DNA of 64,000 bases, taken from positions 463,938 to 527,937 of the forward strand of contig CAJIYI010000001.1 of the NCBI GenBank assembly GCA_905181595.1, read 5' to 3'. The notes under the pieces were generated by a model that worked only from the letters and a program-made list of their open reading frames with translations, searched no databases and was not told the origin of the DNA. A program made the translations under genes and the position numbers. The stretch comes from an uncultured SAR86 cluster bacterium (GTDB lineage Bacteria; Pseudomonadota; Gammaproteobacteria; Magnimaribacterales; D2472). Positions 1 to 64,000 of the stretch are shown here, piece by piece (within the stretch, counting starts at the first letter, position 1; every line of letters starts with the position of its first letter).

Positions 1-808
1 AATAGATAGCGTTGTAAGGGACGATACTATCCTGATTTCAATCATGCACATTAATAATGAGCTTGGTACAGTCAATAATCTTCATGAGATAGGATCTTAT
101 GCAAGAGAAAAAGGTATCTTTTTTCATGTGGATGCCGCTCAAAGTACTGGCAAAGTAGAAATAAATTTGTCTGAGCTACCTGTAGATTTAATGTCATTTT
201 CTGCTCATAAGACATATGGCCCTAAAGGAATTGGTGCTTTGTTTGTATCTCGTAAACCGCGAGTAAGAATTGAAGCTCAAATGCATGGAGGTGGCCATGA
301 AAGAGGCATGAGATCTGGTACCTTGCCAACGCATCAAATTGTTGGAATGGGAGAAGCTTTTAGAATTGCCAAAGAAGAAATGTTTGCTGATAAAAAGAAA
401 ATTGAAGCTCTCCATAAAAAGTTTTACGATTCTGTTTCAAAAATTGAAGAAATTTATGTGAACGGAGACATTAATAATAAAGTTAGCAATATTCTAAATA
501 TTAGTTTTGCATACGTAGAGGGAGAATCTTTAATCATGGCACTAAAGGATATTGCTGTATCTTCAGGGTCTGCTTGTACATCTGCAAGTTTAGAACCATC
601 ATATGTATTAAGAGCATTGGGAAGGAAAGATGAACTTGCATCTAGCTCTATCAGATTTTCCTTTGGTCGGTTTACAACTGACGAAGATATTGAATACACA
701 TTGTCTTTGATTAACCACGCTGTTGAAAGGCTTAGGGAGCTATCACCCCTATGGGAAATGTATCTTGATGGTATTGATCTTGATACAGTGGATTGGCAAA
801 CGCATTAA
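1..808 (+). CDS. iscS: Cysteine desulfurase IscS (5' end outside window)
   Basis: This PLP enzyme takes sulfur from cysteine and passes the persulfide to IscU for Fe-S cluster building. The open frame runs in from the left edge without a stop, so only about the C-terminal two thirds is present. The PLP lysine lies in [10 protein letters not shown] (codon near 209) and the catalytic loop cysteine in [10 protein letters not shown] (codon 575-577). The C-terminal end, DLDTVDW, resembles the IscU-docking tail of the enterobacterial protein. iscU follows after 16 bases, so this is the start of an isc operon whose regulator iscR, if present, lies outside the window. The identification is very secure. 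Confidence 0.97.
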
Positions 809-824
809 ATATTGGGAGGTATTT

Positions 825-1229
825 ATGGCATATAGTAAAAAAGTAGTTGATAAGTTTGAAAATACTATTAACGAGCCTGCAAAACATAATGTAGGTAGAT
901 TTAATCCAAAGGACATGGATATTGGTACCGGCATGGTTGGAGCGCCAGCATGTGGAGATGTTATGAAGTTGCAGATTAAATGTGAGCAACAGGGCAATAC
1001 TCATGTTATTAAAGATGTAAAATTTAAGACATATGGTTGTGGTTCGGCTATTGCCTCATCAAGTGAGTTGGTTGAAATGCTTCTTGGTAAAACTCTTGAA
1101 GAAGCCAAAGAAATTAAAAATATCGATATTGTAGATGCTCTTGAGTTACCACCCATTAAAATTCATTGTTCAGTTTTGGCTGAAGATTCGATCAAACAAG
1201 CCATAGAGGATTACGAGCAGAAGCAGTAA
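825..1229 (+). CDS. iscU: Fe-S cluster scaffold IscU
   Basis: This is the scaffold on which [2Fe-2S] clusters are assembled with sulfur from IscS. It is 134 residues, normal for the family. The three conserved cysteines lie in GAPACGD, TYGCGSA and HCSVLAED, and the LPPIKIHCS motif for the HscA chaperone is kept. The ATG at 825 is chosen over a longer frame because a GGGAGGT ribosome site precedes it and the protein begins MAYSKKVVDKF as in homologues. It lies between iscS and iscA. The LPPIK motif is notable because hscA is not in this operon. Confidence 0.97.
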   Translation: MAYSKKVVDKFENTINEPAKHNVGRFNPKDMDIGTGMVGAPACGDVMKLQIKCEQQGNTHVIKDVKFKTYGCGSAIASSSELVEMLLGKTLEEAKEIKNIDIVDALELPPIKIHCSVLAEDSIKQAIEDYEQKQ

Positions 1230-1231
1230 AC

Positions 1232-1580
1232 ATGGAAAAGTTTTCACCAGAAGCATTGAGATTCTCTGAAAGTGCACTTGCGCACTTTGCCTTCGAGTAT
1301 TCAAAGTCGAGGTAAGGGCTTGGGTGTGCGTATTGGCGTTAAAAAAGCTGGTTGCTCAGGCTTTGAATACTTTTTTGATTATGTTGATGATATTTTGACT
1401 GAAGGCCAAGATATCATATTTAATGAAAGTGAATGTAACATTTATGTTGACCAAGAGAGTCTTAATTACCTGAAAGGCAGCATGGTCGATTATTCCGATG
1501 AAGGTCTAAACAAAGGTATTAAGTTTCACAATCCAAATGCAAAAGCTGTGTGTGGGTGTGGCGAAAGTTTCACTATCTAA
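1232..1580 (+). CDS. iscA: Fe-S assembly protein IscA, frame broken by one base
   Basis: This is an A-type Fe-S carrier. The first frame gives MEKFSPEALRFSESALAHF and stops at 1313. The second gives SRGKGLGVRIGVKKAGCSG and runs to 1580. Between the serine at 1271 and the RGKG motif there are 34 bases, where homologues have 11 codons (33 bases), so exactly one base is surplus. The metal cysteines are all present, in AGCSG and VCGCGES. Homologues are about 107 residues, matching the joined length. The gene starts 2 bases after iscU and ends 1 base before fdx. The break most likely reflects a sequence error and not loss of function. Confidence 0.9.
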
Positions 1581-1581
1581 C

Positions 1582-1920
1582 ATGGCTTTTATAAAATTAT
1601 TACCTCACTTTGAGCTTTGTCCTGATGGAGCTGAGTTTGAAACTAGGTCAGATGAGTCTATTTGTGAAGCTGCGCTAAGAGAGGGTATTAAAATAGAGCA
1701 TGCATGTGAAATGTCATGTGCTTGCACCACATGTCATATTATCGTCAGAGAAGGTTTTGATCATCTTGATGAGGCTTCTGAGACTGAAGAAGATATGCTT
1801 GATAAGGCTTGGGGATTAGAATCAAATTCACGTTTAAGTTGCCAAACTATCCCAACAGATGGAGAGTTTACTGTTGAATTACCAAAATACACAATCAACC
1901 AAGTCTCTGAGGATCATTGA
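1582..1920 (+). CDS. fdx: [2Fe-2S] ferredoxin of the isc operon
   Basis: This is an adrenodoxin-type ferredoxin of 112 residues that supplies electrons during cluster assembly. The four ligands are in CEMSCACTTC (three) and RLSCQT (one). The start at 1582 (MAFIKLLPHFELCPDG) gives the usual N-terminus. A longer reading of the frame would run back into iscA. It directly follows iscA with no hscB or hscA between them, unlike the enterobacterial order. The stop codon overlaps the start of iscX (TGATG-type junction), indicating translational coupling. Confidence 0.95.
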   Translation: MAFIKLLPHFELCPDGAEFETRSDESICEAALREGIKIEHACEMSCACTTCHIIVREGFDHLDEASETEEDMLDKAWGLESNSRLSCQTIPTDGEFTVELPKYTINQVSEDH

Positions 1921-2121
1921 TGCAGTATAAATGGTCAGATATTCTTGATATCGCAATAGATTTGCATGATGCCTATCCAGAAATTGATCCTCAGTGGATA
2001 AGTTTTCCTGATTTACACAGCAAAATATGCTCCTTAGAAAACTTTGATGATGATCCATCTGAATTCTAATGAAAAAATACTTGAAGCAATTCAGATGGCA
2101 TGGATGGATGAATCCGATTAA
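1920..2121 (+). CDS. iscX: IscX (Fe-S assembly adaptor), frame broken by one base
   Basis: This small acidic protein binds IscS and modulates Fe-S assembly. The first frame reads MQYKWSDILDIAIDL then DAYPEIDP and ENFDDDPSE and stops at 2067. Shifting by one base at about 2064 gives SNEKILEAIQMAWMDESD and a stop at 2119-2121, which matches the conserved end of the family. One T in the GAATTC stretch appears surplus. The joined protein is about 66 residues, the normal length. It is the last gene of the isc operon. Confidence 0.88.
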
Positions 2122-2157
2122 CTCGCCTATAATGTCGCAAAATTTAGGAGTAACCTT

Positions 2158-2580
2158 ATGTCACTAGAAAGAACGCTATCTATTATTAAGCCGGATGCAA
2201 CATCAAGAAATCTTGATAGGTAAGATTATTGATCGCTTTGAAGAAAATGGATTAAAAGTTGTTGCCGGTAAATTAATTCACTTAGATCAAGTTAAAGCTG
2301 GTGGTTTTTATGCTGAGCATAAAGAAAGACCCTTTCTTCCCAAACCTTGTTGAATACATGACATCTGCGCCTGTCTTTGTACAAGTATTAGAGGGAGAAA
2401 ATGCAGTATTAAAAAATAGAGAGTTAATGGGTGCCACTAATCCAAGCGAAGCTGAGCCTGGAACAATTAGAGCAGATTTTGCTGAGACTATTGATGCAAA
2501 TGCTGTGCATGGATCAGATTCATTAGAGAGCGCTGCTAGAGAGATTGCATTATTTCTTTGAAGCTAACGAAATCTTTTAA
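2158..2580 (+). CDS. ndk: Nucleoside diphosphate kinase, frame broken three times
   Basis: Ndk equilibrates nucleoside tri- and diphosphates through a phospho-histidine. The gene reads [14 protein letters not shown] from 2158, then needs a +1 shift near 2215 to give [13 protein letters not shown], another in the CCC at about 2331 to give [14 protein letters not shown], and a third near 2556 to give FFEANEIF. The active-site histidine is in NAVHGSDS, and GATNPSEA is conserved. The joined length of about 139 residues is normal. Three single-base surpluses in a 420-bp essential gene argue strongly for sequence error. Confidence 0.9.
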
Positions 2581-3681
2581 TTGAGTGCCTAAGAGAAAAA
2601 TTAAACCTGCTTGGATTCTCTCACGAGTCCTTGGTGGAATTTTTCGGCTCAATTAAACAACCAAAATTTAGAGCCTGCCCAATTGATGAAGTGGATTCAT
2701 CAACGTGGAGTGCTAAATTTTATGGAGATGACTGACTTTAGCCTTGAATTAAGAGAGCAATTAAATGAGTTAGCTATAGCGGAACCCCCTGAGGTGGAGG
2801 ATTGCCTGACGTCTCCTGAAGGTACAAAGAAATACCTTATTAAATTAGACTCTGGCTCGATGATAGAGATGGTCATCATTCCTGAGAAAAAAAGATTAAC
2901 TCTTTGCATTTCCTCTCAAGCAGGCTGTGCTTTGCAATGCACTTTCTGCGCTACAGGCGCACAGGGCTTCGAAAGGAACTTAACCCCCAATGAGATTATT
3001 GGCCAGCTATGGATTGCAAATTTTTATCAGCAACCTTCTCAGCAAATATCCAATGTTGTTTTTATGGGAATGGGCGAGCCTTTATTGAATGTGATTCCGG
3101 TTCTTAGCTCTATCTCAATCATGCAACATCAAAATGCTTATGGACTCTCAAAAAGACGCATTACCCTTAGCACTTCTGGCATAGTTCCTGAAATTAAAAA
3201 ATTGGCATCGAGAACGGATGTTTCTTTAGCAATATCCTTGCATGCAGCTAACAATAAATTAAGAGATGAGATCGTTCCCATTAATAAAAAATATCCATTA
3301 GAGCAGCTTATTCAGTCTTGTAAAGATTATTTGATAAATCAAAGTAAACGTAAAACTATTACCATAGAGTATATTTTAATTGATGGGGTGAATGATTCTC
3401 TTGAGCATGCAAAGCAGCTTGTTGCAGTTCTTCGCGGTCTTTCTTGTAAGGTTAATTTAATTCCATTTAATCCTTTTGATGGATGTAATTATTTAAGGTC
3501 GAAAGAGAAGGTTATTCAAGATTTTAAAGACCACTTGATTGGCAAAGGCTTGATTACAACTCTAAGAATTACAAGAGGAGATGCTATAGATGGAGCATGT
3601 GGACAATTAGTTGGAAAGCTTACGAAGAGCATTAAAGCAAAAACTAGCTCTAAGAATATTAATATAGTTAACACCTCATGA
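2581..3681 (+). CDS. rlmN: Dual-specificity RNA methyltransferase RlmN (5' end uncertain)
   Basis: This radical SAM enzyme methylates A2503 of 23S rRNA and A37 of some tRNAs at C2. The cluster ligands are CALQCTFC, and the SAM region GMGEPLLN and the C-terminal methyl-carrier cysteine in GACGQL are present. The longest uninterrupted frame begins at 2611, but the N-terminal family sequence (KLNLLGFSHESLVEFF, then PKFRA) sits in another frame from about 2583. A +1 shift near 2672 joins it to QLMKWIHQRG. The true start is therefore near the end of ndk and cannot be fixed. It heads the rlmN-rodZ-ispG-hisS block; pilF, usual here in relatives, is absent. Confidence 0.93.
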
Positions 3682-4484
3682 CTTTAAAATCTGCTCAAAC
3701 TGCAAAAATTGGCAAGCAATTTAAAATTATGCGCGTGTCACTTGGGCTGTCTGAAATTCAAGTATCAGAAAAAACCTATATCAACGAAGACTACATTAAG
3801 GCAATTGAGTCTGGTGATTATTCTATTTTTCCTGCCAAGATGTTTGCCTCTAAGGTATTTTGAAAAATACTCAATGTTCCTCGGAATTAATCAAGAATTT
3901 TTTGATATATATGATGCTCGATAATATTATTGATGAGAGTGTAAATATTAAAAAAAACTGGATTCAAGATTTCTATCCTAAAATCAAAATTGCAGCTGCT
4001 TTAGCAATGCTTTTAATCTTGTCCTTTATTTTTATTAATCAGTGGGGCCAGCCCAGCCTATCAACAGAAATAATGAATCTCCCTCGGTAACAATAAAAAA
4101 GAGATTTTTGAAGTTCCATCAGAAAATGATCAAAAATTAATTGATGATGCATTAATGCTCAGTTAATCCTTTTGTCATACCTCACAATTACTCAAGCTGA
4201 AGAGCCTATGTTGCGTGAATTTGCAGTGTCCAGAGGGAGTTATTAATAATTTATCTCTACGCTTTCTTGAGGAGAGCTGGGTAGAAATTTATCAAGGAAG
4301 CAATCAGCTCATATACAAACTATTTAAGACAAGTGACAAGTCTTGATATCTCAATTACTCCTCCATTTAAAATTATCGTTGGAAATGCAGGTGGGATAGT
4401 TGGATTTTATAATCAAAATGAAATCAACTTTACTCAGGTGCTAATAAGCTTAATGTAAGCTCTATTGAGATAGACAATGAATGA
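3678..4484 (+). CDS. rodZ: RodZ-like cytoskeletal membrane protein, multiply frameshifted
   Basis: RodZ links the MreB cytoskeleton to the cell-wall machinery. An N-terminal helix-turn-helix of the Xre/HTH_25 type is visible (LGLSEIQVSEKT, then YIKAIESGDYS), followed by KYFEKYSMFLGI after a shift near 3855, NIIDESVNIKKN after one near 3912, and a single membrane segment around 3985-4040. The C-terminal DUF4115-like beta domain is recognised by FLEESWVEIY and TPPFKIIVGNAG. Further shifts occur near 4086, 4318 and 4438, and the middle (4164-4240) cannot be resolved. It ends at 4484, overlapping ispG. Position upstream of ispG supports the name. Confidence 0.78.
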
Positions 4485-5574
4485 TTCTTGGATTGTGAGA
4501 AAGAAAACAAAACCAATTTTTGTTGGTGATGTTGGCGTTGGTGGCAATCATCCGATTTCGATTCAATCTATGACCAATACTAACACTGCAGATGTTCAGG
4601 CAACTGTTGGTCAAATAGAAGACTTACAAGCTGCCGGAGCAGATATTGTAAGGGTCTCTGTTCCTGATGAAGAGTGCGCAGCAGCCTTTAAAAAGATTAA
4701 AAAAGCTGTTTCTATTCCTCTGGTAGCTGATATCCACTTTGATTATAAAATTGCTCTTTTAGTTGCAGATAGCGCTGACTGCTTAAGAATAAATCCTGGT
4801 AATATTGGCAAAGCGGATAAGGTAAAGCAGATTATTCAGGCTGCAAAAGATAATAACGTACCTATAAGAATAGGAGTAAATGCTGGCTCATTGGAAAAAG
4901 ATTTGCAAAAGAAATATGGTGAACCTAATTCTGACGCTTTGGTGGAATCTGCTCTAAGGCATGTAGAGATTCTCGATAAGCATGATTTTCAAAACTTTAA
5001 ACTAAGCTTAAAAGCGTCAAATATTAAGATGACTGTTGAAAGCTATAGAAAATTTTCTAAGCTACTTGATCAGCCGCTGCACCTTGGGATTACTGAGTCT
5101 GGAAGTTATAGAGCAGGCTCTGTTAAATCATCTATTGGTCTTGGGCTACTTTTAGCTGATGGTATAGGGGATACAATTCGAATTTCTCTTGCGTCAGATC
5201 CAGTCGACGAAATTAAAATTGGATGGGACATTTTAAAAAGTTTAAATCTAAGAAGTCGTGGAATTAGAATAATTGCATGTCCTAGCTGCTCAAGACAAAA
5301 TTTTAATGTCATAGAGGTTGTAAATGAATTAGAGAATAGATTTGAAGGAATTTCAGAGGATTTAGAAGTAGCAATTATTGGATGCTATGTTAATGGTCCG
5401 GGAGAATCAAAAGCAGCAGATGTTGGTTTAACAGGAGGTCCGAGCAATCTATTGTATGTCGACGGATCCCCCTTAAAAAAAGTCTCTAATGAGAAACTTG
5501 TTGATACAATAGAAGATCAGGTAAGAGAAAAGCTTGAAAGTAGAAAAGTAAGCAACATTATTGTTAAAGGTTAA
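4477..5574 (+). CDS. ispG: 4-hydroxy-3-methylbut-2-enyl diphosphate synthase IspG
   Basis: This [4Fe-4S] enzyme of the MEP isoprenoid pathway converts MEcPP to HMBPP. It is 365 residues, typical of the bacterial two-domain form. The cluster cysteines are in ACPSCSR and GCYVNGPGE, and the TIM barrel begins ISIQSMTNTNTADV. The start lies within the end of rodZ, an eight-base overlap. hisS follows after three bases. IspH, the next enzyme in the pathway and also a [4Fe-4S] protein, is encoded at 37 kb. Confidence 0.97.
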   Translation: MNDSWIVRKKTKPIFVGDVGVGGNHPISIQSMTNTNTADVQATVGQIEDLQAAGADIVRVSVPDEECAAAFKKIKKAVSIPLVADIHFDYKIALLVADSADCLRINPGNIGKADKVKQIIQAAKDNNVPIRIGVNAGSLEKDLQKKYGEPNSDALVESALRHVEILDKHDFQNFKLSLKASNIKMTVESYRKFSKLLDQPLHLGITESGSYRAGSVKSSIGLGLLLADGIGDTIRISLASDPVDEIKIGWDILKSLNLRSRGIRIIACPSCSRQNFNVIEVVNELENRFEGISEDLEVAIIGCYVNGPGESKAADVGLTGGPSNLLYVDGSPLKKVSNEKLVDTIEDQVREKLESRKVSNIIVKG

Positions 5575-5577
5575 TTA

Positions 5578-6822
5578 GTGAAAATTCAATCATTGAGAGG
5601 TATGCCAGATTTCTTTCCCGATGATCTGAAAAAATGGCACATGCTCGAACGAATGCTTGTCCAAGCTTTTGATGCATTTAATATCCAGGAAATCCGCACC
5701 CCATTGCTAGAATCCACAGATTTATTTGATCGCTCCGTAGGCAATTCATCCGATATAGTCAATAAAGAACTTTATAGCTTCTTAGATAGAAATCAAGAAA
5801 GCGTTAGTTTGCGTCCGGAGGGCTCAGCAAGCGTTATTCGCGCAATTATTCAAAAAAAACAAGAGCATGAAAAACATAAATTATGGTATCAAGGCCCAAT
5901 GTTTAGATATGAAAGACCTCAGAAAGGTCGTTTTAGGCAATTTCATCAGGCCGGTGTGGAGTATCTTGGTTACGAGGAAGGGTTGAGTGAATATGAGATT
6001 ATTTCCTTAGTCCTCAAAATAAATGAGCAACTCGGTATTACTAATTACACTCTTAAAATTAATCATTTAGGGGATGAGGAATCAAAAGAAAATTTTTGCC
6101 AAGCCTTAAAAGATTTTTTTAAACCGCATATTGCAGAGTTACATGAAAAAGATATTGCTAGACTGAATACAAATCCATTAAGAGTCCTTGATTCAAAGGA
6201 GCAGGCAACCCAACTTCTATTAGAAGAAGCCCCAAATTTTGATGATTTTATTTCAGATAGATCCAAGGCTTTGTTAAAAGATATCTCCAAACATTTCTCT
6301 GATAGATGCAATATCATTATTGATCCAGCTCTTGTAAGAGGCCTTGATTACTATACTGGTTTAGTTTTTGAGGTTGTTTCTGATGAACTAGGCGCACAAG
6401 ATGCATTTTTGGGTGGTGGTAGATACGATCATTTGAGCCAAGAATTGGGCGGAAAGAATATGCATGCCATTGGTTTTGCAATTGGTTTAGAAAGAATTGT
6501 TGAATTAATGCAAATCAAGGCAACTAACCCAAGGATAAAAGTTGCTTTAATTATTGTTGATGAGCAAGATCACCAAAAAACCTATAAAATAGCCCATGAT
6601 TTAAGAGAGGCAAATATTGAGATTACATTGGATGCTTTTTTAAGTAACAGCAGCCTTAAATCACAGCTTAGACGTGCTAATAATAGCCAATGTAATTTTG
6701 CTATTATTATTGGTTCTCAGGAGAGAGATACAGATCAGTTTATCTGGAAAGATCTCAGTGATCAGGGCGATCAAAAGACTCTTGGCTTTAAAGAATTAGT
6801 GACTCTGTATAAAAATCTATAG
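5578..6822 (+). CDS. hisS: Histidyl-tRNA synthetase
   Basis: This class II synthetase is 414 residues. Landmarks are the N-terminal RGMPDFFPDD, motif 2 around LRPEGSASVIRA and MFRYERPQKGR, the histidine-specific LVRGLDYYTG, the GGGRYDHL loop, and motif 3 AIGFAIGLERI, followed by an anticodon-binding domain. The start is GTG at 5578, three bases after ispG. It lies in the conserved ispG-hisS-yfgM-bamB-der order. Confidence 0.97.
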   Translation: MKIQSLRGMPDFFPDDLKKWHMLERMLVQAFDAFNIQEIRTPLLESTDLFDRSVGNSSDIVNKELYSFLDRNQESVSLRPEGSASVIRAIIQKKQEHEKHKLWYQGPMFRYERPQKGRFRQFHQAGVEYLGYEEGLSEYEIISLVLKINEQLGITNYTLKINHLGDEESKENFCQALKDFFKPHIAELHEKDIARLNTNPLRVLDSKEQATQLLLEEAPNFDDFISDRSKALLKDISKHFSDRCNIIIDPALVRGLDYYTGLVFEVVSDELGAQDAFLGGGRYDHLSQELGGKNMHAIGFAIGLERIVELMQIKATNPRIKVALIIVDEQDHQKTYKIAHDLREANIEITLDAFLSNSSLKSQLRRANNSQCNFAIIIGSQERDTDQFIWKDLSDQGDQKTLGFKELVTLYKNL

Positions 6823-6830
6823 GAGAGAAA

Positions 6831-7475
6831 ATGGCCGAATACAATTCAGATGAAGAGCGATTAACAGCTATTATGGATTTCTTAAAAAGGAATCAGAGAA
6901 CTATATTATTAACTTTTGGTGCGGTATTTTTTACTGCAATCACCAGCGTTAGTGTAAATAGTTATTATGCTAGTCAAAACGCTCAAGCAGCAGAGCTATA
7001 TGATGCTTGGTTCATTGATACATTAGAAGAAACTAATGATCTAGAGAAAAAAGCTTCAACCTTCAACGCCCTGCAAGAAAATTTTCCAAAAACTGGTTAC
7101 GCAGGCCTTGCACGCTTAATCAAAGGATCTCAAGAAGCAAGAGAGGGGAATCTTGAAGCTGGTTTAGAAGAATTTAATGAACTATTAGATGCAACATCAG
7201 GTCTATTTGGTAATGATGTATTAAATGTAATTGCTAGAATGAATATTGCTAGAATAGAGCTAAGTAATGATAATTTCTTAAATGCTTTAGAGGTTCTAGA
7301 GCCGTTAAACTCATCTTCTGAGCACCCTATGGTTTATGAAGTTAAAGCTGATGCATTGGCAGGGCTAAATAAAAACGAACTAGCCCTTGCTCAATACAAT
7401 CTCGCAATAACAAATATTCAGGACGAGTCACAAAAATCCTTACTCAAAATTAAGATTAATAAGCTTACTCAATAA
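6831..7475 (+). CDS. yfgM: YfgM-like periplasmic-facing TPR membrane protein
   Basis: YfgM is an ancillary subunit of the SecYEG translocon that hands secreted proteins to periplasmic chaperones. The protein is 214 residues with a cytosolic N-terminus, one membrane segment at about residues 22-45 (TILLTFGAVFFTAITSVSV), and an alpha-helical tetratricopeptide-like periplasmic domain. A ribosome site AGGAGAG precedes the ATG. Sequence conservation is modest, but size, topology and position between hisS and bamB make the call firm. Confidence 0.88.
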   Translation: MAEYNSDEERLTAIMDFLKRNQRTILLTFGAVFFTAITSVSVNSYYASQNAQAAELYDAWFIDTLEETNDLEKKASTFNALQENFPKTGYAGLARLIKGSQEAREGNLEAGLEEFNELLDATSGLFGNDVLNVIARMNIARIELSNDNFLNALEVLEPLNSSSEHPMVYEVKADALAGLNKNELALAQYNLAITNIQDESQKSLLKIKINKLTQ

Positions 7476-7480
7476 CCTAC

Positions 7481-8635
7481 ATGCAAAATAAATTTATCCT
7501 ATTCCTATTTGTTGGAATTTTGTCTTCCTGTTCTTCTTTGTCTTCCTTGAATTTTTGGAGCGATGATTCTGAAGAAGATATAACAACTCCGGCTGAACTT
7601 GTTGCATTTCAAGAGACGGTCTCAGTAAATGTAGCTTGGAAAAAATCTTTTAAGGCCTCAAATGATCTTGGATCTTTTAAGCCTGCTTTTTATGCTGGTC
7701 AGATGCTAGTGGCTGACTCTGATGGAGATATTGTTTCATTGGATCCTAAAACTGGAAAGGTAAATTGGACTAAAACTTTAGAACGAAATCTTGCAGCAGG
7801 CGTAGCCTCTGGCTTCGGAAAATTTATCGTTTCTGATACAGAGGGAAATGTCTTGGGTCTTGATTTAGATTCTCAAGAAATCCTATGGGAAACTAATATT
7901 GGGGGTGAGGTTCTTGCAAATGCAGTTGTAGATGCATCACTGGTGGTAGTTAAGAATTCTGTTGGTGAGTTAACAGCTCTTGATTCATCGACAGGAGAGC
8001 AAGCATGGACATTTAGATCGCAACTTCCAGCATTAACTGTAAGGGGAACTGGCGAACCAGTCATCAAAGATGGAATGGTCTTCTCTACTTTTGATAATGG
8101 TCGACTGGGAGCTTTCCAGCTAAATACAGGTTTCTTTTTGTGGGATGGCCCAATTTCATTTGTTGAAGGTTCTTCAGAGCTTGAAAATCTACTGGATGCT
8201 GATTCAGCCCCAGTTTTTGCTAATCAACTTGTCTTTGCGACTAATTACCAAGGTAATTTAACAGCCTTTGATATGGCTCAGAAAAGACCGGTGTGGAACT
8301 CTAAAGCCTCCTCTTTTCATTCTCCAGTTATTGGTCAAGGCATGATTATGGTGATTCAAGATGACGGATCTATTCTTTCATTTTCTTCTTCTAATTTAGC
8401 CCCTTCCTGGGTATCAGAAGAGTATAAGATTCGAGATCTTTCTAATGGAGTAATCTTTGAGAACTATATGCTAGTTGGAGATTTAAAAGGATACTTGCAT
8501 GTTATCAACCCAATGACCGGCAAAACTGTTGGTAGAAAAAAAGTTTCAGGCAATCCCATTAAGAGCATAGTAACCTTTGGAGGACTGGCTTACACCTTGG
8601 ATCAGGACTCTAATTTAGTTGCAATTTCGCTCTAA
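7481..8635 (+). CDS. bamB: Outer-membrane assembly lipoprotein BamB
   Basis: BamB is the beta-propeller lipoprotein of the BAM complex that inserts outer-membrane proteins. The first residues form a lipoprotein signal with a lipobox ending ILSSC (Cys at about residue 17). The remainder, to residue 384, has repeated PQQ-type blades such as SLDPKTGKVNW, ALDSSTGEQAW and AFDMAQKRPVW. It starts 5 bases after yfgM and is followed 14 bases later by der, as in relatives. Confidence 0.95.
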   Translation: MQNKFILFLFVGILSSCSSLSSLNFWSDDSEEDITTPAELVAFQETVSVNVAWKKSFKASNDLGSFKPAFYAGQMLVADSDGDIVSLDPKTGKVNWTKTLERNLAAGVASGFGKFIVSDTEGNVLGLDLDSQEILWETNIGGEVLANAVVDASLVVVKNSVGELTALDSSTGEQAWTFRSQLPALTVRGTGEPVIKDGMVFSTFDNGRLGAFQLNTGFFLWDGPISFVEGSSELENLLDADSAPVFANQLVFATNYQGNLTAFDMAQKRPVWNSKASSFHSPVIGQGMIMVIQDDGSILSFSSSNLAPSWVSEEYKIRDLSNGVIFENYMLVGDLKGYLHVINPMTGKTVGRKKVSGNPIKSIVTFGGLAYTLDQDSNLVAISL

Positions 8636-8649
8636 AATGCTCGATCAAA

Positions 8650-10031
8650 ATGTTAAATTCAATCGCTATTCTCGGCAGGCCTAATGTAGGTAAATCCTCC
8701 TTATTTAACAAGCTCACTAAAAGTAGAAATGCTATTGTTTCAGATTTCTCGGGCCTTACTAAAGATAGAAATTTTGGCTACAGCAGCTTTAAAGGCAAGC
8801 AATACTTAGTAGTTGATACTGGTGGTGTTGGCTCAGAGCTTACTGATTTTAGTGAAGCCATTACTGAGCAAGCACTCATAGCTGCTGAGGAATCAAACCT
8901 TATTATTTTACTGATTGATGGATCGCAAGAATTAACATCTGATGACATCAATCTCTTTGAAATTGTTCGTAAATTTAATAAAAATTTTATAGTTGTTTTA
9001 AATAAAATTGATATTAAGCAGCGCTCAAATGCAAAGGAAGATCTTCAAAGAGAGGCGCGGGAGAGATACTTGAAATCAGCGCAGAGCATTCAAGAGGTAT
9101 CAAGGAATTACAGATCTATCTAGCTGATAATCTAGAAGATACTCCTGCTATGGAAATACCAGGAACAAAAATAGCAGTTATTGGCCGACCAAATGCAGGC
9201 AAGTCTACATTTATTAATCAATTTACCAAGCAAGACAGACTGATTGTTTCAGATATACCTGGAACGACCATTGACTCAATACATGTTCCATTCACATTTA
9301 ATGATGAGGAGTTTGTTTTTATTGATACTGCTGGCATCAGAAAAAGATACAGACAGAGTCATGCTGTTGAGTATTTTTCATATGTTCGTGCCATGCATGC
9401 AGTTGCAGAGTCTGAAATAGTTTTAATGCTAATAGATGCAAATGATGGGGTGGTTGATCAAGATCTGCGTATTCTTAATTTAATAAGAGAGCACGGAAAA
9501 CCAGTTGTCATTGCTTTTAATAAAGTTGATGAGTTAACACCTGAAGATATTGAAAATCTCTTAACTTCAAAAAAATATCATAATTCAGCTCTAGGGGATT
9601 TAGTTATTACCCAAATTTCAGCATTACAAAAAAGAGGATTTAAAAAACTTTTTGATACTTTGGCAGATGTTCATGCAACAGCAACTACTAAGTTTTCAAC
9701 AGGCATGCTTAACAAATTACTTGAGAAGTTTGCTTTAGCGACCAATATTCCAAGTGTTGGGGGTAGGCCAGTTAAAATGAGATACATACATTTTGGAGGT
9801 ATTTACCCAACAAAGCTTATTATTCATTCTAATGTCTCAAGTAAAATCCCAGCAAATTATAGGAGGTATTTAATTAACTCATTTAGGGAGGCTTTAAATT
9901 TAAAAAGCGTAGAGTTGAATCTAATTTTCAAGAAAGGTGAAAACCCCTATGAGGGCAAAAAGAACGAATTGACTTCTAGACAAATTAAAAAGAAAAAACG
10001 CCTTGTTAAACACGTTAAAAAGAGCAAATAA
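8650..10031 (+). CDS. der: Ribosome-assembly GTPase Der, one frame break
   Basis: Der (EngA) has two tandem GTPase domains and a KH-like domain and is needed for 50S maturation. Domain 1 shows GRPNVGKSS, DTGGVG and NKID; domain 2 (from about 9165) shows GRPNAGKST, DTAGIRKR and NKVD; the KH-like end is lysine rich. The first frame derails near 9055 and stops at 9121-9123. The second frame already encodes GAGEILEISAEHSRGIKEL upstream of its first ATG at 9150, so the gene is continuous apart from a -1 (or +2) shift. The usual length of about 460-490 residues is matched. Confidence 0.93.
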
Positions 10032-10207
10032 TATTAAATTTTGTAGTCAAACTACATTCAAATACCCTTTAAAATACTAGTAAAGCGTTATCTATTTTAA
10101 TATTGACATTCAAAACGTTATAAATTCAAATGCCACTACATAATTCAATTGGGTAAATTGTTAAATAATTGTTATAATTAGCGTACTTAGGTATCAGAAG
10201 GGAACAT
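10032..10207 (+). promoter_or_regulatory. Promoter region of the sdh-suc operon
   Basis: This 176-base gap holds no gene. A good sigma-70 type promoter is seen at 10149-10178: TTGGGT, an 18-base spacer, then a perfect TATAAT (10173-10178), ending 29 bases before sdhC. A purine-rich GAAGGGA ribosome site lies just before the ATG. A second -35-like TTGACA occurs at 10103, but its partner -10 is poor. No terminator hairpin for the der operon was found. Confidence 0.6.
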
Positions 10208-10603
10208 ATGTCTATTAACCACAACAGAGCTCGACCGGTATATATTAATCTATTGCAGATTAAGCTTCCAATTTCAGCTATTTCCTCAATTACGCATCGC
10301 CTTGCAGGAATTTATATATTTTTTGTAACACTCCCTTTGTCACTATTCCTTCTTTATTTTTCAACTAAAAGCTATAATGATTTTATGTTTATCTCATCAC
10401 TTTTGAAAGATTCAATCTTATTTTCAACATTTGTCGCTTTTAGCTTTTTGGTCTTTGCTTATCATATTTTGACGGGTGTTCGTCACCTCCTTCAGGATAT
10501 GCATATTGGTGAGTCACTCGAAGCATCCAGAGTCTCTTCATACATTGTATTTTTTCTTTGGTCCGTCTTAGTTGCTGCTGTTATCTGGAGAATTTTACTG
10601 TGA
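10208..10603 (+). CDS. sdhC: Succinate dehydrogenase cytochrome b556 subunit SdhC
   Basis: This is a membrane anchor of complex II that binds haem b and ubiquinone. It is 131 residues with three membrane helices. The quinone-site signature RPVYINL, then SITHRLAG, is at the N-terminus, and the haem-ligand region HILTGVRHLLQD lies near residue 85-95. It is the first gene of a nine-gene operon. Its stop overlaps the GTG start of sdhD. Confidence 0.96.
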   Translation: MSINHNRARPVYINLLQIKLPISAISSITHRLAGIYIFFVTLPLSLFLLYFSTKSYNDFMFISSLLKDSILFSTFVAFSFLVFAYHILTGVRHLLQDMHIGESLEASRVSSYIVFFLWSVLVAAVIWRILL

Positions 10604-10959
10604 TAGGCTCAACATTATTTTATGCTCAACGCCTCTCTGCAATCTTTTTGCTTGGGTATACAGTTTGGCTTTCGTCCTTTTTTCTTTTTAACCAGCCATT
10701 AGAATTTGATGCTTGGTCTGTCTTTACAGATCAAATAGTTTTTTTGATCATAACAAGCCTAGTTAGTCTTATTATCGTAATCCATTCTTTTATTGGTCTT
10801 TGGACTATTGGCACAGATTACTTTACTTCCAGAACCCTTGGGTTTGTTAGTCCAGCTATTGGGAAATATGCAAATATTATTAGAGGGGCCTATTCTTTGC
10901 TTTTTGTACTTTGGGGTTGTGTAGTTATTTTTATTCTTTTATTTACCATTTGGAGCTAA
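10600..10959 (+). CDS. sdhD: Succinate dehydrogenase membrane anchor SdhD
   Basis: This is the second anchor of complex II, 119 residues, with three hydrophobic helices. The haem/quinone region HSFIGLWTIGTDY matches the family motif (H, D and Y conserved). The GTG at 10600 overlaps the sdhC stop by four bases (GTGA), which is why it is chosen over the longer upstream reading. sdhA begins three bases downstream. Confidence 0.94.
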   Translation: MIGSTLFYAQRLSAIFLLGYTVWLSSFFLFNQPLEFDAWSVFTDQIVFLIITSLVSLIIVIHSFIGLWTIGTDYFTSRTLGFVSPAIGKYANIIRGAYSLLFVLWGCVVIFILLFTIWS

Positions 10960-10962
10960 ATC

Positions 10963-12747
10963 TTGAGCACTTTAAATTCATCAAATATTAAAACCTTAGA
11001 ATTCGACGTTCTTGTGATTGGTGGAGGTGGCTCTGGAATGAGAACCTCTCTTGAATTGGCTAAATCAGGATTAAAGACAGCAGTTGTTTCTAAGGTTTTT
11101 CCAACCAGATCTCATACAGTATCTGCTCAGGGAGGGATTACTTGTGCGATAGCAAGTGCGGATCCTCAAGATGATTGGCGTTGGCATATGTATGATACCG
11201 TCAAGGGTTCAGACTATATTGGCGACCAGGATGCAATTGAGTATATGTGCTCAGAAGGACCAAAGGCAGTATTTGAACTTGAGCATATGGGCTTACCATT
11301 TTCTAGAACAGAAAATGGACGAATTTATCAAAGACCATTTGGAGGGCAGTCAAAAGATTTTGGCAAGGGCGGCCAGGCATCAAGAACTTGCGCAGCTGCA
11401 GATAGAACAGGCCATGCCTTGCTTCATACCCTTTATCAAAATAATGTGAAAGAAGGATCAAATTTTTTAAACGAATGGTTTGCTGTTGATCTTGTTTTAA
11501 ACAAGCTAAAAGAAGTAACAGGGGTTGTTGCATTTTCAATTGAATCTGGTGAAGTTGCGTATTTAAAAGCTCAAGCAACAGTTTTGGCTACAGGTGGCGC
11601 TGGTAGAATTTATTCATCTACTACGAATGCTCTTATTAATACTGGTGATGGTCTTGGAATGGCATTAAGAGCGGGTATTCCTGCACAGGATATGGAGATG
11701 TGGCAGTTTCATCCCACAGGAATATATGGAGCAGGATCCTTGGTAACTGAGGGTTGCAGAGGAGAGGGTGGATATCTGATCAATAAAGATGGCGAAAGAT
11801 TTATGGAAAGGTATGCCCCTAATGCAAAAGATCTTGCGGGAAGAGATGTTGTTGCACGCTCAATGGTTTTAGAGATATTAGAGGGACGAGGTTGTGGTGA
11901 AAATAAAGATCATGTTTTTTTGAAGCTTGATCATCTAGGGGCAGATGTTCTGAACGCTAAATTACCAGGTATTTGTGAACTTTCAAAAACATTCGCTGCT
12001 GTTGACCCTGTCTATGAACCAATTCCAGTCGTTCCAACATGCCATTACATGATGGGTGGAACACCAACAAATATTCATGGCCAAGCATTTAAAATTAGCA
12101 GCTCAAACAACGATTATATTCCAGGGTTATTTTCTGTTGGAGAGGCTGCATGCGTATCAGTGCACGGTGCAAATAGATTGGGCGGAAACTCGCTATTAGA
12201 TTTAGTTGTTTTTGGAAGAGCGGCTGGTCTGCATATCAACGAAGCTTTGAAGTCTGGCGGCGGCGTAGCTGATGCTGATAAAGATGATATTGATGGAGCG
12301 CTCCACAGTTTAAATAAACTAAATGAATCAACTTCTGGGTATGAAGTTTCATCTGTTAAAAGAGAACTTCAAGAAGTTATGCAGAACTATTTTGGGGTAT
12401 TTAGACGCGGCGACTACATGGAAAAAGGTGTGTCGGCGTTGGCAGATATCAGAGAGAAAATAGATAACCTTCATTTACAAGATAAAAGTGCTGCTTTCAA
12501 CACCAACCGAGTAGAGGCAATTGAGCTACAAAATTTATTTGAAGTTGCTGAAGCTACAGCCATTTCATCTCTTCAAAGAACTGAAAGCAGAGGAGCTCAT
12601 GCACGAGAAGATTATCCGGATAGAGATGATGAAAACTGGCTATGTCATTCTTTGTATGATCCAACCAGCAAAAGTTTAGGTAAGCGGAAAGTAAATTTTG
12701 AACCTAAGCAAGTGGATGCATTTCCTCCAAAAATAAGAACCTATTAA
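10963..12747 (+). CDS. sdhA: Succinate dehydrogenase flavoprotein SdhA
   Basis: This catalytic subunit oxidises succinate to fumarate with covalently bound FAD. It is 594 residues. It shows the dinucleotide motif VIGGGGSGM, the FAD-attachment histidine in [10 protein letters not shown], and active-site segments [21 protein letters not shown] and [10 protein letters not shown]. No ATG exists near the N-terminus; TTG at 10963 is the only sensible start, three bases after sdhD. Confidence 0.97.
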
Positions 12748-12765
12748 AACTAAGCTAATAAAAAA

Positions 12766-13513
12766 ATGATAAGCATAAATATATATAGATATAACCCAGA
12801 AAAGGATCAATTTCCTTATATGCAAACCTACAAGTTTGAGCAGCCCAAAAGAGATATTATGGTTTTAGAGCTTCTCAATCAATTGAAAGAGAAAGACCCT
12901 ACAATTTCATACAGAAGATCTTGCAGAGAGGGTGTATGTGGTTCTGATGGAATGAATATCAATGGAAAAAATGGTTTGGCTTGTATTACCCCCCTGTCCT
13001 CAGTTCATTAAAAAAAATAAGCTAGATCTGCGCCCGCTTCCTGGTCTTCCAGTTATTCGGGATTTAGTGGTAGATATGACTGAATTTTATGCTCAATATG
13101 AAAAAATTAAGCCTTTTCTTCAGAATGATACGCCTGTTGATATTGGTGAAAGACTTCAATCTCCCGAAGATAGAGATAAGCTAGATGGACTCTACGAATG
13201 TATTTTATGTGCCTGTTGTTCAACAAGCTGCCCATCATTTTGGTGGAATCCTGATAAATTTGTTGGTCCAGCGGCTCTTCTTCAAGCCTATAGATTTATT
13301 GCAGATTCGCGCGATACTCAAACAGCAGAAAGACTTCAAAATCTATCGGATCCTTTTAGTGTTTACAGATGCCATGGAATAATGAACTGTGTCGCCGTTT
13401 GCCCTAAGGGACTCAATCCTAACGAGGCAATTGGAGAGATTAAATCCATGCTGCTAAAAAATAAGCAAAAAAAATCTAATATTATTGCTTCAACGGTTTC
13501 AACTTCAAGCTAG
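12766..13513 (+). CDS. sdhB: Succinate dehydrogenase iron-sulfur subunit SdhB, one frame break
   Basis: SdhB carries the three Fe-S clusters linking SdhA to the quinone. The first frame contains the [2Fe-2S] ligands CREGVCG and LACI and ends prematurely at 13011. The second frame continues [20 protein letters not shown] with [12 protein letters not shown] and CPKGLNP for the [4Fe-4S] and [3Fe-4S] clusters. One surplus base lies between about 12987 and 13001, beside a run of six C and TCCTC. The joined length of about 248 residues is normal and no cluster ligand is lost. Confidence 0.95.
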
Positions 13514-13516
13514 CAG

Positions 13517-16344
13517 ATGATTGATAACGAGGATTTTATTTCCACTTCTCATGCAGGTGGTGGACAGGCCTCTTATCTTGAGTCCTTATACGAATCTTAC
13601 CTGAAAGATCCAAGCTCGATTCCAGAGGACTGGATGCACTATTTTAATTCTTTGCCTACATCAGAAGCCTCTGGAGAAGAAGCTTCGCATCAAGAGGTAA
13701 TAAATAGATTTAAGACCAAAGCAAAATCTATTAAGCCACAGGCTCAGAAAAGAAATTTAGAGATAGGGTCAGACACAGATCCAAAGCAAATTAAAGTTAT
13801 CCAACTTATTCAGGCATACAGAAATCGAGGGCATCACAAGGCAACATTAGATCCATTGAGCTTGAAGCCTTCTCGTCACTGCGAGGATTTGGAATTATCA
13901 TTTCATGGGCTGGATCAAAGTGATCTAGAAAAGCAATTTAGCACTGATTCACTTAGAATTAATAAAGATACTGCTTCTTTAGCTGAGATTATTTCTTCAT
14001 TGGAAAAAATCTATTGCGGAAATTTGGGTATTGAATATAACTATATTTCCAGTATTAATGAGAGACAATGGTTCCAACAAAGATTAGAGCCAAATCTTGG
14101 CAAGATTGATTTTACTGATGATGAAAAGGTATATATTCATAAACGCTTAAGCTCAGCGGATGGCTTAGCAAAATTTTTAGCATCAAGATATCCAGGCATG
14201 AAACGTTTTGGGATTGAGGGGGCTGAATCTCTAATTCCATTGGTTGATAGCTTGATTCAAAATTGTGGAATTTTTGGAGCACAGCAAATTTGTTTTGGTA
14301 TGGCCCATAGAGGTAGGTTAAATCTTTTGGTGAATGTCTTAGGAAAATCTCCTAAAGAATTATTTGCTGCATTTGAAGAAGATTTTGAACTAGAAGGAGC
14401 TAGCACAGGGGATGTAAAATACCACCTAGGATTTTCTTCGAATATTCTTACTCCAAATGGAGAAGTGCATGTATCTCTTGGCAACAATCCTTCTCATCTA
14501 GAGATTGTTAACCCAGTGGTTGTGGGTTCTGTTCGCGCTCGCCAGGATAGGCTGAATGATACGATCAAAACCTTGTAGTGCCAATTTTGATTCATGGTGA
14601 TGCTGCATTCTCAGGTCAAGGCGTAGTAATGGAAACTCTGCAAATGTCTCAGACTAGGGGTTATGGGGTAGGCGGTAGTATTCATGTAATAGTGAATAAC
14701 CAGATTGGATTTACAACATCCAGTGAAGAGGATTCCAGGTCTGGACCTTATGCTACTGATGTAGCCAAAATTATTGAGGCACCAATCTTGCATGTTAATG
14801 GAGATGATCCTGAAATGGTTGTTTTTGCAGCAAAATTAGCTTGCGAATATAGAAATTTTTTTAAGAAAGATATTGTATTGGATATGTTTTGCTTTAGAAG
14901 AAAAGGGCATAACGAAGCTGACGAACCTTCTTCTACTCAGCCAATGATGTATCAAGCCATTAAAAACCACCCGTCAGTCAAAGATCAGTATCAGGAACGT
15001 CTCATCCAAGAACAAGTCCTCTCTTTAAAAGATTGTGATGAGATGCAAAAAAACTATCGAACCTCCATTGAGAAAGGAGATAACGTTGCTCATAATTTAG
15101 CCACCAAACCAAATGAAAAACTATGGTTTGATTGGACTCCATATATGAACCAAACCTGGAAACAGGAAACAGATACATCGTTTGACGAAAATAACTTTAC
15201 AGATTTAGCAAAAAATACATTTAGCGTTCCGCAGAATTTTGAACCCCAAAAACAAGTCGAGAAGCTCTTGAATGACAGATTAAAAATGGCCGATGGACAA
15301 ATGCCTATCAATTGGGGATTTGCAGAAAATATGGCTTATGCAACCTTATTAACAGAAGGTTATCCAATTAGGTTTACCGGACAAGATGTTAGAAGGGGAA
15401 CCTTTTCGCATAGGCATGCTGTGCTGCATAACCAAAAAGATGGTTTGGGCGTTATGCCATTAGTTGACGCTGCTAATAAGGCAAATACTACTATAGATAT
15501 TTATGATTCGCTGCTCTCTGAGGAGGCTGTTTTAGGTTTTGAGTATGGGTACTCAGCAACTAGACCTTCTGGACTGGTGATTTGGGAAGCTCAATTTGGA
15601 GATTTTGCAAATGGCGCGCAGGTTGTGATTGATCAATTTATTGTATCAGCCGAGCATAAGTGGGAGAGGCTTTCTGGTCTTGTAATGCTTCTGCCTCATG
15701 GGTATGAAGGTCAAGGGCCCGAACATAGCAGCGCAAGATTAGAAAGATTTTTACAACTTTGCGCTGATGAAAACATACAAGTATGCGTTCCTAGCACTCC
15801 AGCTCAGATATTTCATTTGCTCCGGCTGCAAACTATTCGCAAAATGCGAAGACCATTAATCGTAATTGCGCCAAAGAGTTTGTTGAGAAATCCAATGGCC
15901 ACATCCGAACTGAAAGCACTGACCCATGGAAAATTTCAATATGTGATTGATGATAGGACGGCAGTAAAGAAGGAAGATGTAACAAAAATTATTCTTTGCT
16001 CTGGAAAGGTCTTCTATGATCTATTAAACAAAAAAAATGACATGGAGCTTCACAACGTTGCATTAATCAGGATAGAGCAACTGTATTCATTTCCATATGA
16101 TGCGCTTGAGAAAATCTTAATACAGTATGAGAACGCTGAAGATTTTATATGGTGTCAAGAAGAGCCTGCCAACCAGGGAGCATGGTTTAGTCATCGTCAC
16201 AGAATTCAAAGAGTCCTCGATAGGGTCTCAAACAATCAGATTAGATTGGTCAGTAGGCCAGCTGCAGCAGCGCCGGCAGTCGGATTAAATAAATTACATA
16301 ATCAACAACAAGAGAATTTAGTTGTTGAGGCACTAACAATATAG
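13517..16344 (+). CDS. sucA: 2-oxoglutarate dehydrogenase E1 component SucA, one frame break
   Basis: This thiamine-diphosphate E1 subunit decarboxylates 2-oxoglutarate. The 5' frame (353 residues) begins [17 protein letters not shown] and includes [13 protein letters not shown]. The 3' frame (588 residues from GTG 14578) continues [32 protein letters not shown] and the C-terminal domain. The split occurs between RQDRLND and the HGDAAF motif, a -1 or +2 shift at about 14575, inside the ThDP domain. Two separately folding halves are not expected there, so an error is likelier than a split gene. The joined length of about 940 residues is normal. Confidence 0.94.
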
Positions 16345-16357
16345 GGGTATTGAGAAT

Positions 16358-17572
16358 ATGGCTACAGAAGTAAAATCACCAACGTTTCCGGAATCAGTCG
16401 CTGATGGAACGATTGCAAATTGGGTAAAAAAGGAAGGAGAAAAAGTTCAGCAAGATGAGGTAATAGCAGAAATTGAAACTGATAAAGTTGTCTTGGAGGT
16501 CGTTGCACCATTTGATGGTGTTATCTCAAAAATCCACAAGCCTGCTGGCGAAATTGTTCAGAGTGCCGAGCTAATTGCTGAGTTTGAAAAAGTATCCAAT
16601 CATTCTGCAGATAACGAGGCAGAGCAACATCCAGAACCAACACTCAAGACTGAAGTTGCTCCAGAGCCAATAGCTCCCAAAGAAGAGGAGAAGCTCAATG
16701 GGCCAGCTGCAACTAGATTATTAAAAGAAAATAATCTAGCTTCTGATGATGTTGTTGCATCAGGTAAAGGCGGCAGAGTAACAAAAGCAGATGTGGTAAA
16801 TCATCTTTCAGAATCTTCATCCAAAGCACCACAAAAGAAAGAAGTAATTGGCATCCAGCCGTCTCAAACTGGCAGAGACGAGGAGAGGGTTCCTATGTCT
16901 CGATTGAGAGCTACCATTGCAAAAAGACTGCTAAGTGTTAAACAAGAAACCGCAATGTTGACCACATTCAATGAAGTGGATATGCAGCCGATTAAGGATT
17001 TAAGAGCCAAATATGGCAAAGAGTTTGAAGAAGAGCATGGCGTTAAACTGGGTTTTATGGGTTTCTTTGTTTTGGCCTCTGTTCAAGCCTTAAAAAAATT
17101 TCCATTAGTTAATGCTTCGATAGATGGAAATGACATTGTCTATCATGGCTATCAAGATGTTGGTGTCGCTGTTTCTACTGAAAGAGGTTTGGTTGTTCCA
17201 GTTATTCGAGATGCAGATAATCTTACAATGGCGCAAGTTGAGCAATCCATATTAGAGTACGCGGGCAAAGCACGAGATGGAAAATTAGGTATTAATGATA
17301 TGCAGGGTGGCACATTTACCATTTCTAATGGTGGGATTTATGGAAATCTACTCTCGACTCCTATCTTAAATGCACCTCAAACCGCCATTCTTGGTATGCA
17401 TAAAATTCAAGATCGACCGGTTGCTTTAGATGGTGAAGTTGTTATTAGGCCCATGATGTATCTAGCCATGAGCTATGACCATAGATTGCTTGATGGCAAG
17501 GAAGCTGTGTCTTTTCTTATTGCTATTAAAGACCAACTTGAATCACCAGAACGTTTGTTATTAAATTTATAG
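16358..17572 (+). CDS. sucB: Dihydrolipoyl succinyltransferase SucB (E2)
   Basis: This is the core of the 2-oxoglutarate dehydrogenase complex, 404 residues. Domain order is visible: an N-terminal lipoyl domain with ETDKVVLEV (lipoylated lysine near residue 43), a Glu/Pro-rich linker (about 85-110), a peripheral-subunit binding domain with RLLKENNL and [11 protein letters not shown], and the acyltransferase domain ending [13 protein letters not shown]. It follows sucA by 13 bases. Confidence 0.97.
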
Positions 17573-20156
<2,584 letters not shown>

Positions 20157-20160
<4 letters not shown>

Positions 20161-21026
20161 GCATATTAGTTAATAAAGATACGCGTCTATTGGTTCAAGG
20201 TTTTACTGGATCTCAAGCAACACTGCACTCAGAGCAATCCATTGAGTATGGAACAAACATCGTTGGTGGCGTTACACCTGGCAAGGGCGGGCAAACGCAC
20301 TTAGGCGCTCCAGTGTTTAATTCTGTTCATGATGCAATGGAAGCAGTTCAACCAAATGCTTCAATTATTTTTGTGCCTGCACCTTTCTGCAAAGACTCAA
20401 TTTTAGAGGCAGCAGATGCTGGCATTAAATTAATTATTTGTATTACTGAAGGTGTTCCAACTCTTGATATGCTTATTGTGAAAAAGCGCATAGATGAGCT
20501 TGGCATTCAGTTAATCGGACCAAACTGCCCAGGGGTAATCACGCCTGGAGAGGCTAAGCTTGGCATCATGCCTGGCAGCATTCATATGGCAGGTTCCGTT
20601 GGTATTATTTCTAGGTCTGGAACATTGACCTATGAGGCTGTCAAACAAACAACAGACTTAGGTTTAGGTCAAAGCACATGTGTGGGTATTGGTGGCGATC
20701 CGATCCCAGGGACATCTTTTATTGATGCTTTAAAACTCTTTGAAGCTGATGAGCAAACTAAAGCAATCGTAATGGTGGGTGAAATTGGTGGAACTGCTGA
20801 AGAAGAAGCCGCTGAATACATCAGAGATTATGTAACCAAACCAGTTATCTCATACATAGCAGGGCAAACTGCTCCTGCAGGCAAAAGAATGGGTCATGCT
20901 GGTGCAATTATTGCTGGTGGCAAGGGAACAGCAGCTGATAAGATCAAAAAACTAAAAGAATGTGGCGTGCACATTGCTGAGAATTTATTGCAGATTGGCG
21001 CTAAGGCTAAAGAGGTTCTTGGCTAG
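20157..21026 (+). CDS. sucD: Succinyl-CoA synthetase alpha subunit
   Basis: This is the CoA-binding, phospho-histidine subunit, 289 residues. It shows [24 protein letters not shown] and the phosphorylated histidine in [14 protein letters not shown]. It is the last gene of the sdh-suc operon. Its last 20 bases overlap the 3' end of the convergent MATE gene, and no hairpin terminator is visible in the overlap. Confidence 0.97.
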
Positions 21027-22410
21027 CTTTTAGGATAAATTTATTGCTGGTGTAATTTAATCTTGGAATTATTAATGTTGAAAATAATACCAAACCAGTA
21101 ATCATCCCTATCCAGATTCCAGCAGCGCCTAATGGATTCCCTAAAATTCCGTAGTACGTAAGAAAATATCCTACTGGAAGAGCGATAAACCAATAAGTAA
21201 CAATCAGCATTAGCATAGGTGCAAAAGTATCTTTGTACCCTCGCAAACTTCCAAGCGCACCCATTTGAAGCCCATCTGGTATCTGAAAAATTGCCGCAAA
21301 CAGCAAAAGATTTACTGCAATTGCAATCACTTCGATATCACCAGAGTAAAGAGATACTAAGCTGTCCCTAAGAGTAAAAATACAAACAGTATTAAAACAG
21401 GCCCCTGCAAAACAAACTAGCACTGTCACATACGAGGCATATTGAGCTTGAGTGAGATTTTTTTCGCCGACAAGATTGCCTATGCGGGTTGCTGCGGCAA
21501 GACCAATGGAGAGAGGAAGCATGAAGAACACACTTGCAATATTTATAGCTACTGTATGAGCTCCAACCACTGCTGCTCCCAGAGAGCCAATGATCAATGC
21601 CGCCCCAGAAAACATGCTGAGTTCTACAAAAAGACCAAAGCCTATGGGGAAGCCTAATTTTAGAGCTTCTAGAGTGGTCTCTTTATTCGGCTTAGAGAAT
21701 TGAGAGAATAGTTTTGTCTTGGCATATTCTTTTTTTCTTAAAATCACCACAACGAGGATCATCATACCTAGAATTACATTAATTGAAGTGGCAATACCAC
21801 ATCCAACTCCACCCATTGGAGGAATACCAAAATACCCATATACAAAAATTATATCCAAAGGAATATTAAGAAGCATACCAATAAATGCAATCCAGAATAC
21901 TGGGAGAGTTAGTCCCATTCCTTCGCTGTAACATCGCAGACAAGTAAAAATCATATTTGCAACAAAACCATAAGACATAGCTTTCAAGTAGCCATCAGAG
22001 ATGACCGCAATCTCTGGATCAATATCAAAAAATGGTATCAAGGAACTCAAGTTTCGATAGGCAAAAAATCCAATAACCCCAATGCCTATACTTAACCATA
22101 ATATTTGGCGTACTTTTTCACCAATCATCTCATATTGCTTTGCTCCAAAGAGCTGAGCAACTATAGGAGTTACAGCAAACAGGCATCCACCAAAGAGAAA
22201 GTAGATTGGCATTGTTAAGGCATTTCCAATGGCAAGACCCGATAAATCCAAGGCGCTGGCTTGACCTGCCACGATCGTATCTGTGACACCCATGCCCATG
22301 TATGAGATTTGGGAACCAAAGATAGGAACCCCAATCTTGAGAAGTTGTTTTAATTCTTTTAGTAATTTTTTCAAAAAAATAAGCCCAGAAATTTCTCGGT
22401 ACTTTATCAT
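21007..22410 (-). CDS. MATE-family efflux transporter (NorM-like)
   Basis: This is a cation-coupled multidrug/toxin exporter of the inner membrane with about 12 predicted membrane helices and two homologous halves. Recognisable segments are [34 protein letters not shown] and [10 protein letters not shown]. The first ATG at 22410 has no ribosome site and almost abuts the divergent coding sequence. A TTG at 22374 ([14 protein letters not shown]) is an equally plausible start. The substrate cannot be inferred. A second, distinct MATE gene lies at 62.0 kb. Confidence 0.85.
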
Positions 22411-22418
22411 ACAAGTAG

Positions 22419-23159
22419 TGGTATCGCTGGAGAGAAAAAATCAGAAAAGACAATCGGCCATATTGGCTTAAAAAAATAACATCGAAGATTAATAGGCATT
22501 ACGTTAAGCGTTTTGTAAAACCTCAATTCAAACATCTAGGCAATGGATCGGTATTTTTTAAACCCAAATTTATGAAATTATTTGGTTCCAGTATTAGCGT
22601 TGGAGATTTTGCTACTTTTATTGCTGCTCCCGACGACTACATACAAATGACAAGCTGGGATGCCGGTGATTGGAAGGGAGAAATTAAGATAGGGAATTAT
22701 GTTTTAATTTCACCGGGCGTGAGAATGATGGCAGCTCTTAAAATCTCCATAGACGATTCCTGTATGTTTGGACATGGCGCATGCATTACTGATGCAGACT
22801 GGCATGGTATTTACGATCGAACCAAGGTTGTTGGTGAGCCTAAACCAGTGATTTTAGAAAAAAATGTCTGGGTGGGTGAGGATGCAATGATTTGCAAAGG
22901 TGTTACGGTTGGAGAGAACAGCATCATAGGAGCAAGATCGGTGGTTACCAAGGATGTACCGCCTAATTGTATTTATGCAGGAAATCCTGCTTCATTTATC
23001 CGCAATCTAGATGAAGGTGAGTTTATTACCAGGGAAGATTTTTTTAAGGATCCTATTAAATTAGCTAAAGATTTTGATCTATTAGATAGGTACACCCTAG
23101 GCAACAACACTCTTTGGAGTTGGATTAAAAGCATCATCTGGAGAAATAAGACCCATTGA
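22419..23159 (+). CDS. Hexapeptide-repeat acyltransferase (start unclear)
   Basis: This is a left-handed beta-helix O-acetyltransferase of the maltose/galactoside acetyltransferase superfamily. The repeat core has VGDFATFIAA, IGNYVLISPGVRMM, the catalytic-type histidine in FGHGACITDADWHG, and the closing VTKDVPPNCIYAGNPA. The first ATG is at 22572 (195 residues), but the frame is open back to a TAG at 22416. It encodes credible protein there (DNRPYWLKKI, KRFVKPQFKHLGNGS) with no ATG, GTG or TTG. The true N-terminus is therefore at or before 22419, perhaps with a base missing or added. The acceptor is unknown. Confidence 0.75.
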   Translation, partial: WYRWREKIRKDNRPYWLKKITSKINRHYVKRFVKPQFKHLGNGSVFFKPKFMKLFGSSISVGDFATFIAAPDDYIQMTSWDAGDWKGEIKIGNYVLISPGVRMMAALKISIDDSCMFGHGACITDADWHGIYDRTKVVGEPKPVILEKNVWVGEDAMICKGVTVGENSIIGARSVVTKDVPPNCIYAGNPASFIRNLDEGEFITREDFFKDPIKLAKDFDLLDRYTLGNNTLWSWIKSIIWRNKTH

Positions 23160-24280
23160 TTAAGATAGCTGCAGACTCTCAAATCCCAAATCTTGAATCA
23201 AGGCTATCAGAGTTATTTGATGCTGAATATTCATTACAGTATTTTGAATCTGATCAACTTAAGTCTAATGATCTTAAAGACATCGACGCACTATTGGTTC
23301 GCTCAACCGTTCAGGTGGATCAAGAGTTATGTAGACAACTCTCAAATTCAGTTTGTTGGCTCAGCAACTGCAGGCATCAATCACCTGGACACTAAATACC
23401 TGAGATGACCAAGACATTGCTTGGTCACATGCGCCTGGTTGCAATGCATGCAAGCGTTACGCATTACGTTATGGCTGCCATTGGAGAACTAATTCAAGAG
23501 GGTCTTTTTAATGTCAGACAGAGCGTTGGCATTGTTGGTTATGGCAATATTGGTAAAAGACTGTATCAAATGCTCTCAGCTCTCAATATCCCGGTTTATG
23601 CACACGACCCTTTTTTAACAGATCCATTCTTGGTTGAGATGGATAAGATTCTCGCATGTGATTTGATAACGATTCATGTCCCTTATTCAACAGAAGGCGC
23701 TCATCCTACCAGAGAGTTAATTAATATTTCTCATGCCAAAGACTTAAAAGATAAAATTTTAATCAATACCTCTAGAGGAGGAGTCGTTTCTGAAGCATTG
23801 GTTATGGAGTCTCATGATTTAATATATATTGCTGACGTATGGCTAAATGAGCCTACTCCATCACCAGCAGTTATCCAAAAAGCCTTTATTGCTACTCCCC
23901 ATATTGCTGGCTATAGCATTGAAGGCAAGCTCAATGGTACCTCTATGATAGCTATGGAATGCGCCAGAGTTTTTAAGTGCATCAAAGAAACTAGTTCGCT
24001 TGAGAATCACTCAATTGAATGGCCTCATGGGCTAGAAAATATTGTGCGCGACATGCATGCCTTTGGATTTCCTTTGGCTTTATTTAAGAGCGAGCTAGAT
24101 TTAAGGTCTATTTCTGATACTTTGAAGAACATTTCAGTCAATGAACTTGCTGACAGATTCAAAGATCTTCGAGTCAATCACTCTCCAAGACATGATTTTA
24201 ATGCGTATTCTTATCAAGAAATAGTCGATCTAGACGAATCTATTAACTTAACTTTTTTTAATTCTCTTAAAAATCTTTAA
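23156..24280 (+). CDS. pdxB: Erythronate-4-phosphate dehydrogenase PdxB, three frame breaks
   Basis: PdxB performs the second step of the DXP-independent branch of pyridoxal phosphate synthesis. The TTG start at 23156 gives KIAADSQIPNLES. A +1 shift near 23325-23345 restores QFVGSATAGINHLD, one near 23403 restores DDQDIAWSHAPGCNA, and one near 23447 restores SVTHYVMAAIGEL. The rest is uninterrupted: VGIVGYGNIGKRL (NAD site), NTSRGGVV, and HIAGYSIEGKLNG with the catalytic histidine. Homologues are about 380 residues, matching the joined length. It begins four bases inside the end of the acetyltransferase gene. Confidence 0.9.
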
Positions 24281-24300
24281 AGTTGAAATAGAAGACTGGT

Positions 24301-24393
24301 TTAGATAAAAGGCACCAAAGGAATATTGCAACTGGAGATTAATACCAGGATTGAAAGCATGCCAACTAATTTAAAGAGATTTAATTTTTTCAT
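24301..24393 (-). CDS. Possible 30-residue lipoprotein
   Basis: This short frame has start codon complement 24391-24393. It encodes MKKLNLFKLVGML followed by a lipobox ILVLISSC and a seven-residue tail, NIPLVPF, plus a final I. Lys-Lys at the start, a hydrophobic core and an (L/I)SSC lipobox are exactly what a lipoprotein signal needs, and little would remain after processing. It lies 18 bases downstream of selO on the same strand, so it could be the last gene of that operon. No clear ribosome site is visible. The function is unknown. Chance is possible at this length. Confidence 0.45.
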   Translation of the reverse strand: MKKLNLFKLVGMLSILVLISSCNIPLVPFI

Positions 24394-24411
24394 AGCAATA
24401 TTATTACATGC

Positions 24412-25836
24412 TTAAGAAGAACAAGAAATCTCTAAATCTTTGGCCCAAGCTGGAGATTTATTGGCAAATTTTTGATGCTCCTCAAGTTCTTCAAAAGGCT
24501 TAGTCAGAACAACAATTAAAGTTTCTAGCTTAGAAAAATCAGAGTCTTCTGCAGCATCAATAGCCTCTTGGGCCATGTAGTTTCTCAGGATAAATTTTGG
24601 GTTAACTTGATGCATAGAGATTAATTTTTTATCTACAGATAAACCTTCTTTGGTATGTCTTTCTTGAAAAGAGACAATCCAGCTCTTTGCAATATCAGAA
24701 TCCAGCTCTGGAGTTATTTTGTTGGTCAGGGCTTGTGTGAGGTTTCTAAAAGTATTGGTGTAATCGAGTTTCTCAGATTCCATAATATCCAATAGACCTT
24801 GAATTAAAGCAGCATCCTCAGATTCTTCTTGCTCTAGACCTAGTTTTTTTCTGAAGAGTTCTGCCAAAGTACTTTGAAAGATTTCTTCATATGTCTGCAG
24901 GATCTCACCCTGAGCTTCTTCAGAAATAAGTGAGGAGAGGGCATGCCCTAGAGCAGAGCAATTCCATAGCCCAATGTAGGGCTGGTTTTTAAATGCATAT
25001 CTACCCTGATGATCAGAATGATTGCAAACGTAGCTTGGCAAATAATCTTCCATGAAACCATAAGGACCGTAATCAAAAGTCTCTCCCAAAATACTCATGT
25101 TATCGGTATTCATAACTCCGTGATTGAAGCCACAGGCTTGCCACCGAGCAATCATGCTGGCAGTTCGCTCTACAATGACTCTAAAAAAATCTTCATATGC
25201 AGCTGGAGTGCTAGAGAAATAGGCAGGGTACTGATCAATGCAAAAGTCTGCCAGTGCTTTAACATTTTCAGGTTGATTGTTGTAATGAAAATACTCAAAG
25301 CTTCCAAATCTGATGTGCGTTTTAGCGGTTCTAGCAAGCATGGCTGCAGATTCACTTTTTTCTCTAATCACCATTTCATCGCTGCCGATAATCATTAGTG
25401 CTCTGGATGTTGGAATTGAGAGAGCATGCATCGCTTCTCCACATAAATATTCTCTGATCACAGATCTTAAAACTGCTCGCCCATCTCCAAATCGAGAATA
25501 GGGTGTTTTACCCGCACCCTTTAAATGAATGTCTATCAAACCACTATTGGAGCTCATTTGCCCAAGAAGCAAACCTCTACCATCACCGAGCTGCTCGACG
25601 TATTGACCAAATTGATGACCTGAGTAAACCATAGACAGTGGCTTTAATGATTTGATCTTCTCAGTACCATTAAAAATATTTAAGAGTTGCTGATCACCAA
25701 GGTTGTTGATTCCCAGTTCATTCTTCAGATCTGAGTTTTCAGTTACAACAAAAGGGTTATCGAAGCCTTCCCAATTTTGCCGGGTATGAAAATCTTCTGA
25801 AAGCTCTGCAAAAGCATGAGGCAAGAGGGGCAACAT
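24412..25836 (-). CDS. selO: Protein adenylyltransferase SelO (YdiU family)
   Basis: SelO is a pseudokinase-fold enzyme that transfers AMP to Ser, Thr or Tyr of proteins in redox stress. It is 474 residues with YSGHQFGQYVEQLGDGR, the nucleotide-binding HLKGAGKTPYSRFGDGRAV, the catalytic region NHGVMNTDNMSI with FDYGPYGFM, and a C-terminal CSS. The penultimate region cysteine corresponds to the selenocysteine of eukaryotic forms. It starts directly after the stop of the luciferase-like gene with no spacer, so it is co-transcribed with the acyl-CoA genes. Confidence 0.95.
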   Translation of the reverse strand: MLPLLPHAFAELSEDFHTRQNWEGFDNPFVVTENSDLKNELGINNLGDQQLLNIFNGTEKIKSLKPLSMVYSGHQFGQYVEQLGDGRGLLLGQMSSNSGLIDIHLKGAGKTPYSRFGDGRAVLRSVIREYLCGEAMHALSIPTSRALMIIGSDEMVIREKSESAAMLARTAKTHIRFGSFEYFHYNNQPENVKALADFCIDQYPAYFSSTPAAYEDFFRVIVERTASMIARWQACGFNHGVMNTDNMSILGETFDYGPYGFMEDYLPSYVCNHSDHQGRYAFKNQPYIGLWNCSALGHALSSLISEEAQGEILQTYEEIFQSTLAELFRKKLGLEQEESEDAALIQGLLDIMESEKLDYTNTFRNLTQALTNKITPELDSDIAKSWIVSFQERHTKEGLSVDKKLISMHQVNPKFILRNYMAQEAIDAAEDSDFSKLETLIVVLTKPFEELEEHQKFANKSPAWAKDLEISCSS

Positions 25837-26856
25837 TTAACCTTTTACAATTTCAATTAAACCAGCAACATGCTCATCTTTTGAATGATCAACCCCTAGA
25901 TGCTCAACCTCATTCCACATAACAGCAGAGCATATTGGGCCTAGATTATCTTTTAGTGCATGCGCTACCTCTTTACCTGTTCCAGTAAAGCCTAAAGTAT
26001 CTACCATTTCATCTGTTACCAGGGCAAACATCTCTTCCCATTTTCCTTCAATTGAAAGTTTATGAAGCGCTTCATTAATATCTTCCCAGCCATGAAATTC
26101 TAATGCTGGTCTATAAGTTCTGGTAGATGCATAAAAACTAATGCGAGCAGCTATGGCTCTTTTGGCAGCCTGAAGATCTTCCTCTGTTTCTCCTGTAGCA
26201 ATAAAGCCTCCCCAAAGAAGTTCACACTCATCGGGACTTCTCCCACTTTTTTTTGCACCCTCAGCAACCGCAGGAATAATAACTTCATGAATATATTGAG
26301 GTGAACACATGGGATGTAAGAGCAGGCCATCTGCAACTTCACCTGCAACTCTAGCCATTCCTGGCCCGAGACCAGAGACATATATTGGCGGCAGATCGCA
26401 CTCCATTGGTGGCGGGGTAAACATAGGAGTCATAAGCGTATGCGTATAATGCTCTCCCTGAAAATCAAGTTTCTCACCAGTTTTCCAAGTATTCCATATC
26501 GCTTTTACCGCCAAGATGTACTCTCTCATTCTAGGAGCTGGGGGAGACCAAGGAACACTAAACCGTCTCTCGTTATGACCTTTTACCTGTGTGCCCAGAC
26601 CCAATTGAAATCTTCCATCTCCAAATGATTGAAGATCCCAACCCATGTTCGCAACGGTCATCGGGCTTCTTGGAAATGCTATGGCAAGACCGGTTCGAAC
26701 AATCATTTGAGAGTGCTCTAGACCCATTAAAACAGGAAGAAAAGGCTCGTTATTTAGCTCGCCAGATACCAAGGCGTCATATCCAAGAGCCTCAGCATGC
26801 TTAACAATATCAACAGTATTCTTTGATAATCCAGGTATGTATGTCTCTACTCTCAT
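25837..26856 (-). CDS. Luciferase-like (LLM class) flavin/F420 oxidoreductase
   Basis: This is a TIM-barrel protein of the bacterial luciferase superfamily, 339 residues, resembling the TIGR03617-type subfamily known mainly from actinobacteria. Visible segments include VKHAEALGYDALVSGE, TGLAIAFPRSPMTVAN, GRFQLGLGTQVKGHNERRF (cofactor-binding region) and PPIYVSGLGPGMARVAGEVADG. The cofactor could be F420 or FMN; the sequence alone does not decide. It overlaps the upstream acyl-CoA synthetase by four bases and is followed without a gap by selO. The context suggests a step in breakdown of an activated carboxylic acid. Confidence 0.85.
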   Translation of the reverse strand: MRVETYIPGLSKNTVDIVKHAEALGYDALVSGELNNEPFLPVLMGLEHSQMIVRTGLAIAFPRSPMTVANMGWDLQSFGDGRFQLGLGTQVKGHNERRFSVPWSPPAPRMREYILAVKAIWNTWKTGEKLDFQGEHYTHTLMTPMFTPPPMECDLPPIYVSGLGPGMARVAGEVADGLLLHPMCSPQYIHEVIIPAVAEGAKKSGRSPDECELLWGGFIATGETEEDLQAAKRAIAARISFYASTRTYRPALEFHGWEDINEALHKLSIEGKWEEMFALVTDEMVDTLGFTGTGKEVAHALKDNLGPICSAVMWNEVEHLGVDHSKDEHVAGLIEIVKG

Positions 26857-28499
26857 TTTTTATCCTCTTGATTTGAAGCAACCCTTGCATTGGCATATTG
26901 CTGCGCCCATTGATAATTTGGTTTACCTGATGGCGCCCTTTCTATTAAATCTGAAAAAATAATTTCTTTCGGCATCTTGTAACTTGCGATATATTTTGCA
27001 GCAGACTCTTTAAGATCATCGACAGTAAGATCTGAAGAGTCTCTGCGCTGAATAACAGCAACAACCTTTTGACCCCATGTCTCATCTTTCACTCCAACCA
27101 CAAGGCAGTCAAATACATTTGGGTGAGCTTTTAAAGCCATCTCAACCTCTTCAGGAAAGATTTTCTCACCTCCAGAATTGATAGATACACTTCCTCTTCC
27201 CAAGAGAGTCATTTGACCATCGCTTTCATACTTAGCCATATCTCCGGGAATTGAAAAACGCTCACCATCAACCTCAATAAATGTTTTTTTAGATTTTTCT
27301 GGATCTTTGTAATAAGCAATGGGAACGTGACCTTTTCTTGCAAGATAGCCAATGGTTTCAGTGTCACTTTGTGGAATGATTTGATGAGTCTCTAAATTTA
27401 GAATCGCACTAAAGTCTGGCTTGCTAAATTTGGGTCCACCTCCAGAATCTTTAAGCTTTCCATCCTTGGTGTGAATATTAACGCCTGTTGCACCTGTCTC
27501 TGAAGAGCCCACAGCATCAATGATAAAGAGGTGAGGCAAGAGGTCTAACATTGCATCTTTAATAGAGGAGCTAAAAACAGACGCAGTACTTGCAAGCACA
27601 AAAAGACACGATAAATCCAAACCTTTTTCCAGAGCTGCAGGCAAAGCATCGCAAAGGGGTCTGCCCATGGCATCTCCTGTGATTGTTAGATTCATAACTC
27701 GCTCTTTAGCAATGAGCTCCCAGATATAATTTGCATCAAAAGATATTTGATCATTGATGATGAATTTCCACCCTGAAAAAAAAGCATTGAAAGATTGCCA
27801 CTGAGCAGCACCATGCATTAAAGGAGCAAGAGCCAAAGCAACTGTTTGGTCTTGCAAGCATTTATCGGCTAGAGCATCCGGTGTTGGATATTTTTCTCCC
27901 GTTACAGCATCAATTCCTCCCCCAAGAGTCATCAAGACATCTTCCATTCTCCAAACCACACCTTTTGGCATACCGGTTGTTCCACCCGTGTACAAAATAT
28001 ATCGGTCATCTCCAGAGCGACTTTGAGGAATTTGTTCTCCACTTTCATCTTTAATTAAAGCTTCAAAATCTGTGCATTCAAGCTCACTTTTAATATCAGA
28101 ACCATCTTCAATAGAGACAAATGTCTTTAGCAAGGGAAGCTCACTAGATATATTATTAAGCTTCTCAGAGAATTGTTTATGAAAGAACACAGCTTCCATA
28201 TCAGCATTATCGATGAGATATTTAAGCTCTTCTTCGACATAACGATAGTTAATGTTTATTGGAATGGCACACAACTTATATGCACCCAACATAATCTCCA
28301 GCCATTCAATGCAGTTAAAAGCATAGATGCCTATGTGACTTCCTTTAGAGATATTTAATTTTTGTAAAGCATGAGCTGCTTTATTAGCTCGAGCATCTAA
28401 TTGCCTGTAAGTTAGACGAGTATCACCGAGCACAACAGCTTCTCTGTCAGGAATTCGTTTTACGACACCTTCGAAGATATCAGCTGCATTAAACTCCAC
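26853..28499 (-). CDS. Acyl-CoA synthetase (AMP-forming) A
   Basis: This is an ANL-superfamily ligase, 548 residues, that activates a carboxylic acid as acyl-AMP then acyl-CoA. The P-loop motif is YTGGTTGMPKGVVW. Also visible are SSETGATG, the adenylate-binding GERFSIPGDMA, GRGSVSINSGGEKIFPEEVE (hinge) and the catalytic lysine region PSGKPNYQWA. It is related to the FadD3/steroid-type ligases by general look, but substrate specificity is not readable. It overlaps synthetase B by one base and the LLM gene by four, in one tight operon. Confidence 0.9.
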   Translation of the reverse strand: MEFNAADIFEGVVKRIPDREAVVLGDTRLTYRQLDARANKAAHALQKLNISKGSHIGIYAFNCIEWLEIMLGAYKLCAIPININYRYVEEELKYLIDNADMEAVFFHKQFSEKLNNISSELPLLKTFVSIEDGSDIKSELECTDFEALIKDESGEQIPQSRSGDDRYILYTGGTTGMPKGVVWRMEDVLMTLGGGIDAVTGEKYPTPDALADKCLQDQTVALALAPLMHGAAQWQSFNAFFSGWKFIINDQISFDANYIWELIAKERVMNLTITGDAMGRPLCDALPAALEKGLDLSCLFVLASTASVFSSSIKDAMLDLLPHLFIIDAVGSSETGATGVNIHTKDGKLKDSGGGPKFSKPDFSAILNLETHQIIPQSDTETIGYLARKGHVPIAYYKDPEKSKKTFIEVDGERFSIPGDMAKYESDGQMTLLGRGSVSINSGGEKIFPEEVEMALKAHPNVFDCLVVGVKDETWGQKVVAVIQRRDSSDLTVDDLKESAAKYIASYKMPKEIIFSDLIERAPSGKPNYQWAQQYANARVASNQEDKK

Positions 28500-30073
28500 T
28501 AAACTTTAGCCACGTGATTTTCCCAGTAGGGGTCTTTTAACTTTCTTTTATACAATTTACCATTTTCGTCCCTTGGTAATTTTTCCATAAAATCAATTGA
28601 GCGCGGTAACTTCATCTTTGCAAGATTTTCTTGAGCAAATGCCATCAACTCTGCTGACAGCTGATCCGATGATTTAATGCCTGCAATTAACTCTATCACT
28701 GCTTTAACTTCCTCTCCCCATTCTTCGTTAGGAATACCAAAGACTGCAGCATCTGCAACTTGAGGGTGCATCAGAAGAACACTTTCTATTTCAGCTGGAT
28801 AAATATTTGCTCCACCAGAAATTATCATGTCAATTTTTCTGTCACATAAAAATAAATAACCTTCCTTGTTTAAATATCCAATATCACCAACGGTAAAATA
28901 GACTTGATCATTTATAACTAACCTTTCTTTTTTAGTTTTAGCTTGATCTCCTTTATATTCGAATTTAGTGGCTTCACCAAGTTTCATAAAGACGGTTCCC
29001 TGTTCATCGGTTGGAGTTTCACTGCCATCCTCATTAATAATTTTAATTTCAGCGCCAGGCCATGCTTGACCTACTGTGCCTGGGAATTCACTCCATGATT
29101 TAGCATCAACAACCGTTCCACCGCCCTCAGTCGCTGCATAATATTCCCAGATGGAATTTCCCCACCACGAGATCATGTCTTTTTTAGTGTGCACTGGGCA
29201 GGGCGCTGCAGCATGAATCATTGCTCGGGTTGAAGAGCAATCATATTTATTCCTAATATCTTCAGGCAGTTGAAGCAATCTATGAAATTGGGTGGGGACC
29301 ATATGGCTAGTAGTCACACGAAATTTATCAATTAAATACAGCATTTTTTCAGCATCAAATTTTTCCATTAATACAACTGAATGACCGTAGTGTAATGCCG
29401 CAGTCGAATGCACTAATACCGCAGTGTGGTAGAGAGGAGACCCAACAATATGGACATTATCTTCACCAGGTTGAATATCAAAAAAACTTAAAATCATCGC
29501 AAACATACTTAGAATGTCATCTGGATCGCCCTCAACTAAATTTCTTTTAACACCTTTTGGTTTTCCAGTTGTTCCCGAGGTGTAGTTCATTACTTGGCCT
29601 GCTGTTCTATCCTCTGGATTTGAAGTTGGGTGATCGGCAAGAAAATTATCCAAAGAAATAAACCCCTCTATTGGAGTAGTGCTAATACAACCTGAAGCAG
29701 GAAAATTGATTGCTGATACGGCTTTAAGGCAAGCCTCTTCCATAGCAGGAACTGATCCAGAAGCAATAAATGCTTTTGCACCGGAATCTTCTAATATGTA
29801 CGCAATTTCAGGACCAGCTAAATGCCAATTAATTGGCACCATATAAAAGCCAGCCTGCGCGCAAGCTAAATAAGAGACATAGTAGTCAACTGAGTTAGGT
29901 AGAACGGTTGCAACAGCATCTCCTTTAGAGACTCCCAGTGCTCTTAATGCATGAGTTAATTGATTTGCTTTCGCTAAAAGCTCGCCACGGGTCCAAGTCT
30001 TCTCTGATGGTTCAACCAATGCAAGCTGATCGGGCTCACTGTTTGCTATTCTGTAGAATCCTAGTTCACTCAT
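28499..30073 (-). CDS. Acyl-CoA synthetase (AMP-forming) B
   Basis: This is a second ANL ligase, 524 residues, quite different in sequence from its neighbour. It has NYTSGTTGKPKGVKR, YYAATEGGGT, YFTVGDIGYLNKEGYLFLCD, ISGGANIYPAEIE and the C-terminal lysine in DENGKLYKRKL. Two ATGs lie at 30079 and 30073. An AGGA ribosome site immediately precedes the first, which gives workable spacing only for the second (MSELGFYRIAN), so 30073 is preferred. It is the first gene of the operon running left to selO. Two ligases side by side imply two related acids or ring-derived intermediates. Confidence 0.9.
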   Translation of the reverse strand: MSELGFYRIANSEPDQLALVEPSEKTWTRGELLAKANQLTHALRALGVSKGDAVATVLPNSVDYYVSYLACAQAGFYMVPINWHLAGPEIAYILEDSGAKAFIASGSVPAMEEACLKAVSAINFPASGCISTTPIEGFISLDNFLADHPTSNPEDRTAGQVMNYTSGTTGKPKGVKRNLVEGDPDDILSMFAMILSFFDIQPGEDNVHIVGSPLYHTAVLVHSTAALHYGHSVVLMEKFDAEKMLYLIDKFRVTTSHMVPTQFHRLLQLPEDIRNKYDCSSTRAMIHAAAPCPVHTKKDMISWWGNSIWEYYAATEGGGTVVDAKSWSEFPGTVGQAWPGAEIKIINEDGSETPTDEQGTVFMKLGEATKFEYKGDQAKTKKERLVINDQVYFTVGDIGYLNKEGYLFLCDRKIDMIISGGANIYPAEIESVLLMHPQVADAAVFGIPNEEWGEEVKAVIELIAGIKSSDQLSAELMAFAQENLAKMKLPRSIDFMEKLPRDENGKLYKRKLKDPYWENHVAKV

Positions 30074-30188
30074 TGTCATTCCTAAATAATTTAATACTTA
30101 ATTCTAACGTTGCATTCTTTTAAATGTAACCACTACTTTAAGATTTCTATGCAATAATTATTTTTTTACTCATGACAAAAAATACGTA

Positions 30189-30902
30189 ATGTTAAGTTAT
30201 TTCGATCAAGAAACTCTTTGGTTCATCGTTGTTCTGTATGACCTTTGCTTGGCAATCTTTCTATACAGATTTTTTGGAAAGTATGGGCTTTACTGCGCAG
30301 TCATACTTGGCATCGTTTTAGGAAACCTTCAGGGTGGAAAGATTAGTCAGCTTGATATTTTTGGTTATCAGCTGAATGTCAGTATGGGGGCAATATTATA
30401 TTCAGGCATTTATTTTGCTACAGATTTGCTTAATGAGAAATATGGTAAAACAGAAGCCAACAGAGCTGTTATGTTAGGTTTTGTTGCTAATATTGCAGTA
30501 ATGCTCACCTTAGTATTGAGCACTCAATTTTTACCATCTAATCTCACTGGTTCCGCTGCAGAAGTGCATGATGCAATTTCAACTCTGGCTTATTATTCTC
30601 CTATTTTTATTATTGGCTCACTGACGGCTTACCTGGTTAGCCAGAGATTTGATGTATGGTTTTTTCATTGGCTTAAAAATCGCACCAACGGAAAAAAGCT
30701 GTGGCTAAGAAATAATCTATCCACCATGGTTTCGCAGTTGATTGATACTCTTATCTATCAATTCACATGGGTTCTAGCGACAGACTTAACTTTTAGTCAG
30801 GCCTTTGGTTTGGCTGCTATAAAGTATATTTTTAAGGTGATCATAGCCTTGGTTGATACATTTTTTATTTACTGGGTGAGAAACTGGGACATTAAAACTT
30901 AA
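30189..30902 (+). CDS. yhhQ: YhhQ-type queuosine precursor transporter
   Basis: This is an inner-membrane protein of the VUT/YhhQ family that imports preQ0/preQ1 for tRNA queuosine synthesis. It is 237 residues with about six hydrophobic helices. Hallmarks are GIYFATDLLNEKYGKTEANRAV and the late SQLIDTLIYQ motif. It is divergent from the acyl-CoA operon across a 115-base spacer. No queuosine genes are adjacent. The family call is firm; the substrate follows from the family. Confidence 0.85.
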   Translation: MLSYFDQETLWFIVVLYDLCLAIFLYRFFGKYGLYCAVILGIVLGNLQGGKISQLDIFGYQLNVSMGAILYSGIYFATDLLNEKYGKTEANRAVMLGFVANIAVMLTLVLSTQFLPSNLTGSAAEVHDAISTLAYYSPIFIIGSLTAYLVSQRFDVWFFHWLKNRTNGKKLWLRNNLSTMVSQLIDTLIYQFTWVLATDLTFSQAFGLAAIKYIFKVIIALVDTFFIYWVRNWDIKT

Positions 30903-30953
30903 ATTCATCAACACAAGATGGATTATAATATTTCATTAAAATAGAATCTTAAT

Positions 30954-31355
30954 ATGACAAATAAAACATTAAAATCCAAAGCAGAGCTGCAGAACACTCT
31001 TTCACCCGAATCATTTTATGTCACCCAAGAAAGTGGCACAGAAAGACCATTTACAGGTCAGTATTGGGATCACGTTGAAGACGGAGTTTATTCTTGTATT
31101 TGCTGTGGCGAGAAACTTTTTAAATCTGAGGCTAAATTTGATGCTGGATGTGGCTGGCCTAGCTTCTATGAAGCATCTGATAATAAAAATATTACAGAAT
31201 TAGAAGATAGCTCATTATCTCGTGTTCGAACAGAGATAAGGTGTTCGAGTTGTGACGCTCATTTAGGACATGTATTTACAGATGGTCCACAACCGACTGG
31301 TTTGAGGTATTGTGTGAACTCTGCATCGCTAGATTTTGAAAAAGAGGATTCCTAA
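30954..31355 (+). CDS. msrB: Peptide-methionine (R)-S-oxide reductase MsrB
   Basis: MsrB reduces the R epimer of methionine sulfoxide in proteins. It is 133 residues with both zinc pairs (CICC and CSSC), the signature GCGWPSF and HLGHVFTDG, and the catalytic cysteine in RYCVNSASL. It is a single-domain protein with no MsrA fusion. murJ starts six bases downstream, so the two may share a transcript. Confidence 0.97.
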
Positions 31356-31361
31356 ATCTAA

Positions 31362-32909
31362 GTGACATCATCACCCAAAGAGAAGTTCAACTTCCTTGCT
31401 ACTATTAAAGTAGGAGGGTGGACTTTTGCTTCAAGGGTAGCAGGCTTGATTAGAGATATTTTCACTACCAATCTTCTTGGAGCTAGTGTATTTCATGACA
31501 TATTTGTTGTTGTTTTAAAAATTCCAAATGTTTTCAGAAGATTTTTTGCAGAGGGGGCATTTAGCCAAGCGTTTATTCCTATTTATTCTGACTACCTTGG
31601 CAAGGATAATGAGGATGAAGGTCAAGAGTTTATCAATGCATTGGCTGGATTGCTTCTAACGGTTTTATTTGCCTTCACGGTTCTTGCTTTAATATTCGCT
31701 CCTTTTTTTATTCTAATATTCGCCCCGGGTTTTTATTTTGATAGCGCTAAGCAGGAGCTTGCCGTAAATCTTTTGCGGATTATGTTCCCATACCTTGGCT
31801 TGATTTCACTGGTTGCTTTTGCATCAGGCATTCAAAATTCTCATCAAAAATTTTCAATTCCTGCTGCCACACCATTAATTTTTAATTTCAGTTTAATTTT
31901 AGCTGCTTCAATGATTGCTCCTAAAATGGAAATTCCAGTTATGGCGCTTGCATGGGGCGTTCTATTGGCCGGGATTTTGCAGCTATTATTTCAAATTGCT
32001 CCCTTGGCGGCTATTAAGAAAATTCCAATTCCTAAATTAGATTTTAGTAACAAAGGACAAAGAAAATTTCTTGTATTGATTGCACCTGCAATTCTTGCTG
32101 GAGGCATCGCACAAATTAATTTATTGGTCGATACGATTTTTGCATCCTTGCTAATCACAGGAAGTCCAACTTGGCTTTATGTATCCGATAGATTAATTCA
32201 ATTTCCATTAGGCATTTTTGCAATTGCTATCGGAACCGTTCTTTTGCCAAGCCTTTCAAAATCTTATGCGCAAAATGACTTGAACTCATATACTTTGCAA
32301 CTTGAAAAAGCATTCAAGTTAATTATTTTTTTATCCATACCTTCGGTTCTTGGTCTAATGATCTTTGCAGAACCATTGCTAGGGACCATTTTTCAAAGAG
32401 GAGCGTTTCTTTGGTCTGATGTCGAACAGTCCAGTCTGAGCTTAGTTGCTTTTTCTATAGGACTGCCTTTTTTTATGGCGATGAAAGTTTTAGTTCCTGC
32501 ATTCTTTTCAAGGCAAGATACAAAAACTCCAATGATCGTTGCTTTATTTAGCTTATTGCTCAATATAGTACTGAACTATTTTTTAGCCTTTTACTTAGGA
32601 TATGGACATATTGGCTTAGCCATCGCTAGTTCAATTGCCGCGGTATTAAGCGTTGTTCTTTTAAGTACGTTGCTTGCGAAAGAGAAACTTATGTCTTTCA
32701 ATATTCTCATTAGCTCTTTTGCATTCAAGATTTTTATTGCTGGCTTTGCCTTAGCTGCCTTTTTACTTTTTATGCTTAGCGAATCAAACTTTGAGTTGTT
32801 AAGTCAAATGCAAAGAATTTTAAGATTGAGTTTAGTGTTAATTTCTTCAATGATTATCTATTTCGGTACAAGCTTCCTGATAGGCATTAAATTAAAGGAT
32901 TTTAGATAA
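31362..32909 (+). CDS. murJ: Lipid II flippase MurJ
   Basis: MurJ moves the peptidoglycan precursor lipid II across the inner membrane. The protein is 515 residues with about 14 membrane helices. The N-terminal SRVAGLIRDIFTTNLLGAS, the FRRFFAEGAFSQAFIPIY segment and FSRQDTKTPM are strongly conserved family marks. The start is GTG at 31362. The last base of its stop is the first base of the ribF start (TAATG), giving coupled translation. Confidence 0.96.
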   Translation: MTSSPKEKFNFLATIKVGGWTFASRVAGLIRDIFTTNLLGASVFHDIFVVVLKIPNVFRRFFAEGAFSQAFIPIYSDYLGKDNEDEGQEFINALAGLLLTVLFAFTVLALIFAPFFILIFAPGFYFDSAKQELAVNLLRIMFPYLGLISLVAFASGIQNSHQKFSIPAATPLIFNFSLILAASMIAPKMEIPVMALAWGVLLAGILQLLFQIAPLAAIKKIPIPKLDFSNKGQRKFLVLIAPAILAGGIAQINLLVDTIFASLLITGSPTWLYVSDRLIQFPLGIFAIAIGTVLLPSLSKSYAQNDLNSYTLQLEKAFKLIIFLSIPSVLGLMIFAEPLLGTIFQRGAFLWSDVEQSSLSLVAFSIGLPFFMAMKVLVPAFFSRQDTKTPMIVALFSLLLNIVLNYFLAFYLGYGHIGLAIASSIAAVLSVVLLSTLLAKEKLMSFNILISSFAFKIFIAGFALAAFLLFMLSESNFELLSQMQRILRLSLVLISSMIIYFGTSFLIGIKLKDFR

Positions 32910-33853
32910 TGTATTTAATTAGGGGTATAGGCAACATAGAAGCCTTTAAGAAAAAATTTCCAAATCAAACGATGAGTGGAACTATTGGCAATTTTGATGG
33001 CTTGCATTTAGGCCATCAAGCCATCTTAAATCAAGTGAAAGAAAAAGCGAAAGCAAGCTCAAGCGCTTCCCTAGTTTTTTTTACTGAACCACATGCATCC
33101 GAATACTTCGCTTTAAGGCAGGATAATATTGTTCCTCCACCAAGAATTTGTCCATGGAGAGAAAAGGTAAAACTATTAAAAAACTTTGGAATAGATTTTG
33201 CATTTTTTTTACAATTTAATCGCTCATTAAAAATTATGACACCTGAGTTATTTCTAGATCAGGTTTTATCTCAAGTTAATTTAAAGCATTTAATTGTGGG
33301 TGACGATTTTAGGTTTGGAGCTCAGAGAGCTGGAGACTTTGAATTATTAACAGAGTGGGGCCTCCAAAATGATACCGAGGTTATTTCAAATTCTACCGTT
33401 TCATTTCAGGATGAGAGAATTAGCTCAACACGAATTAGATCAGCTTTACTGGAAAGTGATTTTAAGCTTGCTGAGCAATTGCTTGGAAGGCCATATACTT
33501 TTTCAGGAAAAGTGGTTTATGGCCAACAAATTGGTCGCTCTATTGGAATTCCCACAGCTAATTTGTGGATGCCCAGCCAAAGACTGCCGATAGCCGGCGT
33601 CTATGCTGTAAAATGCTTGATTGAAGGTCAAATTCATAAAGGCATTGCTAATATGGGCATTAGACCAACCGTTGGAGGAACCAAACCAGTCCTTGAAATT
33701 CATATATTTGATTTTGACGCCACAGTCTACGGCAAAAGATTAACCATAGAATTCAAAAATAAGCTTCGAGATGAAAAGAAATTTGATAACATTGCGCTAT
33801 TAAAAGAGCAGATTTTAAAAGATATCTCTAAAGCCAAAAAAATACTGGAATAA
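32909..33853 (+). CDS. ribF: Bifunctional riboflavin kinase / FAD synthetase RibF
   Basis: RibF makes FMN and FAD. The N-terminal nucleotidyltransferase shows IGNFDGLHLGHQAIL, VGDDFRFGA and the ISSTRIRSALLE motif. The C-terminal kinase starts at GRPYTFSGKVVYG, with GIPTANL, GIANMGIRPTVGG and EIHIFDFD. It is 314 residues. It sits between murJ and ileS, as in many gammaproteobacteria (rpsT is not between them here). Abundant flavoenzymes in the window depend on its product. Confidence 0.97.
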   Translation: MYLIRGIGNIEAFKKKFPNQTMSGTIGNFDGLHLGHQAILNQVKEKAKASSSASLVFFTEPHASEYFALRQDNIVPPPRICPWREKVKLLKNFGIDFAFFLQFNRSLKIMTPELFLDQVLSQVNLKHLIVGDDFRFGAQRAGDFELLTEWGLQNDTEVISNSTVSFQDERISSTRIRSALLESDFKLAEQLLGRPYTFSGKVVYGQQIGRSIGIPTANLWMPSQRLPIAGVYAVKCLIEGQIHKGIANMGIRPTVGGTKPVLEIHIFDFDATVYGKRLTIEFKNKLRDEKKFDNIALLKEQILKDISKAKKILE

Positions 33854-33859
33854 TTTTAT

Positions 33860-36632
33860 ATGAGCAAAGATTACAGGGACACTTTAAATCTCCCTCAAAC
33901 TGATTTATCGATGAAAGCCGGTCTTGCAAAAAAAGAACCTGAGCTTTTAAGTTATTGGGATTCCATAGATCTTTATTCAAAAATAAGAGAACAGAATAAA
34001 GGTAAGAAACAATTTATTTTGCATGACGGACCTCCTTATGCAAATGGAGATATTCACCTTGGCCATGCAGTCAATAAGGTTCTTAAGGATATAACCATTA
34101 AATTTCAGACCCTTCTCGGAAAAGATGCTCCTTACGTTCCTGGTTGGGACTGCCACGGTCTGCCAATTGAACTGAATGTTGAAAAAAAACATGGTAAAAA
34201 TAGCGACCTCGTAAAAAATAAAGAAACGTTTATTAAGGCTTGTAGAGAGTACGCACAAACTCAAGTTGATAAGCAAAAAGCAGATTTTATTCGATTGGGT
34301 ATTCTCGGAGACTGGCAAAATCCATATCTATCTTTGGATAAATCATTTGAAGCAGATACTGTTAGAGCGCTAGGTAGAATCGTTGCAAATGGCCACTTAG
34401 AAAAAGGTGAAAAACCTGTTCACTGGTGTATGGATTGCGGCTCCGCTTTGGCTGAGGCTGAAGTTGAATATCAAGATAAAGTCTCTCATTCAATCGATGT
34501 AAAGTTTTCTGTTACTCCTGAAGATCTTAATTCAGCCAGCTCAGCATTTAATGCGAAACCCATCCTAGATCTTTCTATGGTTATCTGGACTACTACACCA
34601 TGGACGATTCCATCTAATGTTGCAGTTTGTGTTAATGAAAATGTTACTTATGTTCTTGTAGAGAGCTCGCAAGGAAATTTAATTATTGCTGAAGATTTGC
34701 TTGATGATTGCTCTCAAAGATGGGGCATGGAGCTCAAGGTATTAGGAAGAACTACAGGCAATAGTTTAGCCAATCTCTCTCTGCAACATCCTTTATATCA
34801 AAGAGAATCAAAAGTTTTGCTTGGTGATCATGTCACCACTGAGAATGGTACCGGTTGCGTTCACACTGCCCCAGCACATGGACTTGATGACTATTTTATC
34901 TGTATTAAACATAAACTTGAATCTATAAAAGCTCTGGATAATAGAGGTATATTTAAAGAGGAATATGGATCATTAGCAGGTATGAGCACTAAAAAAGGGG
35001 ATCCAGTAGTAATAGAATTACTGCAAGATGCTAATGCTCTCATAGCTACTAAAGAGTATGAGCATTCATACCCTCATTGCTGGAGACATAAAACACCATT
35101 AATTTTTATGGCTACACCTCAATGGTTTATTTCAATGAAAAAATCTGGATTAGTGGAAGGTGCAATCAATGCTGTTTCACAAGTAACCTGGGAGCCAGAA
35201 TGGGGGGCTCAGAGAATTTTATCCATGCTGGAAGATAGACCTGATTGGTGCATCTCAAGACAAAGAAATTGGGGCGTACCTATTCCATTAATAATTCATG
35301 GTGAGACTGGTGATATTCATCCTAAACAAAACATACTTTTTAATGAAATTGCTGACGTCATTGAGCAAGAGGGTATTGAAGGATGGGATAACCTAGATCT
35401 GGCAACCTTGATTGACGATGCTGACCAATATACAAAGGTTCGAGATACCTTAGATGTATGGTTTGATTCTGGCGTAACTCATATGTGCGTTTTGGATAAA
35501 TTATATGGAGCAGATGTGATTGCTGATTTATACCTCGAAGGTTCTGATCAGCACAGAGGTTGGTTCCAGTCCTCGCTATTAACAGGCATTGCAATTAACG
35601 GCATGCCACCATATCGATCAGTCCTTACGCATGGATTTGTTGTGGATGAAGAAGGGCGCAAGCAGTCTAAATCTATTGGAAATGTAATAGCGCCTCAGAA
35701 AATCTGGGATACCTTGGGAGCAGATATTCTTCGCCTTTGGATCGCCTCAACTGACTTTAGAAGTGAAATGGTCGCTTCGGATGAAATTTTTAAACGCGTA
35801 TCTGATCAGTATCGAAGAATTAGAAATACTTTGAGATTTTTATTAGGAAACATTAATGACTTCGATCATAAAACAGATGCCATAGACCTCAATAATTTAT
35901 TGGAATTAGATAAATGGATTCTGGAAGAGTTTAAAGATTTACAGAAAGATGTCTTAGAGCATTATGAGTCTTATTCTTACCACCTAGTGGTCCAACGCAT
36001 CCATAATTTCTGCGTTAATCAGCTTGGAGGTGTCTACCTAGATATTATTAAAGATAGGCAATACACGACTCAGCAAAACTCCGAAATTAGAAGATCTGCT
36101 CAAACAGCCATGAAGCTAATGATAGATCAGTTGGTTATTTTGGTTGCACCTATTCTTTCTTTTACGGCTGAGGAAATTTGGCAAAATGATGCAGATCTTA
36201 AAGCAAATAAAGCATCAGTATTTCTTGCTGAGCTAGATTCCATTCCAGATTTTGATAGCAACCTTGATCATGAGTAGCTGGAGCAGGCTCTTAGAGATTA
36301 AAGATAATGTTAATCAAAAAATTGAAGAATCTAGAAATGCTGGTGAAATCAAAGGCTCTTTGGATACTGAGATAGAGCTAACAGTAAATACTTCTGATTT
36401 TCAGCTCTTAAATAACTTATCAACTGAGCTACATTTCTTCTTTATTGTTTCCTCATGCAACTTAGTCCAGGGAGATGATCTCGAAGTGCGCATTAAACAA
36501 TCTACATTTGAGAAATGTACTAGATGCTGGCATCGAAATAATAGCGTAAGCAAAAGTCTAAAACATCCTGAATTATGCAATAGATGTGAGCTAAACATTG
36601 ATGGTGCAGGAGAGGACAGAAAATTTGCCTAG
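33860..36632 (+). CDS. ileS: Isoleucyl-tRNA synthetase, one frame break near the 3' end
   Basis: This class I synthetase is about 923 residues when joined. It has the HIGH motif in PPYANGDIHLGHAVNK, the editing-domain TTTPWTIPSN, and a signature-loop KQSKS in GRKQSKSIGN where KMSKS is usual. The first frame ends at 36277 (SNLDHE). A +1 shift near 36268-36274 continues SSWSRLLEIKDNVNQKIEE and the C-terminal zinc module with CTRCWH and CNRCELN, ending GEDRKFA. All four zinc cysteines are present, so the break is probably a sequence error. Confidence 0.95.
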
Positions 36633-38040
36633 CTTAAGAATAGGGTATTTTTTTATCTTAGTGCTCGTTGCGCTAGATGCCATTTCGAAATATTTAGCTA
36701 AACAATATTTAGAGTTTGGGGAAATGGTTCCAATGGTACCTTCGTTAGATTTATTGCTGGTCTTTAATTCCGGTGTTGCATTCAGCATGTTAGATTTTAA
36801 CAATGCTTTTACCAGCTACGGTTTATTAATTATAGGCTTCGTCTTGGTAGGCTATCTTTATTCAATGTTACGCAAAGAAGAGGACATCATAAATTATTGG
36901 GCTTTAATTTTAATTATTGCTGGAGCGCTAGGAAATCTGTTAGACAGGTTGGTTGATGGCGTGGTTACTGACTTTTTATACTTTCATGTTGATCAATTTT
37001 CTTTCTTTATTTTTAACTTAGCTGACGCATTTATTAGCATTGGAGCAGCTATATTTATTATTGCAGAGTTGCAAAAATATTTTAGCTCCTCAAGAATTAT
37101 GAAAACTCAGATTATTTTAGCTAACCCAAGAGGATTTTGTGCCGGAGTGGATCGAGCCATAGATATAGTTAATCAGGCATTGGTTAAATTTGGTGCTCCT
37201 ATTTATGTGAGGCATGAAGTGGTGCATAACAAAACGGTCGTAGAGGAGCTTAAGTCTCAAGGAGTTATTTTTGTTGATGAATTAGATGAGGTCCCAGAAT
37301 CAGCCCATGTAATTTTTAGCGCTCATGGTGTGTCAGATAAGGTAGAGCAAGAGGCTATTAAATTTAAATTACGTTCATTTGATGCAACCTGCCCTTTAGT
37401 AACAAAAGTACACAGTGAAGTTCAACGTCATGCTAGGGCGGGAAGGGATATTATACTTATAGGCCATGATGGACATCCTGAGGTTGAAGGTACCCTAGGC
37501 AGACATCATCCAGGGGAATCTGGTAGCCAGATTTATTTAGTTCAGGATGAAGAGGAGGCAATGGAGCTTAAAGTTACGCAACCACAAAATCTTACATATG
37601 TTTCACAAACAACCCTAAGTCTAGATGATACCAATGCAATAGTTTCAATTTTATACAGTAGGTTTCCAGAGATTTTAAAACCAAAAAGTTCAGATATTTG
37701 CTATGCAACGCAAAACAGACAGGATGCTGTTAAGCAGCTGGCATTAGAGGCTGAGTATATTGTGGTTATTGGCTCAAGAAACAGCTCAAACTCAAATCGC
37801 TTAAAAGAGCTGGCTGAAAAATGTGGCACACCCTCAATACTAATTGATGATTACAGCGAGCTTAATTTTGCCGATCTGTCTGGATATAAAAAAATTGGAG
37901 TGACAGCAGGAGCATCTGCTCCAGAATCTCTTGTACAAGGTGTGGTTACAGCTTTATGTCAATCACTCAACGGTGAACCCCTAGAGCTGGGTGAAAACAA
38001 AGAAGATATCTTTTTTCGGCTTCCTCCTGAGCTCAGATAA
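36598..38040 (+). CDS. lspA-ispH: Signal peptidase II and IspH in a single open frame
   Basis: Residues up to about 165 are lipoprotein signal peptidase II: four membrane helices, with catalytic aspartates in DGVVTDFLYFH and FNLADAFISIG. From ATG 37099 the same frame encodes HMBPP reductase IspH, the last MEP-pathway enzyme: NPRGFCAGVDRA, DATCPLV and ICYATQNRQ carry the three cluster cysteines. No stop separates them. The LspA start is either ATG 36598 or, more likely, TTG 36625. If the TTTT at 37078-37083 were one T longer, the frame would read TTT TAG and separate the two genes, so the fusion may be an artefact. fkpB, usually between them, is absent. Confidence 0.88.
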   Translation: MMVQERTENLPSLRIGYFFILVLVALDAISKYLAKQYLEFGEMVPMVPSLDLLLVFNSGVAFSMLDFNNAFTSYGLLIIGFVLVGYLYSMLRKEEDIINYWALILIIAGALGNLLDRLVDGVVTDFLYFHVDQFSFFIFNLADAFISIGAAIFIIAELQKYFSSSRIMKTQIILANPRGFCAGVDRAIDIVNQALVKFGAPIYVRHEVVHNKTVVEELKSQGVIFVDELDEVPESAHVIFSAHGVSDKVEQEAIKFKLRSFDATCPLVTKVHSEVQRHARAGRDIILIGHDGHPEVEGTLGRHHPGESGSQIYLVQDEEEAMELKVTQPQNLTYVSQTTLSLDDTNAIVSILYSRFPEILKPKSSDICYATQNRQDAVKQLALEAEYIVVIGSRNSSNSNRLKELAEKCGTPSILIDDYSELNFADLSGYKKIGVTAGASAPESLVQGVVTALCQSLNGEPLELGENKEDIFFRLPPELR

Positions 38041-38107
38041 AACATAGTCATAGGTTGTTGAATAGTAATTCAATCAATTACACTGTCTTGATGATCAGTC
38101 ACAAAGT

Positions 38108-38644
38108 ATGAGGGCGCTTGAGGGTGTTATTCATGGGATAGAATATTTTCAGTCCCCAAATTTCAATGAACGACCAAAAGATATTGCCATTGATTTAATC
38201 GTTATTCATGCAATTAGCTTGCCCCCTAAGAATTACGATACAGAATTAATCAAAGATTTATTTCTTAATACACTAGAAGCTGGAAACGATTCTTACCTCC
38301 GTTCCATCAATCATTTAAAGGTCTCTTCTCATTTCTTAATTACCAGAGCAGGTCAGCTAATTCAGTTTGTTCCAATACATCTAAGAGCTTGGCATGCAGG
38401 CATTTCAAGCTTTAAGGGTCGAGAAGAGTGCAATGATTTTTCAATAGGCATTGAGCTTGAGGGTTGTGATGAGGAGGAGTTTGCAGCTAGTCAATATGAA
38501 ACTTTGATAGAACTTGTTAATTTCTTAAAGCAAGAGTACTTAATTATTGAGGACAATATTGTCGGTCACTCTTCGATAGCACCAGGAAGAAAAACAGATC
38601 CAGGCCCTCACTTTAAGTGGAATTTGTTAAAATCCTCCACATGA
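38108..38644 (+). CDS. ampD: 1,6-anhydro-N-acetylmuramyl-L-alanine amidase AmpD
   Basis: This cytoplasmic zinc amidase removes the peptide from anhydro-muropeptides during cell-wall recycling. It is 178 residues. Zinc ligands are in VIHAISLPP (His), VGHSSIAPGRKTDPG (His and Asp); the substrate region HFLITRAGQLIQFV and AWHAG are conserved. Its TGA overlaps the ATG of ampG by four bases, so the enzyme and the muropeptide importer are coupled. The 67 bases upstream hold a weak TTGTTG / TACACT promoter candidate and a small inverted repeat (TTGAAT-AGTA-ATTCAA). Confidence 0.94.
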   Translation: MRALEGVIHGIEYFQSPNFNERPKDIAIDLIVIHAISLPPKNYDTELIKDLFLNTLEAGNDSYLRSINHLKVSSHFLITRAGQLIQFVPIHLRAWHAGISSFKGREECNDFSIGIELEGCDEEEFAASQYETLIELVNFLKQEYLIIEDNIVGHSSIAPGRKTDPGPHFKWNLLKSST

Positions 38645-39888
38645 AACAAAAGCTTTTAGGGATGATGCTGCTTGGTTTTGCTTCCGGGCTTCCATACATG
38701 CTTGTTTTTTCTACTTTATCCGCTTGGCTTAGAGACGTTGGCATTTCACTTACTGAAATTGGTTTCTTTGCATGGTTGGTTCTTACATATTCTCTAAAAT
38801 TTCTATGGGCGCCTCTGGTAGATAGATATTCAATCCCTCTATTTGGCCAGCTTGGAAAAAGAAAGGGCTGGATTCTTTTGTGTCAAATAATTATCGTCAT
38901 TGCATTGATTGGGATGAGTTCAGTAGACCCAATAAGTAATTTAAAACTTCTTGCCATTTTTGCCTTTATGGCTGCTTTTTTTGGCTCGATTCAAGATATT
39001 GCAATCGATGCCTTGAGAATAGAAATGGCTGATAATAAAGAGCAGGGAAACCTAGCTGCTAGCTATCAACTTGGATATCGTATTGCAATATTAGTTGCTA
39101 CCTCAATTGCTCTAATTTTTGCTGACCAGTTAGATTGGAGTTATGTGTATCAATTCATGAGTCTATTGATGGTTTTAGGGGTAGTAGGGGTGCTTATTTC
39201 TCATGAGCCGAAGAATCACGAGATTGCTATAGTTCGCATTGATCAAGCTTTGGTTCAATCCTTTCAAGATTTTTTTAGCAGGTTTGGAATCTGGGCAGCC
39301 TCGTTGATTCTCCTGTTAATTTCTACCTATCGGTTAACTGATATTGTAATGGGTCCCATGGCAATGCCTTTTTACTTAGACATGGGGTTTACCAAGACAG
39401 AAATTGGCGCCTTGGTTAAAACAGTTGCTCTGGCAACCTCTATTCTTGGATTTTTTGTTGGAGGCTATCTCATTAAAAAGCTCACTTTAACCTCCAGTCT
39501 CCTTATCGGAGGAGTCAGCGTTCTCATAACAAATTTATTTTTTGCCATTGTTGCAAATCTTGAAGCAGATATTTCCTTGTTATCGTTAATTGTTGGTCTT
39601 GATAGCTTTGCAGCAGGCCTTGTTGGAACAATTAATATTGCCTTTCTTACTAGCCTAGTTTCTAAAAAATACACTGCAGTTCAATACGCTATGCTCACTT
39701 CATTTATGATGTTGCCCGGTAAGTTTTTCAGCGGCTTCTCTGGAATGCTTGCTGATTATTATGTTTCTATTTCATCTCTGCAAACTGGCTGGGCTTACTT
39801 TTTCTACACTACATCAGCCATGTCCATTCCAGCATTGTTGCTGATAGTAATCTATCAGAGGACTCATGTCCCAATCAATAATTCTTAG
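38641..39888 (+). CDS. ampG: Muropeptide permease AmpG
   Basis: This major-facilitator transporter imports anhydro-muropeptides from the periplasm. It is 415 residues from ATG 38641 with 12 predicted helices. The family motifs LGFASGLPYMLVFSTLSAWL at the N-terminus, KFLWAPLVDRY, and SIQDIAIDALRIE are clear. The start overlaps the ampD stop (ATGA). The pair forms a complete import and amidase step. No beta-lactamase or ampR is nearby, so the role is wall recycling. Confidence 0.94.
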   Translation: MKQKLLGMMLLGFASGLPYMLVFSTLSAWLRDVGISLTEIGFFAWLVLTYSLKFLWAPLVDRYSIPLFGQLGKRKGWILLCQIIIVIALIGMSSVDPISNLKLLAIFAFMAAFFGSIQDIAIDALRIEMADNKEQGNLAASYQLGYRIAILVATSIALIFADQLDWSYVYQFMSLLMVLGVVGVLISHEPKNHEIAIVRIDQALVQSFQDFFSRFGIWAASLILLLISTYRLTDIVMGPMAMPFYLDMGFTKTEIGALVKTVALATSILGFFVGGYLIKKLTLTSSLLIGGVSVLITNLFFAIVANLEADISLLSLIVGLDSFAAGLVGTINIAFLTSLVSKKYTAVQYAMLTSFMMLPGKFFSGFSGMLADYYVSISSLQTGWAYFFYTTSAMSIPALLLIVIYQRTHVPINNS

Positions 39889-40219
39889 TTCCAGAGTTTT
39901 ATTAGCGCTATCAATTTTAGCAATATCATTTTTAGCAACGACCGAAACATACCCTACCTCGCAAAGTCTTATTGATGATAAATTGCTGCATTTTCTATGC
40001 TTTGCATACCTAACAATCATATTTAAGTTCGCCCAGTTTATTGATCAAGATTTTTGGCTCTATGTTATAGTCCTTGCCTACGGAATTTTAATAGAAATAG
40101 TTCAGATGTATTTACCGTATCGTTCGTTTGAATTTTTAGATATTTTCGCGGATCTTATGGGCATCTTGTGTGCAGGCTTCTTGTTAAAACTTGCAAAAGA
40201 TTTGTACATTAGCTATTGA
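39866..40219 (+). CDS. VanZ-like small membrane protein
   Basis: This is a 117-residue protein with about four hydrophobic helices. The pattern DDKLLHFLCFAYLTIIF, then GILIEIVQMYLPYRSFEFLDIFADLMGI, is the VanZ-like domain signature (charged residues flanking helices; Glu-Gln then Arg and Asp in the second half). Overlap with ampG by 23 bases suggests coexpression. VanZ domains occur in many envelope contexts and have no settled general function; resistance is not implied. Confidence 0.75.
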   Translation: MSQSIILSSRVLLALSILAISFLATTETYPTSQSLIDDKLLHFLCFAYLTIIFKFAQFIDQDFWLYVIVLAYGILIEIVQMYLPYRSFEFLDIFADLMGILCAGFLLKLAKDLYISY

Positions 40220-40298
40220 ATTAATATTATTTAGCCCTACATAACTCTTAACCTTTTAATATAAGGATTATTGTTATTTTTTAAGCAGGAGACTTGCA
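40216..40298 (+). promoter_or_regulatory. groESL upstream region, possible heat-shock promoter
   Basis: The 79-base gap before groES has a strong ribosome site (AGGAGA, about 40287-40292). A sigma-32-like arrangement is faintly visible: TTGAA at 40216-40220 and CCCTACAT at 40235-40242, separated by 14 bases, compared with CTTGAA and CCCCATNT. One or two mismatches make this tentative. No CIRCE inverted repeat is seen. Confidence 0.3.
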
Positions 40299-40586
40299 AT
40301 GAAATTAAAACCTTTACACGATAAAGTTTTAGTCAAAAGAACTGATGAAGAACAAACTACACCCGGTGGAATTGTTCTACCTGGCTCTGCCACAGAAAAA
40401 CCTTCTCAAGGAGAGGTTGTTGCTGTTGGACCTGGTAAAAGACAAGAGAATGGAGACCTTACGCCCATCGGTGTGGCTGTAGGCGATCTTGTTATATTTG
40501 GCCAATACGGTGGAAATGAAGTAAAAATCGATGGCGATGAATATTTAATTCTCAGTGAGAGTGATATTTATGGCGTTTTCGGTTAA
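40299..40586 (+). CDS. groES: Co-chaperonin GroES
   Basis: This is the ten-kilodalton lid of the GroEL chamber, 95 residues. It shows [17 protein letters not shown], the mobile-loop [16 protein letters not shown] and the dome and C-terminal [13 protein letters not shown]. It is followed 43 bases later by groEL with its own AGGAGA site. Confidence 0.98.
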
Positions 40587-40626
40587 GTCAGTTAATTCAA
40601 TAAATAAATTTAATTTTAGGAGATAG

Positions 40627-42282
<1,656 letters not shown>

Positions 42283-42295
42283 GAATCAAACTAAT

Positions 42296-42328
42296 AAAAA
42301 AAACGGGGAATTTCCCCGTTTTTTTTTG
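42296..42328 (+). terminator. Rho-independent terminator of groESL
   Basis: An A-tract runs into ACGGGGAA, then TTTCCCCGT and nine T residues. The stem is eight pairs with a very short loop, GC-rich at its core, and the flanking A and T tracts could extend it. It lies about 15 bases after the groEL stop. Confidence 0.9.
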
Positions 42329-42380
42329 CAAGATATATAATTCATAAATATTCAATATTTAATTATTTAGGAGATTAAAG

Positions 42381-43010
42381 ATGGAAGCATACCTAGGAAC
42401 AGTTTTAATACGATTTGCTCATGTACTTTTTGGAATTCTGTGGATAGGATTGCTCTATTATTTTAATTTTGTTCAAACTGAATATTTTAAAGATGCCGAA
42501 CCTTCCGCTAAGTCCGATGTAGTTCAAAAATTAGTACCTAATGCCTTGTGGTACTTTAGATGGGCAGCTGCATTCACATTTCTTACAGGCTTATACTTAT
42601 TATATTACCTATCAATGACGGTAAATATCTCAATAGTCCTTGGCGCTATAATGGGAACTATTATGGCTGCAAATGTTTGGTTCATAATTTGGCCCAACCA
42701 GAAAAAAGTAATTGCCGGGGCTCCTGATGCAGCAGATGCAGGCGCTAAAGCTGGATTAGCATCAAGAACAAACACATTGCTTTCTATCCCAATGCTTTAT
42801 CTGATGATTAATTCTGCTCATGGTTTTGGTCTACCAATGATTGCTGAAACTTCTATGTTGGGTCTGTGGGTTGGCTTAGTTTTAATCTTGGCGATTGAAA
42901 TGAATGCAATATTTGGATCGATGAATAAGATGATTGCTTCAGTTAAAGCTGTTATTCACTCTGGAATTGTTTTAACAGTTATTTTTGGAGCCTTAGTGCA
43001 CTATTTATAA
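42381..43010 (+). CDS. Membrane protein with urate-oxidase N-terminal-like (PuuD) domain
   Basis: This is a 209-residue protein with about six membrane helices. The start VLIRFAHVLFGILWIGLLYYFNFVQ and the histidines and WFIIWPNQKKV segment resemble the membrane domain of PuuD (Urate_ox_N family). The cytochrome-c-like C-terminal domain of true PuuD is missing, so urate oxidation is not implied. A ribosome site AGGAGA precedes the ATG and a TATAAT at 42336-42341 could be its -10, though the matching -35 falls in the groEL terminator and is poor. It is apparently a single-gene unit. Confidence 0.7.
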   Translation: MEAYLGTVLIRFAHVLFGILWIGLLYYFNFVQTEYFKDAEPSAKSDVVQKLVPNALWYFRWAAAFTFLTGLYLLYYLSMTVNISIVLGAIMGTIMAANVWFIIWPNQKKVIAGAPDAADAGAKAGLASRTNTLLSIPMLYLMINSAHGFGLPMIAETSMLGLWVGLVLILAIEMNAIFGSMNKMIASVKAVIHSGIVLTVIFGALVHYL

Positions 43011-43027
43011 CTTACAGAATACTATTT

Positions 43028-43055
43028 AAAAAAGGGAGCATTAGCTCCCTTTTTT
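43028..43055. terminator. Bidirectional terminator
   Basis: A twelve-base stem (AAAAAAGGGAGC / GCTCCCTTTTTT) surrounds a four-base ATTA loop, with the A-tract on one side and T-tract on the other. It can stop transcripts from both strands. The stop codon of the convergent corB-like gene (43041-43043) lies in the loop. Confidence 0.92.
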
Positions 43056-44294
43056 ATTGATCTTAACTTTGGCAATAAAATTTTCTTCTATTTGTAAAAC
43101 TTCTATCCTGTATAGACCTAATTCTAGGCAGACATTTTCCTGAGGAATCTGATCCAAGTGATCAATAATTGCCCCATTAATTGTCTTAGATCCGTCTTCA
43201 TCTAGGTCCCATCCAACATAGTTATTAAGATCGCGTATTTTTGAGTTGCCATCAGCAATAACAGAACCATCTTTTTTTTGAATAAATTCTTTTTCTAACT
43301 CTTTTTTGGCAGCACCAAACTTACCAACTATTTCGTTAAAAATATCTTCTATGGTTAGCAATCCCTGAATTTCTCCATATTCATCTACTACTAAGCCTAA
43401 ATTATTATCTTGTTTTTGAAATTGATTTAACTGTTTTGAAAGCGTTGTACTTTGCGAGATAAATGTTGTCTCTAATAGTATTTTACTTACATCTAACTTT
43501 TGCTCTAGCGCTTCAATAAATTGATGTGAGTCCTTGAGATGCAACATTCCTACGATGCTATCAATAGAGCCTTTAAAAACAGGTAAACGACTATAGTAAG
43601 AGGAGGTAATAACCTTTTGAGCAGCTTCAATGCTTTGATTTAAATCAATCCCCATAATCTCAGCATGAGAGGTCATAATATCTTCAACAGTAAGCTCTTC
43701 CATGCCAAGAATAGAAGATAGCATTGCTCTAGATTGATTTGGTATTAGCTCTCCATGCTCATCAAGCAAAGTTCTCAGCTCATCTGAATTTAAGTTGTCA
43801 TTAGAGGCAGACTCCATAGGGTCCACATTTAAAAATTTTAACAATCTCGAGCTCACTATATTGGTTAACCATACCAAAGGTTTAAAAATCCAAACCAAGC
43901 CTTTCAGTGTCCACGATGACTTAATAGCAAAGTTTTCTGGGTGAACGCTCGCAATCGTCTTTGGAGTGATTTCTGAGAAGATTAAAATGATAAGGGTTAA
44001 GATCACAGAGCCCAACAAAACATTTCCATCAAAGTAATCAATCATTAAAATTGTTACCAGAGCAGAAGCTAAGATATTTGCAAAATTATTTCCAACTAAT
44101 ATAGATGCAAGAAGAATATCTGGTCTTTTTAGAAGCAGCAGAGCTCTTTTTGCGCCTTTTGATTTTTTAGATAAGTTTCGAAGTTTTACCTTATTTGAAG
44201 CCATCATCCCAGTCTCTGAGCCAGAAGAAAATGCAGAAAAGATCAGCAGTACTAATAGCGCTGCTAGCAAAAAAGATATTGAATTAGTTCCCAA
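43041..44294 (-). CDS. corB: CorB-like DUF21/CBS/CorC-domain transport protein (YfjD)
   Basis: This is a 417-residue inner-membrane protein of the CNNM/CorB family linked to Mg2+ or Co2+ transport. Domain order: DUF21 membrane domain (about residues 5-180, with SGSETGMMASNKVKLRNL and IFSEITPKTIA), a CBS pair (about 195-325, DIMTSHAEIMG, GLVVDEYGEIQGLLTIEDIF), and a CorC/HlyC C-terminal domain (about 345-410). The start is TTG at 44294. It follows the YpjD-like gene by seven bases; the same two genes pair in enterobacteria. Confidence 0.9.
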   Translation of the reverse strand: MGTNSISFLLAALLVLLIFSAFSSGSETGMMASNKVKLRNLSKKSKGAKRALLLLKRPDILLASILVGNNFANILASALVTILMIDYFDGNVLLGSVILTLIILIFSEITPKTIASVHPENFAIKSSWTLKGLVWIFKPLVWLTNIVSSRLLKFLNVDPMESASNDNLNSDELRTLLDEHGELIPNQSRAMLSSILGMEELTVEDIMTSHAEIMGIDLNQSIEAAQKVITSSYYSRLPVFKGSIDSIVGMLHLKDSHQFIEALEQKLDVSKILLETTFISQSTTLSKQLNQFQKQDNNLGLVVDEYGEIQGLLTIEDIFNEIVGKFGAAKKELEKEFIQKKDGSVIADGNSKIRDLNNYVGWDLDEDGSKTINGAIIDHLDQIPQENVCLELGLYRIEVLQIEENFIAKVKINKKGS

Positions 44295-44301
44295 GGAATT
44301 A

Positions 44302-44865
44302 TTAAAGGTAGTTAGTTACAAAAATAGAATTAACAGAATAAGCAAGAATCACCATAGCAAAGGATAACATTATACCTCTAACCGCATATTTAACCTTAAG
44401 ACTGGCAAACTTCACACCTAGAAACGTTAGTAGATAGATAATTAGTGCAAAGACGGTAAAAATACCTTTAAAGATTAATTCAAGTGAAAAAGCACTGCTA
44501 ATAATAATGCCTGACAGGAGAGATAGACTGATGCATAGAAGACCTATCCCAATCAGTTCAAAGATTTCACTGTATTCTTGCTCCACAGACTTTGCATTTG
44601 ATCCTATCTCACCTTTTTTAATTTTTGTAATGTGTCTTTCTAACAAGGTTGTTTCAAAAAAAGTAATAACTAAAACTGCAACGCTGAAACCAGTAATAAA
44701 TAGATGGGCTGCCAGAATTGTTAATCCATACGAAAAAACCATTGAGCCTGCAATAATTAAAAGAGAAATTAGGAGACCAGCAAATACCTGTTTTGATGAT
44801 CCAAGAACTAGCCTAGAGATAAAGTATGCAAAAATTGCAATTAATGTTGAAGAGGTGAATGACAC
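44302..44865 (-). CDS. ypjD: YpjD-like CcsA-family membrane protein
   Basis: This is a short polytopic membrane protein with similarity in layout to YpjD, a cytochrome-c-assembly (CcsA)-like protein of unknown role. The central HLFITGFSVAVLVITFFETTLL and late YAVRGIMLSFAMVILAY segments correspond to the conserved part. The frame is open to 44934, but GTG at 44865 (SFTSSTLIAIFAYF) gives the usual beginning. At 187 residues it is shorter than the roughly 265 of E. coli. It lies between corB and the divergent rpsP; ffh, normally on the rpsP side, is missing. Confidence 0.65.
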   Translation of the reverse strand: MSFTSSTLIAIFAYFISRLVLGSSKQVFAGLLISLLIIAGSMVFSYGLTILAAHLFITGFSVAVLVITFFETTLLERHITKIKKGEIGSNAKSVEQEYSEIFELIGIGLLCISLSLLSGIIISSAFSLELIFKGIFTVFALIIYLLTFLGVKFASLKVKYAVRGIMLSFAMVILAYSVNSIFVTNYL

Positions 44866-44969
44866 AGTATTATTTTTTTTGTATTGTTTATATATTAACA
44901 CTATCAAATTTATCAAGGTTACCCTAAAATACAAATCTTTTTTACAGATACAAAAACAAAATTTAAAAT

Positions 44970-45731
44970 ATGGTAGTAGTTAGACTTGCAAAAAGCGGAG
45001 CGAAAAAAAACCCTTATTACTTTATAACGGTTGCCGACTCCAGAAAACCTAGAGATGGCGGATACATTGAGCGTTTAGGATTTTTTAATCCTTCGGCCAA
45101 AGGTTCCGAGGAAAGATTGAGATTTAATCTAGAGCGTTTCGATCATTGGGTTACTCAAGGCGCCCAAGCTTCAGATAAAGTATCTGAGTTAGTTAAAGAT
45201 GCGCGTCTTTCTCCAGAGGACCTTCAAGTAAAATTAGATGCCAAACAAGCTAAAAGAACACAGAAGAAAGAAGTTTTAGCAGCTCAAAAAGTAGCAGAAC
45301 TTGCTGCTCAAGCAGAAGCTGATGCTAAAGAAGAAGCAGAGGCAGCTCCTGAAGCAGAAGTAGCAGAAGAAGCAGCTCCTGAAGCAGAAGCAGCTCCTGA
45401 AGCAGAAGTAGCAGAAGCAGAAGCAGCTCCTGAAGCAGAAGTAGCAGAAGAAGCAGCTCCTGAAGCAGAAGTAGCAGAAGAAGCAGCTCCTGAAGCAGAA
45501 GTAGCAGAAGAAGCAGCTCCTGAAGCAGAAGTAGCAGAAGAAGCAGCTCCTGAAGCAGAAGTAGCAGAAGAAGCAGCTCCTGAAGCAGAAGTAGCAGAAG
45601 AAGCAGCTCCTGAAGCAGAAGTAGCAGAAGAAGCAGCTCCTGAAGCAGAAGTAGCAGAAGAAGCAGCACCCGAGCCAGAAGTAGCAAAAGAAGAATCTGA
45701 AGCAGAATCTTCAGATGATGAGAAGCAGTAA
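44970..45731 (+). CDS. rpsP: Ribosomal protein S16 with long repetitive acidic tail
   Basis: S16 is a 30S assembly protein. Residues 1 to about 78 are a normal S16 core ([43 protein letters not shown]). After a short lysine-rich linker (about 80-108), residues about 118-240 are a Glu/Ala/Pro tail made of a ten-residue unit, [10 protein letters not shown], repeated about a dozen times, ending ESSDDEKQ. Homologues are 80-150 residues; this one is 253. The tail has almost no basic residue. It is probably disordered. The core is certain; the exact tail length depends on the repeat being correctly assembled. Confidence 0.95.
45342..45690 (+). repeat. 30-bp coding tandem repeat in rpsP
   Basis: The unit AAGCAGCTCCTGAAGCAGAA plus GTAGCAGAAG recurs with an exact 30-base period. 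Eight copies at 45421-45660 are identical base for base. Two or three imperfect units precede them and one degenerate unit follows. The period is a multiple of three, so copy-number change keeps the frame. The opposite strand has a long open frame coding poly-leucine only because of this repeat. Confidence 0.97.
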
Positions 45732-46254
45732 GTCTCCGGACCTATCTTTATTTCTTCTTATTGCCAGAATTGGCAAAACTCGAGGATTAAGAGGTGAATT
45801 TTTTCTTAGATCCTTTGCAGAGAATCCACAAAGTTTAAATACATTCACTAAATTTTATACTCTAAGTTCTTCGCTAATGGAAGAGGTCGATCTAGAGTAC
45901 ATAAAAACCTCAAACTCAAATCTTATTTCTAAGATTAAATCAATTGATGATATAGATGCCATTAAGTCGTTTGGCCAAAAAGATGTATATGTTCTTAGAT
46001 CTGAACTTCCTCTGCTTGAAGAAAATGAAGCTTACTGGTTTGAGTTAATTGGTATGGATGTAGTAAATCTTGATGAGCAATTTCTTGGCGTTGTTGATAT
46101 TGTTAATAATTATGGCGCCAGTGATATTTTAGAAATAACTCCATCATCAAATAGAAAAGAAAAAATACTCATACCATTTATAAGAAATAAATTTATTATT
46201 TCAATTAATAAATCTAAAAATTCTATACTTGTCGACTGGGAAGAAGATTACTAG
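45715..46254 (+). CDS. rimM: Ribosome maturation factor RimM
   Basis: RimM helps 30S head assembly and binds S19. The protein is 179 residues: N-terminal RimM barrel with [22 protein letters not shown], then a PRC barrel with [12 protein letters not shown] and the ILIPFIRN patch. The start at 45715 (or the adjacent ATG at 45718) lies inside the end of rpsP, a 17-base overlap, indicating coupling of rpsP and rimM. Confidence 0.93.
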
Positions 46255-46264
46255 ATTAAAACTT

Positions 46265-46975
46265 ATGAATATAAATATTATTACTTTATTTCCAGAAATT
46301 TTTTTAGCCTTAAATTCAGGTCTACTAGGCCAAGCAATTGAAAGAAAAGATATTGTAATTAACATTGTAAATCTTAGAGACTATTCAATGAATGAATACG
46401 GTCAGGTTGACGATAAACCTTATGGTGGAGGGGAAGGCATGGTCTTAATGGCCGAGCCTCTGGAGAGATCTATACAGAGTATACCTAGTGATAAAAGAGG
46501 TAATATCGTTAACTTATCACCTCAAGGTGAGAAGCTCTCTCAATCAAAAGCTCAAGAGTTATCAAAATTAGATAATTTAACCATTATTGCTGGAAGGTAT
46601 GAAGGCATTGACGAAAGAATCATCAATCAATATGTGGATGAGGAAATCTCGATAGGTGATTTTGTTTTGAGCGGAGGAGAATTTGCTGCACTAACACTAA
46701 TAGATGTATGTGCAAGGTTTATTCCAGGAGTCATAGGCAATAATAAGTCAGTTGAACTGGATAGTTTTAGCGCTGGATTGTTAAAGGGGCCTGTCTTTAC
46801 CAGGCCTGAAAAATATAACAATGAGCCTGTTCCAGAAATACTATTATCAGGCAATCATGCGCTAATTCAGGAATGGAAAGATGAACAATCTTTATTAAGA
46901 ACCCTCGAAAGGAGACCTGAACTGCTAAATAATATAAAATTAACAAAAAAACAGAAAAAACTCTTGGAAGATTAA
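46265..46975 (+). CDS. trmD: tRNA (guanine-N1)-methyltransferase TrmD
   Basis: TrmD makes m1G37 in tRNAs, preventing +1 frameshifting. It is 236 residues from ATG 46265 (MNINIITLFPEIF). The SPOUT knot is marked by AGRYEGIDERI and SIGDFVLSGGEFAAL, with the substrate segment DDKPYGGGEGMV and PVFTRPEKY. It starts ten bases after rimM. A longer upstream reading inside rimM is rejected. An intact trmD argues against a general frame-maintenance defect as the reason for the broken frames in this window. Confidence 0.96.
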   Translation: MNINIITLFPEIFLALNSGLLGQAIERKDIVINIVNLRDYSMNEYGQVDDKPYGGGEGMVLMAEPLERSIQSIPSDKRGNIVNLSPQGEKLSQSKAQELSKLDNLTIIAGRYEGIDERIINQYVDEEISIGDFVLSGGEFAALTLIDVCARFIPGVIGNNKSVELDSFSAGLLKGPVFTRPEKYNNEPVPEILLSGNHALIQEWKDEQSLLRTLERRPELLNNIKLTKKQKKLLED

Positions 46976-46994
46976 GCTTCTAAGCGTATCCTGT

Positions 46995-47034
46995 ATCACA
47001 TTTTTAGGTAAAGCATCACATTTTTAGGCAAAGT
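46995..47034 (+). repeat. 20-bp tandem duplication upstream of rplS
   Basis: Two adjacent 20-base copies, ATCACATTTTTAGGTAAAGC and ATCACATTTTTAGGCAAAGT, differ at two positions and end one base before the rplS start codon. The second copy supplies the only AGG-like ribosome site of rplS. It may be a recent slippage duplication or a regulatory element; no stem-loop is evident. Confidence 0.85.
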
Positions 47035-47035
47035 C

Positions 47036-47629
47036 ATGGCAGATAAAGATAACGAAAATACGGAAAACACAACTGAAGAAGTGGTTGAAACTAATGAAAC
47101 TGTTTCAGATGATGCTGTGGAAGTAGAAGAGTCTTCAGAAGCTTCTGCAGAAGCCGTGGACGAGACTCCAGCAACCGACGATGTCTCATCTGATGAAGAG
47201 CCGGAAACTGCAGAGCTAAGTGCTGAGGAAGCTCCTGAGGAGGAAGTTCAAACTGCTCCTATAACTGTCGATGAAAAATCCCCTGCTCAAATTATTAATG
47301 CATTCGAGTCGAATCAATTAAAAGCTGATATCCCATCATTTAGACCTGGTGATACTGTTGTTGTTTCGGTTAAAGTCCAAGAAGGTGACAGAACTAGATT
47401 GCAGGCATTTGAAGGCGTTGTTATGAATATCAAGAAAGCTGGTTTAAATTCTGCATTTATTGTTAGAAAAATTTCTAGCGGCATAGGGGTAGAAAGAACA
47501 TTCCAAATGCATAGCCCGCTTATAGATTCTATTTCAGTTAAGAGAAAAGGTGATGTAAGACAAGCAACCCTTTACTATCTTAGAGAAAGATCAGGTCGAT
47601 CAGCAAGAATCAAAGAAAGACTAGATTAA
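47036..47629 (+). CDS. rplS: Ribosomal protein L19 with acidic N-terminal extension
   Basis: L19 lies at the 30S-50S interface. The ordinary L19 core begins near residue 84 ([22 protein letters not shown]) and runs to the end ([31 protein letters not shown]). Ahead of it is an extension of about 83 residues rich in Glu, Asp, Thr, Ser and Val, with lysine at residue 4 and no other basic residue until about 81. Homologues are about 115 residues; this is 197. No internal start codon with a ribosome site at the core boundary is obvious, so the extension appears genuinely translated. Confidence 0.94.
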
Positions 47630-47633
47630 TCTC

Positions 47634-48536
47634 ATGTCGTCTGACCACAAAAGGAGCCAATACATTGCTTCCTTTTTGGCAAACCTCCGCCTTGAGAAAG
47701 GCCTTTCCACAAATACCATTAACGCATATGCAAATGACTGTAGATCATTTCTTAAATGGTCTGATAGTCAAGGGGATATTAATATATTGAACCTGCAAGA
47801 AGATCAGGTTGAACAATATGTTAAAAGTTTTCAAGATCAGAATCTTACAAGCTCGTCTATCAATCGAAAGATATCTTCTCTAAAACACTTATATCTTTTT
47901 TTACATAAAAAGAAACTGGTTCAGAGTAACCCCATAGCAAATTTTTCTGGCCCAAAGAATATCAGACCATTGCCAAAATCAATGTCTCAACTTGATGTCG
48001 AAAGCCTTATTCAAGCCCCAGATTGCACAAATTTTATCGGTCTTCGAGACAGAGCTATGCTGGAGTTACTTTATGCTACAGGCGTTAGAATCTCTGAATT
48101 AATTAACCTGCAATATACCAACATTGATTTAAATAGATCATTTATAAAGGTTATGGGAAAAGGCAGTAAAGAGAGATTGATACCTTTTGGAGAAAATGCG
48201 TTATCAAGCTTGTTTGATTACATTAATTATCGCAGAGAGAATAATTTGTCTTTAAACTCAAGAGATTTTTTTATTAGTCAGCAAGGTAAGAAAATTACTC
48301 GCCAAGCATTTTGGCATAGGATTAAATCATATTTACAACAAACAGGATTGCCAATTGATATTTCTCCCCATACTCTAAGGCACGCTTTTGCTACTCATTT
48401 ACTCAATAATGGAGCAGACCTAAGATCTGTACAAATGTTGCTTGGACATAGTGATTTATCAACGACACAAATATATACTCACATAGCAAAACAGAGACTT
48501 AGTGAAATGGTTAAAAAACATCATCCTCGTGGTTAA
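47634..48536 (+). CDS. xerD: Tyrosine recombinase XerD
   Basis: This resolves chromosome dimers at dif together with XerC. It is 300 residues: a SAM-like N-terminal domain (FLANLRLEKGLSTNTINAY) and catalytic domain with Arg in ATGVRISELINL, HTLRHAFATHLL (His and Arg), LLGHSDLSTTQIYTHI (His and nucleophile Tyr). XerD over XerC is chosen because dsbC, hom and thrC follow, the order seen with xerD in pseudomonads. No integron or phage context is present. Confidence 0.92.
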   Translation: MSSDHKRSQYIASFLANLRLEKGLSTNTINAYANDCRSFLKWSDSQGDINILNLQEDQVEQYVKSFQDQNLTSSSINRKISSLKHLYLFLHKKKLVQSNPIANFSGPKNIRPLPKSMSQLDVESLIQAPDCTNFIGLRDRAMLELLYATGVRISELINLQYTNIDLNRSFIKVMGKGSKERLIPFGENALSSLFDYINYRRENNLSLNSRDFFISQQGKKITRQAFWHRIKSYLQQTGLPIDISPHTLRHAFATHLLNNGADLRSVQMLLGHSDLSTTQIYTHIAKQRLSEMVKKHHPRG

Positions 48537-48541
48537 TTAAT

Positions 48542-49258
48542 ATGAAATTCAATAGATGCTTAATCATGTTCTTTTTAGCTTTCTCCCTAGATGGAATAGC
48601 CAATGAGACAGAAATAGTTACAAAAATTAATCAAGTGCTTCCTGCCGGAATGTCCGTTAAAGGTATTAAACAGTCTCAGGTAGATGGTTTGTTCGTGGTT
48701 GATATAGGTGACTTACAGCCTATATACGCCTCCAAAGATGGTAACTTTTTCTTGTATGGCGAGATGTATGCCATTAAGAACGGCGAATTATTAAACACGA
48801 CCAAACAAGAAATTAGCTTGAACAGAAAAGCTATTTTAGATTCTGAGCTTTCGGAAAAAGACTTTATCACTTTTGCAGCTACCGATGAAAAACATGTGAT
48901 TACAGTATTTACCGATGTTGATTGCGGCTATTGCAGAAAATTTCATGGCGAAATTGAAGATTATAATGCCCAAGGAATTACCGTAAATTATGTTGCATTT
49001 CCTAGATCCGGCCTTGAATCAGAGTCTTACAATAAAATTGTAAGTGCTTGGTGCTCTAGTGACCCCAAAGGAACGCTCACAGCTCTCAAGGAAGGAAGGG
49101 ATCCAGCACTAAAACTTTGCCAAGACCATCCAGTTGAGGATCATTACTTGCTGGGACAAAGAATAGGAATTACTGGAACTCCTGCAATCATTTCATCTTC
49201 CGGAGATCTTCTTCCAGGTTATTTGCCCCCCATGGAGCTATTAAAGAAACTAAATTAA
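48542..49258 (+). CDS. dsbC: Periplasmic disulfide isomerase DsbC
   Basis: DsbC corrects wrong disulfides in periplasmic proteins. It has a signal peptide (about residues 1-21), an N-terminal dimerisation domain (to about 85), and a thioredoxin fold with VFTDVDCGYCRKFH. The CGYC active site is as in E. coli. A further cysteine pair is at AWCSS and KLCQDH. It is 238 residues. It lies five bases after xerD and two before hom. Confidence 0.94.
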   Translation: MKFNRCLIMFFLAFSLDGIANETEIVTKINQVLPAGMSVKGIKQSQVDGLFVVDIGDLQPIYASKDGNFFLYGEMYAIKNGELLNTTKQEISLNRKAILDSELSEKDFITFAATDEKHVITVFTDVDCGYCRKFHGEIEDYNAQGITVNYVAFPRSGLESESYNKIVSAWCSSDPKGTLTALKEGRDPALKLCQDHPVEDHYLLGQRIGITGTPAIISSSGDLLPGYLPPMELLKKLN

Positions 49259-49260
49259 TT

Positions 49261-50514
49261 ATGACTAAATTAAAAATTGGTATATGTGGGTGGGGCAATG
49301 TTGCAACAGGTTTGTATGAGCAGCTCATTTGCGGCAATGAATTATATTCAGAATGGGAATTAGTCTGTATTGGTGCCCGCAGAGATAATCCAAGGTGTAA
49401 CCCTGGTAACACAAAAATAGTCAGAGATATTTTTGCAGTGCCAGATGAAGACATAGATGTTTTAGTTGAACTCATTGGGGGAGTGGAGACTGCCCGAGAA
49501 CTTATTTTAAAAGCACTCAATGCTGGCAAGCATGTAGTTACTGCCAACAAAGCAGTTATTTATGAGCATGGCGAAGAACTTATCGAGGTAGCAATAACAA
49601 ATAACGTAAAAATTCTATTTGAATCTGCAGTTTGCGCTGGAACTCCAGTTGTCAAAATGCTGTCTAATGACCTTGGTGCAAATAAAATATCTAAGGTTGC
49701 TGGAATGCTAAATGGGACAACAAATTTTATATTAAGCAATATGGAAGAGGGCGCTAATTACGAAAATGTTCTCCAAGAAGCTCAAGAAAAGGGTTATGCA
49801 GAACCTGATCCCAGTCTAGATGTTAATGGAACGGATGCTGCTCATAAAATTGGAATTTTAGCTTCCCTAGCTTTTAACAGCGGGCTCCCTGCTAGTAAAT
49901 TCCACATAGAGGGGATTGAGGATATTACTTCTCAAGATTTTAAGTATGCGCATGAATTTAACTTAACAGTGAAACATTTAGCCGTTGCACAGCTTCAAGA
50001 TCATGGCATTGAGCTAAGGAGCCATCCTGTAATGCTATCCAAAGAGTCTAGCCTTGCTGGGTTAAAGGGAGTTAGAAATGGCATACAGATTAATACTGAT
50101 CTTCTTGGTGAATTTCAAGTTGCAGGCTCCGGTGCGGGAAGAGAATCTACAGCATCTGGACTTATCTCAGATTTGATTGCGCTGTCAAAAAATCAAGACA
50201 TTGATCCAATGAGATACCCAGACTTTTCCAAGAAACCAAGCATTATTGATTTTAATGAATTGAGCTTTAAATATTATGTTTATCTTGAAGTAAAAGATGA
50301 ATCAGGAGTCCTAGCATTAATTAGTAAAATATTTGCAGAGCATAAAATTAGTTTTGATAAGGTTATACAAAAAGATCAGCTGGATAATGGCAATGTTCCC
50401 ATGGTAATTTTTACTGACCCTGTTATTGAGAGTGAAATGCAAATTGCATTAAAAGACTTAAAGAGCAACTCTGTTATTCATAATTCAAAGATTATTAGAA
50501 TCGAGGATTCGTAA
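49261..50514 (+). CDS. hom: Homoserine dehydrogenase
   Basis: This reduces aspartate semialdehyde to homoserine for threonine and methionine. It is monofunctional, 417 residues: NAD site GICGWGNVATGLYE, LIGGVETARELILKAL, NKAVIYEHG, FESAVCAGTPV, and a C-terminal ACT domain (from about 340, YVYLEVKDESGVLALISK) for threonine feedback. It shares one base with the thrC start (TAATG), so the two are coupled. Confidence 0.96.
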   Translation: MTKLKIGICGWGNVATGLYEQLICGNELYSEWELVCIGARRDNPRCNPGNTKIVRDIFAVPDEDIDVLVELIGGVETARELILKALNAGKHVVTANKAVIYEHGEELIEVAITNNVKILFESAVCAGTPVVKMLSNDLGANKISKVAGMLNGTTNFILSNMEEGANYENVLQEAQEKGYAEPDPSLDVNGTDAAHKIGILASLAFNSGLPASKFHIEGIEDITSQDFKYAHEFNLTVKHLAVAQLQDHGIELRSHPVMLSKESSLAGLKGVRNGIQINTDLLGEFQVAGSGAGRESTASGLISDLIALSKNQDIDPMRYPDFSKKPSIIDFNELSFKYYVYLEVKDESGVLALISKIFAEHKISFDKVIQKDQLDNGNVPMVIFTDPVIESEMQIALKDLKSNSVIHNSKIIRIEDS

Positions 50515-51905
50515 TGCTTTTTCATTCAACTAGAGGGAATGACTCTGGTAAGGATTTTGCAACAGTATTAATGCAGGGACTTGCAGACGATGGCGGCCTT
50601 TTTATGCCAGACCATTGGCCGCAAGTTGATTTAGAAGAGATTAAATCCAAGACATCATTCATCGATGTTGCGAAGTGCATTGTTCCTCTGTTTACTGCTT
50701 CTTCTTTCTCATACGCTGAGACTATTAAAATAGTAGAAGATACTTGGCATGATTTTGAGCATTCAGACCTGGTTGGCATTCAAACTTTTGATGACGTTTC
50801 AATCTTAGAATTATTTCATGGGCCAACAGCAGCATTCAAAGATTTTGGTTTGCAGCTGGCAGCTGCGTTTTTTAATGAAGTGCTGGAAAGTGAGAACAAA
50901 ACTGCAATTGTTCTTGGCGCAACATCTGGTGATACTGGCCCTGCAGCAATTGATGCATGTAAAGGTTATAAGAGAATTAAAAGCTTTATTATGCTGCCAA
51001 ATGGCAATATGTCTGAGGTCCAAAGGCGACAAATGAGCGTGATTGATGCTGACAATGTTTTTGCTTTAAGAATTAATGGAACGTTTGATGATTGCCAGGA
51101 TTTAGTCAAACATGCTTTCAGACAACGTGATTTTTTAAACCCAGACCAATATCTTCTAGCAGTGAATTCAATTAACTGGACTCGTATTGTTGGCCAAATT
51201 TGTTATTACTTTTATGCTTTCAATCGTCTGCACTCTAAGGGAGATTTAAATTTCTCAGTGCCTACAGGCAATTTTGGTAATGTTTTTGCATGTTACTCAG
51301 CTCATCAGATGGGTTTGCCAATCAATAAAATTTCAGTTGCAGTAAATAATAATGACATTTTGCATCGCTTCTTTAGTGAGAACGATTATTCCAAGCAAAC
51401 AGTCCAAGAAACTATTTCACCAAGCATGGACATAAGCGTTGCGAGTAACTTTGAAAGACTTGTGTATGATTTTTTTCTTGATAGAGATGCTAGTGAATGT
51501 GCCAAACTATTTAATCAATTTCCAGTGCAGGCAATCAAGCTAGATGAAGATGTATGGAAGAGAAAAAATGAGTTATTTTCTTCAAGCAAAGTAAACGATG
51601 AGCATACTCAGAAGTTAATTCAGGAGACATATGCTGCCCATGATTATGTCCTAGATCCTCATACGGCAATTGCGATGGACGAGGCCTTAAAAAAGAGCAA
51701 TGAAAATATGCATTACATTGTTCTGTCGACGGCTCATCCTGCGAAGTTTCCAAAAGTATATGAGGAACTAGATATCAATATCCCAAGTACTCCGAAGGCA
51801 TTAATGGGCTTATATGATCAAACAGAAAAACTTCATACGTTTGATGCTCAATATGACCAGATCGTTAATTTTATTAATCAGAATAATCCAGAGGTAAATG
51901 TATGA
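50514..51905 (+). CDS. thrC: Threonine synthase
   Basis: This PLP enzyme converts O-phosphohomoserine to threonine. It is 463 residues of the long, enterobacterial/fungal type. The PLP lysine lies in HGPTAAFKDFGLQL. GATSGDTGPAA and PTGNFGNVFACY bind the cofactor phosphate. It overlaps the downstream GNAT gene by four bases. PLP itself depends on the pdxB gene at 23 kb. Confidence 0.97.
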   Translation: MLFHSTRGNDSGKDFATVLMQGLADDGGLFMPDHWPQVDLEEIKSKTSFIDVAKCIVPLFTASSFSYAETIKIVEDTWHDFEHSDLVGIQTFDDVSILELFHGPTAAFKDFGLQLAAAFFNEVLESENKTAIVLGATSGDTGPAAIDACKGYKRIKSFIMLPNGNMSEVQRRQMSVIDADNVFALRINGTFDDCQDLVKHAFRQRDFLNPDQYLLAVNSINWTRIVGQICYYFYAFNRLHSKGDLNFSVPTGNFGNVFACYSAHQMGLPINKISVAVNNNDILHRFFSENDYSKQTVQETISPSMDISVASNFERLVYDFFLDRDASECAKLFNQFPVQAIKLDEDVWKRKNELFSSSKVNDEHTQKLIQETYAAHDYVLDPHTAIAMDEALKKSNENMHYIVLSTAHPAKFPKVYEELDINIPSTPKALMGLYDQTEKLHTFDAQYDQIVNFINQNNPEVNV

Positions 51906-52480
51906 ATGTTCCTGAAATTATTACCGCAGACCGCAAAGATCTTGACCGCATCAAGGGCGTTTTAAAGCTTGGTTTCGCCTCAGATGCTTTGCTTCGATGG
52001 GTTTTCCCTGATGCAGCTAATTATTTAAAAAGTTTTGATCTATGGATGCAAGAATTCTCTAAGATTGCTTACGAGAATGATCTCGTCTATTCAGAGAAAA
52101 ATTTTGCTGGAGCATCTATTTGGCACCCACCTGGCGCAGAATTTGATGAAGCTGTTTTAGAGCCTACTTTTGATGCAATTCCTGAAGAGAGGTTAGAGAC
52201 TGTAGCAAAATTTTTTGAGGAGTTTGAAACATATCATCCAGACGATGCATGGTATCTAGCTTTTATTGCTGTGGATCCATCGCACCAGAGAAAAGGCATT
52301 GGTTCTTTGTTATTGCGAGAAGCGTTACAGATGATTGATCAAAGAGGGGATAGAGCATATCTAGAGGCTACTAGCGAACAAAATAAAGCTCTGTATGAGA
52401 GACATGGATTTGTTGAGATTGGAAAAGTGCAATTTCAAGATTCTCCTCCAGCATTTCCCATGATAAGAGAGGCAAGGTAA
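51902..52480 (+). CDS. GNAT-family acetyltransferase
   Basis: This is a 192-residue N-acetyltransferase-fold protein. The acetyl-CoA loop is seen in VDPSHQRKGIGSLLLREAL (Q/RxxGxG), and ATSEQNKALYERHGF is the typical late helix-strand. The N-terminal part (WVFPDAANYL, WHPPGAEFD) resembles the uncharacterised subgroup found beside many biosynthetic genes. The substrate is unknown. It overlaps thrC by four bases. Confidence 0.85.
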   Translation: MNVPEIITADRKDLDRIKGVLKLGFASDALLRWVFPDAANYLKSFDLWMQEFSKIAYENDLVYSEKNFAGASIWHPPGAEFDEAVLEPTFDAIPEERLETVAKFFEEFETYHPDDAWYLAFIAVDPSHQRKGIGSLLLREALQMIDQRGDRAYLEATSEQNKALYERHGFVEIGKVQFQDSPPAFPMIREAR

Positions 52481-52518
52481 CTGTATTACAGGTCAAAAAG
52501 GTATTAGAATGCGTGACT

Positions 52519-53614
52519 ATGGAAACAGGCGAACTTAAATCTAATCTACTTAATCTCCGAGATCGTATGACAGATCTCCGGGGGTATCTTTGACGTTTCC
52601 GCAAAAGAAGATTCTTTAAAAGCAATTCATGCTCAGCTGGCAGAAGAAGCTACCTGGTCAAATTTAGAATTATCCCAATCTCTTAACAAAGAAAAAACTG
52701 AGTTAGAAAAATTCCTTACCAATTTTTTATCGGTTGATGTGGCCGTAAATGATAATCTTGAACTCCTAGATATGGCCATAGAAGAGTCAGATGAAGCATC
52801 CATTAATCAAATGCTAGAAGAAACCAATTCTCTTATGTCATTGGTGGAAGATTTAGAGTTCAATCGGATGTTCTCTAACAAAATGGATCCGAGTTCTGCA
52901 TTCATTGATATCCAATCAGGATCAGGTGGAACCGAGGCTCAAGACTGGGCTGATATGCTTTTAAGAATGTATACAAGATGGGCCGAAAAGCATGATTTTT
53001 CAGTTTCCGTTATTGAGCACTCTCCAGGCGAAGTTGCTGGAATTAAATCTGCATCCTTATTGATCAAAGGCAGTTATGCCTATGGCTGGCTTAGAACAGA
53101 AACAGGCGTTCATCGCTTGGTAAGAAAGTCCCCGTTTGATTCAGGCAGTAGACGTCATACTTCATTTGCATCTGTTTTTATCTCTCCTGAGATAGATGAG
53201 TCTATTGAGGTCGAGCTAAATCCTTCGGACGTTAGAATTGATACTTACAGAGCTTCGGGAGCTGGTGGACAGCATGTTAATAAAACAGATTCAGCCGTTC
53301 GATTAACTCATGCGCCTACTGGAACTGTGGTTCAATGCCAAAGCGATAGATCTCAGCATAAAAATAAAGATAATGCATTCAAGCAACTTAAATCAAAACT
53401 TTATGAATTAGAGCTGCAAAAGCAAAAAGATGAGCAGCAATTATTAGAAGAAAGTAAGTCCGATATTGGCTGGGGCAGTCAAATTCGCTCATACGTCCTG
53501 GATCAATCTCGAATTAAAGACTTAAGAACAAACGTAGAGAGTGGTAACATCTCTGCAATACTAGATGGCGATATAGATATTTTTATTAAAGCCAGTCTAA
53601 CGCAAGGAGTATAG
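52519..53614 (+). CDS. prfB: Peptide chain release factor 2, with programmed +1 frameshift
   Basis: RF2 ends translation at UGA and UAA. Zero frame from ATG 52519 gives METGELKSNLLNLRDRMTDLRGYL, then TGA at 52591-52593. The downstream frame starts with GAC at 52592 and runs to 53614 (DVSAKED and onward). It contains the recognition tripeptide SPF in RKSPFDSG and the catalytic GGQ in GAGGQHVNK. The joined product is 364 residues, the normal length. The break is the classic autoregulatory site, not an error: see the separate entry. lysS follows directly, as in E. coli. Confidence 0.97.
52578..52594 (+). promoter_or_regulatory. prfB programmed +1 frameshift site
   Basis: The sequence is CCGGGGGTATCTTTGAC: an internal Shine-Dalgarno-like GGGGG (52580-52584), TAT, the slippery CTT, an in-frame TGA stop (52591-52593) and the favourable following C. 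It matches the well-known RF2 feedback site: low RF2 lets ribosomes slip one base forward at CUU. The position after about 24 codons and the LRGYL peptide are also conserved. Confidence 0.96.
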
Positions 53615-55105
53615 ATGACTGATTCAAATACAGGTGGGGAAGCCACAATTCTAGAGGAAAGACGAAGAAAGCTAGAAGAGCTGAGAGCAGAAAATAAAGC
53701 TTACATTAATGATTTTATTCCATCTGAGCATGCGCTTGATTTGCATGAATTGCATGGAGCCTTTTCTAAAGATGAACTTGAAAAAGCTCAAGTCAAAGAT
53801 TTAGCATTAGCAGGCCGAATAGTTTTGAAGCGCGTCATGGGAAATGCAAGTTTTATTACTATCAGAGATGGCTCAGGCGATATTCAAATCTATGTAAGCA
53901 AAAATAATATAGACGTTGATTTATATAAGAATTTTAAGACCTGGGATTTGGGTGACATTATCGGCGTGACAGGCAAGCTTTTTAAAACTAACACTGATGA
54001 GCTCACAGTTGAGGCTCACTCAATTGTGCTTATAACTAAGGCTCTCAGACCTATGCCAGAAAAGCATAAAGGCTTGGCAGATATAGAGACTAGATATCGC
54101 CAAAGATACATCGATCTGATGAGCAATCCAGAGTCAAAAGCAATCTTTGTTAAGCGTTCGAATATCATTGCTGCTGTTAGAAGCACAATGCTTCAAGACG
54201 GTTTTTTGGAGGTGGAAACACCCATGATGCATTCCATCCCAGGTGGAGCTGTGGCTAAGCCATTTATCACTCATCATAATGCCTTGGACAGAGAGCTGTT
54301 TCTAAGAATTGCACCTGAATTGCATCTCAAAAGGCTTCTTGTTGGTGGATTTGAAAAAGTCTTTGAAATTAATCGAAGTTTTAGAAATGAGGGCTTATCA
54401 ACAAGGCATAATCCTGAATTTACCATGCTAGAATTTTATGCAGCATTTGCAACGTTTCAAGGCACCATCGATTTTACAACCAGGATTATTCAATCAGCGT
54501 CAGAGGCGATTGGTAATAGCGCTCAAATAGAATGGGATGGAGATCAAATTGATTTAACTTCCTTTCATACAAAAACTCTTGCTGAACTTGTGTTGGCAGA
54601 AAATGCAGATCTATCTAATGAAGATTTAAGTAACATTGAAACGTTACGAACATATGCATCAGATCAGAAGATTTCCTACAAAGATTCTTGGGGTGCAGGC
54701 AAAATATTGCTTGAGATCTTTGAAAAAACAGTTGAACCTAAACTTATTCAGCCAACCTTTGTGACAGAGTATCCTGTAGAGGTGTCTCCATTATCTAGAC
54801 GTAATAATGAAGACTCATCTATTGCAGATAGATTTGAGCTTTTTATTGGCGGCAAAGAGATTGCAAACGGATTCTGTGAGCTCAATGACCCGGATGATCA
54901 AGCGGATCGATTCCGCGATCAGGTCAAAGCCAAGGCTGATGGAGATGATGAGGCCATGGGTTTTGATGAGGACTACATAGCAGCCCTAGAGCATGGTATG
55001 CCACCAGCTGTAGGTGTTGGAGTTGGGATCGATAGATTGGTAATGATGTTAACAAATCAGAGTTCAATCAGAGACGTGATTTTATTTCCACAACTCAAAT
55101 CATAA
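53615..55105 (+). CDS. lysS: Lysyl-tRNA synthetase (class II)
   Basis: The 496-residue protein has an N-terminal OB-fold (about 60-165, LAGRIVLKRVMGNASFITIRDGSG) and a class II catalytic domain: motif 2 FRNEGLSTRHNPEFTMLEFY, the specificity region SPLSRRN, and motif 3 GVGVGIDRLVMML. It starts one base after the prfB stop. It is intact. Confidence 0.98.
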   Translation: MTDSNTGGEATILEERRRKLEELRAENKAYINDFIPSEHALDLHELHGAFSKDELEKAQVKDLALAGRIVLKRVMGNASFITIRDGSGDIQIYVSKNNIDVDLYKNFKTWDLGDIIGVTGKLFKTNTDELTVEAHSIVLITKALRPMPEKHKGLADIETRYRQRYIDLMSNPESKAIFVKRSNIIAAVRSTMLQDGFLEVETPMMHSIPGGAVAKPFITHHNALDRELFLRIAPELHLKRLLVGGFEKVFEINRSFRNEGLSTRHNPEFTMLEFYAAFATFQGTIDFTTRIIQSASEAIGNSAQIEWDGDQIDLTSFHTKTLAELVLAENADLSNEDLSNIETLRTYASDQKISYKDSWGAGKILLEIFEKTVEPKLIQPTFVTEYPVEVSPLSRRNNEDSSIADRFELFIGGKEIANGFCELNDPDDQADRFRDQVKAKADGDDEAMGFDEDYIAALEHGMPPAVGVGVGIDRLVMMLTNQSSIRDVILFPQLKS

Positions 55106-55112
55106 TCAGCAA

Positions 55113-55779
55113 TTGATGATCGTCACTTTGCTTATAACCATTGGAGCGCCTCTCGCTATAATTTCCTTTATTATTTATTCAGATAAATTTAAAGAACCAT
55201 TAGATTTAATTATAAAAACTTTCTTTCTAGGCATATTTTTATGTATCCCTGCTGGTGTATTAAACGATTTGCTTAATCCAATCCCCAGATCAGTCTTACT
55301 TTGCCGGGCTTACGGAAGAGAGTCTAAAATTTCTTGTTTTATATTTCTACATTAGGCCCAAGACAGCTTTCAACGAGCCAATGGACGCAATAGTCTATGG
55401 AACCATAGCTTCACTTGGATTTGCAACGCTAGAAAACCTCTCATATGTCTTTGTAGGCAGCCCATTTGGCAGCCCAGATGTTGATTCTATGACTATTGCA
55501 ATCATGAGAGCGATTAGTGCAATACCATTGCACGCTAGTTGCGGAATTATTATGGGGTACTTTTTTGGCCTACATGCTTTTCTGGGCTCCAAATCATCCT
55601 TGATTAAAAGCTTAATCATTCCAATCTCAATTCACGCCACTTATAACTATTTAACCGGATTTGGTTTTTTATGGTTTTATTTTTTATTTGCCGTCATGTT
55701 TTATGCGCAATCTCTTCATAAACAAGTTTCAGATTTACAGCTAACCAAATCAATGGAACAAGAAAATAAGGCTATTTAA
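55113..55779 (+). CDS. PrsW-family membrane protease, one frame break
   Basis: This is a polytopic protein of the PrsW/CAAX-type metalloprotease clan. The first frame covers IGAPLAIISFIIYSDKF and stops at 55355. Removing one C from the CCCC run at 55283-55286 gives PIPDQSYFAGLTEESLKFLVLYFY, with the hallmark EE motif, then continues KTAFNEPMDAIVYG, FATLENLSYVF and LHASCGIIMGY (histidine). The joined protein is about 220 residues. The start may be TTG 55113 or ATG 55116. The physiological target is unknown; the family includes an anti-sigma factor protease in Bacillus. Confidence 0.82.
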
Positions 55780-55784
55780 TTTTC

Positions 55785-56228
55785 TTACCATCTAAACTTT
55801 TCAAAGTTTTCTGGGTTAGCCCAGCCATCAGAATTATTCCATCCCCGTTTTTTGTTGTAGGTTTGAAGGTTGTATGAATATATTTTTTTAAAAGATATTT
55901 CTGGATCATAGGCAAAACCAAGCTCCAGAAAAGATTGATGATCTTTGTCATCCACAGATTCTCTAATAACTAGTATTTTTTGAGCCACAGAATTTTTAAT
56001 GAGCCCAAGTTCAGTTTTAGAGACCTCGATATCTTCAAGAACAATGCACATATCAAAGGTTTCTTGTAAATTAACATCACCGGTCGGAATCACCATGAGT
56101 CGCTCCAAGGAATCTTCAAGTTTTTCTATCAAAGATTGCAGATTACCAGAGGATAAAACAAGCACTGATTTAGTGTCCTCGGAACGAATAAGCTCTGCAA
56201 GGAATTGATCTGGTCCTTGTTTGCCCAT
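55785..56228 (-). CDS. DUF6231-like protein of unknown function
   Basis: This is a 147-residue soluble protein, probably an alpha/beta fold by alternation of hydrophobic strands (SVLVLSSG, MCIVLEDI, KILVIRES). The C-terminal end, WANPENFEKFRW, preceded by an NNSDG stretch, matches the characteristic tail of the DUF6231 family found in pseudomonads and relatives. No catalytic motif is recognised. It begins at the stop of the mdh gene with no spacer. Confidence 0.6.
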   Translation of the reverse strand: MGKQGPDQFLAELIRSEDTKSVLVLSSGNLQSLIEKLEDSLERLMVIPTGDVNLQETFDMCIVLEDIEVSKTELGLIKNSVAQKILVIRESVDDKDHQSFLELGFAYDPEISFKKIYSYNLQTYNKKRGWNNSDGWANPENFEKFRW

Positions 56229-57228
56229 TTATTTTAGCAAATCTTCTACAGCCGCTCTTTCTTCTAAGAGCTCATTTGTTGAGATTTGAATTTTTTCTTT
56301 TGCAAATTCTGACAAGACAATATCTTTTACAATTTCAATGCTGCCATCTTCTAGCGTTCTTAAAGGCATGCCGCAAATAATGCCATCGGGTAGATCGTAA
56401 CTTCCGTCTGTTATTACCGCAGCGCTAAAGCAATCTCCTGGTGCGGTTGGATTCTCACACGCAACAACTGTATCCAATGCAGCTTTTGCTGCTGAGGTAG
56501 CTGATGATGCACCTCTAGAGTCAATAACAGCTTTGCCTCGCTGTTGAACGGTAGGGAGAAAATTATTGTTAATCCAATCCATGTCTGAGATTGCATCTTT
56601 TCCAGATTGTCCATTGCAATCCATGTTCTCAAAATCAGGATACATAGTAGGGCTGTGGTTGCCCCATATAATCATTTTGCTTATGTCAGCTACGCCTGCG
56701 TTGAGTTTCTTTGAAAGCACAGATTGTGCTCTGCTTGAATCTAGCATGGTCATTGCCATCCATAATTGAGATGGATTATTTGCAGCATGTCTTCCAATCA
56801 ATGCATTGGTATTTGCTGGATTGCCGACCACCAATACTTTTGCATCTGACTTACCATGCTCACCAATAGCTTTGCCTTGACCTACAAAAATACCACCATT
56901 AATTTGTAATAAATCAGCGCGTTCTTCAATTTTCTTGCCGTTGTAAACAATGCCACGTGGAATACTGCCTACGAGTAAAAACCAATCAGCATCTTTTGCT
57001 GCAGCTCTCAAAATCTGATGTGTAATTCACATTGCCCATGTTTGGAAAATTAGAATCCTCTAATTCCATTACTAGACCCTCTAATTTTTCTACCACTTGA
57101 GGAATTTCAACAAGCTCAAGATCAACGATTTTATCGCCGAAGGTATGTCCATCTACCAGCCGAGGGATCAAGGAATAACTTATTTGACCTGCTGCACCAG
57201 TGACTACAACCTTAACTCTCTCTTTCAT
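56229..57228 (-). CDS. mdh: Malate dehydrogenase (cytosolic type), one frame break
   Basis: This NAD-dependent oxidation of malate to oxaloacetate completes the TCA half encoded at 10-21 kb. The first frame (MKERVKVVVTGAAGQISYSL, GHTFGDKIVDLELVEIP) stops at 56986. The second resumes AAAKDADWFLLVGSIPRG, NPANTNALI, the catalytic histidine in IWGNHSPTMYPD and VIDSRGASSATSA. One surplus base lies near 57005-57008. The joined protein is about 332 residues, typical for the MDH type with the GSIPRG loop, distinct from the E. coli type. Confidence 0.93.
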
Positions 57229-57244
57229 GAAAAAACTCCTTTGA

Positions 57245-57835
57245 TTAATTTTTAAACATTATATTCCGAAACGTTAAATTAATTCTCGGACTGATGAATT
57301 TTTTAGTCTTTTTTATTGAATGCTGCCAATATTGTTGAGTTTGTCCGTCGATGATGATTAGCGCACCACTAAGCTGAGGAATGGCAAGAGTTTCTTTGGA
57401 TAAAATATTCTTAAATACTAGATCGCGCTCACCGCCAAACGATAATGCTGCAATTGTAGGATTCTTACCCAACTCCTTTTCGTCATCTGCGTGCCATCCC
57501 ATTGAATCTTGCCCATCTCGATAATAGTTTACGAGGACAGAGTTAAACTCTAAGCCAGCTTGCTGGCTAATTTTTTCTTTAATCATTAGCAGTTCTTTGG
57601 TCCAATCTTGTCGATGAAGCTTTTTACCAGAATAGCTGTAATCGCAACCCTCATCGCCAATCCAGCATTGCAGTCTTGGTATAACAACATCTCTGCCAAA
57701 CATTTTTATTTTCATCGACTCCCATGGCAATGCATCAATAAAATTCTCAAGTAATTTTTTTGACTCAACAGGTGTAAAAAATCCTTCTTGGACTCGAATT
57801 TTTAGATCGTTGTGAGCTACAATTTCATTCTGCAT
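57245..57835 (-). CDS. AlkB-like 2-oxoglutarate/Fe(II) dioxygenase
   Basis: This is a DNA/RNA alkylation repair dioxygenase, 196 residues, closer to the ALKBH2/3 form than to E. coli AlkB. The iron ligands are His and Asp in MGWHADDE and the distal His in QQYWQHSIKK; the 2-oxoglutarate arginine region is SPRINLTFR. Other marks are PRLQCWIGD (substrate loop) and NYYRDGQDS. It is divergent from the ferredoxin reductase gene with 50 bases between. Confidence 0.92.
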   Translation of the reverse strand: MQNEIVAHNDLKIRVQEGFFTPVESKKLLENFIDALPWESMKIKMFGRDVVIPRLQCWIGDEGCDYSYSGKKLHRQDWTKELLMIKEKISQQAGLEFNSVLVNYYRDGQDSMGWHADDEKELGKNPTIAALSFGGERDLVFKNILSKETLAIPQLSGALIIIDGQTQQYWQHSIKKTKKFISPRINLTFRNIMFKN

Positions 57836-57885
57836 AACAGAGTTAGTATAAATATGTTTTTATTAAATCCAATCACATAAACCTC

Positions 57886-59109
57886 ATGAGTAAAGTAATA
57901 ATTATTGGGGGAGGGCATGCGGGTGCTAATGTAGCATTTAGTCTTCGTAAAGATGGCTTTGAGGGCGAAATTGATATTTTCTCTAACGAAGAATTTCTGC
58001 CCTATCATCGACCGCCACTCTCAAAAGAGTTCTTAAAGAAGAACATGGAAACCGAAAAGCTATTTTTTAAACCCGAGAGTTTTTATCAAGAGCAAAATAT
58101 TTCTTTTCATGCCAGTGCATTGGTTAGCTCCATAGATACTGATTTAAAAGAAATAACCGCTGATACTTCAACATTTTCATTCGATTATTTAGTCTTTGCC
58201 ACAGGAGCCTCACCCAGACTGCTTTCTATGCCTAATGCAGACGCAAAGAACTTATTCTATCTGCGCAAGATCTCAGATGTTTTAGATATCCACTCGCAAC
58301 TTGAATCGACCAAAGACATCGTCCTGATCGGCGGTGGCTACATTGGTTTAGAGGTTGCATCTGCGATGACAGAGCTTGGTCTTAACGTCACAATACTCGA
58401 AGCCGAAGAACGTATTTTAAAAAGGGTAACCAGTCCTGAGCTTTCTAGTTTTTATCAAGCGGTTCATGAAGCCAAAGGCGTGCAAATAATTTGCAATGCC
58501 CGAGTGAGCGGTTTAATTGCTGAGAATCAAATGATTAATTGTGTTGAGCTGGAATCCGGTGAGAAAATTTTAGCAGATGCTGTTTTGGCTGGTATTGGCG
58601 CTATTCCAAACACACAACTTGCTGAAGATGCTGGATTAGATTGCGGTAACGGTATTGCAACAGATCAATATTGCCGAACTTCTAATCCTTATGTCCTTGC
58701 TGCAGGCGATTGCACCAATTCTTTTAATGCTCTATTAAATCAAAGTATTCGTCTCGAAAGTGTGCCAAATGCTTTGTCACAAGCCAAGGTTGTCTCTTCT
58801 TCTATTATCGGGAACGAGCTTTATAACAAAGAATTGCCATGGTTTTGGTCGGATCAATATGATTTAAAACTTCAGATGGCAGGGCTATCTTCTGGCTATG
58901 ACGAAAGCGTCATTCTTGGTGATATAGACGCTGCTGAATTTATTGCATGTTATGGCAAGGATGGCCATCTTATCGCTGTAGATAGCGTAAACCAATCCAA
59001 ACAATTTATGCTATTCAAAAGAGCTCTTAGCAATGGCTTCAAGCTAGAAATGAGCTTGATAAAAAATAAAGATTTTCAACCTGAGAGCATTTTTTCGGGT
59101 TCAAATTAG
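57886..59109 (+). CDS. NAD(P)H ferredoxin/rubredoxin reductase-type flavoprotein
   Basis: This is a 407-residue FAD protein of the putidaredoxin/rubredoxin reductase family. It has FAD site VIIIGGGHAGANVAFSL, YHRPPLSKEF, NAD site LIGGGYIGLEVASAM, and a late FAD motif VLAAGDCTN. The C-terminal part (PWFWSDQYDLKLQMAGL) is the usual closing domain. Such reductases pass electrons to small Fe-S proteins serving cytochrome P450s or ring hydroxylases; no partner oxygenase is in this window. Confidence 0.9.
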   Translation: MSKVIIIGGGHAGANVAFSLRKDGFEGEIDIFSNEEFLPYHRPPLSKEFLKKNMETEKLFFKPESFYQEQNISFHASALVSSIDTDLKEITADTSTFSFDYLVFATGASPRLLSMPNADAKNLFYLRKISDVLDIHSQLESTKDIVLIGGGYIGLEVASAMTELGLNVTILEAEERILKRVTSPELSSFYQAVHEAKGVQIICNARVSGLIAENQMINCVELESGEKILADAVLAGIGAIPNTQLAEDAGLDCGNGIATDQYCRTSNPYVLAAGDCTNSFNALLNQSIRLESVPNALSQAKVVSSSIIGNELYNKELPWFWSDQYDLKLQMAGLSSGYDESVILGDIDAAEFIACYGKDGHLIAVDSVNQSKQFMLFKRALSNGFKLEMSLIKNKDFQPESIFSGSN

Positions 59110-59139
59110 TTAAACTAACTATCCAATAAGGAGATAATT

Positions 59140-60051
59140 ATGACCATAAGATTTGATGACAAAGTAGCAATTGTAACTGGTGCTGGCGGTGGACTCGGAA
59201 GACAGCATGCTCTTGAATTTGCTCGAAGAGGAGCAAAAGTTGTGGTAAATGATCTTGGTGGTGCTCTGGATGGTTCGGGTGGAGCCAGTGATGCAGCCAA
59301 CACTGTTGTTGAAGAAATTAAAGCAGAAGGTGGAGAGGCTATTGCAAATGGCTCAAGTGTTTCCGATAGACCTGGGGTTGCCAAAATGGTTGCCGATACT
59401 ATGGAAAAATGGGGTCGCATCGATATTCTTGTGAATAACGCAGGAATTCTTAGGGATAAAAGCTTTCATAAAATGACCCTCGAAGAATGGGATATGGTCT
59501 TGGATGTTCATCTGCAAGGCAGCGTTAATACAACTCATGCTATCTATCCAATTATGAGAGAGCAAGGCTATGGAAGGATTATTCATACCAGTTCATCTAG
59601 CGGTTTATTTGGTAATTTTGGACAAGCAAATTACAGCGCAGCTAAAATGGGTCTTATTGGCCTAATGAATACTTTGAAGATTGAAGGCCAGAAAAATAAT
59701 GTCTACTCAAGCGCAATTCTCCCAGTAGCCTTTACAAGAATGACTGAAAATTTACTTCCAGCGGAAGGTATTGGAGAGAGATTGTTGCCTGAATTTGTAA
59801 CTCCTGCAGTTATGTATCTTGCAAGCGAAGGTGCACCAAATGGTGTCATGATTGGAGCTGGGGCAGGAGTGTTTACTAGAGTGCACATTCACGAAACTAT
59901 GGGCGTTGCTTTTGGAACAGGTCAGGACATGACTCCCGAAAATATTGCAGCGAATTGGGATCAAATTTCAGATATGGAAGATGCCAGATCTATCTACGAA
60001 GGTGGCGAGCAAACCATTAAGATTTTTGAGCAAGCCGACAAAGAAAAGTAG
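59140..60051 (+). CDS. Short-chain dehydrogenase, MFE-2 / 17-beta-HSD4-like
   Basis: This is a 303-residue SDR resembling the (3R)-hydroxyacyl-CoA dehydrogenase domain of peroxisomal multifunctional enzyme type 2. It has cofactor site VTGAGGGLGRQHALEFA, then VVNDLGGALDGSG (typical of this subgroup), NNAGILRDKSFHK, catalytic Ser in IIHTSSSSGLFG and Tyr/Lys in NYSAAKMG. It is probably a beta-oxidation step for long, branched or steroid-like acyl-CoA. It ends one base from the convergent GST gene. Confidence 0.92.
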   Translation: MTIRFDDKVAIVTGAGGGLGRQHALEFARRGAKVVVNDLGGALDGSGGASDAANTVVEEIKAEGGEAIANGSSVSDRPGVAKMVADTMEKWGRIDILVNNAGILRDKSFHKMTLEEWDMVLDVHLQGSVNTTHAIYPIMREQGYGRIIHTSSSSGLFGNFGQANYSAAKMGLIGLMNTLKIEGQKNNVYSSAILPVAFTRMTENLLPAEGIGERLLPEFVTPAVMYLASEGAPNGVMIGAGAGVFTRVHIHETMGVAFGTGQDMTPENIAANWDQISDMEDARSIYEGGEQTIKIFEQADKEK

Positions 60052-60052
60052 A

Positions 60053-60664
60053 CTAAGCAGTAAAGCTTTCTCGCTTAGACATTAATTCTGAGTGCCTTAG
60101 GATATCAGGATAATCTGATAGCTCTAATCGATTTAATTTTATAAAGAAGTCAGTGGTTGTGATCATTTGTATGTCAGCAAAAGTATATCTAGCCCCTGCT
60201 ACAAACTCAGATTCGCCAAGCACTCCATTGAAATAACCCAGAGATTTAATGGCGATCTGCTTTTGAGCCTCTCCATATTCCTTGTTTTGATTTTCCATTG
60301 CCGCCATCGCAGGATGAAGATGTCTGAAGCCCATAGCTAGAGGAATCATTAATTCGTTATGAACTCTACACTGCCACATCTCAATTGATGCTATCTCCAT
60401 CGGGCTTTCTCCAAAAAGATTTGGCTCTGGGTGTAGAGATTCTAAGTATCGACAAATGGCTGTTGACTCCATCACAACAGTTCCGTCATCAAGTTGCAGT
60501 GCGGGGATTCTGGAATTGGGCGCAATAGCACGATACTCAGGGGTCTTGTGCTCGCCTTGCATGAGATCAATGTTTACAATCTCTACATCTGTAATATTCT
60601 TTTCGACCAAAAACATTCTCACTTTTCTAGGGCTATTTGCCATTGGGTTGTCGTAGAGTTTCAT
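60053..60664 (-). CDS. Glutathione S-transferase
   Basis: This is a 203-residue two-domain GST. The N-terminal thioredoxin-like domain begins KLYDNPMANSPRKVRMFL, with the cis-proline/Glu-Ser pair in SRIPALQLDDG and VMESTAICRYLE. The C-terminal helical domain contains VAGARYTFADIQ. The serine in NSPRK is the likely glutathione-activating residue. The substrate is unknown. It is convergent with the SDR gene. Confidence 0.92.
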   Translation of the reverse strand: MKLYDNPMANSPRKVRMFLVEKNITDVEIVNIDLMQGEHKTPEYRAIAPNSRIPALQLDDGTVVMESTAICRYLESLHPEPNLFGESPMEIASIEMWQCRVHNELMIPLAMGFRHLHPAMAAMENQNKEYGEAQKQIAIKSLGYFNGVLGESEFVAGARYTFADIQMITTTDFFIKLNRLELSDYPDILRHSELMSKRESFTA

Positions 60665-60720
60665 TGATTAATTTCCTATTAATATATTTGTAGACTAATT
60701 ATTTTAAATGCAAACCGCGC

Positions 60721-61947
60721 TTATGCAACTAAACCTGCGCTATATCCAGAGGACCATGCCCACTGAAAGTTGTAACCTCCAAGGTGCCCAGTAACATCGA
60801 CGACCTCACCAATAAAAAATAAACCTTGGTGATTTTTAATCTCCATGGTTTTAGAATTAATTGCATCGGTATCTACTCCTCCAAGTGTAACTTCAGCAGT
60901 TCTGTAGCCTTCAGTCGAGGAGGGCTTGAGAGTCCAAGCATTTAAGTGATTACCAATGATGATTAGCTCATTGTTACTGATCTCTGAAAGAAATTGATCT
61001 TTGTGCAAGGGCCACCACAACTCCTCAAGTTTTAATAACAATGCCTTGGGAAGAAGGGAGGTAAAAGATTTTTTAATGGTAGTTTTGTGATTTGTATTTT
61101 TCTCATTAATTAAAAAATCTGCAGCATTTATTCCAGGAAGTAAATTAATTTGTATATCATCCCCAGGCTTCCAGTAGTTTGAGATTTGCAATACAGCAGG
61201 ACCGCTCAAGCCTCTATGTGTGAAAAGCATAGATTCTTCAAATTCCTTCTTGTTGCTTAAAATTGTAACGGGAGTAGATACACCAGATAGTTCTTCGCAG
61301 AGATCCTTGATCTCATCAGAGAACATAAATGGTACCAAGCTCGCCTGCCTAGCAATTAAGGGCAGATTGAATTGCTGCGCTAAATCATATCCAAATCCAC
61401 TGCCGCCCAATGTTGGAATAGACAGTGCACCAGTAGCTATCACCAATGACTCACATTTAATGACTGACTGACCTAGATTAGATTCAAGACTTACATCAAA
61501 TCTTCCATCTGATGCACTCTCAGCTCGTTTGCTGACTTTTTTGATCTCCATGCTTGTATGTACCTCAACCCCAGCTTTTGTGCATTCAGCAAGGAGCATA
61601 TTAAGGATGTCTTTAGCTGAGTTTATGCAAAACAATTGATGGTGTTTTTTTTCTTCATAATCTATCCCATGGGCCTCTACCATAGAAATAAAATCTTCTG
61701 GGGTAAACATTTTTAACGCAGATTTACAGAAGTGTGGATTGTTAGAGAGGAATTGCTCTGCTTCAACATAAAGATTAGTAAAATTGCAACGACCCCCACC
61801 AGACATAAGAATTTTCTTTCCCGGCTTGTTGGATTTCTCTAACACTAAAACAGTTTTATCTCTTTTGCCTGCTGTAATTGCACACATTAACCCCGCAGCC
61901 CCAGCGCCAAGAATAATTACATCGTAATGCTCTTTCATGATATTCAT
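60721..61947 (-). CDS. HI0933/YhiN-family FAD oxidoreductase
   Basis: This is a 408-residue flavoprotein of the YhiN/BaiN-like family. It has FAD site VIILGAGAAGLMCAI, the family signature GGGRCNFTN, LVIATGALSIPTLGGSGFGY, and the C-terminal EVTLGGVDTDAI and GEVVDVTGHLGGYNFQWAWSSG. Alternative starts lie at 61947 and 61938. Members are widespread but poorly characterised. It is divergent from the MATE gene to the right across about 82 bases. Confidence 0.92.
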   Translation of the reverse strand: MNIMKEHYDVIILGAGAAGLMCAITAGKRDKTVLVLEKSNKPGKKILMSGGGRCNFTNLYVEAEQFLSNNPHFCKSALKMFTPEDFISMVEAHGIDYEEKKHHQLFCINSAKDILNMLLAECTKAGVEVHTSMEIKKVSKRAESASDGRFDVSLESNLGQSVIKCESLVIATGALSIPTLGGSGFGYDLAQQFNLPLIARQASLVPFMFSDEIKDLCEELSGVSTPVTILSNKKEFEESMLFTHRGLSGPAVLQISNYWKPGDDIQINLLPGINAADFLINEKNTNHKTTIKKSFTSLLPKALLLKLEELWWPLHKDQFLSEISNNELIIIGNHLNAWTLKPSSTEGYRTAEVTLGGVDTDAINSKTMEIKNHQGLFFIGEVVDVTGHLGGYNFQWAWSSGYSAGLVA

Positions 61948-62029
61948 TTTACCTGCTAATCCGAGTCACCGCTTCGGTCTTTTAATGCTATATTTAAAAT
62001 TCCAATCTATAGCAAATAAGATATTCTCA

Positions 62030-63376
62030 ATGCAAAACAGGACAGAGCAGTTCTTAAATGACCCTGTATTTCCATTGCTTATTAGAATGTCAGCTCCGAA
62101 TACAATTGCATTCTTTATTCAAGCTATCGTTGTGTTAGCCGAAGTGTGGTTTATAAGTAAACTAGGCACTACTTCATTGGCTGCAGTGGCATTAGCTTTC
62201 CCCATAATCATGCTCACTCAACAGATGGCTTTTGGTGCTCTGGGTGGTGCAGTTTCTTCTTCGATCGCAAGGAGCTTAGGAGCCGAGGACAAAGAAAGGG
62301 CTGAAAAATTATTGTGGCATTCATTGCTACTGTCTTGCTGTGGATACTTCTTCTTTTTTTTAATATTTTTTACCGGGGGCGAGAGCGTGCTAATGGCTCT
62401 CGGCGGAGAAGGCTCATTGTTAGAAGAATCTTTGCTGTACATTAAAATATTTTTAGCTGGAGCTATATTTATTTGGCTATCAGGAACGCTAAGCGCAGCT
62501 TTAAGAGGCATAGGTAATATGCGTTTTCCTGCGCTACTCATGATCCTAGGCTCAGGCATTCAGGTCATTCTAGCTGGAGGTCTTATTCTTGGTTGGTTTG
62601 GCCTTCCTAAACTTGGAATTATTGGAGCCCCTTTATCAGCTATATCTGTAGCAGCTTTTATGGCTATAGTCATGATTTTTAAGTTTATGCATTCATCTAG
62701 CAATGTTCAATTAAAAATTTCAAACTTAAGTTTTGAGAAGGAACTATTTAGAGATATTTTTAATGTTGCCTTACCTGCATCATTAGCACCAATATTTACA
62801 GTTGGAACTATTCTTATCTTAACTGGTCTTGTGGGTCAGTTCGGAGTGTCGGCACTGGCTGGATATGGAATAGGTTCCAGAATTGAATTTTTGATGATCC
62901 CTTTAGTGTTTGGAATTGGTACAGCTATGACAACTATGGTTGGAACAAATATTGGAGCGAACAAAGTTGAGAGAGCTGAGAGGATAGGTTGGCTTGGAGG
63001 ATCATTTGCGGGACTCTTTTCAGGAATGATAGGACTCATACTGATTCTAAGTTCTAGTTATTGGATTAATTTCTTCGCCACAGACCAGGCAACTTATATA
63101 GTAACCAAGCAATACATTGAAATAGTAGGATTGTGCTTTACCTTTCAAGGGCTAGGGCTTTCTCTTTACTTTGCATCGCAGGGAGCCAATGCCATGAAGT
63201 GGCCAATTATAGCTACCGTTTCGAGGTTCGTCGTTGCTGCATTAGGAGGATGGATAGCTGTAAATTGGTTTTCCAGCGGCATCGCTGGTGTTTTCTATGC
63301 CGCAGCTTCAGCCATGACCTTATATGGTTTGATGCTGGTGCTTTCTCTTAAGATGGGTGCCTGGAGAAGTAACTAA
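62030..63376 (+). CDS. MATE-family efflux transporter (second copy)
   Basis: This is a 448-residue, 12-helix transporter of the multidrug and toxin extrusion family. It has FPLLIRMSAPNTIAFFIQAIVVLAEVWFISKLGT, GGAVSSSIARSLGAED, and the second-half GTAMTTMVGTNIGANKVERAE. It is more like the DinF/bacterial-exporter branch than the NorM-like gene at 21 kb, so the two are not recent duplicates. ATG 62030 (MQNRTEQFLND) is chosen over the long upstream open stretch, which is not conserved-looking. Confidence 0.88.
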   Translation: MQNRTEQFLNDPVFPLLIRMSAPNTIAFFIQAIVVLAEVWFISKLGTTSLAAVALAFPIIMLTQQMAFGALGGAVSSSIARSLGAEDKERAEKLLWHSLLLSCCGYFFFFLIFFTGGESVLMALGGEGSLLEESLLYIKIFLAGAIFIWLSGTLSAALRGIGNMRFPALLMILGSGIQVILAGGLILGWFGLPKLGIIGAPLSAISVAAFMAIVMIFKFMHSSSNVQLKISNLSFEKELFRDIFNVALPASLAPIFTVGTILILTGLVGQFGVSALAGYGIGSRIEFLMIPLVFGIGTAMTTMVGTNIGANKVERAERIGWLGGSFAGLFSGMIGLILILSSSYWINFFATDQATYIVTKQYIEIVGLCFTFQGLGLSLYFASQGANAMKWPIIATVSRFVVAALGGWIAVNWFSSGIAGVFYAAASAMTLYGLMLVLSLKMGAWRSN

Positions 63377-63395
63377 TTCTCCAATTTCTTTTTTC

Positions 63396-64000
63396 TTATT
63401 CATCTTTCCACTCAGGCGATTTTTTTTCTATGAATGCATTAATGCCTTCTTTGGCATCATGTTTTAGCAAATTATCTTTCATAACTTCAGATGTATATTT
63501 ATATGCTGCAGATAAATCCATTTCAGCTTGGGCATAGAACGCTTGCTTTCCAGTGGATACCGTCATCGATGATTTGCTAGCAATTTTTTCTGCTAATTTG
63601 GTTACTTCAAGAGTTAACTCCTCTTTTTGAACCAGATTATTTATTAATCCTATTTCTTTTGCCTTGCTAGCATCAATAAAGTCACCAGTAAGCAGCATTT
63701 CCATAGCATTCTTTTTGTTCACATTTCTTGAAAGAGCAACCATTGGAGTTGAGCAAAAAAGACCAAGATTTACTCCAGGAGTAGCAAACCGAGACTCATT
63801 AGAGGCTATTGCAAGATCGCAACTTGCAACCAATTGACAGCCTGCAGCTGTCGCTACCCCATCAACTTCAGCGATAATTGGTTGGGGTGAACTAACTATT
63901 AGCTGCATTAATGCTGAGCAAGAGTCAAAAAGGTCTTGGTAGAACTCCTCGCCACTATCTTTATTCTCTCTTGCGGCTGTTATTTCTTTTAAATCATGCC
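63396..64000 (-). CDS. Enoyl-CoA hydratase/isomerase, ECHDC3-like (5' end outside window)
   Basis: This is a crotonase-fold protein whose frame is open to the right edge, so the true start lies beyond. The edge segment GHDLKEITAAREN, then FYQDLFDSCSALMQLIV, PIIAEVDGVATAAGCQLVASCDLA (oxyanion-hole region) and GVNLGLFCSTPMVALSR closely resemble vertebrate ECHDC3. The usual catalytic acids of hydratases are not clearly present, so it may act as an isomerase or on another acyl-CoA. At least 200 residues are visible. Confidence 0.92.
   Translation of the reverse strand, partial: HDLKEITAARENKDSGEEFYQDLFDSCSALMQLIVSSPQPIIAEVDGVATAAGCQLVASCDLAIASNESRFATPGVNLGLFCSTPMVALSRNVNKKNAMEMLLTGDFIDASKAKEIGLINNLVQKEELTLEVTKLAEKIASKSSMTVSTGKQAFYAQAEMDLSAAYKYTSEVMKDNLLKHDAKEGINAFIEKKSPEWKDE

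Follow-up and report, generated by a model that had tools for sequence, protein, structure and literature searches.

SAR86 bacteria are abundant in the surface ocean and have small genomes, as described in the main text of PMC11582366, yet the ribosomal protein bS16 encoded in the window (the whole stretch of 64,000 nucleotides analysed here, from an uncultured SAR86 cluster bacterium) is about three times as long as that of E. coli, with an acidic tail that changes fast and looks selected. The locus raises the question of how such a tail arose from a tandem repeat in a ribosomal protein gene, how widely it is kept among relatives, and whether it has a role on the ribosome.

The rpsP locus, its array and the encoded protein

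The source genome (1.41 Mb, 2 contigs) groups with SAR86, and the gene order rpsP, rimM, trmD, rplS was recognized from open reading frames and Pfam/NCBIfam matches (Table 1). The rpsP product was matched by Ribosomal_S16 (PF00886; 1.6e-21, 76.4 bits against a cut-off of 27) and by TIGR00002 (1.1e-22, 79.8 bits against a cut-off of 45.3), and its scores for three NCBIfam groups of long S16 proteins stayed below the equivalog cut-offs (NF011093, 44.6 bits of 165; NF011094, 40.5 of 209; NF011095, 49.8 of 192). Two copies of a 20-bp element (ATCACATTTTTAGG.AAAG), which resemble a duplicated ribosome-binding site, were noticed at 46995-47033, directly 5' of the rplS start.

Table 1. Features of the rpsP region, in positions of the window
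Feature	Position	Strand	Basis
rpsP, ribosomal protein bS16, 253 aa, with C-terminal tail	44970..45731	+	ORF; Pfam/NCBIfam
bS16 core, residues 1-81, net charge +5	44970..45212	+	AlphaFold, PDB sequence match, charge
Residues 82-124, predicted single long helix	45213..45341	+	AlphaFold, block pLDDT 87-95 over residues 81-120
Acidic Glu/Ala/Pro tail, residues 125-253, predicted unstructured, net charge -49	45342..45728	+	AlphaFold, charge
Degenerate repeat copies 5' of exact array	45342..45418	+	sequence, Tandem Repeats Finder
Exact 30-bp minisatellite, 8.3 copies, in frame, 10-residue unit	45419..45667	+	self-match, Tandem Repeats Finder, shuffles
Degenerate copy 3' of exact array	45668..45707	+	sequence, Tandem Repeats Finder
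rimM	45715..46254	+	ORF, domain match; candidate start inside last 17 nt of rpsP (ESSDDEKQ end)
trmD	46265..46975	+	ORF, domain match; ATG start used, upstream TTG at 46229 also listed
rplS (bL19), acidic N-terminal extension at about residues 1-78 (47036-47269)	47036..47629	+	ORF, domain match

At a period of 30, the rpsP array matches itself over 219 consecutive exact bases, giving a span of 249 bp, and the same array was returned by Tandem Repeats Finder; with exact tandem units of at least 10 bp it is a minisatellite. Codon shuffles of the tail reached at most 29 matching bases, and synonymous-only shuffles, in which the protein was kept, at most 122 (1000 shuffles each), which implies that the DNA itself was copied and that selection on the peptide alone did not make the array. 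The eight identical 30-base units that a sequence-only reading had placed at 45421-45660 fall within the exact array, the degenerate copies that it described lie on both sides, and its proposal of recent copying is supported by the exact match. It had also taken the regularity of the array as the unusual part, which holds in so far as such arrays are rare; they are not unique, as comparable ones were found among the 84 tails measured, with a 51-bp unit in 5.8 exact copies (L099) and a 33-bp unit in 6.3 (L058), and Ala/Glu-rich S16 tails are common in bacteria according to the main text of PMC6821194. The copy number is uncertain because assemblies often fail at the array. Seven repeat units (45457-45651, minus strand) score as terminator-like hairpins, likely a by-product of the repeat.

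The AlphaFold model of the window protein, built from 27 aligned S16 sequences, comprises the usual core, a confident 43-residue helix (net charge -2) and then 10-residue blocks with a pLDDT of 43-59. The tail proper has 129 aa, in good agreement with the approximately 130-residue extension proposed from sequence, and a pI of 4.1 (4.2 for the whole protein). An acidic, disordered tail had been expected as well, and this description suits residues 125-253, whose pLDDT is low, but not residues 82-124, which are predicted as a confident helix. The top PDB match by sequence, 9t0z chain P, aligned through query residue 122 (E 5.1e-31), so that the helix segment has a counterpart in a solved ribosome. 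Among solved ribosomes, long bS16 proteins occur in 7jil (188 aa), 5v93 (162 aa) and 9t0z (137 aa), all above the usual 80-90 aa; this comparison covers the core and helix (query residues 1-124).

Distribution, turnover and replacement of the tail in SAR86

Relatives were sampled as the best 80 of 207, of which 75 were assigned to SAR86 by similarity although some are labelled otherwise (L045 as Planctomycetaceae). Within this sample, most named relatives whose S16 is closest are labelled SAR86 cluster, and the nearest one is labelled Proteobacteria bacterium UBA3413 (L031), where a run of unread bases lies inside the S16 tail array and the longest period-6 run was dismissed as an artefact of these Ns. 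S16 extends past residue 82 in 75/75 SAR86 loci from the best 80 of 207 relatives, and stops at 80-84 aa, with the extension absent, in 5/5 outgroup loci (L106-L110), which is at odds with the possibility, raised beforehand, that close relatives would have no tail. The part past residue 124 is net negative in 66 of the 67 SAR86 loci readable there, the exception (L089) being frameshifted; in the other 8 of 75, the contig stops before residue 124 and only the core and helix are visible. The whole protein is net negative in 44/44 closed undisrupted SAR86 cases, and carries +5 to +9 in the five outgroup loci. S16 was matched in 155 of 203 genomes order-wide. All 67 closed usable tails that reach past residue 105 have a net negative charge, a number in which one genome occurs twice (L104, L116) and one assembly contributes two. 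Among 28 non-SAR86 gammaproteobacterial loci (L138-147, L150-167), which were picked as best-scoring or long-framed and not at random, S16 has at least 121 aa in five (L146, L150, L159, L161, L163), two of which represent one small-genome family with its own short acidic repeats; extensions are thus not private to SAR86, where they are the rule. A scan of a viral collection with the S16 core gave 12 pattern matches and no relative.

When S16 proteins of the nearest relatives were compared, as had been suggested, the extension proved to be kept, but repeat unit, period and tail length differ between SAR86 species, with periods from 15 to 90 bp (90 being the largest tested). The expected change in length between relatives was observed in all 20 close pairs (closed non-helical proteins, core DNA identity of at least 95%), with a median difference of 42.5 aa and a maximum of 132 aa; these pairs share members and join different species, one genome present twice (L104, L116) having been removed once, and the collections hold one genome per species. 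In the pair L074 and L090, for instance, the core is 99.6% identical and S16 has 174 versus 270 aa. Below the species level, assembly G194 (50 contigs, 75% complete, 2% contamination) contains two contigs that are 98.85% identical over 1914 nt and encode S16 of 176 and 228 aa, the longer holding 15 Ns; the difference resembles variation between strains and does not prove that length varies within a clone.

The tail has also been lost or replaced. In the one-contig genome G037, S16 has 101 aa and the acidic tail is absent, two genomes of the same genus (G061, G065) have tails, and the first candidate rimM ATG, read by eye, comes after the S16 stop. A helical Val/Ala/Glu repeat with a period close to 11 residues forms the tail in genera g15 and g16, where S16 measures 347-353 aa (g15, five complete proteins read) and 325 aa (g16); just two helical pairs share at least 90% core identity, with length differences of 0 and 1 aa. 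Within the window's genus, L040 and L041 are 97% identical in the core but carry a Pro/Glu/Ala tail and a helical tail, respectively. The acidity of the tail persists while its sequence and predicted structure change. AlphaFold left 212 of 352 residues of a helical-tail S16 below pLDDT 50, and this model was taken to indicate a helical tendency only. Pfam matches over the cut-off were obtained for the helical tail of L118 (Phasin_2, 4.9e-11; Rv1893, 1.8e-12), which may be compositional, and those for L041 stayed below the cut-off. In the helical tails of L118-L123 and L030, a linker rich in Ser, Asn and Glu is followed by a conserved internal ME(K/D), as though rpsP had been joined to a separate small ORF. 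A fusion of rpsP with rimM, which constant open frames of 326 and ~385 in family f3 had suggested, was rejected, as the ORF comprises S16 plus the helical tail and rimM is separate; the single S16-RimM open frame (G176, L124) has unread bases in the tail. In L033, L089, L092 and L127, the array contains an in-frame stop or continues in another frame, either naturally or by assembly error, and the frame of L127 ends in an Arg/Ser-rich tail of ~100 aa.

Other ribosomal proteins carry comparable extensions. An acidic N-terminal extension of bL19 is present throughout the window's family wherever the start is readable, and absent in f2-f4 and in the outgroup loci seen. In the window, this extension is acidic only, without a tandem array reported by Tandem Repeats Finder; other family members (L039, L044, L061, L074, L083, L091) differ, bearing before the Glu/Ala/Pro repeats a KMKKADIV..GLELDI.LTK..LLE.W segment, which in several follows a KKKGFFSR.FG start. 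This segment might be described as SAP-like; the bL19 extension fragments tried had no Pfam family over the cut-off. The tails of bS6 are charged in the 29 readable of 30 loci, and S6 open frames in f4 genomes have only 95-110 aa. A bS6-like protein of 229 aa in G058 (L251, 1492-2181, minus strand) has an encoded EEVVEEVKEVVEKA helical acidic tail, like the S16 tail of the same genome. A search of eight genomes for EEAP(A/V)EE gave no match in four, including the source genome, and in the other four all matches fell at S16 and, by position, bL19 genes.

Assembly breakage at the array

In SAR86, contigs often end inside the S16 extension (27/75, at 307-658 nt past the S16 start, 19 past residue 124 and 8 before it), whereas only 2/75 begin less than 700 nt 5' of S16. 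In the whole-genome set, tail-facing gene sides lie within 400 nt of a contig start in 39/148 cases versus 4/148 for outer sides. The former comprise 23/87 forward cases in which rimM is this close to the contig start and 16/61 reverse cases on the tail side of S16, and the latter 3/88 and, with two weak rimM places (G098, G168), 1/60; the count uses 149 of 155 S16 genomes and 145 of 147 rimM genomes, to which the control adds the two weak rimM places. S16 and rimM are on separate contigs in 23 of the 131 genomes having both. Further breaks occur downstream: 11 of the 48 contigs that continue beyond S16 stop in the 4.2 kb that follow, 8 of them with the N-terminal extension of bL19 as their final reading frame.

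Breaks in the extension were more frequent in metagenome or composite assemblies (13/20) than in single-cell assemblies (14/55), classes that were assigned by hand from record names, single-cell origin being judged from isolate names even though many of the record titles are prefixed 'MAG:'. The higher rate is suggestive, as it is expected if populations are mixed in tail length, and other causes are possible. As rpsP is so often cut at the array in SAR86 assemblies, gene calls and estimates based on S16 as a marker can be affected. On one contig (C8 of G024; L003, L177), S16 lies at the contig end with rimM inverted ~3.4 kb off and a helical-tail piece adjoining, possibly an assembly chimera at the array.

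Probable selection on the tail and its possible role

Single-base differences between neighbouring copies were counted in 77 contributing tails of 99 (6 of 105 having been omitted for an N gap, frameshift or fusion), and 425 of 733 were synonymous (0.58), versus 0.22 expected, corresponding to a dN/dS-like ratio of 0.20 (0.17-0.21 under other window settings). Both being transitions, GAA is paired 128 times with GAG and once with GGA. The test uses a simple mutation model and non-independent counts, and registration errors inflate its non-synonymous side; the synonymous share of 58% against 22% argues that the tail peptide is probably under selection. At the 3' end of the gene, the end of rpsP is preceded by a candidate rimM start at a distance of 17, 14 or 11 nt in 43/48 cases (47 loci with a rimM match plus the window), the exceptions being L041 and the interrupted tails L031, L033, L089 and L092. 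This overlap by itself may account in part for conservation of the SS(D/E)DE.K ending, and would be consistent with translational coupling of rpsP and rimM.

The reading we favour, with a probability of roughly 0.53, is that bS16 owes a long, acidic and disordered tail, selected for its charge and acting at the surface, to the coding minisatellite at the 3' end of rpsP. Counter-evidence comes from the tail-less G037 and, barring assembly errors, from the frameshifted or prematurely stopped arrays of L033, L089, L092 and L127, and the seed unit may account in part for the similar composition of the tails. These same losses and disruptions, together with a tail length that is hardly constrained, would fit a functionless low-complexity passenger, neutrally tolerated because the S16 C-terminus is free and GAA/GCA-rich DNA slips; we regard this as possible though doubtful, as it does not account for the synonymous excess between copies, for the negative charge of all 67 closed usable tails (with the double counts given above), or for acidic or charged extensions also on bL19 and many bS6 proteins of the clade. 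It is very improbable that the array acts as mRNA or DNA (through structure, pausing or coupling to rimM) with the peptide as a by-product. The fixed overlap with the rimM start would agree with such a role, but the RNA of the array is predicted to be no more stable than shuffled versions (z +1.85; 195/200 of these equally or more stable), synonymous sites are more variable than the amino acids, species differ in period and unit, and helical tails of other sequence can replace the array.

Two further explanations concern the copy number itself. Expansion or collapse of the repeat during assembly hardly deserves credit as the source of the tail: assemblies clearly fail here, leaving the number of 8.3 copies uncertain, but S16 is extended in every one of the 75 relatives and closed acidic tails are present in the one-contig genomes G039, G041 and G044. 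A contingency locus, in which copy number would switch within a population and give heritable ribosome heterogeneity in tail length, appears unlikely; it could draw on the two length variants of G194 and on the excess of breaks in the hand-assigned metagenome or composite class, but the G194 contigs are ~1% different outside the array and thus belong at most to different strains, the estimated contamination of this assembly being 2% and the longer variant holding 15 Ns, and single-cell assemblies break too. A small probability is likewise given to the broader view that SAR86 populations have ribosomes with heritably different, repeat-tuned acidic tails on bS16 (and on bL19 in the window's family), slippage doing the job of RimK in other gammaproteobacteria; if so, the array would work as a genetic dial for the length of a feature on the surface of the ribosome.

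For a charge-selected tail, slippage or unequal recombination would change its length, and such changes would be tolerated because the units are multiples of three bases and the rpsP-rimM junction stays intact. By analogy with actinobacterial bS16, helix 82-124 would lead the tail away from the 30S body, probably along a path past uS4, and the tail might then form a brush of negative charge, tolerant of length changes, by which basic or RNA partners are repelled or recruited. In this view it would be a gene-encoded equivalent of the Glu tail added to bS6 by RimK. According to the main texts of PMC7343187 and PMC10931766, RimK polyglutamylation likewise places an acidic tail of variable length on a 30S protein, although that tail is post-translational and on bS6, whereas the SAR86 tail is genetically encoded, on bS16, and known here from sequence. 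As reported in PMC7343187, rpsF with four encoded Glu changed the translation of 159 genes, and in P. fluorescens both rpsF4glu and rpsF10glu tails affect translation, rpsF10glu to a smaller extent. RimK tails on bS6 and encoded rpsF Glu tails make an effect of the tail in SAR86 plausible by analogy. If functional, the tail would be a genetically encoded, length-variable feature of the ribosome surface and a natural test of acidic ribosomal tails.

Ala/Glu-rich tails of S16 and L19 are already known. In the main text of PMC6821194, both proteins are frequent carriers of Ala/Glu-rich low-complexity regions, 157 of 187 S16 regions exceed 70% A+E, and most ribosomal regions are C-terminal; the window's repeat unit (8/10 A+E, C-terminal) agrees with the >70% Ala+Glu terminal criterion of that study. 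The likeness lies in the S16 and L19 carriers and the C-terminal Ala/Glu-rich composition, whereas exact minisatellites, length turnover, assembly breakage, rimM overlap and helical replacement, all present in SAR86, do not appear in its section 9 and related passages, and the name SAR86 is absent from its main text. What is added here is a SAR86-wide hypervariable minisatellite with its substitution pattern, rimM overlap, helical swap and assembly consequences; no work on a tandem-repeat tail of SAR86 S16 was found among open-licence papers, and the words 'S16' and 'repeat' are absent from the main text of the SAR86 isolate paper PMC11582366.

A C-terminal bS16 extension that contacts uS4 is also described for C. 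acnes (main text of PMC10085706) and M. smegmatis (main text of PMC6133939). It is a short helix reaching uS4 in M. smegmatis, and in C. acnes its far end is unseen in the map and the extension is linked to a short h17. Such an extension is common to both groups, and the acidic part in SAR86 differs in being a variable tandem array. Compensation for a short h17, as proposed for C. acnes, was ruled out, since h17 in SAR86 has the E. coli length, with 65 nt between E. coli positions 433 and 497 in 8/8 aligned SAR86 16S sequences, as in E. coli and 4/4 other gammaproteobacteria.
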